This document shows positions 1-42,299 of a DNA stretch of 42,299 nt, in pieces. Below the pieces are notes generated by a model. The model was not told where the DNA came from and did not search any database. It saw only the letters and a list, made by a program, of their open reading frames with translations. The first letter of the stretch is position 1, and each line of letters starts with the position of its first letter. The stretch is from Actinomycetota bacterium (lineage in GTDB: Bacteria > Actinomycetota > Actinomycetes > S36-B12 > UBA5976), in NCBI GenBank assembly GCA_009923495.1, contig RFTJ01000010.1, forward strand, positions 1 to 42,299. Reading direction: 5' to 3'. The translations under genes were made by a program, and so were the position numbers.

Positions 1-456
1 TCGCGTGGCTTGAAGTCGATTGTGGTGCGAAGTGACGAGGGCCTTGATGAACTTTCAACCTCAAGTCCTTCGCAAGTTTGGGATGTGACTGACGGCTCAG
101 TGCGACACAGCGTGCTCGACCCAGCCAGCCTCGGTTTAGCGCCCGCAACTATTGAGCATCTACGCGGTGGCGATCCAGCATTTAACGCCGATGTGATTCG
201 AGCGATTGTCTCGGGTCGCAGTGACGGCAACTTCGCTTACATTCGTGATGTGGTTGCGTTGAATGCCGCTGGAGCTTTGGTGGCCTATGACGCCGCTGGG
301 GGACTAGCTCACTTTGGCGATGTTTCCGAGCCAGTCGCATCGCGCACCGCTAAGGCGCTGCCAGTTGCGTACCAGTCGCTTGATTCTGGCGCGGCGGCGA
401 CTGTTTTGAATGTGTTGATTTCAGTAAGCCAGCGCTTTGCGTTAAGCGCGAACTAA
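1..456 (+). CDS. trpD: Anthranilate phosphoribosyltransferase, C-terminal part (cut by window start)
   Basis: The reading frame is open from base 1 and only the last ~151 residues are present. TrpD transfers a phosphoribosyl group from PRPP to anthranilate in tryptophan synthesis, in the cytoplasm. The fragment has the family's C-terminal pattern: a GLDELS stretch, then VWDV.DG, LDPASLGL, an LRGGDPAFNA segment and the helix DVVALNAAGALVAY. A TTG at base 10 could be misread as a start, but the homology-like sequence begins before it, so the true start lies outside. It converges with the exonuclease gene with only about 10 bases between the stop codons, which leaves no room for a normal terminator. 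trpD next to a DnaQ-like exonuclease and pimB' is the order I recall from Mycobacterium. Family assignment is confident; the N-terminal half cannot be assessed. Confidence 0.9.
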   Translation, partial: SRGLKSIVVRSDEGLDELSTSSPSQVWDVTDGSVRHSVLDPASLGLAPATIEHLRGGDPAFNADVIRAIVSGRSDGNFAYIRDVVALNAAGALVAYDAAGGLAHFGDVSEPVASRTAKALPVAYQSLDSGAAATVLNVLISVSQRFALSAN

Positions 457-466
457 TTGCGCAGAA

Positions 467-1087
467 TTACTTTTTCGAATCAGCACTTACTCGTTGCACA
501 GCGATATCAATTAAATTCCATAGAACTTCGGTCGTGGCTTTGGCATCATCAAGTGCGCGGTGATTCGGAGCAGTGGGTACGGCAAAATGATTTGCCAATG
601 TATCGAGTTTGTAGTTGTCGACGGTGCCTCTAGGTAAGAATCGATTAGCAAACTTGACTGTGTCTAAAGTTGTTGGACTCGGCCAATTGATGTCATGTCG
701 TGCGCAGCCTGCCTTCAAGAACCCAACATCAAACGGGGCATTGTGGGCAACCAAAATTGGGTAGCCGGTTGTTTGATCTTCAACATGAAATTCAGCGAAG
801 TCCAGGAACTCGGCCAGTGCTATATCGGGTGTTGGAGCATCATCAATGTGACTTTGGGAAATTCCGGTAATTTCGGTGATGCGCCAAGGAATCGACACGC
901 CCGCGTTCACAAAAGTTTGAAATTCTTCTAAAACTTCGGTGCCACGAATTTTTACCGCGCCGATTTCGGTGATTGCCGAAAAGCTAGAAGAAAAGCCAGT
1001 GGTTTCAAGGTCAACGATCACAAAAACGCTGTCGGTCCAAAGCCGGCCCAATGGGGAGCGGTTCAGTATGAATCCAACATCAAGCAT
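467..1087 (-). CDS. DnaQ-like 3'-5' exonuclease (DEDDh family)
   Basis: A 206-residue single-domain exonuclease. All three DEDDh motifs are visible: ExoI DLETTG with Asp26 and Glu28, ExoII HNAPFD with Asp120, and ExoIII HRALDDA with His176 and Asp181. The family removes nucleotides from 3' ends using two metal ions, as in the proofreading epsilon subunit of DNA polymerase III or stand-alone nucleases. The mycobacterial protein at this position is, as I recall, a fusion of such a domain with a UvrC-like nuclease. Here the UvrC-like part is absent, so this is a minimal version. There is no signal peptide or membrane segment. The ATG at 1087 is preceded by a GAGG-like site. Whether it works in proofreading, repair or RNA processing cannot be told from sequence. 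Confidence 0.87.
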   Translation of the reverse strand: MLDVGFILNRSPLGRLWTDSVFVIVDLETTGFSSSFSAITEIGAVKIRGTEVLEEFQTFVNAGVSIPWRITEITGISQSHIDDAPTPDIALAEFLDFAEFHVEDQTTGYPILVAHNAPFDVGFLKAGCARHDINWPSPTTLDTVKFANRFLPRGTVDNYKLDTLANHFAVPTAPNHRALDDAKATTEVLWNLIDIAVQRVSADSKK

Positions 1088-1222
1088 TTAAAACCTCAAT
1101 CTAGGCACTGACTAAACCTTAGGGCTAGATGCCGACAAAAAATGTCAGAGGCGCAAATTACTTTTGAGTTAATTCAAGACCCGTCCCATCGGTAGAAACT
1201 GCAAGTCCCCTAAGGAGTAGCC

Positions 1223-1441
1223 GTGTTAATAGATTGCCAAACTTGCGTTGTCCGCGACATTGAATGTGGTGACTGTGTCGTCACCGCGTTACTTGGACCT
1301 ATGCCGTCATCAATTGAGCAGGATGCGCCAGTGCTACAAGTTCTGGCCGATGCCGGATTAGTAAAGCCACTGCGCTTGATTAAAGGTTCGGGCTCTGCTA
1401 ACTCGGATGTTAATTCCGATGGAGCCAGCGCAACTGGCTAA
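1223..1441 (+). CDS. Small Cys-rich conserved-looking protein, possible zinc binder
   Basis: A 72-residue protein from a GTG start, preceded by a good AAGGAG ribosome site at 1214-1219. The N-terminal 20 residues carry four cysteines in the pattern CQTC ... CGDC (Cys5, Cys8, Cys15, Cys18), which could bind one zinc or form two disulfides. The middle is a short helical segment (VLQVLADAGLV) and the C-terminus is a Ser/Asn/Gly-rich tail. No signal peptide is seen, so it is probably cytoplasmic. It lies directly upstream of pimB' on the same strand, about 76 bases away, and may be co-transcribed with it. I think similar small DCxxCVV proteins occur near this locus in other Actinobacteria, but I cannot name a family or function. 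The coding call rests on the strong ribosome site and the ordered cysteine spacing. Confidence 0.72.
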   Translation: MLIDCQTCVVRDIECGDCVVTALLGPMPSSIEQDAPVLQVLADAGLVKPLRLIKGSGSANSDVNSDGASATG

Positions 1442-1517
1442 CCGCATTAGGGCAAGATGGACTCATGTGGTTTGAGGGTCAATCCGGCGCGGGGCGCAGT
1501 AGTGCGGTGGCAGCCGC

Positions 1518-2648
1518 ATGACCCATACCGTGTTCGTAACCAACGACTTCCCGCCACGCTCCGGTGGCATCCAAACTTTTGTGTATGAACTCGTTCGCAG
1601 GTTTAATCCCGCTGATGTGACCGTTGTTACCTCAAAGTTTGCTGGAGATGCCGAGTTTGATGCCCAGCAGGCCTATCGAGTTGTGCGCAGTGCACATGCT
1701 GTTTTATTGCCAACTAATTCAACCTTTAAATTAGTTCGCCAAGTTATTGCCGAGACTGGGGCAACTCGCGTGGTGTTCGGCGCAGCAGCTCCACTTGCCT
1801 TGATGACACCTAAACTTCGACCACTCGGTGTTACCAAAATCGTGGCGCTAACTCATGGTCATGAAGTTGGCTGGGCGCGCACACCAGTCACCTCTTCTGC
1901 GATTCGCAAGATTGGCACATCGGTTGATGTGCTTACTTACCTAGGTGACTACACCAAAACTCGCATTGCCACAGCGCTGCGCAAACAAGATCAAAACAAG
2001 TTAGTGAAACTGGCGCCCGCAGTGGATCCGGTGTTATTCAATCCGTCTCAGTTGGCTTCGGCGAATGTGTTGCGCGAACAGATCGGGTTTAGCGGTCGGC
2101 CGACAATTGTTTGTGTTTCGCGCTTAATGGCACGCAAAGGTCAAGACGCTCTTATCGATGCATTGCCTGCAATTGCTCGCGAAGTTTCAAATGTAGCGCT
2201 TGTGATTGTGGGCGATGGTCCTTATCGCGGGGCGCTTGAGAAGAAAGTTCGCGAGCTAGGGTTGCAAAATTCGGTGCACTTTGCCGGCCGAGTTGATTAT
2301 GCGAACTTGCCTACTTGGTATCTAACGGGCGATGTATTTGCCATGCCATGTCGCACCCGAAATGCGGGCTGGGATGTTGAAGGCTTAGGCATTGTTTATC
2401 TAGAAGCGTCGGCAAGTGGCTTACCAGTTATTGCTGGCGATTCTGGTGGCGCGCCAGATGCGGTGCTAAACGGACAGACCGGCTTAGTTGTGCAGGGGCG
2501 AAGTCAGGAAGAGATTGTTCGAGCTTGTGTGCGATTACTCAATGACGAACCGCTTCGCAAACAACTTGGCGCTGCTGGCCGAATTTGGATTGAACAGCAC
2601 TGGACTTGGGATAACGCCGCTACTACCTTAAAACTGCTTCTGGATTAG
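1518..2648 (+). CDS. pimB': GDP-mannose-dependent alpha-(1->6)-phosphatidylinositol monomannoside mannosyltransferase (PimB', GT4)
   Basis: A 376-residue GT-B glycosyltransferase of family GT4, close in length to mycobacterial PimB' (about 385). The start of the protein, TNDFPPRSGGIQ (residues 8-19), is the signature of this subgroup. Later blocks also match: FGAAAPLALM, THGHEVGW, SRLMARKGQD, the CRTRNAGWDVEGLGIVYLEA donor-site region with the EX7E-type motif, and AGDSGGAPDAV. The enzyme adds the second mannose to phosphatidylinositol monomannoside on the inner face of the membrane, starting PIM/lipomannan synthesis. An in-frame stop at 1500 limits the start to ATG 1518 or GTG 1530, and no clear Shine-Dalgarno is seen. 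The last four bases overlap the convergent GT87 gene. Neighbouring GT87 and mptA genes support the PIM/lipomannan context. Confidence 0.9.
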   Translation: MTHTVFVTNDFPPRSGGIQTFVYELVRRFNPADVTVVTSKFAGDAEFDAQQAYRVVRSAHAVLLPTNSTFKLVRQVIAETGATRVVFGAAAPLALMTPKLRPLGVTKIVALTHGHEVGWARTPVTSSAIRKIGTSVDVLTYLGDYTKTRIATALRKQDQNKLVKLAPAVDPVLFNPSQLASANVLREQIGFSGRPTIVCVSRLMARKGQDALIDALPAIAREVSNVALVIVGDGPYRGALEKKVRELGLQNSVHFAGRVDYANLPTWYLTGDVFAMPCRTRNAGWDVEGLGIVYLEASASGLPVIAGDSGGAPDAVLNGQTGLVVQGRSQEEIVRACVRLLNDEPLRKQLGAAGRIWIEQHWTWDNAATTLKLLLD

Positions 2649-3928
2649 TTGGCCGGCTTCAACCGCTTAACTACATTGCGCCAACACATCACGGTTGCCG
2701 CAACCAAGCAGACAATACGCAAAGTTTGAATCATCACTCCATCGGTATGAAGAAGCTGGAAGTTGCTGTACTTCCCAGGGAACAGGTATTGACCAAGTGC
2801 CACTGAAGTTAACAGCAGGCCAGCGATGGTCCAGAAGCGTGGTTGTTGACTAAAAGCAGCCACGGCCAAAAGTCCCATTACCCAGATTGAATATTGCGGT
2901 GAAAGCACTCGGCTCGTACACATTGAAATTAAAACGGCAAGTAAGGCAATGTCGGCACCAGGAATTGCTTCGAGTCGGCCCTGCCAACGCCACCAAGCCA
3001 GAATTGCGATCAAGATCACCAACACCAGAGTCATGGCCAGTGAGACATATTTTGTTCCTGGTCCATTAACTTCCCAAGAACCGTAGCGAAACGCAATGGC
3101 ATTGCGATCATCTTTTTGACCAAACATCATGTAGGGCAGAGCGCCGATTGATTCAATCTGTAACCCACGCTTACCCTGGCCAGTGATGAAGGACAAACTG
3201 CCCGGCCACCACAAATATAAGAGTGCGGTCACCGAAACACTTACGCCAGCAAACCACAAGAAACCTTCTTTAAATTTCGATTTAGCTAGCCCAAGTAAGC
3301 CAAAGACTGGCCACACTTTTAGCAAAAAGCCAAGGGCGATGAAGATGCCAAAGCGTCTGGCACTTGTTGTTGCAAGTAGGGCAGCAACAATAGCAAGTGT
3401 TGGAAAAACGTCAAAGCGGCCAACTTGTAGTGGACCAACTAATAGCGGCGCGCTCAACCAAATCAAAGCTGGGATGTAGTTGGCCTTGCTGGCAACTCGA
3501 CCATTTGCGTATTTCTGCTGCCGGCCTGCCCAAATCAAGAGTCCCAACAGAACAGCATCAGCTGCTATTGCAAGTGAGATGAAGCCCGACATGCCGGTGT
3601 GAATTTTGACACCAAGGATAAATATCATTGCTGCTAGCGCCGGATATTGCCAAGCATCATTTGTCCAAAGTTGATCGGTTGGAATGCCCGGACCATTTGG
3701 GAAAGTTCCCTTAGCAATATTGAATCCCCAGAAGTCATAAAGCGTGACATCAGAAAACAGCGCCTTGCCATTTGGGTAGTTAATCCACTGTAAGCCTGCA
3801 GCCGCTGCCCAATATCGGGTTGCGATAAATGCGCTGACAATTAATCCAATGATCAGCGCTGGATGCACTTCCAGGGCTGTAGTTTGAGGCTTGCGTACTG
3901 CTTGAACTTTAGGCTTTTTCGTGGCCAT
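2645..3928 (-). CDS. GT87-family polyprenol-phosphate-mannose-type mannosyltransferase, multi-pass membrane protein
   Basis: A 427-residue hydrophobic GT-C type protein with roughly nine to eleven membrane segments and a short basic N-terminus (MATKKPKVQAVRKP). The first extracytoplasmic loop contains FSDVTLYDFWGF, with the acidic residues expected for a lipid-linked sugar transferase; GT87 members such as PimE and MptC use polyprenyl-phosphate-mannose. The conserved-looking GRFDVFP and RVLSPQYSIWV segments also fit the family. It probably adds mannose to a PIM or lipomannan precursor on the outer face of the membrane; exact linkage cannot be read from sequence. It starts 8 bases after the acyl-CoA ligase stop and is probably in that operon. 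Its stop overlaps that of convergent pimB' by four bases. Confidence 0.8.
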   Translation of the reverse strand: MATKKPKVQAVRKPQTTALEVHPALIIGLIVSAFIATRYWAAAAGLQWINYPNGKALFSDVTLYDFWGFNIAKGTFPNGPGIPTDQLWTNDAWQYPALAAMIFILGVKIHTGMSGFISLAIAADAVLLGLLIWAGRQQKYANGRVASKANYIPALIWLSAPLLVGPLQVGRFDVFPTLAIVAALLATTSARRFGIFIALGFLLKVWPVFGLLGLAKSKFKEGFLWFAGVSVSVTALLYLWWPGSLSFITGQGKRGLQIESIGALPYMMFGQKDDRNAIAFRYGSWEVNGPGTKYVSLAMTLVLVILIAILAWWRWQGRLEAIPGADIALLAVLISMCTSRVLSPQYSIWVMGLLAVAAFSQQPRFWTIAGLLLTSVALGQYLFPGKYSNFQLLHTDGVMIQTLRIVCLVAATVMCWRNVVKRLKPAN

Positions 3929-3936
3929 GGCTTCCT

Positions 3937-5733
3937 CTAGCGATACATGCTGGCGATTTGCTCAGCGAAATCTACGGTAATCAAATGCCGACGAATACTT
4001 AACTTCGGGGTCAAATAGCCATTGTCAATGGTGAGGTCGTGCGGCAAGATAACAAATTTTTTAATCGCCTCAGAATTAGAGACCGCTTTATTAGCATCGT
4101 TCACCGCTTGCTGGACTAAGGCCCGAACTTCCTTGCTAGTGACCAATTGAGCCATTGGTTCTTTTGCAATCTTGTTAGCTTCCAAGATCGCAGGTAGTGC
4201 ATCTTCATCAAGAGTCACTAGGGCTGCGATGTAGGGCAGGGCGTCACCAACTACTACACACTGACTAATTAACGGGTGGGCCCGAAGCCGATCTTCAAGC
4301 ACCGCTGGCGCAACATTTTTGCCGCCGGCAGTGACGATTAATTCCTTTTTCCGTCCAGTTATCCTCAGGAAGCCCGCCGAATCTAGCTCGCCAATGTCAC
4401 CGCTATGTAGCCAGCCATCTTCGCCGAGCAGTTCAGCAGTTGCCGCCTCGTTATTCCAGTAGCCCTTAAAGATGTGATGACCGCGCAGTAGCACTTCGCC
4501 GTCATCGGCAATGCGCACGCCGGTGCCTGGAACCGGTTTGCCAACCGTGCCGATCTTTAGCGCTTGCGGTCGATTCACTGTGGCTCCAGCAGTGGTTTCG
4601 GTCATGCCGTAGCCTTCCAAAATCATGATGCCAAGTCCACGATAGAAATGCCCAAGCCGTGCGCCTAATGATGCGCCACCGGAGATGGCATGCGTGACGC
4701 GACCACCCATGGCTGTGCGCAGCTTGCTGTACACCAACTTGTCGAAAAGTGAATGCTGGAATTTCAAAATAAGCGAGGCTTTGCCGTTCTCGGTCGCTTT
4801 GCTGTAGGCAATCGCAACGGCTGCTGCCTTGTCAAAAATTCTGCCTTTGATGGGACTTTCTTTTTGCGCGTTGGTGCCAGCGGTGTTGTAGACCTTTTCA
4901 AATACCCGAGGCACCGCCAATAAGAATGTTGGCTTGAAGGATTGCAGTTGCTTTAACAAGGCAGTTGGATTGGGGCAATGCCCAATAGTTACTCGGCCAC
5001 GAAACATCGCCAGTTCGATCATTCGCCCGAATACATGTGCAAGAGGCAGGAACAGCAATGTGGAAGCTTCAGGAGTTCCAAAAACCTCCGGCAAGATTTG
5101 AATCAAGTTGTCACATTCCGCCATGAAGTTGCCATGAGTAAGCATGCAGCCTTTTGGCCGACCGGTTGTGCCCGAGGTATAGATAATCGTGGCAATGTCT
5201 TCAGGCGTTGCTTTGGTACGTCGCTGCTCCAACACCTCATCAGAAATTTCTTGCCCACGAGTGGTCAGGTCAGCCAGAGCGCCTTCGGAAAATACATATC
5301 GATTTGTCATTTTCGGCAATCGTTCAGCAACCTCATTGAAGGAAACTACATTTCGGTTAGTTTCAAAAAAAGTTGCCACCACATTGGCATCCGACATCAT
5401 CCATTCGATTTGCTCGGGGGACGAAGTCTCATAGATTGGCACGCTGATTGCCCCCGCATACCAGATGGCATAGTCGACAACCGACCATTCATACACAGTG
5501 CGTGCAAAGATGGCGATTCGGTCGCCAGTGGCAATCCCGTCTGCAATTAAACCCTTGGCAACGCCGCGTACTTGATTGCGAAAGTGCACACTCGAAATTG
5601 GATTCCACCCAGCATCTGAAGCAGTGGCAAAAACAGCGTGTTCTGGATGAGCTCTGGCATTGTATTCAACGTGGTCGGATAGGTTGCCAGTGGAAATTTG
5701 TGGGGCGAGTGGCGGCTCAAAAAGTTCGCGCAT
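3937..5733 (-). CDS. Long-chain fatty acid--CoA ligase (AMP-forming, FadD15-like)
   Basis: A 598-residue ANL-superfamily enzyme. It shows the P-loop YTSGTTGRPKGCMLTHGN, the LPLAHVFGR block, the GYGMTETT motif and the hinge region GWLHSGDIGELD ... ITGRKKELIVTAGGKN with the conserved basic residues. The family activates fatty acids with ATP to acyl-adenylate and then acyl-CoA. The full-length architecture with the long-chain-type linker matches the ligase that sits next to pimB' in mycobacteria (FadD15). It starts at ATG 5733 with a GAGG-like site about ten bases upstream and precedes the GT87 gene. Together with the divergent acyltransferase plsC it suggests acyl supply for membrane phospholipids or acylated PIMs. 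Chain-length preference is unknown. Confidence 0.9.
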   Translation of the reverse strand: MRELFEPPLAPQISTGNLSDHVEYNARAHPEHAVFATASDAGWNPISSVHFRNQVRGVAKGLIADGIATGDRIAIFARTVYEWSVVDYAIWYAGAISVPIYETSSPEQIEWMMSDANVVATFFETNRNVVSFNEVAERLPKMTNRYVFSEGALADLTTRGQEISDEVLEQRRTKATPEDIATIIYTSGTTGRPKGCMLTHGNFMAECDNLIQILPEVFGTPEASTLLFLPLAHVFGRMIELAMFRGRVTIGHCPNPTALLKQLQSFKPTFLLAVPRVFEKVYNTAGTNAQKESPIKGRIFDKAAAVAIAYSKATENGKASLILKFQHSLFDKLVYSKLRTAMGGRVTHAISGGASLGARLGHFYRGLGIMILEGYGMTETTAGATVNRPQALKIGTVGKPVPGTGVRIADDGEVLLRGHHIFKGYWNNEAATAELLGEDGWLHSGDIGELDSAGFLRITGRKKELIVTAGGKNVAPAVLEDRLRAHPLISQCVVVGDALPYIAALVTLDEDALPAILEANKIAKEPMAQLVTSKEVRALVQQAVNDANKAVSNSEAIKKFVILPHDLTIDNGYLTPKLSIRRHLITVDFAEQIASMYR

Positions 5734-5832
5734 CTGACTGAAACCTCACTTCGCTATTTCCGAAAAGATTACTTAAGTGTGGCAGGTTTAGCGACTTAAA
5801 TTTGGGCTAACCCCACTTTTTCGGCAAGTGTT

Positions 5833-5861
5833 TTGCAGTTGGGGCCCAGGGTGACTAGCGT
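5833..5861 (+). promoter_or_regulatory. Promoter for plsC, apparently leaderless
   Basis: A -35-like TTGCAG (5833-5838) is followed by a 17-base spacer and a -10-like TAGCGT (5856-5861). Seven bases after the -10 comes GTG 5869, so transcription would start at or next to the start codon. This spacing is the basis for choosing GTG 5869 as the plsC start. Confidence 0.5.
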
Positions 5862-5868
5862 ATTGGTT

Positions 5869-6573
5869 GTGTCAGAATCTGAAGGCTTTTACAAGTTTCT
5901 CAAAAATGTGGCAATTGGCCCAGCTATCGACGTGTCGTTTCACCCTTGGGTAATTGGGCTGGAGAACATTCCGGCTGAAGGTGGAGCAATTCTGGCCAGC
6001 AACCATTTGTCATTTTCTGATTCAATCTTTTTGCCCGTTAAAGTGCCGCGCAAGATCACGTTTTTGGCCAAGAGTGAGTACTTCACTGGAACTGGTGTAA
6101 AAGGGAAAGTGACGGCTGCATTCTTTAAAGGAGCTGGCCAGGTTCCAGTCGATCGAACTGGTGGCCGCAATGCAAGTACCGCGGCTATCGACACCGGCGT
6201 TCGAATCCTCAAAGAAGGAAACTTGCTTGGTATTTATCCAGAAGGCACACGGTCACCAGATGGAAAGTTGTATCGCGGTAAAACTGGCGTCGCCCGAATG
6301 GCACTGGAGGCACGCGTACCCGTTATTCCGATCGGCATGATCAATACCGATAAAGTGCAACCGATTGGTCGGACTAGACCAAACTTCAACGTCGATGTCG
6401 GCATTCGAATTGGAAAGCCACTTGATTTCTCGCGCTACTACGGAATGGAAGAAGATCGGTTTGTTCTTCGTTCACTCACCGACGAAATCATGTACAAGAT
6501 CATGGAACTGACCCACCAAGAGTATGTCGATATGTACGCATCTCGTGCCAAGGCGAAGCGTCCAGAAAGTTAA
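5869..6573 (+). CDS. plsC: 1-acyl-sn-glycerol-3-phosphate acyltransferase (PlsC family)
   Basis: About 234 residues from GTG 5869. The acyltransferase motif NHLSFSD (NHx4D) is followed by the FLAKSEYF segment, the GQVPVDR block and the YPEGTRSPDG substrate-binding motif, then VPVIPIGMI. The family acylates lysophosphatidic acid at the sn-2 position to give phosphatidic acid at the inner membrane face. The start is ambiguous: TTG 5833 and GTG 5851 are in frame. GTG 5869 is preferred because family members begin about there (SEGFYKFLKN) and because a -10-like box lies 7 bases upstream. It is divergent from the acyl-CoA ligase. Its position between fadD15-like and aroG genes matches the mycobacterial acyltransferase neighbour, so acylation of a PIM-type lipid is an alternative role. 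Confidence 0.87.
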   Translation: MSESEGFYKFLKNVAIGPAIDVSFHPWVIGLENIPAEGGAILASNHLSFSDSIFLPVKVPRKITFLAKSEYFTGTGVKGKVTAAFFKGAGQVPVDRTGGRNASTAAIDTGVRILKEGNLLGIYPEGTRSPDGKLYRGKTGVARMALEARVPVIPIGMINTDKVQPIGRTRPNFNVDVGIRIGKPLDFSRYYGMEEDRFVLRSLTDEIMYKIMELTHQEYVDMYASRAKAKRPES

Positions 6574-6680
6574 GTTGCTAGCCTTTGGCCCTGTTAAATG
6601 GCGAACCCCGCGCTTGGCACACACTTGGCGCTAATCAATTCGCAAAGCCCGCTGGCAACCTCACAAATCCGCCTATTTGT

Positions 6681-6717
6681 CTGACACTTTGTCAGAATTA
6701 AAAATTGAATTTTCAAT
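6681..6717. promoter_or_regulatory. Two adjacent palindromes upstream of the secreted NCS-like gene
   Basis: CTGACA-CTT-TGTCAG (6681-6695) is a perfect inverted repeat with a 3-base centre, and ATTGAA-TT-TTCAAT (6704-6717) is a second perfect one with a 2-base centre. They lie in the 156-base gap before the gene that starts at 6730. No T-run follows the first, so it is not a standard terminator. They could be operator sites for a dimeric repressor, or the first could be the end of plsC transcription. A -10-like TAGTTT (6717-6722) lies seven bases before GTG 6730. Confidence 0.35.
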
Positions 6718-6729
6718 AGTTTTCTATTT

Positions 6730-7233
6730 GTGAAGTTTGCAAAAATCCTGATTGCTCTTGGACTTTGTTTGGTGATGCCGTTAAGTAGTATTGCCGCCAC
6801 AACTAAGGGCAAATCGGCATCAGGTCGAGGTGCTTCCGGTCAGATTTTGACAGTAACTCCAGCCCGAGCCGTAGTTGACGGGCAAACCTTGACGGTAGTT
6901 GGAAAAAAGTACAACCGCGATTTTGGAATCTATGTCGCTTTTTGTGAAATGCCCAAACCGAACACTAAGCCTGAACATTGCTACGGCGGAATCAACATCA
7001 AGGGCTCATCAAAAGGATCTATTTGGATTACCTCACACAAGCCGTGGTTTGTGCCATCGAGTGCGGTGAAGAAATTCACCAAGCTGGGCTCATTTCAAGT
7101 GAAAGTAACCGTTGCCCGCATGATTGACGAGACAGATTGCAAAGTCACCAAATGTGCCGTCGTTACTCGAGCTGATCACACCGACAGTGAGAACCGAAGT
7201 GCAGATGTAATCGTGCCAATCACATTCAAATAA
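6730..7233 (+). CDS. Secreted neocarzinostatin-like single-domain protein
   Basis: A 167-residue protein from a GTG start. Residues 1-23 form a signal peptide (KFAKILIALGLCLVMPLSS core, AA end). The mature part after a Gly/Ser-rich stretch has one beta-rich domain: VTPARAVVDGQTLTVVG, then IYVAFC with a C-x11-C pair (Cys72, Cys84) and a C-x4-C pair (Cys137, Cys142), then RADHTDSENRSADVIVPITF. The layout matches the neocarzinostatin/macromomycin fold (VTP..GLSDG opening, C-x9-C and DC-x4-C disulfides), an immunoglobulin-like apoprotein known for carrying enediyne chromophores. No enediyne genes are near, so chromophore binding is not implied. The same domain occurs twice in the next gene, 88 bases downstream. 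Function unknown; an exported ligand-binding or surface protein is plausible. Confidence 0.72.
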   Translation: MKFAKILIALGLCLVMPLSSIAATTKGKSASGRGASGQILTVTPARAVVDGQTLTVVGKKYNRDFGIYVAFCEMPKPNTKPEHCYGGINIKGSSKGSIWITSHKPWFVPSSAVKKFTKLGSFQVKVTVARMIDETDCKVTKCAVVTRADHTDSENRSADVIVPITFK

Positions 7234-7321
7234 AACTTCGAGAGGTCTACAAATTCAGGCAAAACAGCAAGTTATCAATGCAAGACAAGTCATCTCGAAA
7301 CGCAAATACAGAAGGAACATC

Positions 7322-8410
7322 ATGTTAAAGAAACTCAAGGTTGCATTGGCCGCAGCGCTTCTGATTAGTGGCCTAACTGCTACGTCAGCGAAAGCCGACA
7401 GCCTTTCAATCAGCTTGTCCCAATCATTTGGAATTGCGGATAGCCAGATCATCTCGGTCAAAGTAAACAATTTGCCGACCGGTAAAGGTGTTTATGTCCG
7501 TGAGTGCTATCTCATCAATGGTGCTCCGTCCAGTGACCCGAATGACTGCACAAAGCAGCAAAATGTTGGCTCATCCCTCTGGATTGGACCTGGCCGTGGC
7601 GCATCAGATCCGTCGCAAAGTCAGCCGTTCAAAGTTTTACGCACTATCAATGGGAAAGATTGTGCACCAGCCAACTGCGCGATTATGACAATGCGTGACC
7701 ATGTCGATTTTAGCGATCGCAGTTTGGACACTCTCATCCCAATCAAGGTTAGCAATTTGACCATAACCGCAAGCAGGGCAACCAACTTCGTAGATGCCGG
7801 CGAGGTCTTTACGATAACCATCAATGGTCTGGCAACTAACCAAGGTGTTTATGTTCGCGAGTGTGCTATCAGCGATGTGTCAGCTCGACCAACCAACTGT
7901 GACAATGCCAATGCTGTCTGGGCATCGGTCTGGCCCGCTGCTTTGGGTATGGGTGGGGTCGATGCTAGCAAGCCGGTTCCATTTAAAGTTTGGGGCGAAT
8001 TCAAGGGCTCTAAGGGCAATGTTGATTGCCAGTTGGTGACCTGTGGAATTTATATCGAACGAGACTTCAATGGTCTTAGTGATCGCAGCCTAGACACTCT
8101 GCAATTGATTGCCTTCAGCTCGCCAGTTAAAAAATCGCAAACTGTTGCGAAGTGGTCCACGAAGCCGAGCACCTTTAGGTTAATAAAAGGTCGATCCACT
8201 GAACTTGCCAAGTTGCCGCTAGTGACTAACCGCGGTGAGGTGCTGACGTGGGCGGTAAACAACAGCAGACTGTGCTCTATCACCGCAACTGCAAAGAATG
8301 TGTATGTAAAAGGTCTAGCTGCTGGTGATTGCGTAGTGACGGCTACGGCCGCCGAGAATCTTCGCGGTGCTCGAACTACGTTTGCTTGGACTGTAAAAGT
8401 CTCAAAGTAG
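7322..8410 (+). CDS. Secreted protein with two tandem neocarzinostatin-like domains and a C-terminal Ig-like domain
   Basis: A 362-residue protein with AAGGA upstream of ATG 7322 and a signal peptide ending in SAKA (about residue 25). Domain 1 (about 27-142) has VYVREC with Cys62/Cys76 and Cys114/Cys119, then MRDHVDFSDRSLDTLIPI. Domain 2 (about 144-262) repeats this with VYVREC, Cys181/Cys193 and Cys236/Cys241, then ERDFNGLSDRSLDTLQLI. The near-identical VYVREC and SDRSLDTL blocks show an internal duplication. The C-terminal ~85 residues (LAKLPLVTNRGEVLTWAV ... GLAAGDCVVTATAAE) resemble a bacterial Ig-like module with two cysteines. There is no LPXTG or C-terminal membrane anchor. It follows a shorter paralogue and probably arose by tandem duplication. 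Ligand and role are unknown. Confidence 0.72.
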   Translation: MLKKLKVALAAALLISGLTATSAKADSLSISLSQSFGIADSQIISVKVNNLPTGKGVYVRECYLINGAPSSDPNDCTKQQNVGSSLWIGPGRGASDPSQSQPFKVLRTINGKDCAPANCAIMTMRDHVDFSDRSLDTLIPIKVSNLTITASRATNFVDAGEVFTITINGLATNQGVYVRECAISDVSARPTNCDNANAVWASVWPAALGMGGVDASKPVPFKVWGEFKGSKGNVDCQLVTCGIYIERDFNGLSDRSLDTLQLIAFSSPVKKSQTVAKWSTKPSTFRLIKGRSTELAKLPLVTNRGEVLTWAVNNSRLCSITATAKNVYVKGLAAGDCVVTATAAENLRGARTTFAWTVKVSK

Positions 8411-8435
8411 TTAATTGATTTACGGGGGCCGGCTT

Positions 8436-8990
8436 TTAATTGGCGAGCGCTGCGGTTACAAACTTCAAAGCAGCATTAAGTTCAACTTCAAAGTCGGCCC
8501 CGGCATCAATTCGATTGGCAGCAGAGTTCACGATAGCGGAAATGTAAGCGCATGCGGATTCGGCGTTATCTGGATACACCTTGGCCACGGGGTTCATCAA
8601 GGTCAACATGAATTGACCATGCAGGATTCTAAGCAGGTTTCGCTTGGCATCAGCGAGATTAATTTCGCTTAACTTTCGGATTTGGGCATGCTGTCCATCC
8701 GATAGGTGAGCCAGTGATTGTTCAACCCAAGCGTGGATCTGCAGCAGTGGATCAGAAATGTCTTGAATCTGTGCCTCAATCTGATTCACCAAATCGGCCA
8801 TGTCGTTAATCACTAGTTCGGCAAAGATATCTTCAACCGATGCAAAGTATTGATACACAGCACTGCGGGTCATAGAGCAGCGATTAGCGATTTGCTGCAT
8901 CGAAATGTTTGCCGTGCCAGTTTCTTGAAGCTGCGCCAAAGTTGCTTCGAGAATTGCATTCTCTTTCAGCGCGCGATTCGAGGTAGGCAT
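8436..8990 (-). CDS. TetR-family transcriptional regulator
   Basis: A 184-residue protein. The N-terminal helix-turn-helix has the TetR pattern NISMQQIANRCSMTRSAVYQYFASVEDIFAEL (read as two parts at residues 28-44 and 45-59). The rest is an all-helical ligand-binding and dimerisation domain with no recognisable specificity. It starts 12 bases after the end of pfp on the same strand. A -10-like TAATCT (8997-9002) placed 6 bases before the ATG suggests it may also have its own leaderless promoter. It converges with the NCS-like gene across a 25-base gap. The target could be the pfp operon or the palindromes at 6681-6717, but nothing in the sequence proves either. Confidence 0.85.
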   Translation of the reverse strand: MPTSNRALKENAILEATLAQLQETGTANISMQQIANRCSMTRSAVYQYFASVEDIFAELVINDMADLVNQIEAQIQDISDPLLQIHAWVEQSLAHLSDGQHAQIRKLSEINLADAKRNLLRILHGQFMLTLMNPVAKVYPDNAESACAYISAIVNSAANRIDAGADFEVELNAALKFVTAALAN

Positions 8991-9002
8991 ATTTCGAGAT
9001 TA

Positions 9003-10226
9003 TTAGTGACCTGAAACAGGCGCACCTTTTGGCTGGTTGATGTTGTTCAGCAATTCGTTGAACCAATCTTGATTTGTATCAAACGGCTTAGCTCCGGCTA
9101 CGCGCTCGAACTCGCAAGCACGAATTACGTTGCCCTGATCTTCATCTTGACCGACCAAGCCACTCACACCATCAAGTGCTGCCTGAACTGCAACTTCGGC
9201 GCAGGCCTTGATGAGTTCGCGATCTCGCGCATTGGCAGGGGCGGAACGGGAGTAGTAGCCGCTCTTTTGAACCAGCACCTTCTCGGCGCCAATCATTGGA
9301 GCAAACTGCTTGGCAAACCATTCACCAGGGTTAATCTTGTCAATCTTCACATGGCCGAAGGCATCACGCGGAACTTCTTCGCCGCGTGCCTGAAGTTCGG
9401 CCACGATGGAATCAACGCCCGCACCTTCACTTAGGAAGATGTTCACATTGCCAAGTTCGTCCATGACAGCCTTCAAGCGAGTTGCTTCGGCGGCCAAGTC
9501 AATGTCGAGTTCGGGTACATAAACCGCGTGAATGTCACGGCGAATCCGGGCAACTCCAAAAGCGTCTAGCCACTTCGTTTCATCAAGAAACTTCTGGTAG
9601 CTAACAGCTGTTGCTGCCGTTAGCCAGCCACAGTGACGACCCATAACTTCGTGCACGATTAACATGCGTGGATTTGCCGTGTGTTCTGAAACTACATTGC
9701 TGAAGTAGCGAGCACCTTCATCGGCAGCGGTCCAAGCGCCTAGTGACTGCGCAATCGGGAAGACGTCGTTGTCAATGGTTTTAGGAAGTCCGACAACACC
9801 GAGACCGTAATTATTTCCAGCGAGGTAAGCCGCTAAATCTGCGGCCGCAGTATTGGTGTCATCGCCACCAATGGTGTGCAATACATCAACACCGTCGGCA
9901 ACAAGTTGGTCGGCAGCAACCTTCTGCGGGTCTTCACCCTCTTTGACCAGGCCACGAGCCACACAGTCTTTAACGTTGGTGAGCTTGACTCGGCTATTGC
10001 CGATTGGCGAGCCACCGAATGCTTGAAGTAAATGAGCGTTGGCCCGAACTTCATCAGTTACCTTGATTGAATCGCCACGAAGTAGGCCGTGGTAGCCATT
10101 GCGGTAGGCAATGATCTCGATGTCCGGAGCGACTTCGGTGTAGCGCTCAATAAGTGCGCCAACTGCGGAAGATAAACAAGGGGCTAGACCGCCTGCGGTT
10201 AAGAGGGCTACTTTTTTAACAGTCAT
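9003..10226 (-). CDS. pfp: Pyrophosphate-type phosphofructokinase
   Basis: A 407-residue PFK-superfamily enzyme. The phosphate-donor motif reads GGDDT (Gly120-Thr124) and the substrate motif reads PKTIDND (148-154). Asp in the fourth GGDD position together with Lys149 is the pattern of PPi-dependent enzymes; ATP enzymes usually have GGDG and PGTIDND. The opening TAGGLAPCLSSA is typical of one bacterial PFP subgroup. The expected reaction is reversible phosphorylation of fructose 6-phosphate by PPi in glycolysis. A longer GTG start at 10247 is possible, but ATG 10226 is preferred: it has a -10-like TAGATT 7 bases upstream and the protein then begins MTVKKVALLTAGG as in relatives. It is divergent from aroG and followed by tetR. 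Confidence 0.88.
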   Translation of the reverse strand: MTVKKVALLTAGGLAPCLSSAVGALIERYTEVAPDIEIIAYRNGYHGLLRGDSIKVTDEVRANAHLLQAFGGSPIGNSRVKLTNVKDCVARGLVKEGEDPQKVAADQLVADGVDVLHTIGGDDTNTAAADLAAYLAGNNYGLGVVGLPKTIDNDVFPIAQSLGAWTAADEGARYFSNVVSEHTANPRMLIVHEVMGRHCGWLTAATAVSYQKFLDETKWLDAFGVARIRRDIHAVYVPELDIDLAAEATRLKAVMDELGNVNIFLSEGAGVDSIVAELQARGEEVPRDAFGHVKIDKINPGEWFAKQFAPMIGAEKVLVQKSGYYSRSAPANARDRELIKACAEVAVQAALDGVSGLVGQDEDQGNVIRACEFERVAGAKPFDTNQDWFNELLNNINQPKGAPVSGH

Positions 10227-10233
10227 GGCTTCT

Positions 10234-10239
10234 AATCTA
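10234..10239 (-). promoter_or_regulatory. -10-like box for pfp, leaderless arrangement
   Basis: TAGATT on the minus strand lies 7 bases upstream of ATG 10226. No convincing -35 is seen at 16-18 bases. If used, the mRNA would start at the ATG. Confidence 0.4.
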
Positions 10240-10343
10240 TCGGGCACATTTTACTTACGCGCATCGTGGTTAGCTCCTAAAACTAAAAGCACTTCAGCCG
10301 GGAGATTTCGTTTCTGGATTTAGTGTTACTCGCCTTGCCCGAC

Positions 10344-10349
10344 TAACCT
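10344..10349 (+). promoter_or_regulatory. -10-like box for aroG, leaderless arrangement
   Basis: TAACCT lies 7 bases before GTG 10357, and there is no Shine-Dalgarno. The -35 region is weak. This fits leaderless transcription. Confidence 0.4.
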
Positions 10350-10356
10350 AGATAGC

Positions 10357-11682
10357 GTGAGTGAAATTACTTGGCCCAATTTGCCAGCCGCACAGCAGCC
10401 TGAATGGCCAGATGCTGAGGCACTTGCGCAGGCACAAAGCATTCTGCGCGGTTTACCCCCATTGGTCTTCGCTGGCGAGTGTGATGACCTGACGACGAAA
10501 CTGGGTGAAGTCGCCCTAGGTCGGGCTTTTGTTTTACAAGGCGGGGACTGCGCTGAAACTTTTGCAGCAAATACCGCTGACTCTATTCGCGCTCGACTCA
10601 AGACGCTGCTGCAGATGGCTATCGTGCTCACCTATGGAGCATCGCTGCCGGTGGTCAAGATAGGTCGAATTGCCGGACAGTATGGCAAGCCGCGAAGCGC
10701 TGGCCTGGAGACAATTGGCGATGTTTCACTTCCGTCATACCGTGGCGACGCAGTCAATGGACTTGAGTTCACCGCCGAATCCCGTACTCCAGATCCGATG
10801 CGCTTGGTACAGACTTACCACGCCAGTGCCGCCACATTGAACCTCGTACGCGCATTCACACAAGGTGGTTATGCTGACCTGCGACAGGTGCACGCGTGGA
10901 ATCAAGATTTTGTGAGCGAGTCAACACCGGGGAAGCGCTACGAAGAAATGGCCGCCGACATTGATCGGGCTATTTCATTTATGACAGCATGCGGCGCAGA
11001 TCCAGAAGAATTCCGAAGGGCAGATGTTTATGCTAGCCACGAAGCTCTGCTTTTAGATTACGAAAAGCCATTGACTCGCATAGATTCTCGTTCGGGAAAT
11101 TTGTACGATGTTTCTGGTCACTTCGTTTGGGTAGGCGAGCGAACGCGCGATCTCGATGGTGCGCACATTGATTTTGTTTCCAAAATCAAGAATCCAATTG
11201 GCATAAAACTCGGTCCTAAGTCCACGCCCGAAATTGTGCACGCTCTACTGGATGAGCTGAATCCCGAAAAGATCCCAGGCAGACTAACTTTCATTACGCG
11301 CATGGGTGCAGGCACTATTCGTGATGTGTTGCCGGCGCTGGTGAAAACGGTTCAAGATACTGACCAGCCAGTGGTTTGGATGTGTGATCCAATGCATGGC
11401 AACACCAAGGAAGCTGCATCTGGACACAAAACCCGCTTGTTTGATGATGTGCTCGATGAGGTTAAGGGTTTCTTTGAAGTCCACCGCGCAGCTGGCACTC
11501 ATCCAGGCGGAATCCACATCGAGCTAACTGGTGATGATGTAACCGAGTGCCTAGGTGGTGTCAGTGGAGTCGCCGAAGCCGATTTACCCTTCCGATATGA
11601 AACTGCCTGTGACCCACGGTTGAACCGAGTGCAGAGTCTGGACTTGGCCTTCCAAGTCGCCGACATGCTGCGAATTCGTTAA
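10357..11682 (+). CDS. aroG: 3-deoxy-7-phosphoheptulonate synthase, class II (plant/actinobacterial type)
   Basis: A 441-residue type II DAHP synthase, slightly shorter than the mycobacterial enzyme (about 462). It condenses PEP and erythrose 4-phosphate in the first step of the shikimate pathway. Visible blocks are WPNLPAAQQPEWPD, PPLVFAGE, LQGGDCAETF (60-69, with the metal-ligand Cys65), GRIAGQYGKPRS, SYRGDAVNG, YASHEALLLDYE, GIKLGPKSTP, ITRMGAG and WMCDPMHGNT. The GTG start is supported by alignment of the WPNLPA opening with the family and by a -10-like box 7 bases upstream. The last four bases overlap the convergent transporter gene. trpD at the left edge is another aromatic-pathway gene, but on this evidence they are separate units. 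Confidence 0.95.
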   Translation: MSEITWPNLPAAQQPEWPDAEALAQAQSILRGLPPLVFAGECDDLTTKLGEVALGRAFVLQGGDCAETFAANTADSIRARLKTLLQMAIVLTYGASLPVVKIGRIAGQYGKPRSAGLETIGDVSLPSYRGDAVNGLEFTAESRTPDPMRLVQTYHASAATLNLVRAFTQGGYADLRQVHAWNQDFVSESTPGKRYEEMAADIDRAISFMTACGADPEEFRRADVYASHEALLLDYEKPLTRIDSRSGNLYDVSGHFVWVGERTRDLDGAHIDFVSKIKNPIGIKLGPKSTPEIVHALLDELNPEKIPGRLTFITRMGAGTIRDVLPALVKTVQDTDQPVVWMCDPMHGNTKEAASGHKTRLFDDVLDEVKGFFEVHRAAGTHPGGIHIELTGDDVTECLGGVSGVAEADLPFRYETACDPRLNRVQSLDLAFQVADMLRIR

Positions 11683-12572
11683 CGCTCTAAGGAAATTATG
11701 GCCTCGGGTTTGTTGGGCCTGAGTTCCACCAAGTACATGGCAGTCAAAATACAGAGTGCTCCAGCAACTAATCTCTTGCTCAAATCGTCGGTTCCAATAG
11801 TGACTCCTGCGATGCCTGCGAACACTGGTTCCATCGTCAAAATGATGGCAGCTCTGGTTGCGCTTACCTTACTTTGCACCCAAGTCTGAGCAAAGAAACC
11901 CAAACATGAGGCAAACAAAACCAGGATGGCGATGGAGAGCCACACCATGCCATCGCTCGATACGCTTGGTCCACCAGTAGCCAAGCTGAGTAATAGGCTG
12001 AAAATTCCAGTGACCAGCAACTGCAAAGTAGTTAAGCCAAAAACGATTTCAGATTTGGACCAGCGACTGAGAAAAACTATGTGAAATGAAAACATTACGG
12101 CGCAAACCAAAGTAATCAAATCGCCTCTGCCGACCGTGGTTCCTTTGAGCGCAATTAAGGAAAGCCCAACTGCAGCCAAGACAACGGCAAGCCAAGCAAA
12201 TGCCGAGATTTTTTGACGCAGAATTAGGCCGCCAACAATCGGTGTTAGCACCACAAACATTCCTGTGATGAATCCTGAGGCGGTTGCTGTGGTTTTGGTT
12301 AATCCAATCATTTGGGCCAGATAACCCAAGCCGAGATAAAGACCAAGAATTACGCCATGCTTTTGTTCGGTTCGAGAAAGTTGGCTAATCGCTTTTGGCC
12401 TAAAAGCCAACATCAAAAGTGCAGCTAGGCAAAATCGCCAGGCAAGTAGATCTGTGGCCGGCATTGTTTTCAGGACGTATTGATTGGTGACGAATGTGAA
12501 GCCCCAAATTACCGTGACAAAAATAAGTAGGGCAGTGGCCGAAGTGCTGGGTCGAATTGTTAAGCGGGTCAT
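11679..12572 (-). CDS. EamA-family (DMT superfamily) membrane transporter
   Basis: A 297-residue protein with about ten hydrophobic helices in two EamA repeats. The first repeat opens with LLIFVTVIWGFTFVTNQYV and contains WRFCLAALLM. A glycine-rich pair of helices follows (GLYLGLGYLAQMIGLTKT and ASGFITGMFVVLTPIVGG). The second repeat ends with AAIILTMEPVFAGIAG, the typical EPV motif. Members export or import metabolites such as amino acids; the substrate cannot be predicted here. It starts 6 bases after the PASTA kinase stop on the same strand, so the two are probably one transcript. Its stop overlaps aroG by four bases. Confidence 0.88.
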   Translation of the reverse strand: MTRLTIRPSTSATALLIFVTVIWGFTFVTNQYVLKTMPATDLLAWRFCLAALLMLAFRPKAISQLSRTEQKHGVILGLYLGLGYLAQMIGLTKTTATASGFITGMFVVLTPIVGGLILRQKISAFAWLAVVLAAVGLSLIALKGTTVGRGDLITLVCAVMFSFHIVFLSRWSKSEIVFGLTTLQLLVTGIFSLLLSLATGGPSVSSDGMVWLSIAILVLFASCLGFFAQTWVQSKVSATRAAIILTMEPVFAGIAGVTIGTDDLSKRLVAGALCILTAMYLVELRPNKPEAIISLER

Positions 12573-12578
12573 TATTGA

Positions 12579-14444
12579 TTACACGATTGTCAGAGTAATC
12601 GTGGTGCCTGGCGTAGCCATCGAACCTCCGGCTGGGTCTTGTGAGTAAACCTTGTTCAAAACAACAAGTACTACCTCACTTTGAACGCTGACTTCAAAGC
12701 CAGCATTGGCCAGAATCTCTTTGGCCGAGTCGACATCGAGGCCAACAACATTTGGCACAGCAACGGGTGGCGGACCTTTGCTGATAGTCAGGTGAATTGT
12801 TTCACCTTTCTTCAGACCTGTACCAGGGGTTGGATCACTGGACAGCACTGAACCAACTGGACTTGAATCAAAAATCTGATCTTTGATGTCAACAACCAAT
12901 CCCAGTTTTTCTAACTTCTTAGTCACTATTGCAATGTTCAGGCCAGCAATAGGTGGCACAATCACGGGCGCTGGACCTTTAGAGACATTGAGTGTTACGG
13001 GTGTGTTCCGCTTTACCTTGGTGCCACCCTTTGGATTAGAACTAACAACTTTGCCTTTGGCTATCTTGTCATCGAAGACTTCAACCGTGTTTGCTACCGA
13101 AAGAGTAAGGTCTTGCAAAATACCGGTTACCTCGTTTGGGTCTTTTCCCGCCAGATCACTTGGAATTATGTAGCGTTCTTGGCCCTTAGAAACTTTCAAG
13201 GTGATAAGTGCACCTTTTCGAGCTGATTCATTAGCAGCAGGATCGGTCTCAACTACTGTTCCGTTAGGCACAGTCTCAGAAAATACTTCAGCTGAGGTGA
13301 CTTTAAAGCCTGCCTTTTCCAAATTCAAGGTTGCAGTTGATATTGACTGCCCAGCGACATCTGGGATTGGAAATTTAGCTCCAGACGAAAGGAACCAGCC
13401 CAAGCCGGCCAATACCGCACCCAGGTAAATTACGCCTGCGATTATTCGATTGCGTTTTACGCGCTTGGATGTGGCCCGTTTGCCTACTCGCACCGGAGCA
13501 AGGCTTGGTGTTACGGGCGGTGCCGAAAGGCCAGGATTTGCCATAACTACCGTTTGATGGGTTGGCAAGACTGTAGTTAACGCTTCCGCGGCGGGAACTG
13601 CAGACGAAGCTCGATTGACCGCGTCTAAGAACACATGCGCGTTAGCAAACCGATCATTTGGATTACGCCGAGTAGCAGCCAAGACTAGATGATCAACCGA
13701 AGGTGGCACATCATGGGCAAAATTGCTTGGAGCTGGCACATCATTGTTGACGTGCATATAGGCGACTTCAATTGGCGAATTGCCGCTGTATGGGACTCGC
13801 CCGGTGAGCATTTCGAAAAGCAGAATACCTGCCGAGTAAACATCCGACCGTTGATCTAGTGCCCGCTGCTGAACCTGCTCAGGTGATAAGTAGGCCATTG
13901 TGCCTAGCAAGACAGCGCCAGTTGAATCACTGACTGGGCGATCATCGATTACCCGAGCTAAACCAAAGTCGGTGACCTTAATCAAGCCAGTATCGGTAAT
14001 CAATACATTTTCTGGCTTGATATCGCGGTGGACAAAGCCAGCCTCGTGAGCTGCAGCTAGGCCGGCCAAAACTGATTTCATTACCTCAAGTGCGTGAGCG
14101 CTGGCCATTGCACCATTAACCGCCAGTAGTTGGCGAATTGTGCGGCCGGGCACGTATTCCATAACCAAGTACGGGAAGCCGCCAGAAACTCCCTGATCAT
14201 GCACAGCCACCACATTGGGATGTGTAAGTGCTGCAGCAGAGCGTGCTTCTAGCATGAATCGTTCGACAAAGCCAGGGTCAGCAGTGAAAGCTGGGGCGAG
14301 AATTTTTATGGCCACAGTTCGACCCAGGCGCAGGTCTAGGGCTCGGTAGACGGTTGCCATGCCACCGCGAGCGATGAGTTCATCAATTCGATATCGTTCG
14401 TCAATCACCGTGCCAAGATGTAGATCTGGCGTTGCATCACTCAC
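12579..14444 (-). CDS. Ser/Thr protein kinase with four extracellular PASTA domains
   Basis: A 621-residue receptor-type kinase. The kinase domain spans about residues 18-280, with glycine loop ARGGMATVY, Lys47 (VAIKIL), HRDIKPEN with Asp141, DFG with Asp159, and GTMAYLSPEQ. A basic Thr/Ser-rich juxtamembrane stretch leads to one membrane helix (about 340-360). Four PASTA repeats of about 66 residues follow; the first three each end in a KG-type boundary (VSKG or ISKG). PASTA domains sense muropeptides or lipid II and link cell-wall state to growth and division. In Mycobacterium the kinase beside aroG is PknL, which as I recall lacks PASTA domains, so by domain content this one is closer to PknB. 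No FHA partner or PP2C phosphatase is present here. Start is GTG 14444 with a -10-like box 6 bases upstream. Confidence 0.92.
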   Translation of the reverse strand: MSDATPDLHLGTVIDERYRIDELIARGGMATVYRALDLRLGRTVAIKILAPAFTADPGFVERFMLEARSAAALTHPNVVAVHDQGVSGGFPYLVMEYVPGRTIRQLLAVNGAMASAHALEVMKSVLAGLAAAHEAGFVHRDIKPENVLITDTGLIKVTDFGLARVIDDRPVSDSTGAVLLGTMAYLSPEQVQQRALDQRSDVYSAGILLFEMLTGRVPYSGNSPIEVAYMHVNNDVPAPSNFAHDVPPSVDHLVLAATRRNPNDRFANAHVFLDAVNRASSAVPAAEALTTVLPTHQTVVMANPGLSAPPVTPSLAPVRVGKRATSKRVKRNRIIAGVIYLGAVLAGLGWFLSSGAKFPIPDVAGQSISTATLNLEKAGFKVTSAEVFSETVPNGTVVETDPAANESARKGALITLKVSKGQERYIIPSDLAGKDPNEVTGILQDLTLSVANTVEVFDDKIAKGKVVSSNPKGGTKVKRNTPVTLNVSKGPAPVIVPPIAGLNIAIVTKKLEKLGLVVDIKDQIFDSSPVGSVLSSDPTPGTGLKKGETIHLTISKGPPPVAVPNVVGLDVDSAKEILANAGFEVSVQSEVVLVVLNKVYSQDPAGGSMATPGTTITLTIV

Positions 14445-14450
14445 CCCACA

Positions 14451-14456
14451 ATTCTA
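14451..14456 (-). promoter_or_regulatory. -10-like box for the PASTA kinase gene, leaderless arrangement
   Basis: TAGAAT on the minus strand (5 of 6 to TATAAT) is 6 bases upstream of GTG 14444. The -35 position is weak. The divergent crtYc gene shares this 85-base region. Confidence 0.42.
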
Positions 14457-14529
14457 AGTGCACTGTCCGTTACCGCTCGGTAGGCACTAGGCACGATAGA
14501 TTCGTGTTATCCGTGAGGAGTTGATGCAG

Positions 14530-14883
14530 ATGCGACAGTTCGCTTATCTAGGTGTCTTGGCAACATGCTTACTTGGCACCGCATCACTTGAGATTTTTCT
14601 GCGAACCCGGGTTTATCGTCGCTGGCAGCGACTCGTGCTCACACTGGTTCCCGTTGTTTTCACATTTACCCTTTGGGATGTTTACGCCATCTCTAGAGCA
14701 CATTGGAGTTTCGCACCTCAATACGTAACAGGGATTATCGCAATCGCCAATGTGCCACTAGAGGAAATCTGCTTTTTCATCGCAATTCCCATTTGTTCAA
14801 TTCTGACTTTGGAAGCTGTTCGAAGTATGAAGAACTGGTCAGTGGGCGATGAGTCGGAAACAGGTACTGGTGATACGAAATGA
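14530..14883 (+). CDS. crtYc: Lycopene beta-cyclase subunit CrtYc (heterodimeric cyclase)
   Basis: About 117 residues with three membrane helices. It carries the LWDVYAISRAHWSF segment and the PLEEICFF motif with paired glutamates, both typical of the CrtYc half of actinobacterial lycopene cyclases. With CrtYd it cyclises psi ends of lycopene to ionone rings in the membrane. In-frame starts at TTG 14521, ATG 14524 and ATG 14530 are possible. GAGGAG at 14515-14520 is best spaced (9 bases) for ATG 14530, so that one is used. The stop overlaps the start of crtYd as ATGA, implying translational coupling and equal production of the two subunits. Ring type (beta versus epsilon) cannot be settled from sequence, but beta is most common with these motifs. 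Confidence 0.87.
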   Translation: MRQFAYLGVLATCLLGTASLEIFLRTRVYRRWQRLVLTLVPVVFTFTLWDVYAISRAHWSFAPQYVTGIIAIANVPLEEICFFIAIPICSILTLEAVRSMKNWSVGDESETGTGDTK

Positions 14884-15272
14884 CTTATACGCAGATCGCA
14901 CTGGTTGCGGTACTTTTAGCTGCGCTCAATGATCTGTATGTGTTCCGCACAAGGTTGCTCACCCGTCGAATTTTCTGGATGTCATATGCGATTATTTTCT
15001 TTTTTCAATTGGTCTCAAATGGTGTACTGACTGGACTGCGCATTGTGCGCTACAGCGGGGAAATGATTATCGGCGCAAGCACGCCAATAGATAATGCCCC
15101 GCCAATCATCGGACATGGTCGATTGATTTACGCGCCCGTTGAGGATTTAATGTTCGGGTTTTCCTTAGTCTTACTGTCATTAACTTTGTGGGTTTGGCTC
15201 GGCCGCAGAGGAGTCCAGCGCGAACCCAAAGCTGGTCCGCCTAGATTTTCACAAAGCAATATCAAGAAATGA
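14880..15272 (+). CDS. crtYd: Lycopene beta-cyclase subunit CrtYd
   Basis: A 130-residue membrane protein, second half of the heterodimeric lycopene cyclase. The final helix region APVEDLMFGFSLVLLSL followed by WVWLGRRG is the family hallmark, and it also has an acidic pair after the proline. Earlier segments LNDLYVFRTRLLTRRIFW and VSNGVLTGLRIVRY fit as well. It overlaps crtYc by four bases. Its C-terminal tail overlaps the 3' end of convergent crtB by 11 bases, so the last residues of both proteins are encoded by opposite strands of the same DNA. Cyclase genes on the opposite strand from crtE-crtI-crtB suggest separate control of cyclisation. Confidence 0.88.
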   Translation: MTYTQIALVAVLLAALNDLYVFRTRLLTRRIFWMSYAIIFFFQLVSNGVLTGLRIVRYSGEMIIGASTPIDNAPPIIGHGRLIYAPVEDLMFGFSLVLLSLTLWVWLGRRGVQREPKAGPPRFSQSNIKK

Positions 15273-16239
15273 TAACCACAAAATCACCGTCTGGATCATC
15301 AGACTGATTTGGCTTTTGTTGTTGGCTCGTACTCCGCCAAAGCCGGCGCGCTTTCCACCAAGCAGGCACAGCGACTTGCAATCTGCGAGCCAGTGAGACC
15401 TTAGCGCGCTTTTTGAACACCTCGTAATCGATTGCTTCGACGGCTTCCACTATCCCGCAATAGAGAATTCGCGCAGTTTCGATACAGGGCTGAGCAGCAG
15501 GATTCAGCATTTGAATACCAGCACGCGATTTTTCTTCAAGATCGCGCACTCGGGCAATTTGAAACTTTAAAGCTGCCTTTACTTCTGGGGTTGCCACACG
15601 CTGATTTAGAATTTCCGGAGTAACACCGAACTGTGCTAATTCAGCTAATGGCAGATAGATCCGGCCACGATCTAAGTCCTCGTTAACATCGCGAATGAAG
15701 TTTGCCAACTGGAAGGCAATTCCCAGTTGCATCGCATGTTCGTATGCCTGTTGGTCTGATGGTTCCAAAATCGGCACCATCTGCAACCCAATTACCGCCG
15801 CTGAGCCATAAACATACTCGTGCAGATCCTCGTAGGTCTGGTAAGTGCCAATCGTTAGGTCCATGGTCATTGAATGCAAGAACGCTTCGAAATGTTCGCG
15901 TGGGATGTTCCAGCGACGAACTGTGTCTAGCACGGCTTTGCAAACAGCATCATCGGTTTGACCGGATTCATACTGTGCTAGGAAGTTATCGCCCCAGGTT
16001 TTGAGCGCCTGTGCCTTTTGCTCATTAGTCAGGGTCGAGGCAAGGTCATCAACGATTTCATCGGCATAGCGAGCAAATCCGTAAAGTGCGTGAACATAAG
16101 GCCGTTTTTCGGGTGGCAACAAGAGAGTAGCCAAGTAATAGGTCTTACCATGTGCCGCATTTAGCTGTCGACAAAGTTCGTAACTAGCCCGAAGTTCTGG
16201 ATCAGTTATCCCTGCTGCCGTTAAATCGCGGTTGCTCAC
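15262..16239 (-). CDS. crtB: Phytoene synthase
   Basis: A 325-residue squalene/phytoene synthase family enzyme that joins two geranylgeranyl diphosphates into phytoene. The first Asp-rich motif DEIVD is at residues 60-64 and the second lies in QLANFIRDVNEDLDRGRIYLP (quoted in parts: FIRDVNED and DRGRIYLP). The YGFARYAD segment and the YVYGSAAVIGLQM block also fit. The C-terminus has a polar tail after the WWKARRLW helix that overlaps crtYd on the other strand. Start GTG 16239 follows mptA by 17 bases, so it is the last gene of the crtE-crtI-mptA-crtB operon. Confidence 0.94.
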   Translation of the reverse strand: MSNRDLTAAGITDPELRASYELCRQLNAAHGKTYYLATLLLPPEKRPYVHALYGFARYADEIVDDLASTLTNEQKAQALKTWGDNFLAQYESGQTDDAVCKAVLDTVRRWNIPREHFEAFLHSMTMDLTIGTYQTYEDLHEYVYGSAAVIGLQMVPILEPSDQQAYEHAMQLGIAFQLANFIRDVNEDLDRGRIYLPLAELAQFGVTPEILNQRVATPEVKAALKFQIARVRDLEEKSRAGIQMLNPAAQPCIETARILYCGIVEAVEAIDYEVFKKRAKVSLARRLQVAVPAWWKARRLWRSTSQQQKPNQSDDPDGDFVVIIS

Positions 16240-16256
16240 AGCTCAATTCTGCCAGT

Positions 16257-17900
16257 TCATTGGAATCGCATCGCATTCCAGCGGGTAAGTTCGGCAACAC
16301 CGGTTGGAAGCATCCCCGAGTCGTGAGCTGTTCCAAGTAGCAGCGCGCGTTCGCGCGGTGAGCTAATTATGGCAACTAGCAGGATTAAAACAGATATGAC
16401 GATTGCTACGGTGTCACTAAAACCTAAGAACGAATTTCCAGTTTCTGCTGAGTTGGCGATGTCATGTATTGCAAAGCCAACCACAAAACTAACTACTACG
16501 CGCAGATGCTTCTGAGTTAGTCCGGTAGCCGCTAGAAGTGGAATGAACCAGAGTAGGTACCAGGGCTGAACCGCAGGACTGCAAATGACCAAAACCACAA
16601 ATGCCAGTGCGATACTTCGGGTGATTGATCTACGTTGAATTGAATTTAGGATGTAAATCAGCCCAGCCGCCAAAAAGAACAGGCCCACTAGTCGACAAAT
16701 CATGATGATTTTGTCAGCGTGTGAAGCAAATCCAAGGACATGGAAGAAATTTGAGGACATCATTCCAATGAGGGTGGAAGGCGCAAGCCAGCTTCGAACA
16801 CTGCCAGGTCGCACTAGGGCTGAAATCCAGCCAAATGGGTGCACTCCCGCTAATAGCGAAAAGATGGCCAAGATCAGCACAGATCCCAGTACCGCAGCCA
16901 AGACCGCTAATGTTTTTCCGACCAAGGTGTATTGAGATTTTTCAACAATCTCAATTTCAGGATTTTGTGCTTCATTATGTTCAATAACATTCCTGGTTTC
17001 AATCACTCGCCAGCGATTGGCCCAGTTGGTCTCGCGGGTAAGAACAGCGAGTAGCCACAAGCCAAAAAATGGCAAAACAACAAATGCAGATGGCTTGATA
17101 GCCAGCGCGAGCGTAATTAGGAAAAGTGCATTTGCAAATTTTCGATCTAGGGCCTTGTTTATTCCCCATAATGCAAAGCCAATCATCAGCGAATCATTGT
17201 GCGCCCCTGCCACAAAATGAAAAACCACAAGTGGATTAAGTGCACCGAGCCACAATGCTGCGATTGGATTTATGCCATGGCGTTGTGCCAACTTGGGCAA
17301 TTGCCAGCACATCAGCGCTACGCCAATGACAGCGAAGATTCTGAAATACAGTACTGAGGTGAGTGCAGATTCGCCAGTGATTCCGGCAACAAAACGTTCG
17401 ATTAGCAAGAACACCGGACCGTATGGTGAAGGCGCGTCACCCCAGAGCGGATCTACACCGCTACTGAACCAGCCAGGCACCACGGCAACGCCAGAAGTGT
17501 AAGGACTATGACCACTAAGTTGCATTTGTCCTTGCATGTAATACGAGTAAACATCTCGACTAAATAGTGGAACGGCAATCAGTAGTGGTGTACACCAACT
17601 AAGAAGCGCCAGGTGCAGTGTTTGAATCTGCTCGATGCGACCTTTAACCGCGTCTAACCCAACCATTAACCAGGCTTGGATTAGTAGGGCAGCACCGACG
17701 ACTAGAAATGCCCGGGCAAGAGCGATGCCAAGATTTTGGGTCTGGAAAAAATTTACAATCGGCCACTGTAAAGCATTTGCCGAAATTGGAAACCAGCCGA
17801 TACCCAGTGAGCCAATCGCAAGAAAACATGAACCTAGAAAACCCGGTGGCGCGTAAGTCCACACACTTTGTTGCGCACTGGCATAGGTTCGAGTACTCAC
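16257..17900 (-). CDS. mptA: Polyprenol-phosphomannose-dependent alpha-1,6-mannosyltransferase (MptA/MptB type)
   Basis: A 547-residue multi-pass GT-C enzyme with roughly 12-14 hydrophobic helices. The first large loop holds PLFSRDVYSYYMQGQM and SPYTSG, with the catalytic-type Asp, and later DAPSPYGPVF and FVAGAHNDSLM; these are hallmarks of the MptA/MptB family that extends the alpha-1,6-mannan core of lipomannan outside the membrane. A basic/polar insertion at about 285-315 (ETRNVIEHNEAQNPEIEIVE) is likely a cytoplasmic loop. I choose mptA rather than mptB from the neighbourhood, since mycobacterial mptA sits by idsA2 and pknL; sequence alone does not separate them. It is placed between crtI (20 bases upstream) and crtB (17 bases downstream), all in one direction. 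The GTG start has AAGG nearby. Confidence 0.83.
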   Translation of the reverse strand: MSTRTYASAQQSVWTYAPPGFLGSCFLAIGSLGIGWFPISANALQWPIVNFFQTQNLGIALARAFLVVGAALLIQAWLMVGLDAVKGRIEQIQTLHLALLSWCTPLLIAVPLFSRDVYSYYMQGQMQLSGHSPYTSGVAVVPGWFSSGVDPLWGDAPSPYGPVFLLIERFVAGITGESALTSVLYFRIFAVIGVALMCWQLPKLAQRHGINPIAALWLGALNPLVVFHFVAGAHNDSLMIGFALWGINKALDRKFANALFLITLALAIKPSAFVVLPFFGLWLLAVLTRETNWANRWRVIETRNVIEHNEAQNPEIEIVEKSQYTLVGKTLAVLAAVLGSVLILAIFSLLAGVHPFGWISALVRPGSVRSWLAPSTLIGMMSSNFFHVLGFASHADKIIMICRLVGLFFLAAGLIYILNSIQRRSITRSIALAFVVLVICSPAVQPWYLLWFIPLLAATGLTQKHLRVVVSFVVGFAIHDIANSAETGNSFLGFSDTVAIVISVLILLVAIISSPRERALLLGTAHDSGMLPTGVAELTRWNAMRFQ

Positions 17901-17920
17901 CTTGTCAGATTACTAGTGAG

Positions 17921-19450
17921 TTAGCGCATTGCCCGCGAAAGATAATTCTTGTCTTTGCCGATGATTCGCTCGGCCGCGAGGCGACCGGAAACAAGAACCA
18001 TTGGTACGCCTACTCCTGGTTGAGTTCCTGACCCAGTGAAGACTACATTTTCGCCGTAAAGGTTGCCCGGCCGGAACGGTCCTGTTTGGAAAAATGAGTG
18101 CGCGCTCGCAAATGGCGCACCTCGTTCCATGCCGCGATCTTGCCAATCTAGTGGCGTAGTGATGTGCTCTACTTCAATACTGCTGCCAAAGTCGGTGTAG
18201 CCGCGCGCTTGCAAAGTAGCAATCGCCTCGTCGCGATACCGAGGTCCTACCTGTTTCCAGTCAATGTCCGCATCCATGTTTGGCGTTGGCAGTAGGACGT
18301 AGTAAATCTGTTTGCCGTCAGGTGCTAAGGATGGATCACCATGGGTTGGATTGGTTACCAAAATGCTGGGGTCACTCATAAGTTGTTTTGTGTTAATCAG
18401 TTCATCAAAGACCCCACGCCAACTTTTGCCAAAGTGAATATTGTGATGCGCTATGTGGTCATACTTGGCACTCGAACCAGCAAGGAGTAAGAAGCAGGAC
18501 GGTGAGTAGGTTAGACGCTTCACGCTTAACGGTTCGCGGTCCAAAAGTTCGCGATAAGCAACCGGCAAGTCCGGATTCAGTACAATCGCATCAGCTGCAT
18601 AATACTCACCATTTGCAGTCTCAACGCCAACTGCTCGTTTTCCGTTCATGCGCACAGTTGTGACTTCGGTGTCGTACTTGAATGTGACGCCATGTGCCTC
18701 TGCCGCTGCCGCCATTGCATTCGGTACTGCGTGCATGCCACCTTTGGGGAAAAATACGCCAGCCACAGAGTCCATGTAAGCAATTACTGCATAAATGGCC
18801 AGTGCGTCGTATGGGGACAGGCCTGCGTACATAGCTTGGAATGAGTACACCCTTTGAGTTCGATCATCTTTCAGGTACTGATTAACTTTTGGTGCTAATT
18901 TGCGAAAGCCACCGATAGAGATCAGTTTGATTAAGTCTCGCGACACCAAGTCCAGCGGCGAATCAATGTTGCGATCAATGAAGTTGCGCATCTCGTATTT
19001 GTAGAGTTTGGAAACGAAATCAACATACTTGCGGTAACCTGCGGCTTCATCGGGCCCGATTACATCTGAAACTTCTTGTGCCATTTGGTCAACATCGGCG
19101 TAGACATTCAGCACACTGTCATCGTGGTAGAAAGCGCGATAGAGCGGGTCGACTGGCTCCAAGGTCAACCAGTTGCTCATCTCCTCGCCAAGACAATCAA
19201 AAGCGTCGGCAATTAAATCTGGCATGGTCAGCACAGTGGGACCAGTGTCAAAGCCATAACCGCGATCAGTTATCCGGCCGGCGCGACCACCGGGAACAGA
19301 TTCCTTCTCTAAAACAGTGACTTTGCGACCCGCGCCAGCAAGTCGCATGGCCGCACTGAGGCCGGCAAGTCCAGCGCCAACAATTACTACTTCGTCAGTG
19401 GGACCACTCACTGTTCTGGTAGTACCGGGTAACCAACGTAATAGGTCCAT
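17921..19450 (-). CDS. crtI: Phytoene desaturase
   Basis: A 509-residue FAD-dependent desaturase. The Rossmann motif VIVGAGLAGLSAAMRLAGAG begins near residue 22 (GxGxxG at 25-30), followed by VLEKESVPGGRAGR and FDTGPTVLTMPD. The C-terminal FAD block reads NVVFTGSGTQPGVGVPMVLVSG. CrtI introduces four double bonds to turn phytoene into lycopene at the membrane. ATG 19450 starts one base after the crtE stop, so translation is coupled to crtE. A second CrtI-family enzyme (crtD, at 21263-22777) lies in another operon; this one is assigned CrtI because it has the bacterial CrtI opening and is next to crtE. Confidence 0.92.
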   Translation of the reverse strand: MDLLRWLPGTTRTVSGPTDEVVIVGAGLAGLSAAMRLAGAGRKVTVLEKESVPGGRAGRITDRGYGFDTGPTVLTMPDLIADAFDCLGEEMSNWLTLEPVDPLYRAFYHDDSVLNVYADVDQMAQEVSDVIGPDEAAGYRKYVDFVSKLYKYEMRNFIDRNIDSPLDLVSRDLIKLISIGGFRKLAPKVNQYLKDDRTQRVYSFQAMYAGLSPYDALAIYAVIAYMDSVAGVFFPKGGMHAVPNAMAAAAEAHGVTFKYDTEVTTVRMNGKRAVGVETANGEYYAADAIVLNPDLPVAYRELLDREPLSVKRLTYSPSCFLLLAGSSAKYDHIAHHNIHFGKSWRGVFDELINTKQLMSDPSILVTNPTHGDPSLAPDGKQIYYVLLPTPNMDADIDWKQVGPRYRDEAIATLQARGYTDFGSSIEVEHITTPLDWQDRGMERGAPFASAHSFFQTGPFRPGNLYGENVVFTGSGTQPGVGVPMVLVSGRLAAERIIGKDKNYLSRAMR

Positions 19451-19451
19451 T

Positions 19452-20519
19452 TCAGGCTGCTCTCTGGGTTGCCATTACGGCAAGTAGTTGAAGGGCTTCG
19501 CGGGCTTGCGATTCGATTATCGGGCTTTGCAAACTATCAAGAGCCAGCGCGGTTAGTGCTTCAATTTGTGCCTCGATTTCAGCTAAAGCGCCACAGTCAC
19601 TAATTAAATCTTGGAGTGTCGTTACTTGATCTTCAGTTAACTCTTTTCGACCAAATGTGGACTTGAAAGTTTTAGTGGCCGACTCGTCCATTAGTTCTCG
19701 GGCACGAGCAATCAGCATTGTTTGCTTTCCTTCACGGAGGTCATCGCCAGTTGGCTTGCCAGTCACTACTTTGTCACCGTAAACACCCAACACGTCGTCG
19801 CGGAGCTGGAATGCTTCGCCCAAAGCTAAGCCGTATTCGGACAATAAATCCTGATGTGCAGATGATGCGCCGGCAATAACGGCTCCGATATGTAGTGGTC
19901 TTTCGATTGTGTACTTGGCGCTCTTGTACCGAATCACATTTCGTGCAGTAGCTTCAGTGGTATCGCCACGGACTTGCTCAAGTAAATCGAGATACTGTCC
20001 TGCCATGAGTTCAGTGCGCATTAAGTCGTAAATCTTTTTGGCTCGGCGATGTTCTTCTACTGTGAGGCCGCTATTACTGAGAAGTTCATCCGCCCAAGAC
20101 AGAGCTAAGTCACCAATTAAGATGGCTGCGCCGCTGCCAAATAACTTTGGTTCGCCTGTCCATTGATTTGAGACATGCAATGTCTCGAACTGTTTATGTG
20201 CGGCTGGATTTCCGCGACGCACATCGCTGTCATCCATAACATCGTCGTGGATTAGGGCGCAAGCCTGTAAAAATTCCAAACTCGCTGCTGCCCGAACAAT
20301 GTTTTCGTTATCGTCACCACCGGCACACCGATAACCCCAATATGCAAATGCTGGGCGCAGACGCTTGCCGCCCTTGAGCAGAGTTTCCAAGCTGTCCACA
20401 AGGGGAATCACATCTGGACTTACCGTTTTCAAAACTGCACGATGATCTGCAATGAATTCATCCAATGTGACCTGAATACGGGTTCGAAGGTCGTTCTCGT
20501 CGAGTGGATGAATTGGCAC
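19452..20519 (-). CDS. crtE: Geranylgeranyl diphosphate synthase (polyprenyl synthetase, IdsA/CrtE type)
   Basis: A 355-residue trans-prenyltransferase. It has GGKRLRP (50-56), the first Asp-rich motif DDVMD (92-96) in ALIHDDVMDDSDVRRG, and the second motif LRDDVLGVYGD. The second motif is DDxxG rather than DDxxD, which I recall as usual in actinobacterial IdsA-like enzymes. It condenses IPP with allylic diphosphates to C20. Start GTG 20519 has AAGAAGG just upstream and a -10-like TACCCT 6 bases before it, so initiation could be either leadered or leaderless. It heads the operon crtE-crtI-mptA-crtB. The gene is in the place of mycobacterial idsA2, next to mptA, so it may also serve polyprenyl or quinone synthesis. 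Confidence 0.91.
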   Translation of the reverse strand: MPIHPLDENDLRTRIQVTLDEFIADHRAVLKTVSPDVIPLVDSLETLLKGGKRLRPAFAYWGYRCAGGDDNENIVRAAASLEFLQACALIHDDVMDDSDVRRGNPAAHKQFETLHVSNQWTGEPKLFGSGAAILIGDLALSWADELLSNSGLTVEEHRRAKKIYDLMRTELMAGQYLDLLEQVRGDTTEATARNVIRYKSAKYTIERPLHIGAVIAGASSAHQDLLSEYGLALGEAFQLRDDVLGVYGDKVVTGKPTGDDLREGKQTMLIARARELMDESATKTFKSTFGRKELTEDQVTTLQDLISDCGALAEIEAQIEALTALALDSLQSPIIESQAREALQLLAVMATQRAA

Positions 20520-20525
20520 CTTCTT

Positions 20526-20531
20526 AGGGTA
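20526..20531 (-). promoter_or_regulatory. -10-like box for the crtE operon
   Basis: TACCCT on the minus strand is 6 bases upstream of GTG 20519. A CTGCAA at the -35 distance (17-base spacer) is a weak partner. Confidence 0.38.
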
Positions 20532-20612
20532 TTCGGTACAGCAACTATTTGCAGGCTTGCTCCCATCAGTTGGTCATCGGCGGGGGATGAATAATTCCTG
20601 ATTGGCATCGGG

Positions 20613-20618
20613 GATACT
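20613..20618 (+). promoter_or_regulatory. -10-like box for the CDP-alcohol phosphatidyltransferase gene
   Basis: GATACT (4 of 6 to TATAAT) lies 6 bases before GTG 20625, again a leaderless geometry. There is no Shine-Dalgarno before this start. Confidence 0.33.
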
Positions 20619-20624
20619 GAATAG

Positions 20625-21266
20625 GTGGAGTACGCCGATTATGAATCCGCTTGGGTTAGCCTGCATGGTCAAGCACAGCCAACTGGCTTAATCCGCATTT
20701 GGCTGCGACTAATGTTTCTAATCACGACTCCGTTAATTCGGGTTCGGCCAAACGCCGTTACTTTGAGTTCGGGAGTTCTCGCACTTGCATTGGTAGCGGC
20801 AAGCCCGGCTGCAGACCTTTATTGGGTTATTGCAGTCGGCATTTTCGTTCTTGGACTCCTTGATGGAATTGATGGAGTCTTGGCGGTTCGCCGAAATGCA
20901 GTAACTGAATGGGGCGGATTTCTGGATTCAATGATGGATCGAGTTGTCGATGTTGCCATCCTGGCAATGCTGTTGATTGCTGGTGCCAATCCAATCGTGA
21001 CTTTGATTGCTGGGACTTTGACTTTGGTGCATGAGTACATGCGAACTCGGGCCGCATCAGTTGGTTATCGGCGGATTGGCAAAGTAACTATTGCGGAAAA
21101 GCCCACTCGGATAATTTTGGGCGTGATTGCATTTACAGCTTGCGCAATAGCACCAAGTCAAACTCAGGCGTTTATGGATATCTGTGCATGGGCTTGGCTC
21201 TGGCTCGCATTCATTGGCTTCACCCAATTGTTTGCGCTTTATCGCAGGGAACTTCGGGCGAATTAA
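20625..21266 (+). CDS. CDP-alcohol phosphatidyltransferase family protein
   Basis: A 213-residue membrane protein with about six helices. The family signature DGxxAxR...Gx3Dx3D is complete: DGVLAVR followed by GGFLDSMMD, giving the expected four metal-binding aspartates together with the earlier Asp of LLDGIDG. The enzyme moves a phosphatidyl or similar group from a CDP-linked lipid to an alcohol. Substrate is not evident: it could make phosphatidylglycerol phosphate, phosphatidylinositol phosphate or an ether-type lipid. It sits alone on the plus strand between the two carotenoid operons, with its stop overlapping crtD by four bases. The insertion in the centre of the island suggests a linked membrane-lipid role, but that is inference. 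Start GTG 20625 has no Shine-Dalgarno. Confidence 0.8.
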   Translation: MEYADYESAWVSLHGQAQPTGLIRIWLRLMFLITTPLIRVRPNAVTLSSGVLALALVAASPAADLYWVIAVGIFVLGLLDGIDGVLAVRRNAVTEWGGFLDSMMDRVVDVAILAMLLIAGANPIVTLIAGTLTLVHEYMRTRAASVGYRRIGKVTIAEKPTRIILGVIAFTACAIAPSQTQAFMDICAWAWLWLAFIGFTQLFALYRRELRAN

Positions 21267-22777
21267 GCGCGACCGATGTAGTTAGAAACAATTTCGGCCG
21301 ACATCGCAACCAGAGGCAAGCCACCACCGGGATGAGCTGAACCTCCAACTAGATAGAAGTTTTCGATGTCGGTGATATTGCGCGGTCGCAAAAAAGCGGC
21401 ACGCATACCATTGCTTGAACTTCCATAAATTGACCCGCCATAAGCACCCGTGCGCTGTTCAAGGTGGGCTGGTGAAATTGTGTTTTGCCATTTCGTGCGT
21501 GAAGCCACAGCAAAACCTGCGGTACCGAGCTGATTGATGATGTTTTTTGTGTAATCCCAGACCAATTCATCTGATCGCCAGTCAACACCGGACTCTGGAT
21601 CATGGCGAGGTGCATTTACTAAAACAAACCAAGATTCGTCACCCGCAGGAGTCATTAATTCATCTTGTGGGTTGCACACATAAATAGCAGGCTTTGGCGT
21701 GGGCTTTGGTTTTATTCCAGTGCCAAAAGTTGAATCCCGTTTGCCAAACACAGAGTCAAACTCATCATCGTAATCAGTGGGAAAGAAAACATTGTGATGG
21801 GCTAGCTCTGGAGTTTTGCCGGTCAAGGCCATATTGATAACAAAACCAGAAAGCGAAGGTGATACCTTCTTGAGGTTTTTTTTGGCGACTCGTACCTCTG
21901 GAAGTGTTTGATCAAGTATTGAGTGATAAACCGTGTGCGCATCTGCATTAGCGATTACAATTTCATACTTTTCGGTGCGCGACTCATTAATGGTAAGCGC
22001 AAATAAGTTGGAATTCTTGACAACATTTGATACTCGAGAATCGAATTCAAAATGGATACCAAGGGATACACATCGATCGAATAGTGCGCGTCCAAGTTCG
22101 CGCAAGCCGCCAGCAACATGGTAGGCACCAAAAGTTTGTTCAACGTAGGGAATAGTTGCTAATGCTGCAGGAGCTTGCCGTGGGTCTGAGCCGCTGTATG
22201 TTGCATAACGATCCACCAAAGTAACTAGCCGTGGATCAGTGAAATAGTGCCTGGCTAACGAGCGTAAAGATTTGCTAGGAGCAATCGTGACTAGTTCGGG
22301 CAACCGCCAAGACATCGCCAGCAAACTGCGCATCCCACTAAGGGGGGATTCTAAGAACGGACCGCGGGTGATTTTCCACATTTTTGCCGCACGCTGCATG
22401 AATGCGCGCCATTCGTCGGCACTGCGACTGCCGAATGCTTCACCGATTGCGCTAGCGCAAGCACCTATGCCAGCTCCCGGCAGATTTAACACTGAGCCAT
22501 CAGCAAATTGGTATCGGAAAGCTCGGTCTAGTTCAACAATGTCAATGGATTCTTCCAGTGGCCGGCCGGTTTTCAAGAACAGGTCACGGTAAACGGCAGG
22601 CAAAGTCAGCAGACTCGGTCCAGTGTCGAACTTATGTTGTTCGAATATTTGGCTGCCAAGTTTTCCACCCCAGGTGGCCGTCGCTTCGTAAACGATAACT
22701 TGGTGCCCCTTGGCAGCCAGGCGAGCAGCGCAGGCCATACCGCCCATGCCTGCCCCAATAACTGCAATTTTTGCCAC
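21263..22777 (-). CDS. crtD: CrtI-family carotenoid desaturase, probable 1-hydroxycarotenoid 3,4-desaturase (CrtD-like)
   Basis: A 504-residue FAD enzyme with IAVIGAGMGGMACAARLAAKG at the N-terminus (GxGxxG at 8-13), VYEATATWGGKLG, FDTGPSLLTLP and the C-terminal YLVGGSAHPGGGLPLVAMS. It belongs to the phytoene-desaturase superfamily but differs throughout from the crtI product here. The presence of cruF, cruG and crtA in the same operon points to CrtD activity, i.e. 3,4-desaturation of a 1-hydroxylated psi end. Alternatives are a ketolase or a second-step desaturase of the CrtI family. ATG 22777 begins 18 bases after the glycosyltransferase stop, making it the last gene of crtA-cruF-cruG-crtD. 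Confidence 0.8.
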   Translation of the reverse strand: MAKIAVIGAGMGGMACAARLAAKGHQVIVYEATATWGGKLGSQIFEQHKFDTGPSLLTLPAVYRDLFLKTGRPLEESIDIVELDRAFRYQFADGSVLNLPGAGIGACASAIGEAFGSRSADEWRAFMQRAAKMWKITRGPFLESPLSGMRSLLAMSWRLPELVTIAPSKSLRSLARHYFTDPRLVTLVDRYATYSGSDPRQAPAALATIPYVEQTFGAYHVAGGLRELGRALFDRCVSLGIHFEFDSRVSNVVKNSNLFALTINESRTEKYEIVIANADAHTVYHSILDQTLPEVRVAKKNLKKVSPSLSGFVINMALTGKTPELAHHNVFFPTDYDDEFDSVFGKRDSTFGTGIKPKPTPKPAIYVCNPQDELMTPAGDESWFVLVNAPRHDPESGVDWRSDELVWDYTKNIINQLGTAGFAVASRTKWQNTISPAHLEQRTGAYGGSIYGSSSNGMRAAFLRPRNITDIENFYLVGGSAHPGGGLPLVAMSAEIVSNYIGRA

Positions 22778-22795
22778 ACTGGCAACTTTACGCGG

Positions 22796-23896
22796 TTAAA
22801 CAGATCTACCTTTCCAGGTGTTCCTGCCTAAGAGGTGTTTTAACCACGAGAAGATATTTAGACCAACGAAGACCGCAATCGCCAAACCGTGGGTAAACAC
22901 ATCTGGGATTCGGTGTTGCCCGGTTCGTACCGCAACAATCCAGCGGCCGTAACTTGCCCCAATGAGTGCTAGCAGGGCCAACAGCCAGTCTTGGGTTAGC
23001 AGTCCGTAGAGCGGGAGTGTGTAAACAATGAACAAGAGCGCATTAGTAAATACTGAGCCGACGATGCCATTAAATGCTCGCCACAAACTCTTGCTGTATC
23101 CATCGACAAGCTCACGGTCAGTTTCATACATGTGACAAGTGGCCAACTTGGTGCCATCTGCCACAGTCCCGGTCAAACCAGCCTTGTAAAACGAGCGCAG
23201 GAGCATGATGTCATCTAGTACTTGGTCTGCTGCGGAACTGTGTCCACCGACGAGTTCGTAATCTGATCTGCGACAAATTAAGAATTGACCATTTGCCACC
23301 GCCAAACTAGAACGCTTCGTCGTTCTTGCAATCGAAAGTACAACGGTAGATAGCCACGACCATTGCAAGAGTGGCTGAATTAATCTAGTCAGGATAGTTT
23401 GGGCCAATTGTTTTGGATACGGACTAATTAATGACAGATTTGCCCGGTGCATCATTTCGATGCCGTGGGCAACTGCGTCTACATTTAGGTCGACATCAGC
23501 ATCAATAAAGACCAAGTATTCTGCCTTTGATTGGGCAGCCAGCCGAGCGCAAGCCCAGGGCTTTCCCAGCCAACCTTTCGGCAACTCTTCATCACCTGGC
23601 AGAACTTTTAGCCGCTTATCGACAATCTTGTTAAGTTCGGCCAGTGTGTCATCACTCGAGCCATCATCTAGAACCGTAACTTTCAAGTCAAAGATTCTTG
23701 TTTGGGCAAGAGCGCAGGTTACACAGGACGCAATCGTTGATTGCTCATTCCGGGCTGGGATCAGGATTTCTACGGACTCAAGCACTTCCGGTGGATCTGT
23801 CTTAAGCGGACGCACCATAGTGCGCAGATTAACTAATGCCATTAGTGCTAAGACCCAACTGAAGATTGCGCTCACGAGCATGATTTGGTGCATCAT
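22796..23896 (-). CDS. cruG: GT2 glycosyltransferase, CruG-like carotenoid glycosyltransferase
   Basis: A 366-residue family GT2 enzyme. An N-terminal membrane helix is followed by the GT-A core: EILIPARNEQSTI, VTVLDDGSSDDT, PKGWLGKPWACARLA, the DXD-like VFIDADVD and the acceptor-side region GGHSSAADQVLDD. Two to three C-terminal membrane helices (LLFIVYTLPLYGLL and following) anchor it. The PKGWLGKPWAC motif is shared with carotenoid and hopanoid-associated glycosyltransferases. Synechococcus CruG attaches a sugar to the 2'-hydroxyl of myxol. The start overlaps the cruF stop as ATGA, arguing for a joint pathway. Which sugar and which hydroxyl are used here is unknown. Confidence 0.78.
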   Translation of the reverse strand: MMHQIMLVSAIFSWVLALMALVNLRTMVRPLKTDPPEVLESVEILIPARNEQSTIASCVTCALAQTRIFDLKVTVLDDGSSDDTLAELNKIVDKRLKVLPGDEELPKGWLGKPWACARLAAQSKAEYLVFIDADVDLNVDAVAHGIEMMHRANLSLISPYPKQLAQTILTRLIQPLLQWSWLSTVVLSIARTTKRSSLAVANGQFLICRRSDYELVGGHSSAADQVLDDIMLLRSFYKAGLTGTVADGTKLATCHMYETDRELVDGYSKSLWRAFNGIVGSVFTNALLFIVYTLPLYGLLTQDWLLALLALIGASYGRWIVAVRTGQHRIPDVFTHGLAIAVFVGLNIFSWLKHLLGRNTWKGRSV

Positions 23897-24708
23897 GAAT
23901 AACTAACTCGTAGTTGGCGTACCAAGCGCCAATAAAATGGCACTAAGACGATCCCCATTCCAACCAAGCCACTGATTGCGGTATCTGGTTGATCAAGAAA
24001 TGGCTTGAACCAACCAATGTTCGCGATGAAACTACCTAGCCACACCCAGGCCACTGCTAAAAATGGGACCAGGTCTAAGTTGCGAACTTCAGGTTTGGCT
24101 AATTCGAAATCGAGACTCGAATTTTTTGGCAGAACTGCGCTCAGAACAGCGAAGACAATGACAGCAGTCATGAGCCAGCCGAAGAAATTGCTCAGGGGAA
24201 TATCGTTAGATTCTCGGCTGGCATAACCGTGCCAAGTCCAAAATCCTTCTGTCACCATTTGGGGATCGAGAAACAAGTCCCAAGTAGCCATTAACCAGCT
24301 TGCGATGGCGATCTGCCAGATTCGACTTACAGTTAACCGAATTGCAATCAACCAACAGGGATACATCATCATGAACCAGGCCAGTGGAATGAGTAATGGC
24401 ACTTGCCAAAGCTGCCAGCCCAGTGTCGGGGCATAGGAATAGTTCCCGAATGGTAGGCCAGTGTGCACTCCAATTACTTCGGCCAAAAACGAAAGTGACA
24501 GCACCGCAAATAGAAATGTGAGTACAAATTTCGTTCCCCGATAAACAAAGGCATGAATTGTCGACTCAGCAAAGAAACTAAGCACACCCAAGATTGTCAG
24601 TACTGTTCGAGTGTGGCCACTGGCAATTGGCCAAGCAATGTTGAATGCAATGGTAAGTACCAATAAAGCGGCTGGCACAATTTTGAGGCGCAGTTGCAGA
24701 TTACTCAT
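23893..24708 (-). CDS. cruF: Carotenoid 1,2-hydratase (CruF family)
   Basis: About 271 residues and seven or eight membrane helices. Diagnostic blocks of the CruF/bisanhydrobacterioruberin-hydratase family are clear: EVIGVHTGLPFGNYSY, VPLLIPLAWFMMMYP, WDLFLDPQMVTEGFWTW and IPLSNFFGWL. CruF adds water across the C-1,2 double bond of the acyclic psi end to give a tertiary 1-hydroxyl. GTG 24717 is an alternative start, but ATG 24708 overlaps the crtA stop (ATGAGTAA) in the usual coupled way and is chosen. A hydratase needs an uncyclised end, so this gene implies that the cyclase leaves one end open. CrtEb-type lycopene elongase is absent, so a C50 bacterioruberin-like product is not supported by this window. 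Confidence 0.86.
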   Translation of the reverse strand: MSNLQLRLKIVPAALLVLTIAFNIAWPIASGHTRTVLTILGVLSFFAESTIHAFVYRGTKFVLTFLFAVLSLSFLAEVIGVHTGLPFGNYSYAPTLGWQLWQVPLLIPLAWFMMMYPCWLIAIRLTVSRIWQIAIASWLMATWDLFLDPQMVTEGFWTWHGYASRESNDIPLSNFFGWLMTAVIVFAVLSAVLPKNSSLDFELAKPEVRNLDLVPFLAVAWVWLGSFIANIGWFKPFLDQPDTAISGLVGMGIVLVPFYWRLVRQLRVSYS

Positions 24709-25420
24709 TGCCGTCACCCAGATCTATCTGGTCAAGATTTGCTCCGGCCAACTCACCAGTTGCCCGCAATACCTTAAACCGAGCGAAAAGTTCTTCAGCG
24801 TACCAACCTGTTTCGGCAGTGCGAGCCACTACCTTTTGATGTGGCTGTTGCCGGGAGGCAAATTGAGTAATGGCATCCATACTGTGCCAAACACTAAAGG
24901 TTCCTTGCAGACCAACCGGTGCTTCTCCAATACCAATTGAGGCGATTAGCCCATCGGTCTTATTTAGGTCAAAGGAAACAGGGGGGACCGCACGCCAGAA
25001 ACTAATCCACCATCTTGGTTTTATCCGTGCTCGGGTTAACGCTGCTGTTGGCCCTGTCCATCGCGAAGTCACTTCCGGCTTAAACGGATTCTGCTTTTGC
25101 CAGGAACCTTTGGCGCTCAGTGGCTCAAGTTCTAGGTGCGCATGAGTTTTTGAAATGGCTTGCCACTGTGCCAACACTTTACTTTCTCGAAATGCTTGGT
25201 GTTTTGACTCTTGCGTCCAAACACTCAAAATTGCCCATTGGGTTGGATCTGCGTCCCGAATAGTAAAGGTGCGACCTGAACCAGTGCCCATAAGTTTCCA
25301 AAAAGAAAGTCCATCGGTTCGACGAATTGGCCTGCGCTGCAAACCCATTAGGAGAAATGCGCGTGGGATGTGTTTGCGCTCAACCGTCCAAACATCAAGG
25401 ACGACGAACTGTTTACCCAT
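24701..25420 (-). CDS. crtA: CrtA-like carotenoid oxygenase (spheroidene monooxygenase family)
   Basis: A 239-residue soluble-looking protein, the same length as purple-bacterial CrtA (about 241). Matching features are the opening VLDVWTVERKHIPRAFLLM, the SFWKLMGTGSGRTF motif (family SFWKLxGxGxGxxF), WAILSVW, then GLIASIGIGEAPVGLQGTFSVW and the C-terminal GWYAEELFARFKVL. CrtA adds a 2-keto group to 1-hydroxy or 1-methoxy psi ends in spheroidenone synthesis. Here it is the first gene of crtA-cruF-cruG-crtD, overlapping cruF by 8 bases. It may instead stop at 2-hydroxylation, which would provide the hydroxyl used by the CruG-like enzyme; this is speculation. The gene begins 36 bases after the gabT stop. 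Confidence 0.75.
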   Translation of the reverse strand: MGKQFVVLDVWTVERKHIPRAFLLMGLQRRPIRRTDGLSFWKLMGTGSGRTFTIRDADPTQWAILSVWTQESKHQAFRESKVLAQWQAISKTHAHLELEPLSAKGSWQKQNPFKPEVTSRWTGPTAALTRARIKPRWWISFWRAVPPVSFDLNKTDGLIASIGIGEAPVGLQGTFSVWHSMDAITQFASRQQPHQKVVARTAETGWYAEELFARFKVLRATGELAGANLDQIDLGDGNE

Positions 25421-25456
25421 GTAACTAGTGTGTCGTACCTAGGGTGTGATGTCTGC

Positions 25457-26781
25457 TCAGGCGGTAGCTGAAACGAATTGTTCGTGGATGATTTGTAGTG
25501 CCTCTTCCAATAACTGATCTGAGATCACCAGTGGCGGCAAGAAGCGCAACACATTTCCATAAGTGCCAGCGGTAAGCACCACTAGGCCGTTTGCGTGACA
25601 GCCCTTAGCTACTTTTGCTGTTAGTTCTGCATCTGCTTGTTTGGTGCCAGGCTTTACTACCTCAACGGCAATCATCGCGCCCCGACCACGAACATCTCCG
25701 ATCACACCAGTTTGACTGGAAATAGCATGCAGCCGCGGCAACATGATGGCCTCGATTTGCCGAGCTCGATCGACCAGATTGAGCTTCTCCATAGTTTCAA
25801 TCGATCCAAGTGCGCCAGCGCAAGCAACGGGATTGCCGCCATAGGTGCCACCAAGGCCACCGGGATGAATGCGATCCATGATTTCAGCACGGCCAGTTAC
25901 TCCAGCAAGTGGCATTCCACCAGCAATTCCTTTGGCTGTAGTGATTAGGTCTGGGACAATGCCTTCGAACTCGCTGGCAAACCAGTTTCCGGTTCGGCAA
26001 AAACCTGTCTGAACTTCATCGGCAATAAACAAAATCCCTTGAGCCTTTGCGTAATCAACTAGGGCCGATATAAATCCAGGAGCCGGCACGACAAAGCCAC
26101 CTTCGCCTTGTATCGGCTCGAGCACAATTGCTGCGATGTTACTTCCACCAGCGAAGCAGCTTGCTCACCGGTTAGTTCATCGTGATAGGGATATGAGGTA
26201 GCGAAGCGATAAATCTCTGGCGCAAATGGGCCAAAAGTATGTTTGTACGGCATGTTCTTAGCGGTCATGCCAAGCGTTAGGTTTGTCCGACCATGATATC
26301 CGTGTTCAAATACTGCGATTGCTTGCCGACCAGTAGCACTTCGGGCAATCTTGACCGCGTTCTCCACCGCTTCGGCGCCTGTATTGAAAAGGGCAGAACG
26401 TTTTTCGTGTGAGCCCGGAGTAAGTCTATTTAGCGCCTCACACACCTCGACATATTCTTCGTACTCGGTGACCATGAAGCAGGTATGCGTGAAGTCTTTA
26501 ACTTGGGCGATAACGCGGTCAACGACAGCGGGAGCAGAGTTGCCCACACTGGTTACTGCGATACCAGAACCAAAGTCAATTAACTGATTGCCATCAACAT
26601 CGACAACTATTCCGCCACCAGCTTGGATAACAAATATGGGCAGGGTAGCGCCGACTCCAGCACTGACTGCTCTAGTTCGACGAAGGTGAAGTGCTTGTGA
26701 TTGCGGTCCTGGAATAGCAGTGGCTAAGACTCGCTTCTGAACGATTCCGTTGACGACGCTATCGGTATTTTGTGCAGTCAT
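25457..26781 (-). pseudogene. gabT: 4-aminobutyrate aminotransferase (gabT), split by a frame disruption
   Basis: Two consecutive frames together make one GabT. The first (26781 to about 26150) has DFGSGIAVTSVGN, ALFNTGAEAVENAVKIAR, FEHGYHGRTNLTLGMTAKN and ends in normal sequence at YHDELTGEQAAS. The second (about 26149 to 25457) resumes with GGSNIAAIVLEPIQGEGG and continues with ADEVQTGFCRTG and the PLP-lysine block TTAKGIAGGMPLAG to a normal C-terminus. Changing frame requires re-reading one base. Relatives usually have about ten residues between the EQAA and GGSN blocks, and here about three, so a deletion of roughly 25 bases is likely. No slippery heptamer is present. The enzyme converts GABA to succinic semialdehyde, the substrate of the divergent dehydrogenase. 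Strain lesion versus assembly error is open. Confidence 0.82.
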
Positions 26782-26787
26782 GATGCA

Positions 26788-26812
26788 ATCGTATCCACAA
26801 GGGGCGTACCGT
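26788..26812. promoter_or_regulatory. Back-to-back -10-like boxes for gabT and the aldehyde dehydrogenase
   Basis: On the minus strand TACGAT (26788-26793) is 6 bases before the gabT ATG at 26781. On the plus strand TACCGT (26807-26812) is 6 bases before ATG 26819. Both genes therefore appear leaderless and share a 37-base divergent promoter region. The choice of ATG 26819 over the earlier in-frame starts rests on this. Confidence 0.5.
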
Positions 26813-26818
26813 AGGGGT

Positions 26819-28258
26819 ATGAAATCTGCCTACCCGTTTTGGATCGCCGGAAAGGCCACGGTGAGTGACCAGATTGTTCAGGTTAACCACCCAACCGGTG
26901 GCCTTGTGGCCGAACACTATTTGCCAACAGATGATGATGTTGAGCGTGCAGTTGCTGCCGCTTGGTCAGTCAGGCACGAGGCAGCGGCAACATCGGCTGC
27001 TAAGCGAGCCGCCGCGTTGATGCATGTCTCAAATCAGTTGCAGGCACGCCATGAGGAGGTTGCCCGAATCATCACGGACGAAGGCGGTAAGCCGATTATG
27101 TGGTCGCGCGTTGAGGTTAATCGCGCAATCAGTACTTTTAGATGGGCAGCAGAAGAAGCTAGGCGATTTGGCGGGGAACTTCAACGCATCGACACAGATG
27201 CAACAAGTGAAGGGCGCATCGGTGTCATTCGAAGGTTTCCGCTGGGCCCAGTGCTGGGGATTGCACCATTTAATTTCCCACTCAATTTAGTTGCACACAA
27301 AGTAGCTCCTGCGTTAGCAGTCGGTGCTCCGATCATCATCAAGCCGGCCGCAGCCACACCGATTAGCGCACTGATTCTTGGTGAAATCCTGAGTGAGACT
27401 GATCTACCGGCAGGAATGTGGTCGATTCTGCCAATCTCTCGTGAAGCGACCTCACGAATCACAACCGATGAACGCTTGCCAATTTTGTCCTTCACGGGAT
27501 CAGATACCGTCGGCTATGAGATTCAAAAACTAATCCCGCATAAACATGTCATCCTCGAATTAGGTGGCAATGCTGCCGCTGTAGTGCTTGACGACTGGTC
27601 AAGTGAACAAGACATCGAATTCGCCGCCACCCGGATTGCAACATTCGGTGCGTCACAAGCTGGGCAATCCTGTATTTCGGTGCAGCGCGTGATAATTCAT
27701 GATGCGATTTACGACAAAATTGTGCCGAAGATAGTCGACAAAACACAAGCCCTTACGCTAACTGATGCCTACGATGAGAAAACAGTTGTCGGGCCACTGA
27801 TTAATGAGGCTAATGCTCAGCGAGTTGAGCAATGGGTTGATGAAGCAGTGGCTGGCGGTGCAAAGGTTTTAACCGGAGGTCAGCGTGATGGCGCTTATTA
27901 CCAAGCAACGGTTCTTACTGATGTGCCCGGTAAGGCAAAAGTTTCAGCATGTGAAGTATTCGGACCAGTTATCGTGCTCACTCGTGTTAAGTCAACGGAA
28001 GAAGCCTTCGCGGTAGTCAATGACTCGGATTACGGTTTACAAGCTGGAGTATTCACTCATGACATACAAACAGCATTTTTGGCGCAAAGTACCTTGGAAG
28101 TTGGCGGCGTTATCATCGGAGATGTGCCAGCTTTCCGGGCAGATCACATGCCTTATGGTGGCTTGAAAAATTCTGGAGTGGGTAAAGAAGGTGTGCGTTG
28201 GGCAATGGAAGATTTAACCCACGAGCGCATCATGGTGCTCACTGACTTAACGCTCTAG
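26819..28258 (+). CDS. Aldehyde dehydrogenase, probable succinate-semialdehyde dehydrogenase
   Basis: A 479-residue NAD(P)-dependent aldehyde dehydrogenase. The cofactor region PLGPVLGIAPFNFPLNL, the catalytic Glu247 in ILELGG, and the nucleophile Cys285 in GQSCISVQRV are all present, followed by EVFGPVIVL and PYGGLKNSGVGKEG. Divergence from gabT suggests that it oxidises succinic semialdehyde to succinate, feeding GABA carbon into the TCA cycle. Other aldehydes (lactaldehyde, aminobutyraldehyde) remain possible, since the family is broad. ATG 26819 is chosen because it has a -10-like box 6 bases ahead and gives the usual N-terminus FWIAGKAT; longer in-frame starts run into the gabT coding region. 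The gene itself is intact, unlike gabT. It ends 3 bases before dxr. Confidence 0.86.
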   Translation: MKSAYPFWIAGKATVSDQIVQVNHPTGGLVAEHYLPTDDDVERAVAAAWSVRHEAAATSAAKRAAALMHVSNQLQARHEEVARIITDEGGKPIMWSRVEVNRAISTFRWAAEEARRFGGELQRIDTDATSEGRIGVIRRFPLGPVLGIAPFNFPLNLVAHKVAPALAVGAPIIIKPAAATPISALILGEILSETDLPAGMWSILPISREATSRITTDERLPILSFTGSDTVGYEIQKLIPHKHVILELGGNAAAVVLDDWSSEQDIEFAATRIATFGASQAGQSCISVQRVIIHDAIYDKIVPKIVDKTQALTLTDAYDEKTVVGPLINEANAQRVEQWVDEAVAGGAKVLTGGQRDGAYYQATVLTDVPGKAKVSACEVFGPVIVLTRVKSTEEAFAVVNDSDYGLQAGVFTHDIQTAFLAQSTLEVGGVIIGDVPAFRADHMPYGGLKNSGVGKEGVRWAMEDLTHERIMVLTDLTL

Positions 28259-28261
28259 TAG

Positions 28262-29467
28262 GTGACCGAAATTTCTAAATCGACACCCCGCCGAATCGTA
28301 ATTCTTGGCGCTACTGGATCAATTGGCAAACAGGCATTAGAGATTGTCGAAAATAATCCTGACCTATTCCAAGTGGTTGGACTTTCAGCTGGTAGCAATC
28401 TGGAGTTACTTGCCCAACAGGCAATCAAATTCAGCGTTGACTCGGTTGCCATTGCAGATGAGACCAGGGCTGAGCAACTAATTCAGATTTTGCAGGACAA
28501 GGCAAATGGGAAAGCAATTCCCAAGGTGCTCGCTGGAGCGAATGGCGCTGCCGCACTTGCCTCCAGCCAATGCGATGTCGTTCTGAACGGCATCACTGGC
28601 TCTGCCGGACTGCTACCAACAGTTGCTACCTTGAAGGCCGGCACCCAGTTGGCATTGGCCAATAAAGAATCCCTCGTAATCGGTGGCCGGGCCGTAACTT
28701 CGTTAGCCCAGCCAGGGCAGATTGTCCCGGTTGATTCAGAACATTCGGCACTAGCTCAGTGTTTGCGCTCAGGTAGCAAATCCGAGGTGCGAAAACTTAT
28801 TCTCACCGCCAGCGGCGGCCCATTTCGCAATGCGACGGCCGAGCAATTAGCTGGTGTGACAGTCGAACAAGCTCTAAATCATCCAACTTGGACCATGGGG
28901 CCCGTGGTCACAATCAATTCTGCAACGATGTTCAACAAGGGTCTTGAAATTATTGAGGCACATTTACTTTTTTCTGTTCCATTGGATCGAATTGAAGTTG
29001 TCGTTCATCCACAATCAGTCGTTCACTCAATGGTGGAATTTATTGATGGTTCAACAATTGCGCAAGCAAGTCCGCCCGATATGCACCTGCCGATTGCACT
29101 AGGGCTAGCTTGGCCAGACCGGGTGGCCGACAGTAGCGCCGCTTGCGATTGGTCGAGTGCTACCCAGTGGTCGTTTGAGCCAGTTAATGACGAGTTATTT
29201 CCGGCCGTGCAAACCGCCAAGCGAGTTGGGCAACTTGCCGGCACTGCGCCTGCGGTTATGAATGCTGCCAACGAAGTGGCAGTGGATCTTTTTCTAGGTG
29301 AGAAACTTCCATATCTGGGCATAATGCAATTAGTACAAGCAACAGTTGAGCAGCACATCATCAGCGGATTCGTGTCGGATGAACACCTGACAATTGAGGA
29401 TGTAATTAGGGCCAGTGACTGGGCGACGAACTTTGCCCGGCAACTAAATGAGCGCGGGAGTAGTTAA
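28262..29467 (+). CDS. dxr: 1-deoxy-D-xylulose 5-phosphate reductoisomerase
   Basis: A 401-residue MEP-pathway enzyme that converts DXP to 2-C-methylerythritol 4-phosphate with NADPH. The NADPH motif GATGSIG is at residues 16-22. The metal and substrate site VDSEHSA gives Asp158 and Glu160, and ASGGPFR, NHPTWTMG and NAANEVAV follow as in the family. Start GTG 28262 is 3 bases after the dehydrogenase stop, and the stop shares one base with the rseP start (TAATG). It is the first gene of dxr-rseP-ispG-GNAT, the order known from Mycobacterium. It supplies isoprenoid precursors needed by the carotenoid genes in the same window. Confidence 0.95.
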   Translation: MTEISKSTPRRIVILGATGSIGKQALEIVENNPDLFQVVGLSAGSNLELLAQQAIKFSVDSVAIADETRAEQLIQILQDKANGKAIPKVLAGANGAAALASSQCDVVLNGITGSAGLLPTVATLKAGTQLALANKESLVIGGRAVTSLAQPGQIVPVDSEHSALAQCLRSGSKSEVRKLILTASGGPFRNATAEQLAGVTVEQALNHPTWTMGPVVTINSATMFNKGLEIIEAHLLFSVPLDRIEVVVHPQSVVHSMVEFIDGSTIAQASPPDMHLPIALGLAWPDRVADSSAACDWSSATQWSFEPVNDELFPAVQTAKRVGQLAGTAPAVMNAANEVAVDLFLGEKLPYLGIMQLVQATVEQHIISGFVSDEHLTIEDVIRASDWATNFARQLNERGSS

Positions 29468-30771
29468 TGTCGGGATTGCTCGGAGTCGTCATCTTCGTTT
29501 TGTCGCTTCTGGCATCAATCGGATTGCACGAACTGGGTCACATGTTGCCAGCTAAGCGCTTTGGCGTCCGAGTAAGTCAGTACATGATTGGCTTTGGCCC
29601 CACACTTTGGTCTAAATCAAAAGGAGACACCGAATACGGACTAAAGGCCATACCGCTTGGTGGCTATGTTCGAATAGTCGGGATGTTCGGACCACGCAGA
29701 AAACCACTTGTCGAGGGTGAAGAGGGAACCTTCACTTCGTTAATTGAAGGCGCTCGAGCGGCCTCACTTCAAGAGATTCGTGAAGGCGAAGAAGATAGGG
29801 CGTTCTATTTACTATCTGCCCCAAAGAAATTTATCGTCATGTTCGGCGGACCATTCACCAATTTCCTCATCGCCTGCGTATTGATCTCAATTGCAAATGT
29901 TGGCCTTGGACTTTCAACTCCAACCACGACCATTGCCAAAGTGGTTGATTGCGTTCCAACGACTGCTAACCCCGAAGGAATCCTGTCAACGGATAATTCG
30001 TGTGGCAGTGGTCTATTTTCGCCGGCTTATTCGGCTGGACTAAAACCTGGCGACCAGTTGGTTTCGGTAAATGGCGTGACGCTGACTGACTGGCTTTCGC
30101 TGGGAACAGTTATTGATCCGCTAGCCGGCAAGCGGGCGACGATTCAAATTCTGCGCGATGGCGAAAAGCAGTCTCTGAGTATCAAACTGGCAAGGCGCGA
30201 GATTCCAGTTTACGACGAGCAAGGCAACGACACTGGCAAGAAGGAAACAGTCGGCTTTGTCGGAATTCGGCCACAGAATGCCACGGAACGAAGAAATATT
30301 CTGGAAATGCCTGGCTACATATATGGGCAAGTTAAAACAACCTTGCGCGCGCTGCTCTCATTCCCAAAAGCTACGTTAAGCATGAGTGAGACTTTGGTCA
30401 CCTCAAAGCCCCGAGATGAAAATGGGCCAATCAGCGTTGTTGGCATCAGTCAAGTCAGTGGGCAAATCGCTACTGAAGATTCAGTTGCAATATCAGACAA
30501 GATTTATGCATTTCTCATGCTGATTGCATCAATCAACATGTTCCTCTTCATCTTCAATTTGGTACCTGTGTTACCGCTAGATGGTGGTCACATTGCTGGA
30601 GCTATTTACGAAGGCCTCAGAAAGCAGCTGGCCAGATTGCGTAAAAAGCCCGATCCTGGGCCCGTTGACACCGCCCGAATGATGCCGATGGCACTGCTAA
30701 TGGGAGTGTTTCTAATCTCAATTGCCGTGCTGTCGATTCTGCTGGATTTGATAAAGCCCATCTCGTTCTAG
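29467..30771 (+). CDS. rseP: Site-2-type intramembrane zinc metalloprotease (RseP/Rip1 family)
   Basis: A 434-residue M50 peptidase. The first membrane helix carries the zinc motif HELGH (21-25) and the last conserved region has VLPLDGGH, with Asp372 as the third zinc ligand. A PDZ domain lies between (about 175-260), with [15 protein letters not shown] further membrane helix is seen at about 400-425. The family cuts anti-sigma factors within the membrane during regulated proteolysis. An extra acidic stretch around residues 80-110 ([17 protein letters not shown]) is soluble and unassigned. Its start overlaps the dxr stop by one base. The substrate is not encoded nearby. Confidence 0.93.
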
Positions 30772-30805
30772 TCACCTGCATCAGGCAGAAATTAGTGGCG
30801 TGCCC

Positions 30806-30811
30806 GATAAT
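30806..30811 (+). promoter_or_regulatory. -10-like box for ispG, leaderless arrangement
   Basis: GATAAT (5 of 6 to TATAAT) is exactly 6 bases upstream of ATG 30818. No good -35 was found. It lies inside the longer alternative ORF that begins at GTG 30800. Confidence 0.42.
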
Positions 30812-30817
30812 AGAAAC

Positions 30818-31972
30818 ATGTCAGCACCGATTGGAATGCCAGAGCTTCCCCCTCCCGTATTAGCCCCACGTCGGAAAAGTCGACAGCTGTTACTGCGTCA
30901 CGATAAGAGTCCCGTTTTAGTCGGTGGCGGAGCGCCAGTTAGTGTCCAATCAATGGCCACCACACTGACCGCCGACATAAATTCAACGCTTCAGCAAATT
31001 GCTGAGTTGACGGCATCTGGCTGCCAGATAGTGCGCGTGGCTGTGCCGAGTCAGGATGACGCAGATGCCCTGCCGATTATTGCTAAGAAGAGCAGTATTC
31101 CAGTTATCGCTGACATCCACTTCCAACCCAAATACGTATTTGCCGCAATCGATGCTGGCGTGGCAGCGGTACGAGTAAATCCGGGCAACATTAAACAGTT
31201 CGATGACAAGGTCAAAGAGATTGCCAAAGCAGCAGGTGAAACTGGAACACCAATTCGTATCGGCGTGAATGCTGGAAGTTTGGATAAGCGACTTTTGGAG
31301 AAGTACGGCAAAGCGACTCCAGAGGCACTAGTTGAGTCAGCGCTCTGGGAGTGCTCACTTTTTGAAGAACATGGTTTCCGCGATCTAAAAATTTCGGTTA
31401 AGCACCACGACCCAGTGGTTATGGTGCAGGCTTATCGGTTACTTGCTGAACAGTGTGACTACCCATTGCACTTGGGGGTAACTGAGGCCGGTCCACAGTT
31501 CCAAGGAACCATCAAATCTGCGGTAGCTTTTGGTGCACTTTTATCACAAGGTATTGGCGACACAATTCGCGTTTCACTATCAGCACCACCAGTTGAAGAA
31601 GTAAAAGTCGGTATTCAAATTCTGGAGTCCTTGAATTTGAAACAGCGTGGCCTCGAGATTGTTTCGTGTCCATCTTGTGGCCGCGCTCAAGTTGATGTCT
31701 ACACCTTGGCAGAGCAGGTTACTGAAGGATTGAAAGACTTTGAAGTTCCTTTGCGTGTGGCAGTTATGGGCTGTGTGGTGAATGGACCTGGTGAAGCTCG
31801 CGAAGCCGATCTAGGTGTTGCCAGCGGAAATGGAAAGGGTCAGATTTTTGTTCGTGGCGAAGTTATCAAAACAGTTCCCGAATCAGAAATCGTAGCCACT
31901 TTGCTCGAGGAGGCACACAAACTAGCTGCTGAAATGGGCGAGACCGGAGCGCCAAGCGTTTCCATTTCATAA
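30818..31972 (+). CDS. ispG: 4-hydroxy-3-methylbut-2-en-1-yl diphosphate synthase (IspG/GcpE)
   Basis: A 384-residue iron-sulfur enzyme of the MEP pathway. The cluster ligands are spaced as expected: counting from GTG 30800 they are Cys290 and Cys293 (CPSCGR), Cys325 and Glu332 (CVVNGPGE), i.e. C-x2-C-x31-C-x6-[27 protein letters not shown] and GVNAGSLD are standard TIM-barrel blocks. It reduces methylerythritol cyclodiphosphate to HMBPP. GTG 30800 would add six residues; ATG 30818 is preferred for the -10-like box 6 bases upstream. It follows rseP by a short gap and precedes the GNAT gene by 2 bases. Confidence 0.94.
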
Positions 31973-31974
31973 CG

Positions 31975-32814
31975 ATGGGGTTCGAACTCCGTCCAATCGA
32001 TGCCAACAGCCTCGACCAACTTAATGAACTTATTTGCGCTAATCCAGTTAGAAATAGTTACGTCGCATCCCGCCTAGAGCAACACGGTCTGGCTGGAATA
32101 AATCGCAGATCTTTGGAAATTGTGGGTGCTTTTGCTGGGCAGCGACTGGAGTCGGCGATGTTATTTGGCGCAAACTTGGTTCCGATAGCAACTACGCAGC
32201 CGACTCAGAAGGTTTTTGCCGACTTGTTGGTCCGACAAGGTCGTAAGTGCTCTTCGATTGTTGGTCCAGCAAATGAGGTGCTACAACTGTGGTCCATGCT
32301 CGAGCACGCATGGGGGCCGGCCCGAGCTATTCGGCCAAATCAACCACTGATGATGACCCAGACTCCAAGTCTGATTGCCGGCGATGATCGGGTCCACTAC
32401 TCATCCTTAACGGATTTAGATGTGATTTTTCCAGCTTGTGTTTCGATGTTTACTCAGGAAGTTGGCATCTCTCCTGTGGACAATGGCGGTGGGCCCGCTT
32501 ATCGAAATCGGATCAGTGAACTTATCTCCGCCAGACACTCGTTTGTTCGAATAGATAATGATCAAGTTACTTTCAAGACTGAAGTTGGCAGCGTAGGCGC
32601 TGGCGTTGCCCAGTTGCAGGGAGTTTGGGTGAATCCAGAATTGCGCGGTCAAGGTGTTGGGGCTTCTGCGCTTTCAACAGTGGTCAGATATGTGCTAGCT
32701 GACATTGCGCCAACCGTCAGCTTGTATGTGAATGATTTCAATAGGTCAGCCATCTCCGTCTATGAAAAAGTTGGCTTCAAGCAGGTTGACAGTTTCGCCA
32801 CCGTGCTTTTCTGA
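31975..32814 (+). CDS. GNAT-family N-acetyltransferase with N-terminal DUF4081-like region
   Basis: A 279-residue two-part protein. Residues ~1-130 form a region seen in actinobacterial GNAT proteins next to ispG (RNSYVASRLEQHGL, ESAMLFGANLVPI). Residues ~140-279 are a GNAT domain with the acetyl-CoA loop ELRGQGVGASALS and the C-terminal LYVNDFNRSAISVYEKVGF. The substrate is unknown; family members acetylate amines on small molecules or proteins. Its spacing (2 bases after ispG) makes it the last gene of the dxr operon. It corresponds in place to Rv2867c of M. tuberculosis, from memory of the order. Confidence 0.87.
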   Translation: MGFELRPIDANSLDQLNELICANPVRNSYVASRLEQHGLAGINRRSLEIVGAFAGQRLESAMLFGANLVPIATTQPTQKVFADLLVRQGRKCSSIVGPANEVLQLWSMLEHAWGPARAIRPNQPLMMTQTPSLIAGDDRVHYSSLTDLDVIFPACVSMFTQEVGISPVDNGGGPAYRNRISELISARHSFVRIDNDQVTFKTEVGSVGAGVAQLQGVWVNPELRGQGVGASALSTVVRYVLADIAPTVSLYVNDFNRSAISVYEKVGFKQVDSFATVLF

Positions 32815-32847
32815 TGACAGGTGAGTCGCTGCTGGCTTAGTTCTCGG

Positions 32848-32853
32848 TACGAT
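32848..32853 (+). promoter_or_regulatory. -10-like box upstream of proS
   Basis: TACGAT lies 30 bases before GTG 32884, and a good AAGGAG (32871-32876) sits 7 bases before the start, so here the transcript would have a short leader. The -35 is weak. Confidence 0.35.
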
Positions 32854-32883
32854 TAAGCAGTCTGAGTTTTAAGGAGCCACCTA

Positions 32884-34635
32884 GTGTTACGCATGTCGAC
32901 CCTGTTCTTACGAACACTGCGGGAAGACCCAGCAGATGCGGAAGTCCCTAGTCACAAACTGCTCGTTCGGGGCGGGTTCGTTCGCCGTATTTCACCGGGC
33001 ATTTTCTCTTGGCTCCCACTTGGGTATCAGGTTTATCGAAATGTCGAACGGATCATCCGCGAAGAGATGAATCACGCGGGCTTCCAGGAAGTGCACTTCC
33101 CAGCTCTATTGCCAAGAGAACCGTACGAGGCGACTTCTCGCTGGAACGAGTACGGCCCAACTTTATTTCGCCTACAAGACCGTAAAGATGTCGATTACTT
33201 ATTGGGCCCTACGCACGAAGAGATGTTCACTTTAATGGTCAAAGGTGAATATTCCTCCTACAAAGATCTGCCAGTAAGTCTGTACCAGATTCAGACGAAG
33301 TTCCGAGATGAAGCTCGTCCTAGGGCTGGAATTTTACGTGGCCGTGAATTCGTCATGAAGGACTCTTATTCTTTTGACATTGATGAGGCCGGACTTGCGC
33401 TGTCTTATGAAAAGCATCGTCAGGCATACATCAAAACATTTGAGCGTCTTGGCTTGGAGTTCGTTATTGTTTCGGCAACTTCGGGTGCGATGGGTGGCTC
33501 AGCTAGCGAGGAATTTTTAGCGCCATGTGAAATCGGCGAGGACACTTTTGTGCAATGTTCATCTTGTGGCCACGCCGCCAACGTTGAAGCAATTGTGACT
33601 CCGTCGTTAGCACAGGTTGATGCCAGCGATGTTCCGGCATTCCACGAAGAGGCAACGCCAGGTGCAAGTTCGATTTCAGATTTGGTTGAGTTTTCAAACA
33701 CAAATTTCGGCGGCTCAGTTACGGCCGCAGACACTTTAAAGTGCGTCGTGGTTATGCTCACACACATTGATGGGTCGCAAAGCCCATTGGTAATTGGTCT
33801 GCCTGGCGATCGCGAATTGGATGTTAAGCGACTTGAAGCCGCTGTTCATCCAGCAACAGCTCGCCCATTTGAAGATGTCGACTTCGCCAAATATAGGCAG
33901 TTGGTTAAAGGTTTCATCGGGCCACAAATATTGGGCACAGATTCTCAGTCTGGGATCCGCTTTGCTGTCGATCCACGAGTTGCCGTCGGAACTTCGTGGA
34001 TTTCCGGAGCTAATAAAGTGGATACGCATGTTTACGACCTAGTTGCTGGCCGTGATTTCAGTTGGGATGAAGTGGTTGACGCTGCAGAGATCCGCGAAGG
34101 CGATTCTTGTGCCCAATGCTCAGCGCCGCTGAACATTGCCCGAGGAATCGAAATTGGACACATCTTTCAGCTCGGTCGCAAGTATGCCGAAGCTCTTGAC
34201 CTGAAAGTTCTTGATGAAAACGGCAAGCTAGTCACGGTAACAATGGGCTCGTATGGCATCGGGGTATCCCGTGCGGTCGCTGCTATTGCTGAACAATCCC
34301 ATGATGAAAAAGGCTTGATTTGGCCACGGGAAGTAGCGCCTGCGGATGTCCACATTGTGGCCACCGGCAAAGATGATGAGGTGTTTTCAGCCGCAGACGA
34401 ATTAGCCCAGTCACTTGAAAGCAGTGGAATCCGAGTTTTGATTGATGATCGCAGGGGAGTTTCACCAGGCGTTAAATTCAATGACTCAGAGTTATTGGGC
34501 ATCCCAACAATTGTTGTTGTCGGCAAGGGGCTAGCCGATGGCGTGGTTGAAGTTCGCGATCGCCATTCTGGCGCACAAGCAAATGTTGAATTCGCTAAAG
34601 CTCACTCACACATCGTTGAGGTCGTCTCAGGCTAG
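32884..34635 (+). CDS. proS: Prolyl-tRNA synthetase, bacterial type
   Basis: A 583-residue class II aminoacyl-tRNA synthetase with the bacterial ProRS layout: motif 1 region [20 protein letters not shown], motif 2 with [19 protein letters not shown], an editing (INS) insertion at about 225-390, motif 3 [17 protein letters not shown], and a C-terminal anticodon-binding domain ([11 protein letters not shown] onward). It charges tRNA-Pro. GTG 32884 has AAGGAG at the right distance. It starts a new unit after the dxr operon and is followed 2 bases later by the HAD gene. Confidence 0.95.
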
Positions 34636-34637
34636 CC

Positions 34638-35366
34638 ATGTCAATCAAGGCTGTAATTTTCGATTGGGGTGGCACGCTAACACCGTGGCACCCTGTTGAC
34701 TTACGCGAGCAATGGCGAGCTTACGCCGCCACATATGATGCAGATCGAGTTGAAGAACTAGCCGAAGCACTGCACACTGCAGAACAGTCGCGGTGGTCTC
34801 GCCAGTTGAACACAATGGGCGAGGTTGGCACGGGCGTATTAGAAGATCTGTTTGTTGATGCAGGTGTGGACACTTCGAGCCCAAATCATCAAGCTGCACT
34901 GGAAAGTTACTTGACGGCTTGGGACCCCCATACCTACACCGACGAAGACGCGGTTCCACTACTTGAGGCATTGCGCGGTCGCGGCATTCGCACGGGGGTG
35001 CTATCAAACACCATGTGGCCTCGTTGGCATCATGAACGAGTACTTGAACGCGATGGAGTACTGCACCTTTTTGATTACCTGCTATTCACTAGCGATGTAG
35101 CAACTGGCAAACCACACAGAACGGTGTTTGCCGATGTGCTTTACAACTTGGATGTTGAACCGCATGAAGCGGCTTTTGTTGGCGATCGGATGTTTGATGA
35201 TATCCACGGCGCGCAGTCGGTGGGAATGCGCGGAATTTGGATCCCGCATTCCAAGTTGCCGGCTGCAGAAACGCCAGATTTGGGAGTTGTTCCGGCGGCG
35301 ATTGCCCAGCGCTTGGCAGATGTTTTGCACATTGTTAATAACTGGAATAGTGCAGAAAACGCCTAG
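34638..35366 (+). CDS. HAD-superfamily hydrolase with a DWGGT active-site motif
   Basis: A 242-residue HAD-IA type protein. Motif I is FDWGGTLT with nucleophile Asp9; the second Asp of the usual DxDxT is Gly11. Motif II is in GVLSNTMW (Ser/Asn), motif III is the Lys of ATGKPHRTVF, and motif IV is VGDRMFDDIHGA. The helical cap occupies about residues 20-95. Without the second Asp the usual acid/base is missing, as in phosphonatase-like enzymes (DxAGT), so chemistry may differ from a plain phosphatase. I recall other actinobacterial proteins with the same FDWGGTLTPWH opening, so this is probably a conserved subgroup. It follows proS by 2 bases. Confidence 0.83.
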   Translation: MSIKAVIFDWGGTLTPWHPVDLREQWRAYAATYDADRVEELAEALHTAEQSRWSRQLNTMGEVGTGVLEDLFVDAGVDTSSPNHQAALESYLTAWDPHTYTDEDAVPLLEALRGRGIRTGVLSNTMWPRWHHERVLERDGVLHLFDYLLFTSDVATGKPHRTVFADVLYNLDVEPHEAAFVGDRMFDDIHGAQSVGMRGIWIPHSKLPAAETPDLGVVPAAIAQRLADVLHIVNNWNSAENA

Positions 35367-35436
35367 TTTGACCAGACAATAGTTGGTTTTTAGTAAACAA
35401 ATTCGAATACCAATATGCCGACATCGATTTCTGGCG

Positions 35437-35442
35437 TATCCT
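35437..35442 (+). promoter_or_regulatory. -10-like box for the rimP-nusA-infB operon
   Basis: TATCCT is found 41 bases before the rimP ATG in the 117-base gap after the HAD gene. An AAAAGG ribosome site follows at about 35470. An alternative upstream pair is TTGACC (35368-35373) with TAGTAA (35391-35396) at a 17-base spacer. Confidence 0.35.
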
Positions 35443-35483
35443 TGCGGTCATAACTGCTCGACCAAATTGAAAAGGCGCTAGAT

Positions 35484-35951
35484 ATGGCTACGGTTGCTGA
35501 ATTAACCCAACACCTTAGTCCTGTTGTGTCCGAACTTGGTTACGAAGTAGACGAAATCGTATTGACATCGGCCGGTCGACGCCGAGTTCTCGAAGTGATA
35601 ATCGATGCCGATCAGCCCGTTGATTTAACTGCCATAGCTGAAACCTCGCGTGCTATTTCCACCTACCTTGACGGCAGCACTGTAATGGGCGAAATGCCAT
35701 ACCTTCTTGAAGTTTCGACTCGAGGTGTTGACCGCCCACTAACTAAGCCGGCACATTGGCGACGCAACATTGGACGCTTAGTTGAGATCAAGGGAAGTTC
35801 ACACAATCTAACTGGCCGAATAACCGGGTTCATTGAACCGAGGGTTACTTTGACGGTTGAGGGCCAGGTACATGAAGTCGACATAACAGATATTTCCAAA
35901 GCGACTATTCAAGTTGAATTCAAAAAACTTGATGAAGAAGAACAGGACTAG
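35484..35951 (+). CDS. rimP: Ribosome maturation factor RimP
   Basis: A 155-residue protein with the RimP layout: an N-terminal alpha/beta domain (LSPVVSELGYEVDEIVL, RRVLEVIIDAD), the VSTRGVDRPLTKPAHWRR linker block, and a C-terminal Sm-like domain (GRLVEIKG, LTGRITGF, DITDISKATIQVEF). RimP helps assemble the 30S subunit. It begins the rimP-nusA-ylxR-infB-rbfA cluster and ends 2 bases before nusA, as in most bacteria. Confidence 0.93.
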   Translation: MATVAELTQHLSPVVSELGYEVDEIVLTSAGRRRVLEVIIDADQPVDLTAIAETSRAISTYLDGSTVMGEMPYLLEVSTRGVDRPLTKPAHWRRNIGRLVEIKGSSHNLTGRITGFIEPRVTLTVEGQVHEVDITDISKATIQVEFKKLDEEEQD

Positions 35952-35953
35952 TT

Positions 35954-36925
35954 ATGGACATCGACATGACAGCGCTAAAAGGTTTGACCCGTGAGCGGGG
36001 ACTCTCACTTGACTATGTAGTCGAGTCAATCGAGCAAGCGCTAAATGTTGCCTATCAGCACACCGCAGACTCATTACCGAATAGTCGAGTGCACCTGGAT
36101 CGGGCAACCGGTCACGTAGTTGTCTTCTCAAGAGAGTTTGACGATGACGGCAATGTGGTTAGTGAGCAAGAAGTTACGCCACAAGGCTTTGGTCGGGTGG
36201 CCGCTTCGCTCGCCAGAGGTGTTATTGCCCAGCGTCTCAAGGCGGCTGATGACGATGCAACGGTCGCCCAGTTCGCCGCAAAAGAAGGCGACATCGTTTC
36301 AGGTGTGATCCAGCAGGGCAGTGATAAACGATTGATTTTCGTTGACCTAGGCGTAGTTGAAGGTGTGCTTCCGCCCGAAGAATGGGTCCCTGGCGAGGAG
36401 TATGCACATGGTCGCCGAATCCGTTGCTACATAGTTTCGGTAAAAAAGGGTCCTAAAGGCCCAATCATCACGTTGTCTCGAAGCCATCCGCGCTTTGTTG
36501 AGGAGCTATTCAAACTCGAAGTACCAGAAATTGCAGATGGCACAGTAAAAATCGAGGGGATAGCCCGCGAAGCAGGTCATCGCACCAAGATTGCAGTAGC
36601 CACTGCTGTTGTCGGCGTTAATCCAAAGGGCTCGTGTATTGGTCCGATGGGTTCGAGAGTTCGCGCGGTTATGACAGAACTAAATGGCGAAAAGATTGAC
36701 ATCGTTGATTACAGCGACGACTTGGCCGAGTATGTCACTCACGCTCTTTCGCCAGCCCCCGTGGTCTCAGCTGAAGTGCTAGATCTTGAAAATCGGGTAG
36801 TTCGGGTTGTCGTTCCGGACTATAAATTGTCCTTAGCTATTGGCCGTGAAGGACAAAATGCCCGCTTAGCTGCTCGACTCACAGGTGCCAAAATCGACAT
36901 CAAATCCGATACTGCGCTTGCCTAA
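35954..36925 (+). CDS. nusA: Transcription termination/antitermination protein NusA
   Basis: A 323-residue NusA of the short actinobacterial form, without the C-terminal acidic repeats of E. coli. The N-terminal RNA-polymerase-binding domain (about 1-110) is followed by S1 (GDIVSGVIQQGSDKRLIFVD) and two KH domains, with GSCIGPMGSRVRAV in the first and GREGQNARLAARLTG in the second. It controls pausing, termination and antitermination. It is 2 bases after rimP. A short inverted repeat AGTCC-N6-GGACT (36957-36972) follows in the gap to ylxR, without a T-run. Confidence 0.94.
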   Translation: MDIDMTALKGLTRERGLSLDYVVESIEQALNVAYQHTADSLPNSRVHLDRATGHVVVFSREFDDDGNVVSEQEVTPQGFGRVAASLARGVIAQRLKAADDDATVAQFAAKEGDIVSGVIQQGSDKRLIFVDLGVVEGVLPPEEWVPGEEYAHGRRIRCYIVSVKKGPKGPIITLSRSHPRFVEELFKLEVPEIADGTVKIEGIAREAGHRTKIAVATAVVGVNPKGSCIGPMGSRVRAVMTELNGEKIDIVDYSDDLAEYVTHALSPAPVVSAEVLDLENRVVRVVVPDYKLSLAIGREGQNARLAARLTGAKIDIKSDTALA

Positions 36926-36988
36926 ACCCGCCAGTTTCAGGCAAAAAATAGGGCTAAGTCCAAGTTCGGACTAAACTAGGGAAGGTTC

Positions 36989-37249
36989 ATGACTATGACT
37001 GCATCTCGCATGTGCGTTGGCTGTCGGGGTCGCGAACCGCAGAATCTGCTGATTCGGGTAGTTTGCAGCGACAATCACGCGGTGATTGACGCCAGCCAGA
37101 CCGCCTCAGGTCGGGGGGCATGGTTGCACCCTAATCCTGAATGTTTCAGCACTGCAATCGGGAGGAAAGCGATTGCTCGCGCATTGCGAGTACCAACTTC
37201 ACTCGATGTCACCGCAGTAGCAGATTTTGCAACATCAACACTTACGTAA
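36989..37249 (+). CDS. ylxR: YlxR-family RNA-binding protein
   Basis: An 86-residue protein of the YlxR (DUF448) family, regularly found between nusA and infB. It has RMCVGCRGREP, RVVCSD, and GRGAWLHPNPECFSTAI, the usual nucleic-acid-binding blocks. Family members bind RNA or nucleoid DNA, and one has been linked to RNase P; the role here is inferred from position only. ATG 36989 has GGAAGG just upstream. The gap to infB, 138 bases, carries the hairpins listed next. Confidence 0.88.
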   Translation: MTMTASRMCVGCRGREPQNLLIRVVCSDNHAVIDASQTASGRGAWLHPNPECFSTAIGRKAIARALRVPTSLDVTAVADFATSTLT

Positions 37250-37279
37250 TGGGAGTTCCGTATGTCAACCAACACGGTC

Positions 37280-37327
37280 GCGTTCTAACAATGAGCGTGC
37301 GCAAGCAGAGCGTTCAACAATGAACGC
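37280..37327 (+). repeat. Tandem near-identical hairpins in the infB leader
   Basis: GCGTTCTAACAATGAGCGT (37280-37298) and GCGTTCAACAATGAACGC (37310-37327) are direct repeats, and each can fold. The second is a perfect 6-bp stem with loop AACAAT. The first pairs fully if G-U pairs are allowed, with a 7-base loop. No T-run follows. They lie between ylxR and the infB GTG (37388), so they would be in the infB mRNA leader or at an RNA processing site. Two very small ORFs (8 and 10 codons) overlap them. Confidence 0.5.
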
Positions 37328-37387
37328 CAAGGAAACACAAACGGTCCGGTAACTATTGGCTTAGCACCCGGATCAGACTGGAGAAAC

Positions 37388-40030
37388 GTGGCAGCCAAGA
37401 TTCGGGTCTGGGAAATCGCTCAGGCAGCAGATGTCGAGAGTAGCGAAGTCATCAGCAAACTCGCTGAAATTAATGAATTTGTTAAATCTGCATCATCATC
37501 AGTTGAACCTTTTGTCTTTAAGAAATTAAAAGCGAAGTTCCCTGAGTTAGATGTAGAAGTAATTCCAGGTGCAGTAAAAAAAGCTGCTACCAAAAAAGCT
37601 GCTACCAAGAAAGCAGCCGAACAGCCGATTGAACCTTCTGAAGCGGTTGTCGCAGAAGTCACTGACGAGCCCGTCGATTCACAGCCGGCAGCTCCCACAG
37701 CAACACCCGGCGCAATTCCAAGGCCGCCCGCACCACGTCCTGGCCCTCGCCCAGGCGGTCCCCGTCCTGGTAACAATCCATTTAGTACTGGCGGAGCTCG
37801 TCCAGGCGGCCCCCGTCCTGGTAACAATCCATTTAGTACTGGCGATGGTGGAGCTCGCCCAGGTGGTCCCCGTCCAGCTGGTGCTGGTGGCCCACGTCCA
37901 GGCGGTCCACGTCCTGGCGGCCCGGGGGGACCAGGCGGTCCACGCACTGGCGGACCAGGCGCCCGAACCGGTGATCGTCCAGATCGCGGTGGCTTCGCAG
38001 GCCCTCGTCCTGGCGCTGGCACTGGCGGACCTGGAGGTGCTCCAAGTGCTGGCGGTCCTGGTGGTCGCCCAGGGCGTCCTGGTGCTACCGGAGGTCGAGG
38101 CAATGCGGCCGGTGCTTTCGGTAAGTCTGGCAGTCGCCCCTCTAAAGGTCGTAAGTCAAAGCGCGCGAAGCGGCAAGAATTTGACAACATGGTCGCACCA
38201 ACCATCGGTGGTGTAACTCTGCCAATGGGTCAAGGTCAGGTACTGCGGATGCCACGTGGCTCATCGCTAACCGACTTTGCGGAAAAGATTGGCACCGAAC
38301 CGGCTGCATTGGTTCAGTTGCTTTTCAAACTCGGCGCAATGATGACGGCAACTCAATCAGTTGATGAAGACACTTTGGCTTTGCTCGGCGCCGAACTTAA
38401 CTATGACGTTCAGGTTATTAGTCCCGAGGACGAAGATCGCGAACTCTTAGAATCCTTCGACCTGGAATTTGGCCATGAAGGCGACGAAGACACGCTGGAA
38501 ATTCGTCCACCAGTTGTCACGGTCATGGGTCACGTTGATCATGGTAAAACTCGATTACTTGACGCAATTCGGCAGACCAACGTAATTGAGCGTGAAGCCG
38601 GTGGCATCACCCAGCACATTGGCGCTTATCAAATCCATCACGTACATGAAGGCATCGATCGGGCAATTACCTTCATCGATACCCCAGGTCACGAAGCGTT
38701 CACCGCTATGCGTGCTCGTGGTGCTCAGGTAACTGACATTGCCATTTTGGTTGTCGCTGCCGATGATGGTGTAAAGCCACAGACTGTTGAAGCACTCAAT
38801 CACGCTCAGGCTGCTGGTGTTCCGATTGTTGTAGCTGTAAACAAGATCGATAAGGAAGGCGCTGACCCGGCAAAGGTTCGTGGTCAGTTAACTGAATACG
38901 GATTGGTTCCTGAAGAGTACGGTGGCGACACCATGTTTGTGGACGTATCTGCCAAGAGCATGCTCAACATTGATGAACTTATTGATTCAGTTTTACTTAC
39001 GGCTGATGCTGGCCTTGATCTTCGGGCCAATCCAAACCAGGATGCCCAGGGTGTCGCCATCGAAGCACATCTAGATCGCGGTCGCGGACCAGTTGCAACC
39101 GTTCTGGTGCAGCGTGGAACTTTGACCCCGGGTGCCTCAATTGTTGTTGGCGATGCCTACGGTCGCGTTCGCGCACTGCTGGACGAAGATGGTGTCGCTG
39201 TTGAATCGGCTGGCCCGGCTCGAGCAGTTCAGGTGCTCGGACTTACTTCAGTTCCAGGCGCTGGCGATTCATTCCTAGTGGTTGATGAAGATAGAACTGC
39301 GCGCCAAATTGCTCAGTCGCGTCAGGCCCGCGAGCGCAACGCTGAGTTGGCCAAGCGTCGCAAGCGTCATACTCTAGATGACGTTCTGCGCAGTTTGGAA
39401 AAGGGCGAAATAGCCGAACTTAAGATCATTATTAAAGGTGACGTCTCCGGTTCGGTAGAAGCGCTGGAAGATGCACTACTCGCCCTTGATATTGGTGACG
39501 AGAATGTGTCATTGCGCGTAATCCACCGAGGCGTTGGTGCTATTACGGAAAACGACGTCACTCTTGCTGCCGCCTCAGACGCGCTCATCATCGGCTTCAA
39601 CGTTCGACCAGAAGGCAAGACGCGAGAACTGGCCGATCGCGAAGATGTCGAAATCCGCTTCTACAACGTCATCTACTCAGTCATTGACGACATAGAGTCG
39701 GCGCTTAAAGGTATGCGCAAGGCAGAGTATGAAGAAATTGAGCTGGGTAGCGCTGAAATTCGTGAAGTATTCCGGTCGAGCAAGTTTGGAAACATCGCCG
39801 GATGTATTGTCACTGACGGCCTAATTAAGCGAAAGGCCAAAGCTCGCCTCATGCGCGATGGCGCAATCGTGCATCAAGAACTTTCGGTCGATACACTCCG
39901 TCGATTCAAAGATGATGCGACCGAAGTTAAGGAAGGATTCGAGTGCGGTATCGGACTTGGCTCATTCAATGACATCAAGGTCGGCGATGTAATCGTTACC
40001 TACGAATTGCGCGAAAAGAAACTCGACTAG
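37388..40030 (+). CDS. infB: Translation initiation factor IF-2
   Basis: An 880-residue IF-2. The N-terminus ([19 protein letters not shown] ... [14 protein letters not shown]) is the IF2-N fold, followed by an Ala/Lys stretch and a long Pro/Gly/Arg linker (about residues 108-255). The GTPase domain has G1 GHVDHGKT (381-388), DTPGHEAF and NKID, and domains II-IV complete the C-terminus ([32 protein letters not shown]). It brings initiator tRNA to the ribosome. Start GTG 37388 follows a GGAG-like site. The linker contains an exact internal duplication described separately. Confidence 0.96.
37751..37858 (+). repeat. 51-bp in-frame tandem duplication in the infB linker
   Basis: A unit encoding [17 protein letters not shown] starts at 37751 and again at 37802 (51 bases apart). 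The DNA is almost identical between copies; the second has two extra codons (GDGGAR). Further degenerate PGGPRP units continue to about 37925, and Gly/Pro-rich sequence runs on to 38110. The repeat adds to a disordered linker and should vary in length between strains. Confidence 0.8.
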
Positions 40031-40065
40031 TTCGGGTTCGTATCGAGTAGGAAAGGAGATTAGCC

Positions 40066-40506
40066 ATGGTTGATGTCGCCAGAGCTCGCCGCTTGGGCGA
40101 GCGCATCCAAGAGATTGCTGCCGAGACCTTAGAACTTAAGGTCAAAGACCCGCGTTTAGGTTTCGTTACGGTTACTGCAGCTCGGTTAACTCCTGATTTA
40201 CGCGATGCCACAATTTTTTACACGGTTTACGGAACTGAGGAAGAGGCAATTGGAACTGCTGCGGCACTTGAGTCGGCAAAGGGCTTAGTGCGAAGCGAGA
40301 TTGGTAAGCGTACCGGCATCAAATTCACGCCAACTATCGAATTTATTCGTGACGCGTTACCCGAAACCGTGCGAGCCATAGATGACTTACTGCGGGAAGC
40401 TAAGAAGGCAGATCAAGAGGTCAATGCCCAAGCCGCAAAAGCCACTTATGCGGGGGACGCAGATCCTTATCGCGCCTCTGGCGATGTGATGGATAACGAT
40501 TTGTGA
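40066..40506 (+). CDS. rbfA: Ribosome-binding factor A
   Basis: A 146-residue KH-like cold-shock factor needed for 16S rRNA 5'-end maturation. It shows ARARRLGERIQEIAAETLEL, DPRLGFVTVTAARLTPDLRDA and FTPTIEFIRDALPETVRAI-type blocks (here split for length), all family-typical. The ATG is preceded by AAAGGAG (40053-40059). The acidic C-terminal tail ends at 40506, overlapping the start of the DHH gene. Confidence 0.93.
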   Translation: MVDVARARRLGERIQEIAAETLELKVKDPRLGFVTVTAARLTPDLRDATIFYTVYGTEEEAIGTAAALESAKGLVRSEIGKRTGIKFTPTIEFIRDALPETVRAIDDLLREAKKADQEVNAQAAKATYAGDADPYRASGDVMDNDL

Positions 40507-41486
40507 TGATTGAATTCGACCAAGACTGGACTGGGGCAGTAGAACTAATTGAGCAGGCACAATCTGTTCTGTTAATTGCACATGTCTGCCCAGACCCAGA
40601 CGCACTTGGTTCAGCGCTGGCAATCGGCTTGGCACTAGAAAGCCTAAACAAGAAAGTTCAGGTTTCAGTTGGTGAGCCTGGCTTTGCTGTTCCGGAGTCG
40701 TTGCAGGTTTTGCCAGGAAAACACCTAGTAGTCGCTCCTGAAAATTTGGAGCCAGCGGATCTAGTTATTTCGTGCGACACATCTTCACATGAACGACTTG
40801 GAGTACTCGAGGAAACGTTAGCTTGCGCAGAAAATTCCATTGCGATTGACCATCATCCATCATTTACTGGCTTCGGCAAACTTCATTTGGTTGATCCAGA
40901 CGCTGCGGCTACCGCTGAGCTCGCTTTGGAATTGATTGATTTGCTTAAGGTTGAACTAAATGCCGATATTGCATCGGCTATCTATGCCGGGCTAGCAACT
41001 GACACAGGCTCATTCCGGTACAACTCAACTACTGCTTACACAATGCAGATTGCGGCCCGACTTTTTGCGACTGGAATCGATCATGCAAAGTTGGCAATCG
41101 AGCTATTTGATAATGAATCATTTGAGGCAATTCAGATGTTGGCGGATGCCTTGAAGCGGGCGCAGTTATTGCCTGATGCGGCAAATGGCCGTGGACTTGT
41201 CTACACCTCAATCTCTGTAAATGAGCGTCGTGGTTTGCCCGAATTAGCAATGGAGCGAGTTATTGATACTTTGCGCCGCACCTCAGAAGCCGAAGTATCA
41301 GCAATTTTTAAGCAAGGAGATGACGGCCTCTGGAAAGGTTCACTGCGCAGCAAAACAACAGTTGATGTCGGTGCAGTAGGTACTGCCTTAGGTGGCGGTG
41401 GACACAGTTACGCCGCTGGATACACCGGATCGGACAATCTGGAACAGATGATTCTGGACCTTAAAGAAGCGCTAGCAAAGGTTTAG
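40506..41486 (+). CDS. nrnA: DHH/DHHA1 phosphoesterase, NrnA-like (oligoribonuclease / pAp phosphatase)
   Basis: About 326 residues with the DHH domain first and DHHA1 second. Metal-binding motifs are HVCPDPDALGS, the central SCDTSSHE, DHH in IAIDHHPS, and DTGSFRYN; the C-terminal GGGGHSYAAG binds substrate. The usual PDGDA is PDPDA here, a mild change that keeps both aspartates. The family degrades nano-RNA and dephosphorylates pAp or c-di-AMP products. ATG 40506 shares one base with the rbfA stop; GTG 40503 is an alternative. Position between rbfA and truB matches other Actinobacteria. Confidence 0.88.
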   Translation: MIEFDQDWTGAVELIEQAQSVLLIAHVCPDPDALGSALAIGLALESLNKKVQVSVGEPGFAVPESLQVLPGKHLVVAPENLEPADLVISCDTSSHERLGVLEETLACAENSIAIDHHPSFTGFGKLHLVDPDAAATAELALELIDLLKVELNADIASAIYAGLATDTGSFRYNSTTAYTMQIAARLFATGIDHAKLAIELFDNESFEAIQMLADALKRAQLLPDAANGRGLVYTSISVNERRGLPELAMERVIDTLRRTSEAEVSAIFKQGDDGLWKGSLRSKTTVDVGAVGTALGGGGHSYAAGYTGSDNLEQMILDLKEALAKV

Positions 41487-41492
41487 GTACTG

Positions 41493-42299
41493 GTGGACGG
41501 CATCGTATTAGTCGACAAACCACAAGGTCCAACTTCACATGATGTGGTGCGCAAATTGCGCAAGATTTTTAACACTAAAAAAGTGGGCCACGCTGGCACC
41601 TTAGATCCAATGGCAACTGGAATGCTTATTATCGGCGTCGGCAAAGCTACCAGATTACTTGGCTATCTAAGTCAGTCCGAAAAAGAATATGTAGGCACTA
41701 TTCGGCTAGGTATTTCAACGACAACCGATGATGCTCAGGGTGAAGTGGTCACGAAATCGAGTACCAGAGGCCTGACTCAAGCACAAATTATCGAAAACCT
41801 GCGCGATTTTCGTGGCCACATCATGCAACGACCAAGCTCAGTTAGTGCTATCCAAGTCGATGGCAAGCGAGCGTACGCTCGGGTTCGTGCTGGCGAAGAA
41901 GTAGAACTTCCGCTAAGAGAGGTTACTCTCCACGACTGCGTGACACTTTCAACCACCGATAACCCCGAGTTGGATGTCATCGACATTGAAGTTCGAGTAG
42001 TCTGCAGTGCTGGAACTTATATTCGAGCGATAGCTCGTGATTTAGGTAATGCCCTGGGCGTTGGCGGTCATTTAATCTCACTTCGCCGAACCCGAAGCGG
42101 ACCATTTACGGCCATGAGCTCACTCGAGCAACTCGCTTTAGCGCCAGAAGTTCTGGATCTAACTAGTACGATCCGCTCAACCTTCAAGTGTGTGCAAATT
42201 GATGAAGAGCAAACCGAGCGCGCCCTGCATGGAGTCAGAGTACCGGCCCCAATTGATGCGTCGGGCACGGTAGGCGTGCTCGGTGATAATGGTCAGGTA
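41493..42299 (+). CDS. truB: tRNA pseudouridine(55) synthase TruB (cut by window end)
   Basis: The frame is open from GTG 41493 to the last base, giving 269 residues without a stop. It begins DGIVLVDKPQGPTSHDVV and has the catalytic motif GHAGTLDPMATGML with the active-site Asp, then RPSSVSAIQVDGKRAYARVR and CSAGTYIRAIARDLG. TruB makes pseudouridine 55 in the T-loop of tRNAs. It lies 6 bases after the DHH gene. The C-terminal region is partly present, and the stop lies beyond the window. Confidence 0.94.
   Translation, partial: MDGIVLVDKPQGPTSHDVVRKLRKIFNTKKVGHAGTLDPMATGMLIIGVGKATRLLGYLSQSEKEYVGTIRLGISTTTDDAQGEVVTKSSTRGLTQAQIIENLRDFRGHIMQRPSSVSAIQVDGKRAYARVRAGEEVELPLREVTLHDCVTLSTTDNPELDVIDIEVRVVCSAGTYIRAIARDLGNALGVGGHLISLRRTRSGPFTAMSSLEQLALAPEVLDLTSTIRSTFKCVQIDEEQTERALHGVRVPAPIDASGTVGVLGDNGQV

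Follow-up and report, generated by a model that had tools for sequence, protein, structure and literature searches.

Two tandem genes encoding secreted proteins with neocarzinostatin (NCS)-fold domains, hereafter A and B, probably provide the hemophore-like parts of a heme-acquisition module. They lie in a 42,299-nucleotide stretch of DNA (the window), which is one contig of a 1.45-Mb genome that is 97% complete (G000), and whose relatives are, by name, Candidatus Nanopelagicales and similar freshwater actinobacteria. We favor this reading because 1) homologs of A cluster with PF01497/FecCD importer genes, heme oxygenase, and HtaA, 2) NCS domains are fused to HtaA repeats (L210) and to PF01497 (L156), 3) the host lacks ferrochelatase and ALA dehydratase but has cytochrome oxidase subunit I (COX1), 4) the heme-linked family conserves an Asp-His motif that is absent from all 10 of the phosphate-linked NCS domains, and 5) an operator-like palindrome and a TetR-family regulator are conserved. 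The NCS fold would be a previously unrecognized extracellular component of heme-uptake loci in actinobacteria, and a search of the openly licensed literature found no paper that links this fold to heme uptake.

A (6730 to 7233, forward strand) starts with GTG and encodes 167 residues, with a signal peptide at about 6730-6798 (forward), while B (7322 to 8410, forward strand) starts with ATG and encodes 362 residues, with a signal peptide at about 7322-7399 (forward). An earlier note, made from the sequence alone, had described two tandem secreted proteins at 6730-8410: these coordinates are exact, both frames are open, and both proteins have signal peptides. It had also described two cysteine pairs, and both pairs (C-x9-14-C and C-x4-C) are present in all three NCS domains: residues 72/84 (C-x11-C) and 137/142 (DC-x4-C) in A, 62/76 (C-x13-C) and 114/119 in domain 1 of B (7400 to 7753, forward; boundary approximate), and 181/193 (C-x11-C) and 236/241 in domain 2 of B (7763 to 8077, forward). 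The remaining motifs of A are W76 and RADH; domain 1 of B has RDH, which is replaced by RDF in domain 2. The repeats that had been noticed in B each occur twice and are identical, VYVREC at residues 57 and 176, and SDRSLDTL at 131 and 253. The Ig-like C-terminal domain of B is Big_2-like (8144 to 8356, forward), matching PF02368 as an isolated domain with an E of 2e-4 and 21.6 bits, just under the cut-off of 22.8. No lipobox is found in A or B of the window. The third member of the cassette, convergent with A-B, encodes a TetR-family regulator (8436 to 8990, reverse strand; PF00440, E 7e-11). When A and B are compared with their homologs in G077, dN is lower than dS, but dS is saturated, and no sign of decay is all that follows. 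Scanning the cassette for sigma-70 promoters and terminators returned nothing above shuffled sequences. Elsewhere in the window, a class III aminotransferase-like gene (25457-26781, reverse strand) appears to be broken into a pair of ORFs that overlap in different frames (26059-26781 and 25457-26125), through a frameshift or an assembly error.

Profile matches point, weakly but beyond chance, to NCS family membership of both proteins. The Pfam profile that the earlier note had named, PF00960, matches B, in domain 2, with 26.0 bits (E 1e-5; gathering cut-off 25) but not A, whereas NCBIfam NF040680 matches both B (51.7 bits, E 7.6e-14) and A (26.5 bits, E 4.6e-6), in each case below its equivalog cut-off of 86. 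Structure prediction, also proposed in that note, confirmed the NCS fold of A at the level of a confident model: the AF2 model of mature A, built from 20 homologs, has a pLDDT of 91.9 and a pTM of 0.87, and the first 12 matches in a PDB structure search are macromomycin, NCS, C-1027, and kedarcidin entries. The AF2 model of B (pLDDT 85.3, pTM 0.64) is a chain of beta domains. Foldseek with this full multidomain model returns mostly generic Ig-like chains, and macromomycin is the sole well-superposed match among the matches listed (TMt 0.74, rmsd 3.5). The count of three NCS-like domains, one in A and two in B, thus stands.

The earlier note had stressed that enediyne genes are missing and had proposed another ligand, possibly a pigment, given a nearby carotenoid island. 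Enediyne genes are indeed not seen: in the host genome (97% complete), no enediyne PKS was found, and the single ketoacyl synthase has a 415-residue frame, the size of FabF. Since A and B also miss the NF040680 equivalog score, we rejected an enediyne carrier role. The missing PKS, together with a genomic context pointing to heme, supports a ligand other than an enediyne, and a pigment-like ligand may fit in an unexpected way, since heme is a tetrapyrrole. The carotenoid link did not hold up: although chromophore carriers have the same fold, and carotenoid genes lie ~6 kb away in the window, several unrelated genes intervene, and this closeness is shared only with the nearest relative, G077, while the A-B-TetR cassette has other neighbors in G102, G100, G110, G035, G015, and the remaining relatives. 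With no enediyne PKS found and the chromoprotein equivalog cut-off missed, it is highly improbable that A and B carry a carotenoid or other pigment from those genes. To speak of an expansion in a small genome is only partly justified: the cassette is widespread in the order, and lineages differ in whether B carries two NCS domains, one, or none. In G102 and G100 (L083:1758-3820 and L084:3743-5440), the neighbors of the cassette are a molybdopterin-oxidoreductase-like protein and a lipoprotein that contains Germane and Gmad2 domains.

The heme-acquisition reading draws first on gene context. We surveyed the best 80 loci of 277 relatives in a genome collection, 79 of which have a clear separate A, within a radius of 6 kb, using context profiles that were made from few seeds and whose examples were verified with Pfam. 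In relatives, A and B recur with the TetR gene convergent to them, and a three-gene importer comprising a PF01497 lipoprotein, a FecCD permease, and an ATPase is encoded divergently from A. Among these 79 loci, a PF01497 binding protein lies within 6 kb of A in 72, accompanied by a FecCD permease in 64, with TetR in 49, heme oxygenase in 14, and HtaA in 11; when only loci flanked on both sides by 4 kb or more of sequence are counted, binding protein and permease are both present in 40/46. Among the source organisms are Micromonospora, Actinoplanes, Actinomadura, and Motilibacter, besides many Nanopelagicales, one of which is the cultured strain LanE-43 (L201). In a separate set of 60 genomes, FecCD lies within a few kilobases of A in 13 of the 18 genomes that have A, an NCS domain adjoins heme oxygenase in four of the five genomes with heme oxygenase, and A adjoins HtaA in 3/4. 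Three genomes from outside the family (G002, G012, and G014) also combine an A locus with an HtaA-domain protein and heme oxygenase, and in G016 a PF00960 domain is found 464 bp from heme oxygenase.

PF01497/FecCD importers by themselves suit siderophores or cobalamin equally well, which speaks against heme specificity. The substrate might then be another FecCD-type ligand (a ferric siderophore, cobalamin, or other corrinoid), the heme genes being neighbors through general iron supply, and most Nanopelagicales loci among the best 80 of 277 relatives do have only the importer, without heme oxygenase. We nevertheless consider this quite unlikely, because heme oxygenase and HtaA occur in the same loci, HtaA-NCS fusions exist, these genomes have their cobalamin-type FecCD operon at a different locus, and an auxotroph that has no heme oxygenase would need heme itself.

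Fusions and replacements also tie NCS domains to heme-uptake proteins. In Phytoactinopolyspora alkaliphila (L210), a 1196-residue protein joins three HtaA stretches to an NCS domain and has a weak match to an LPXTG anchor. In a MAG labelled Chloroflexi (L156), a 509-residue protein fuses an NCS domain of the A type (182 bits, with RADH preserved) to PF01497, and its gene sits between heme oxygenase and FecCD, with an HtaA protein that has an N-terminal NCS-like domain nearby. In L165 and L172, the B position is occupied by an HtaA-like protein (22-23 bits, just under the cut-off), which suggests that B is exchangeable with an apparent heme-binding domain. In G035 and G015 (L087:7731-8672 and L088:6326-7273), the B slot holds a secreted protein that lacks both cysteines and NCS domains and ends in an OmpA-type domain; a relative of this protein (38-50% over part of its length) is encoded in G004, at the locus with HtaA and heme oxygenase (L138). 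That an OmpA-like protein can fill the B slot, and that NCS domains are joined to binding proteins of two uptake systems (PF01497/HtaA, and a phosphate-binding-like protein beside pstCAB), would also suit NCS domains that are surface adaptors, docking carriers, whether HtaA-like proteins or lipoproteins, to one another, to hemoproteins, or to the cell wall without binding heme themselves. This is unlikely, though less so than a different FecCD-type ligand, since A is usually alone, small, and secreted without an anchor, and its Asp-His is kept in the heme-linked family only. Separately, five loci from Streptomyces and kin (L207, L211, L217, L218, and L221) combine a PF01497-like protein with several A-type domains, including, in L211, long proteins of ~850-900 residues with two such domains; no FecCD gene was found in the fetched stretches of these loci.

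That Asp-His motif belongs to a candidate heme site. An alignment of 90 domains of the family shows no variation at Tyr45, Trp76, the two cysteine pairs, or Asp126-His127 (mature numbering), a result biased by the presence of RADH in one of the two search patterns; in a set selected by profile and BLAST, the His is kept in 19/20. The motif is also present in most B-position NCS domains, and it is found in 0/10 NCS domains of the phosphate-linked family. We infer that Asp-His, with the invariant Tyr, may form part of a heme site. CR-type hemophores bind hemin via a Tyr, mostly with a helper His (PMC12494546), a parallel that we regard as a lead. Against the heme module, domain 2 of B lacks the His of this motif. 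We put direct binding of heme by the NCS domain itself at about even chances.

The phosphate-linked domains belong to a second NCS family, which the earlier note had overlooked in this host, and its existence means that the fold alone does not imply heme. These proteins are secreted, have ~450-730 residues and an N-terminal NCS domain, are also found in L101-L107, L111, and L112, and are kept in the genus and in other families. The host member, a phosphate-binding-like protein (G000:C9; L003:2270-5234), has a PBP_like_2 (PstS-like) domain and a hydrophobic C-terminus; its gene is followed by one for a sortase, and pstC-pstA-pstB-pstS are encoded divergently from it. The protein may bind phosphate at the cell surface, anchored there by sortase.

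Nanopelagicales rank with the most abundant bacteria of fresh water, and they reportedly lack heme synthesis. Ferrochelatase was not found in the host genome or in 22/22 other sampled members of the genus, and ALA dehydratase was not found in the host or in 21/22 of them. Their absence from a genome that keeps COX1 fits the heme auxotrophy published for Nanopelagicales (PMC10202952, citing Kim et al. 2021). According to one study, an open issue about these bacteria would be clarified by evidence that they secrete hemophores or have heme receptors (PMC7527133). A homolog of A is also missing from many genus members that lack ferrochelatase, so a second heme route must exist, and these heme auxotrophs without A argue against the cassette being the sole route.

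Upstream of A, the palindrome TCTGACActtTGTCAGA (6680 to 6696; 50 bp before the start of A) recurs in many relatives, G077, G100, and G102 among them, at -49/-50 relative to A. A site with no more than two mismatches is present at 25 of the 79 A loci among the best 80 of 277 relatives, 23 of them with TetR, compared to 15 of 1,600 random windows. In the host genome, the site at 6680 is the only one with fewer than two mismatches, so no further operator reveals an importer at that threshold; allowing up to three mismatches gives 22 and 24 sites, compared to 14 and 14 with a control pattern, which is uninformative for locating it. Judging from its position and conservation, the palindrome is probably the operator of the TetR regulator. 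TetR-family heme sensors exist, such as HrtR of Lactococcus, and by analogy heme-responsive control of the cassette is plausible.

In a tree of A, the window, G077, G100, G102, and two Microbacteriaceae MAGs (L151 and L153, one of which is labelled Rhodoluna) form one group with support of 97/87. L151 and L153 carry the A-B-TetR cassette. Their grouping with the window's clade suggests that the cassette has perhaps been exchanged between two freshwater lineages, both of which are reported to contain heme auxotrophs (PMC12381374). Beside A, no importer was seen in the window, G077, G100, G102, L151, or L153, some of these loci being on short contigs; in the window itself, PF01497, FecCD, and ATPase genes are all missing next to A-B. 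Nor was a heme-type FecCD found elsewhere in G000, G077, G100, or G102, and the missing importer, heme oxygenase, and HtaA in these four genomes count against the heme module. A Pfam search detected no HtaA (PF04213) domain in A or B. The only FecCD operon of the host (G000:C17) was considered as the missing importer and set aside as the less likely choice: it is of the type that lies beside cobU in relatives and was taken as probable cobalamin uptake. The absence of heme oxygenase is tolerable, because an auxotroph for the cofactor need not degrade heme. The cassette has so been kept in this clade after its separation from the importer, and A and B there either pass heme to another importer or have a different job; continued heme scavenging by the clade is what we infer.

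According to the mechanism that we propose, the host, unable to make heme, would have to import it, and secreted A and B would capture extracellular heme and, in relatives, deliver it to the divergently encoded lipoprotein/FecCD ABC importer, while the TetR-family regulator would control A and B by acting on the upstream palindrome. The window's clade, without a dedicated FecCD importer, would have to give heme to something else. More tentatively, and at slightly less than even chances, NCS domains with C-x4-C...R-x-D-H may constitute a structurally new type of hemophore that has no relation to CR, NEAT, HasA, or HmuY and is widespread in Actinomycetota, which would explain heme capture by heme-auxotrophic freshwater Nanopelagicales (and Rhodoluna-like bacteria), with an A-B-TetR cassette that works and moves between lineages without an importer. 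The module offers a concrete candidate for heme capture in Nanopelagicales, present in the cultured LanE-43, and a likely function for many secreted proteins that have no annotation in the heme clusters of actinobacteria. If true, a fold known for enediyne carriage gains a widespread nutritional role.

How do A and B compare with known systems? The closest PDB sequence to both is ThiX of Corynebacterium glutamicum (7QHM chain M; E 1.1e-9 for A and 2.3e-8 for B), with a match that extends over the entire domain and includes a conserved DH motif. ThiX is a lipoprotein anchored in the respiratory supercomplex, and its soluble domain is unresolved in the structure (PMC8795186); from the profile match (E 1.1e-9), we predict that this domain (7QHM/7QHO chain M) is an NCS-fold domain of the A family with the DH motif. 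A and B might, like ThiX, be accessory subunits that dock on the cytochrome bcc-aa3 supercomplex, which we hold to be improbable, since both lack a lipobox in the window, their gene context is heme uptake rather than respiration, and the TetR-linked cassette occurs in only part of the genus. With the enediyne apoproteins (neocarzinostatin, macromomycin, C-1027, and kedarcidin), A shares the fold and the two cysteine pairs, but identity is 14-18%, the A/B genome has no enediyne PKS that we could find, and the Asp-His motif is a feature of the A family. CwpG of Actinoplanes missouriensis likewise has a secreted NCS-like domain outside enediyne clusters, but it is sortase-anchored to the cell wall (PMC13251363). 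For the heme-acquisition module that we favor, the counterpart is HtaA/ChtA with HmuTUV and HmuO of Corynebacterium, where the extracellular domain is CR (PF04213) instead of the NCS fold; the window's genome has neither HtaA nor heme oxygenase, but the type of locus is the same (a secreted protein, a PF01497 lipoprotein, FecCD, and heme oxygenase), and in relatives of the window, HtaA and NCS proteins are adjacent or fused.
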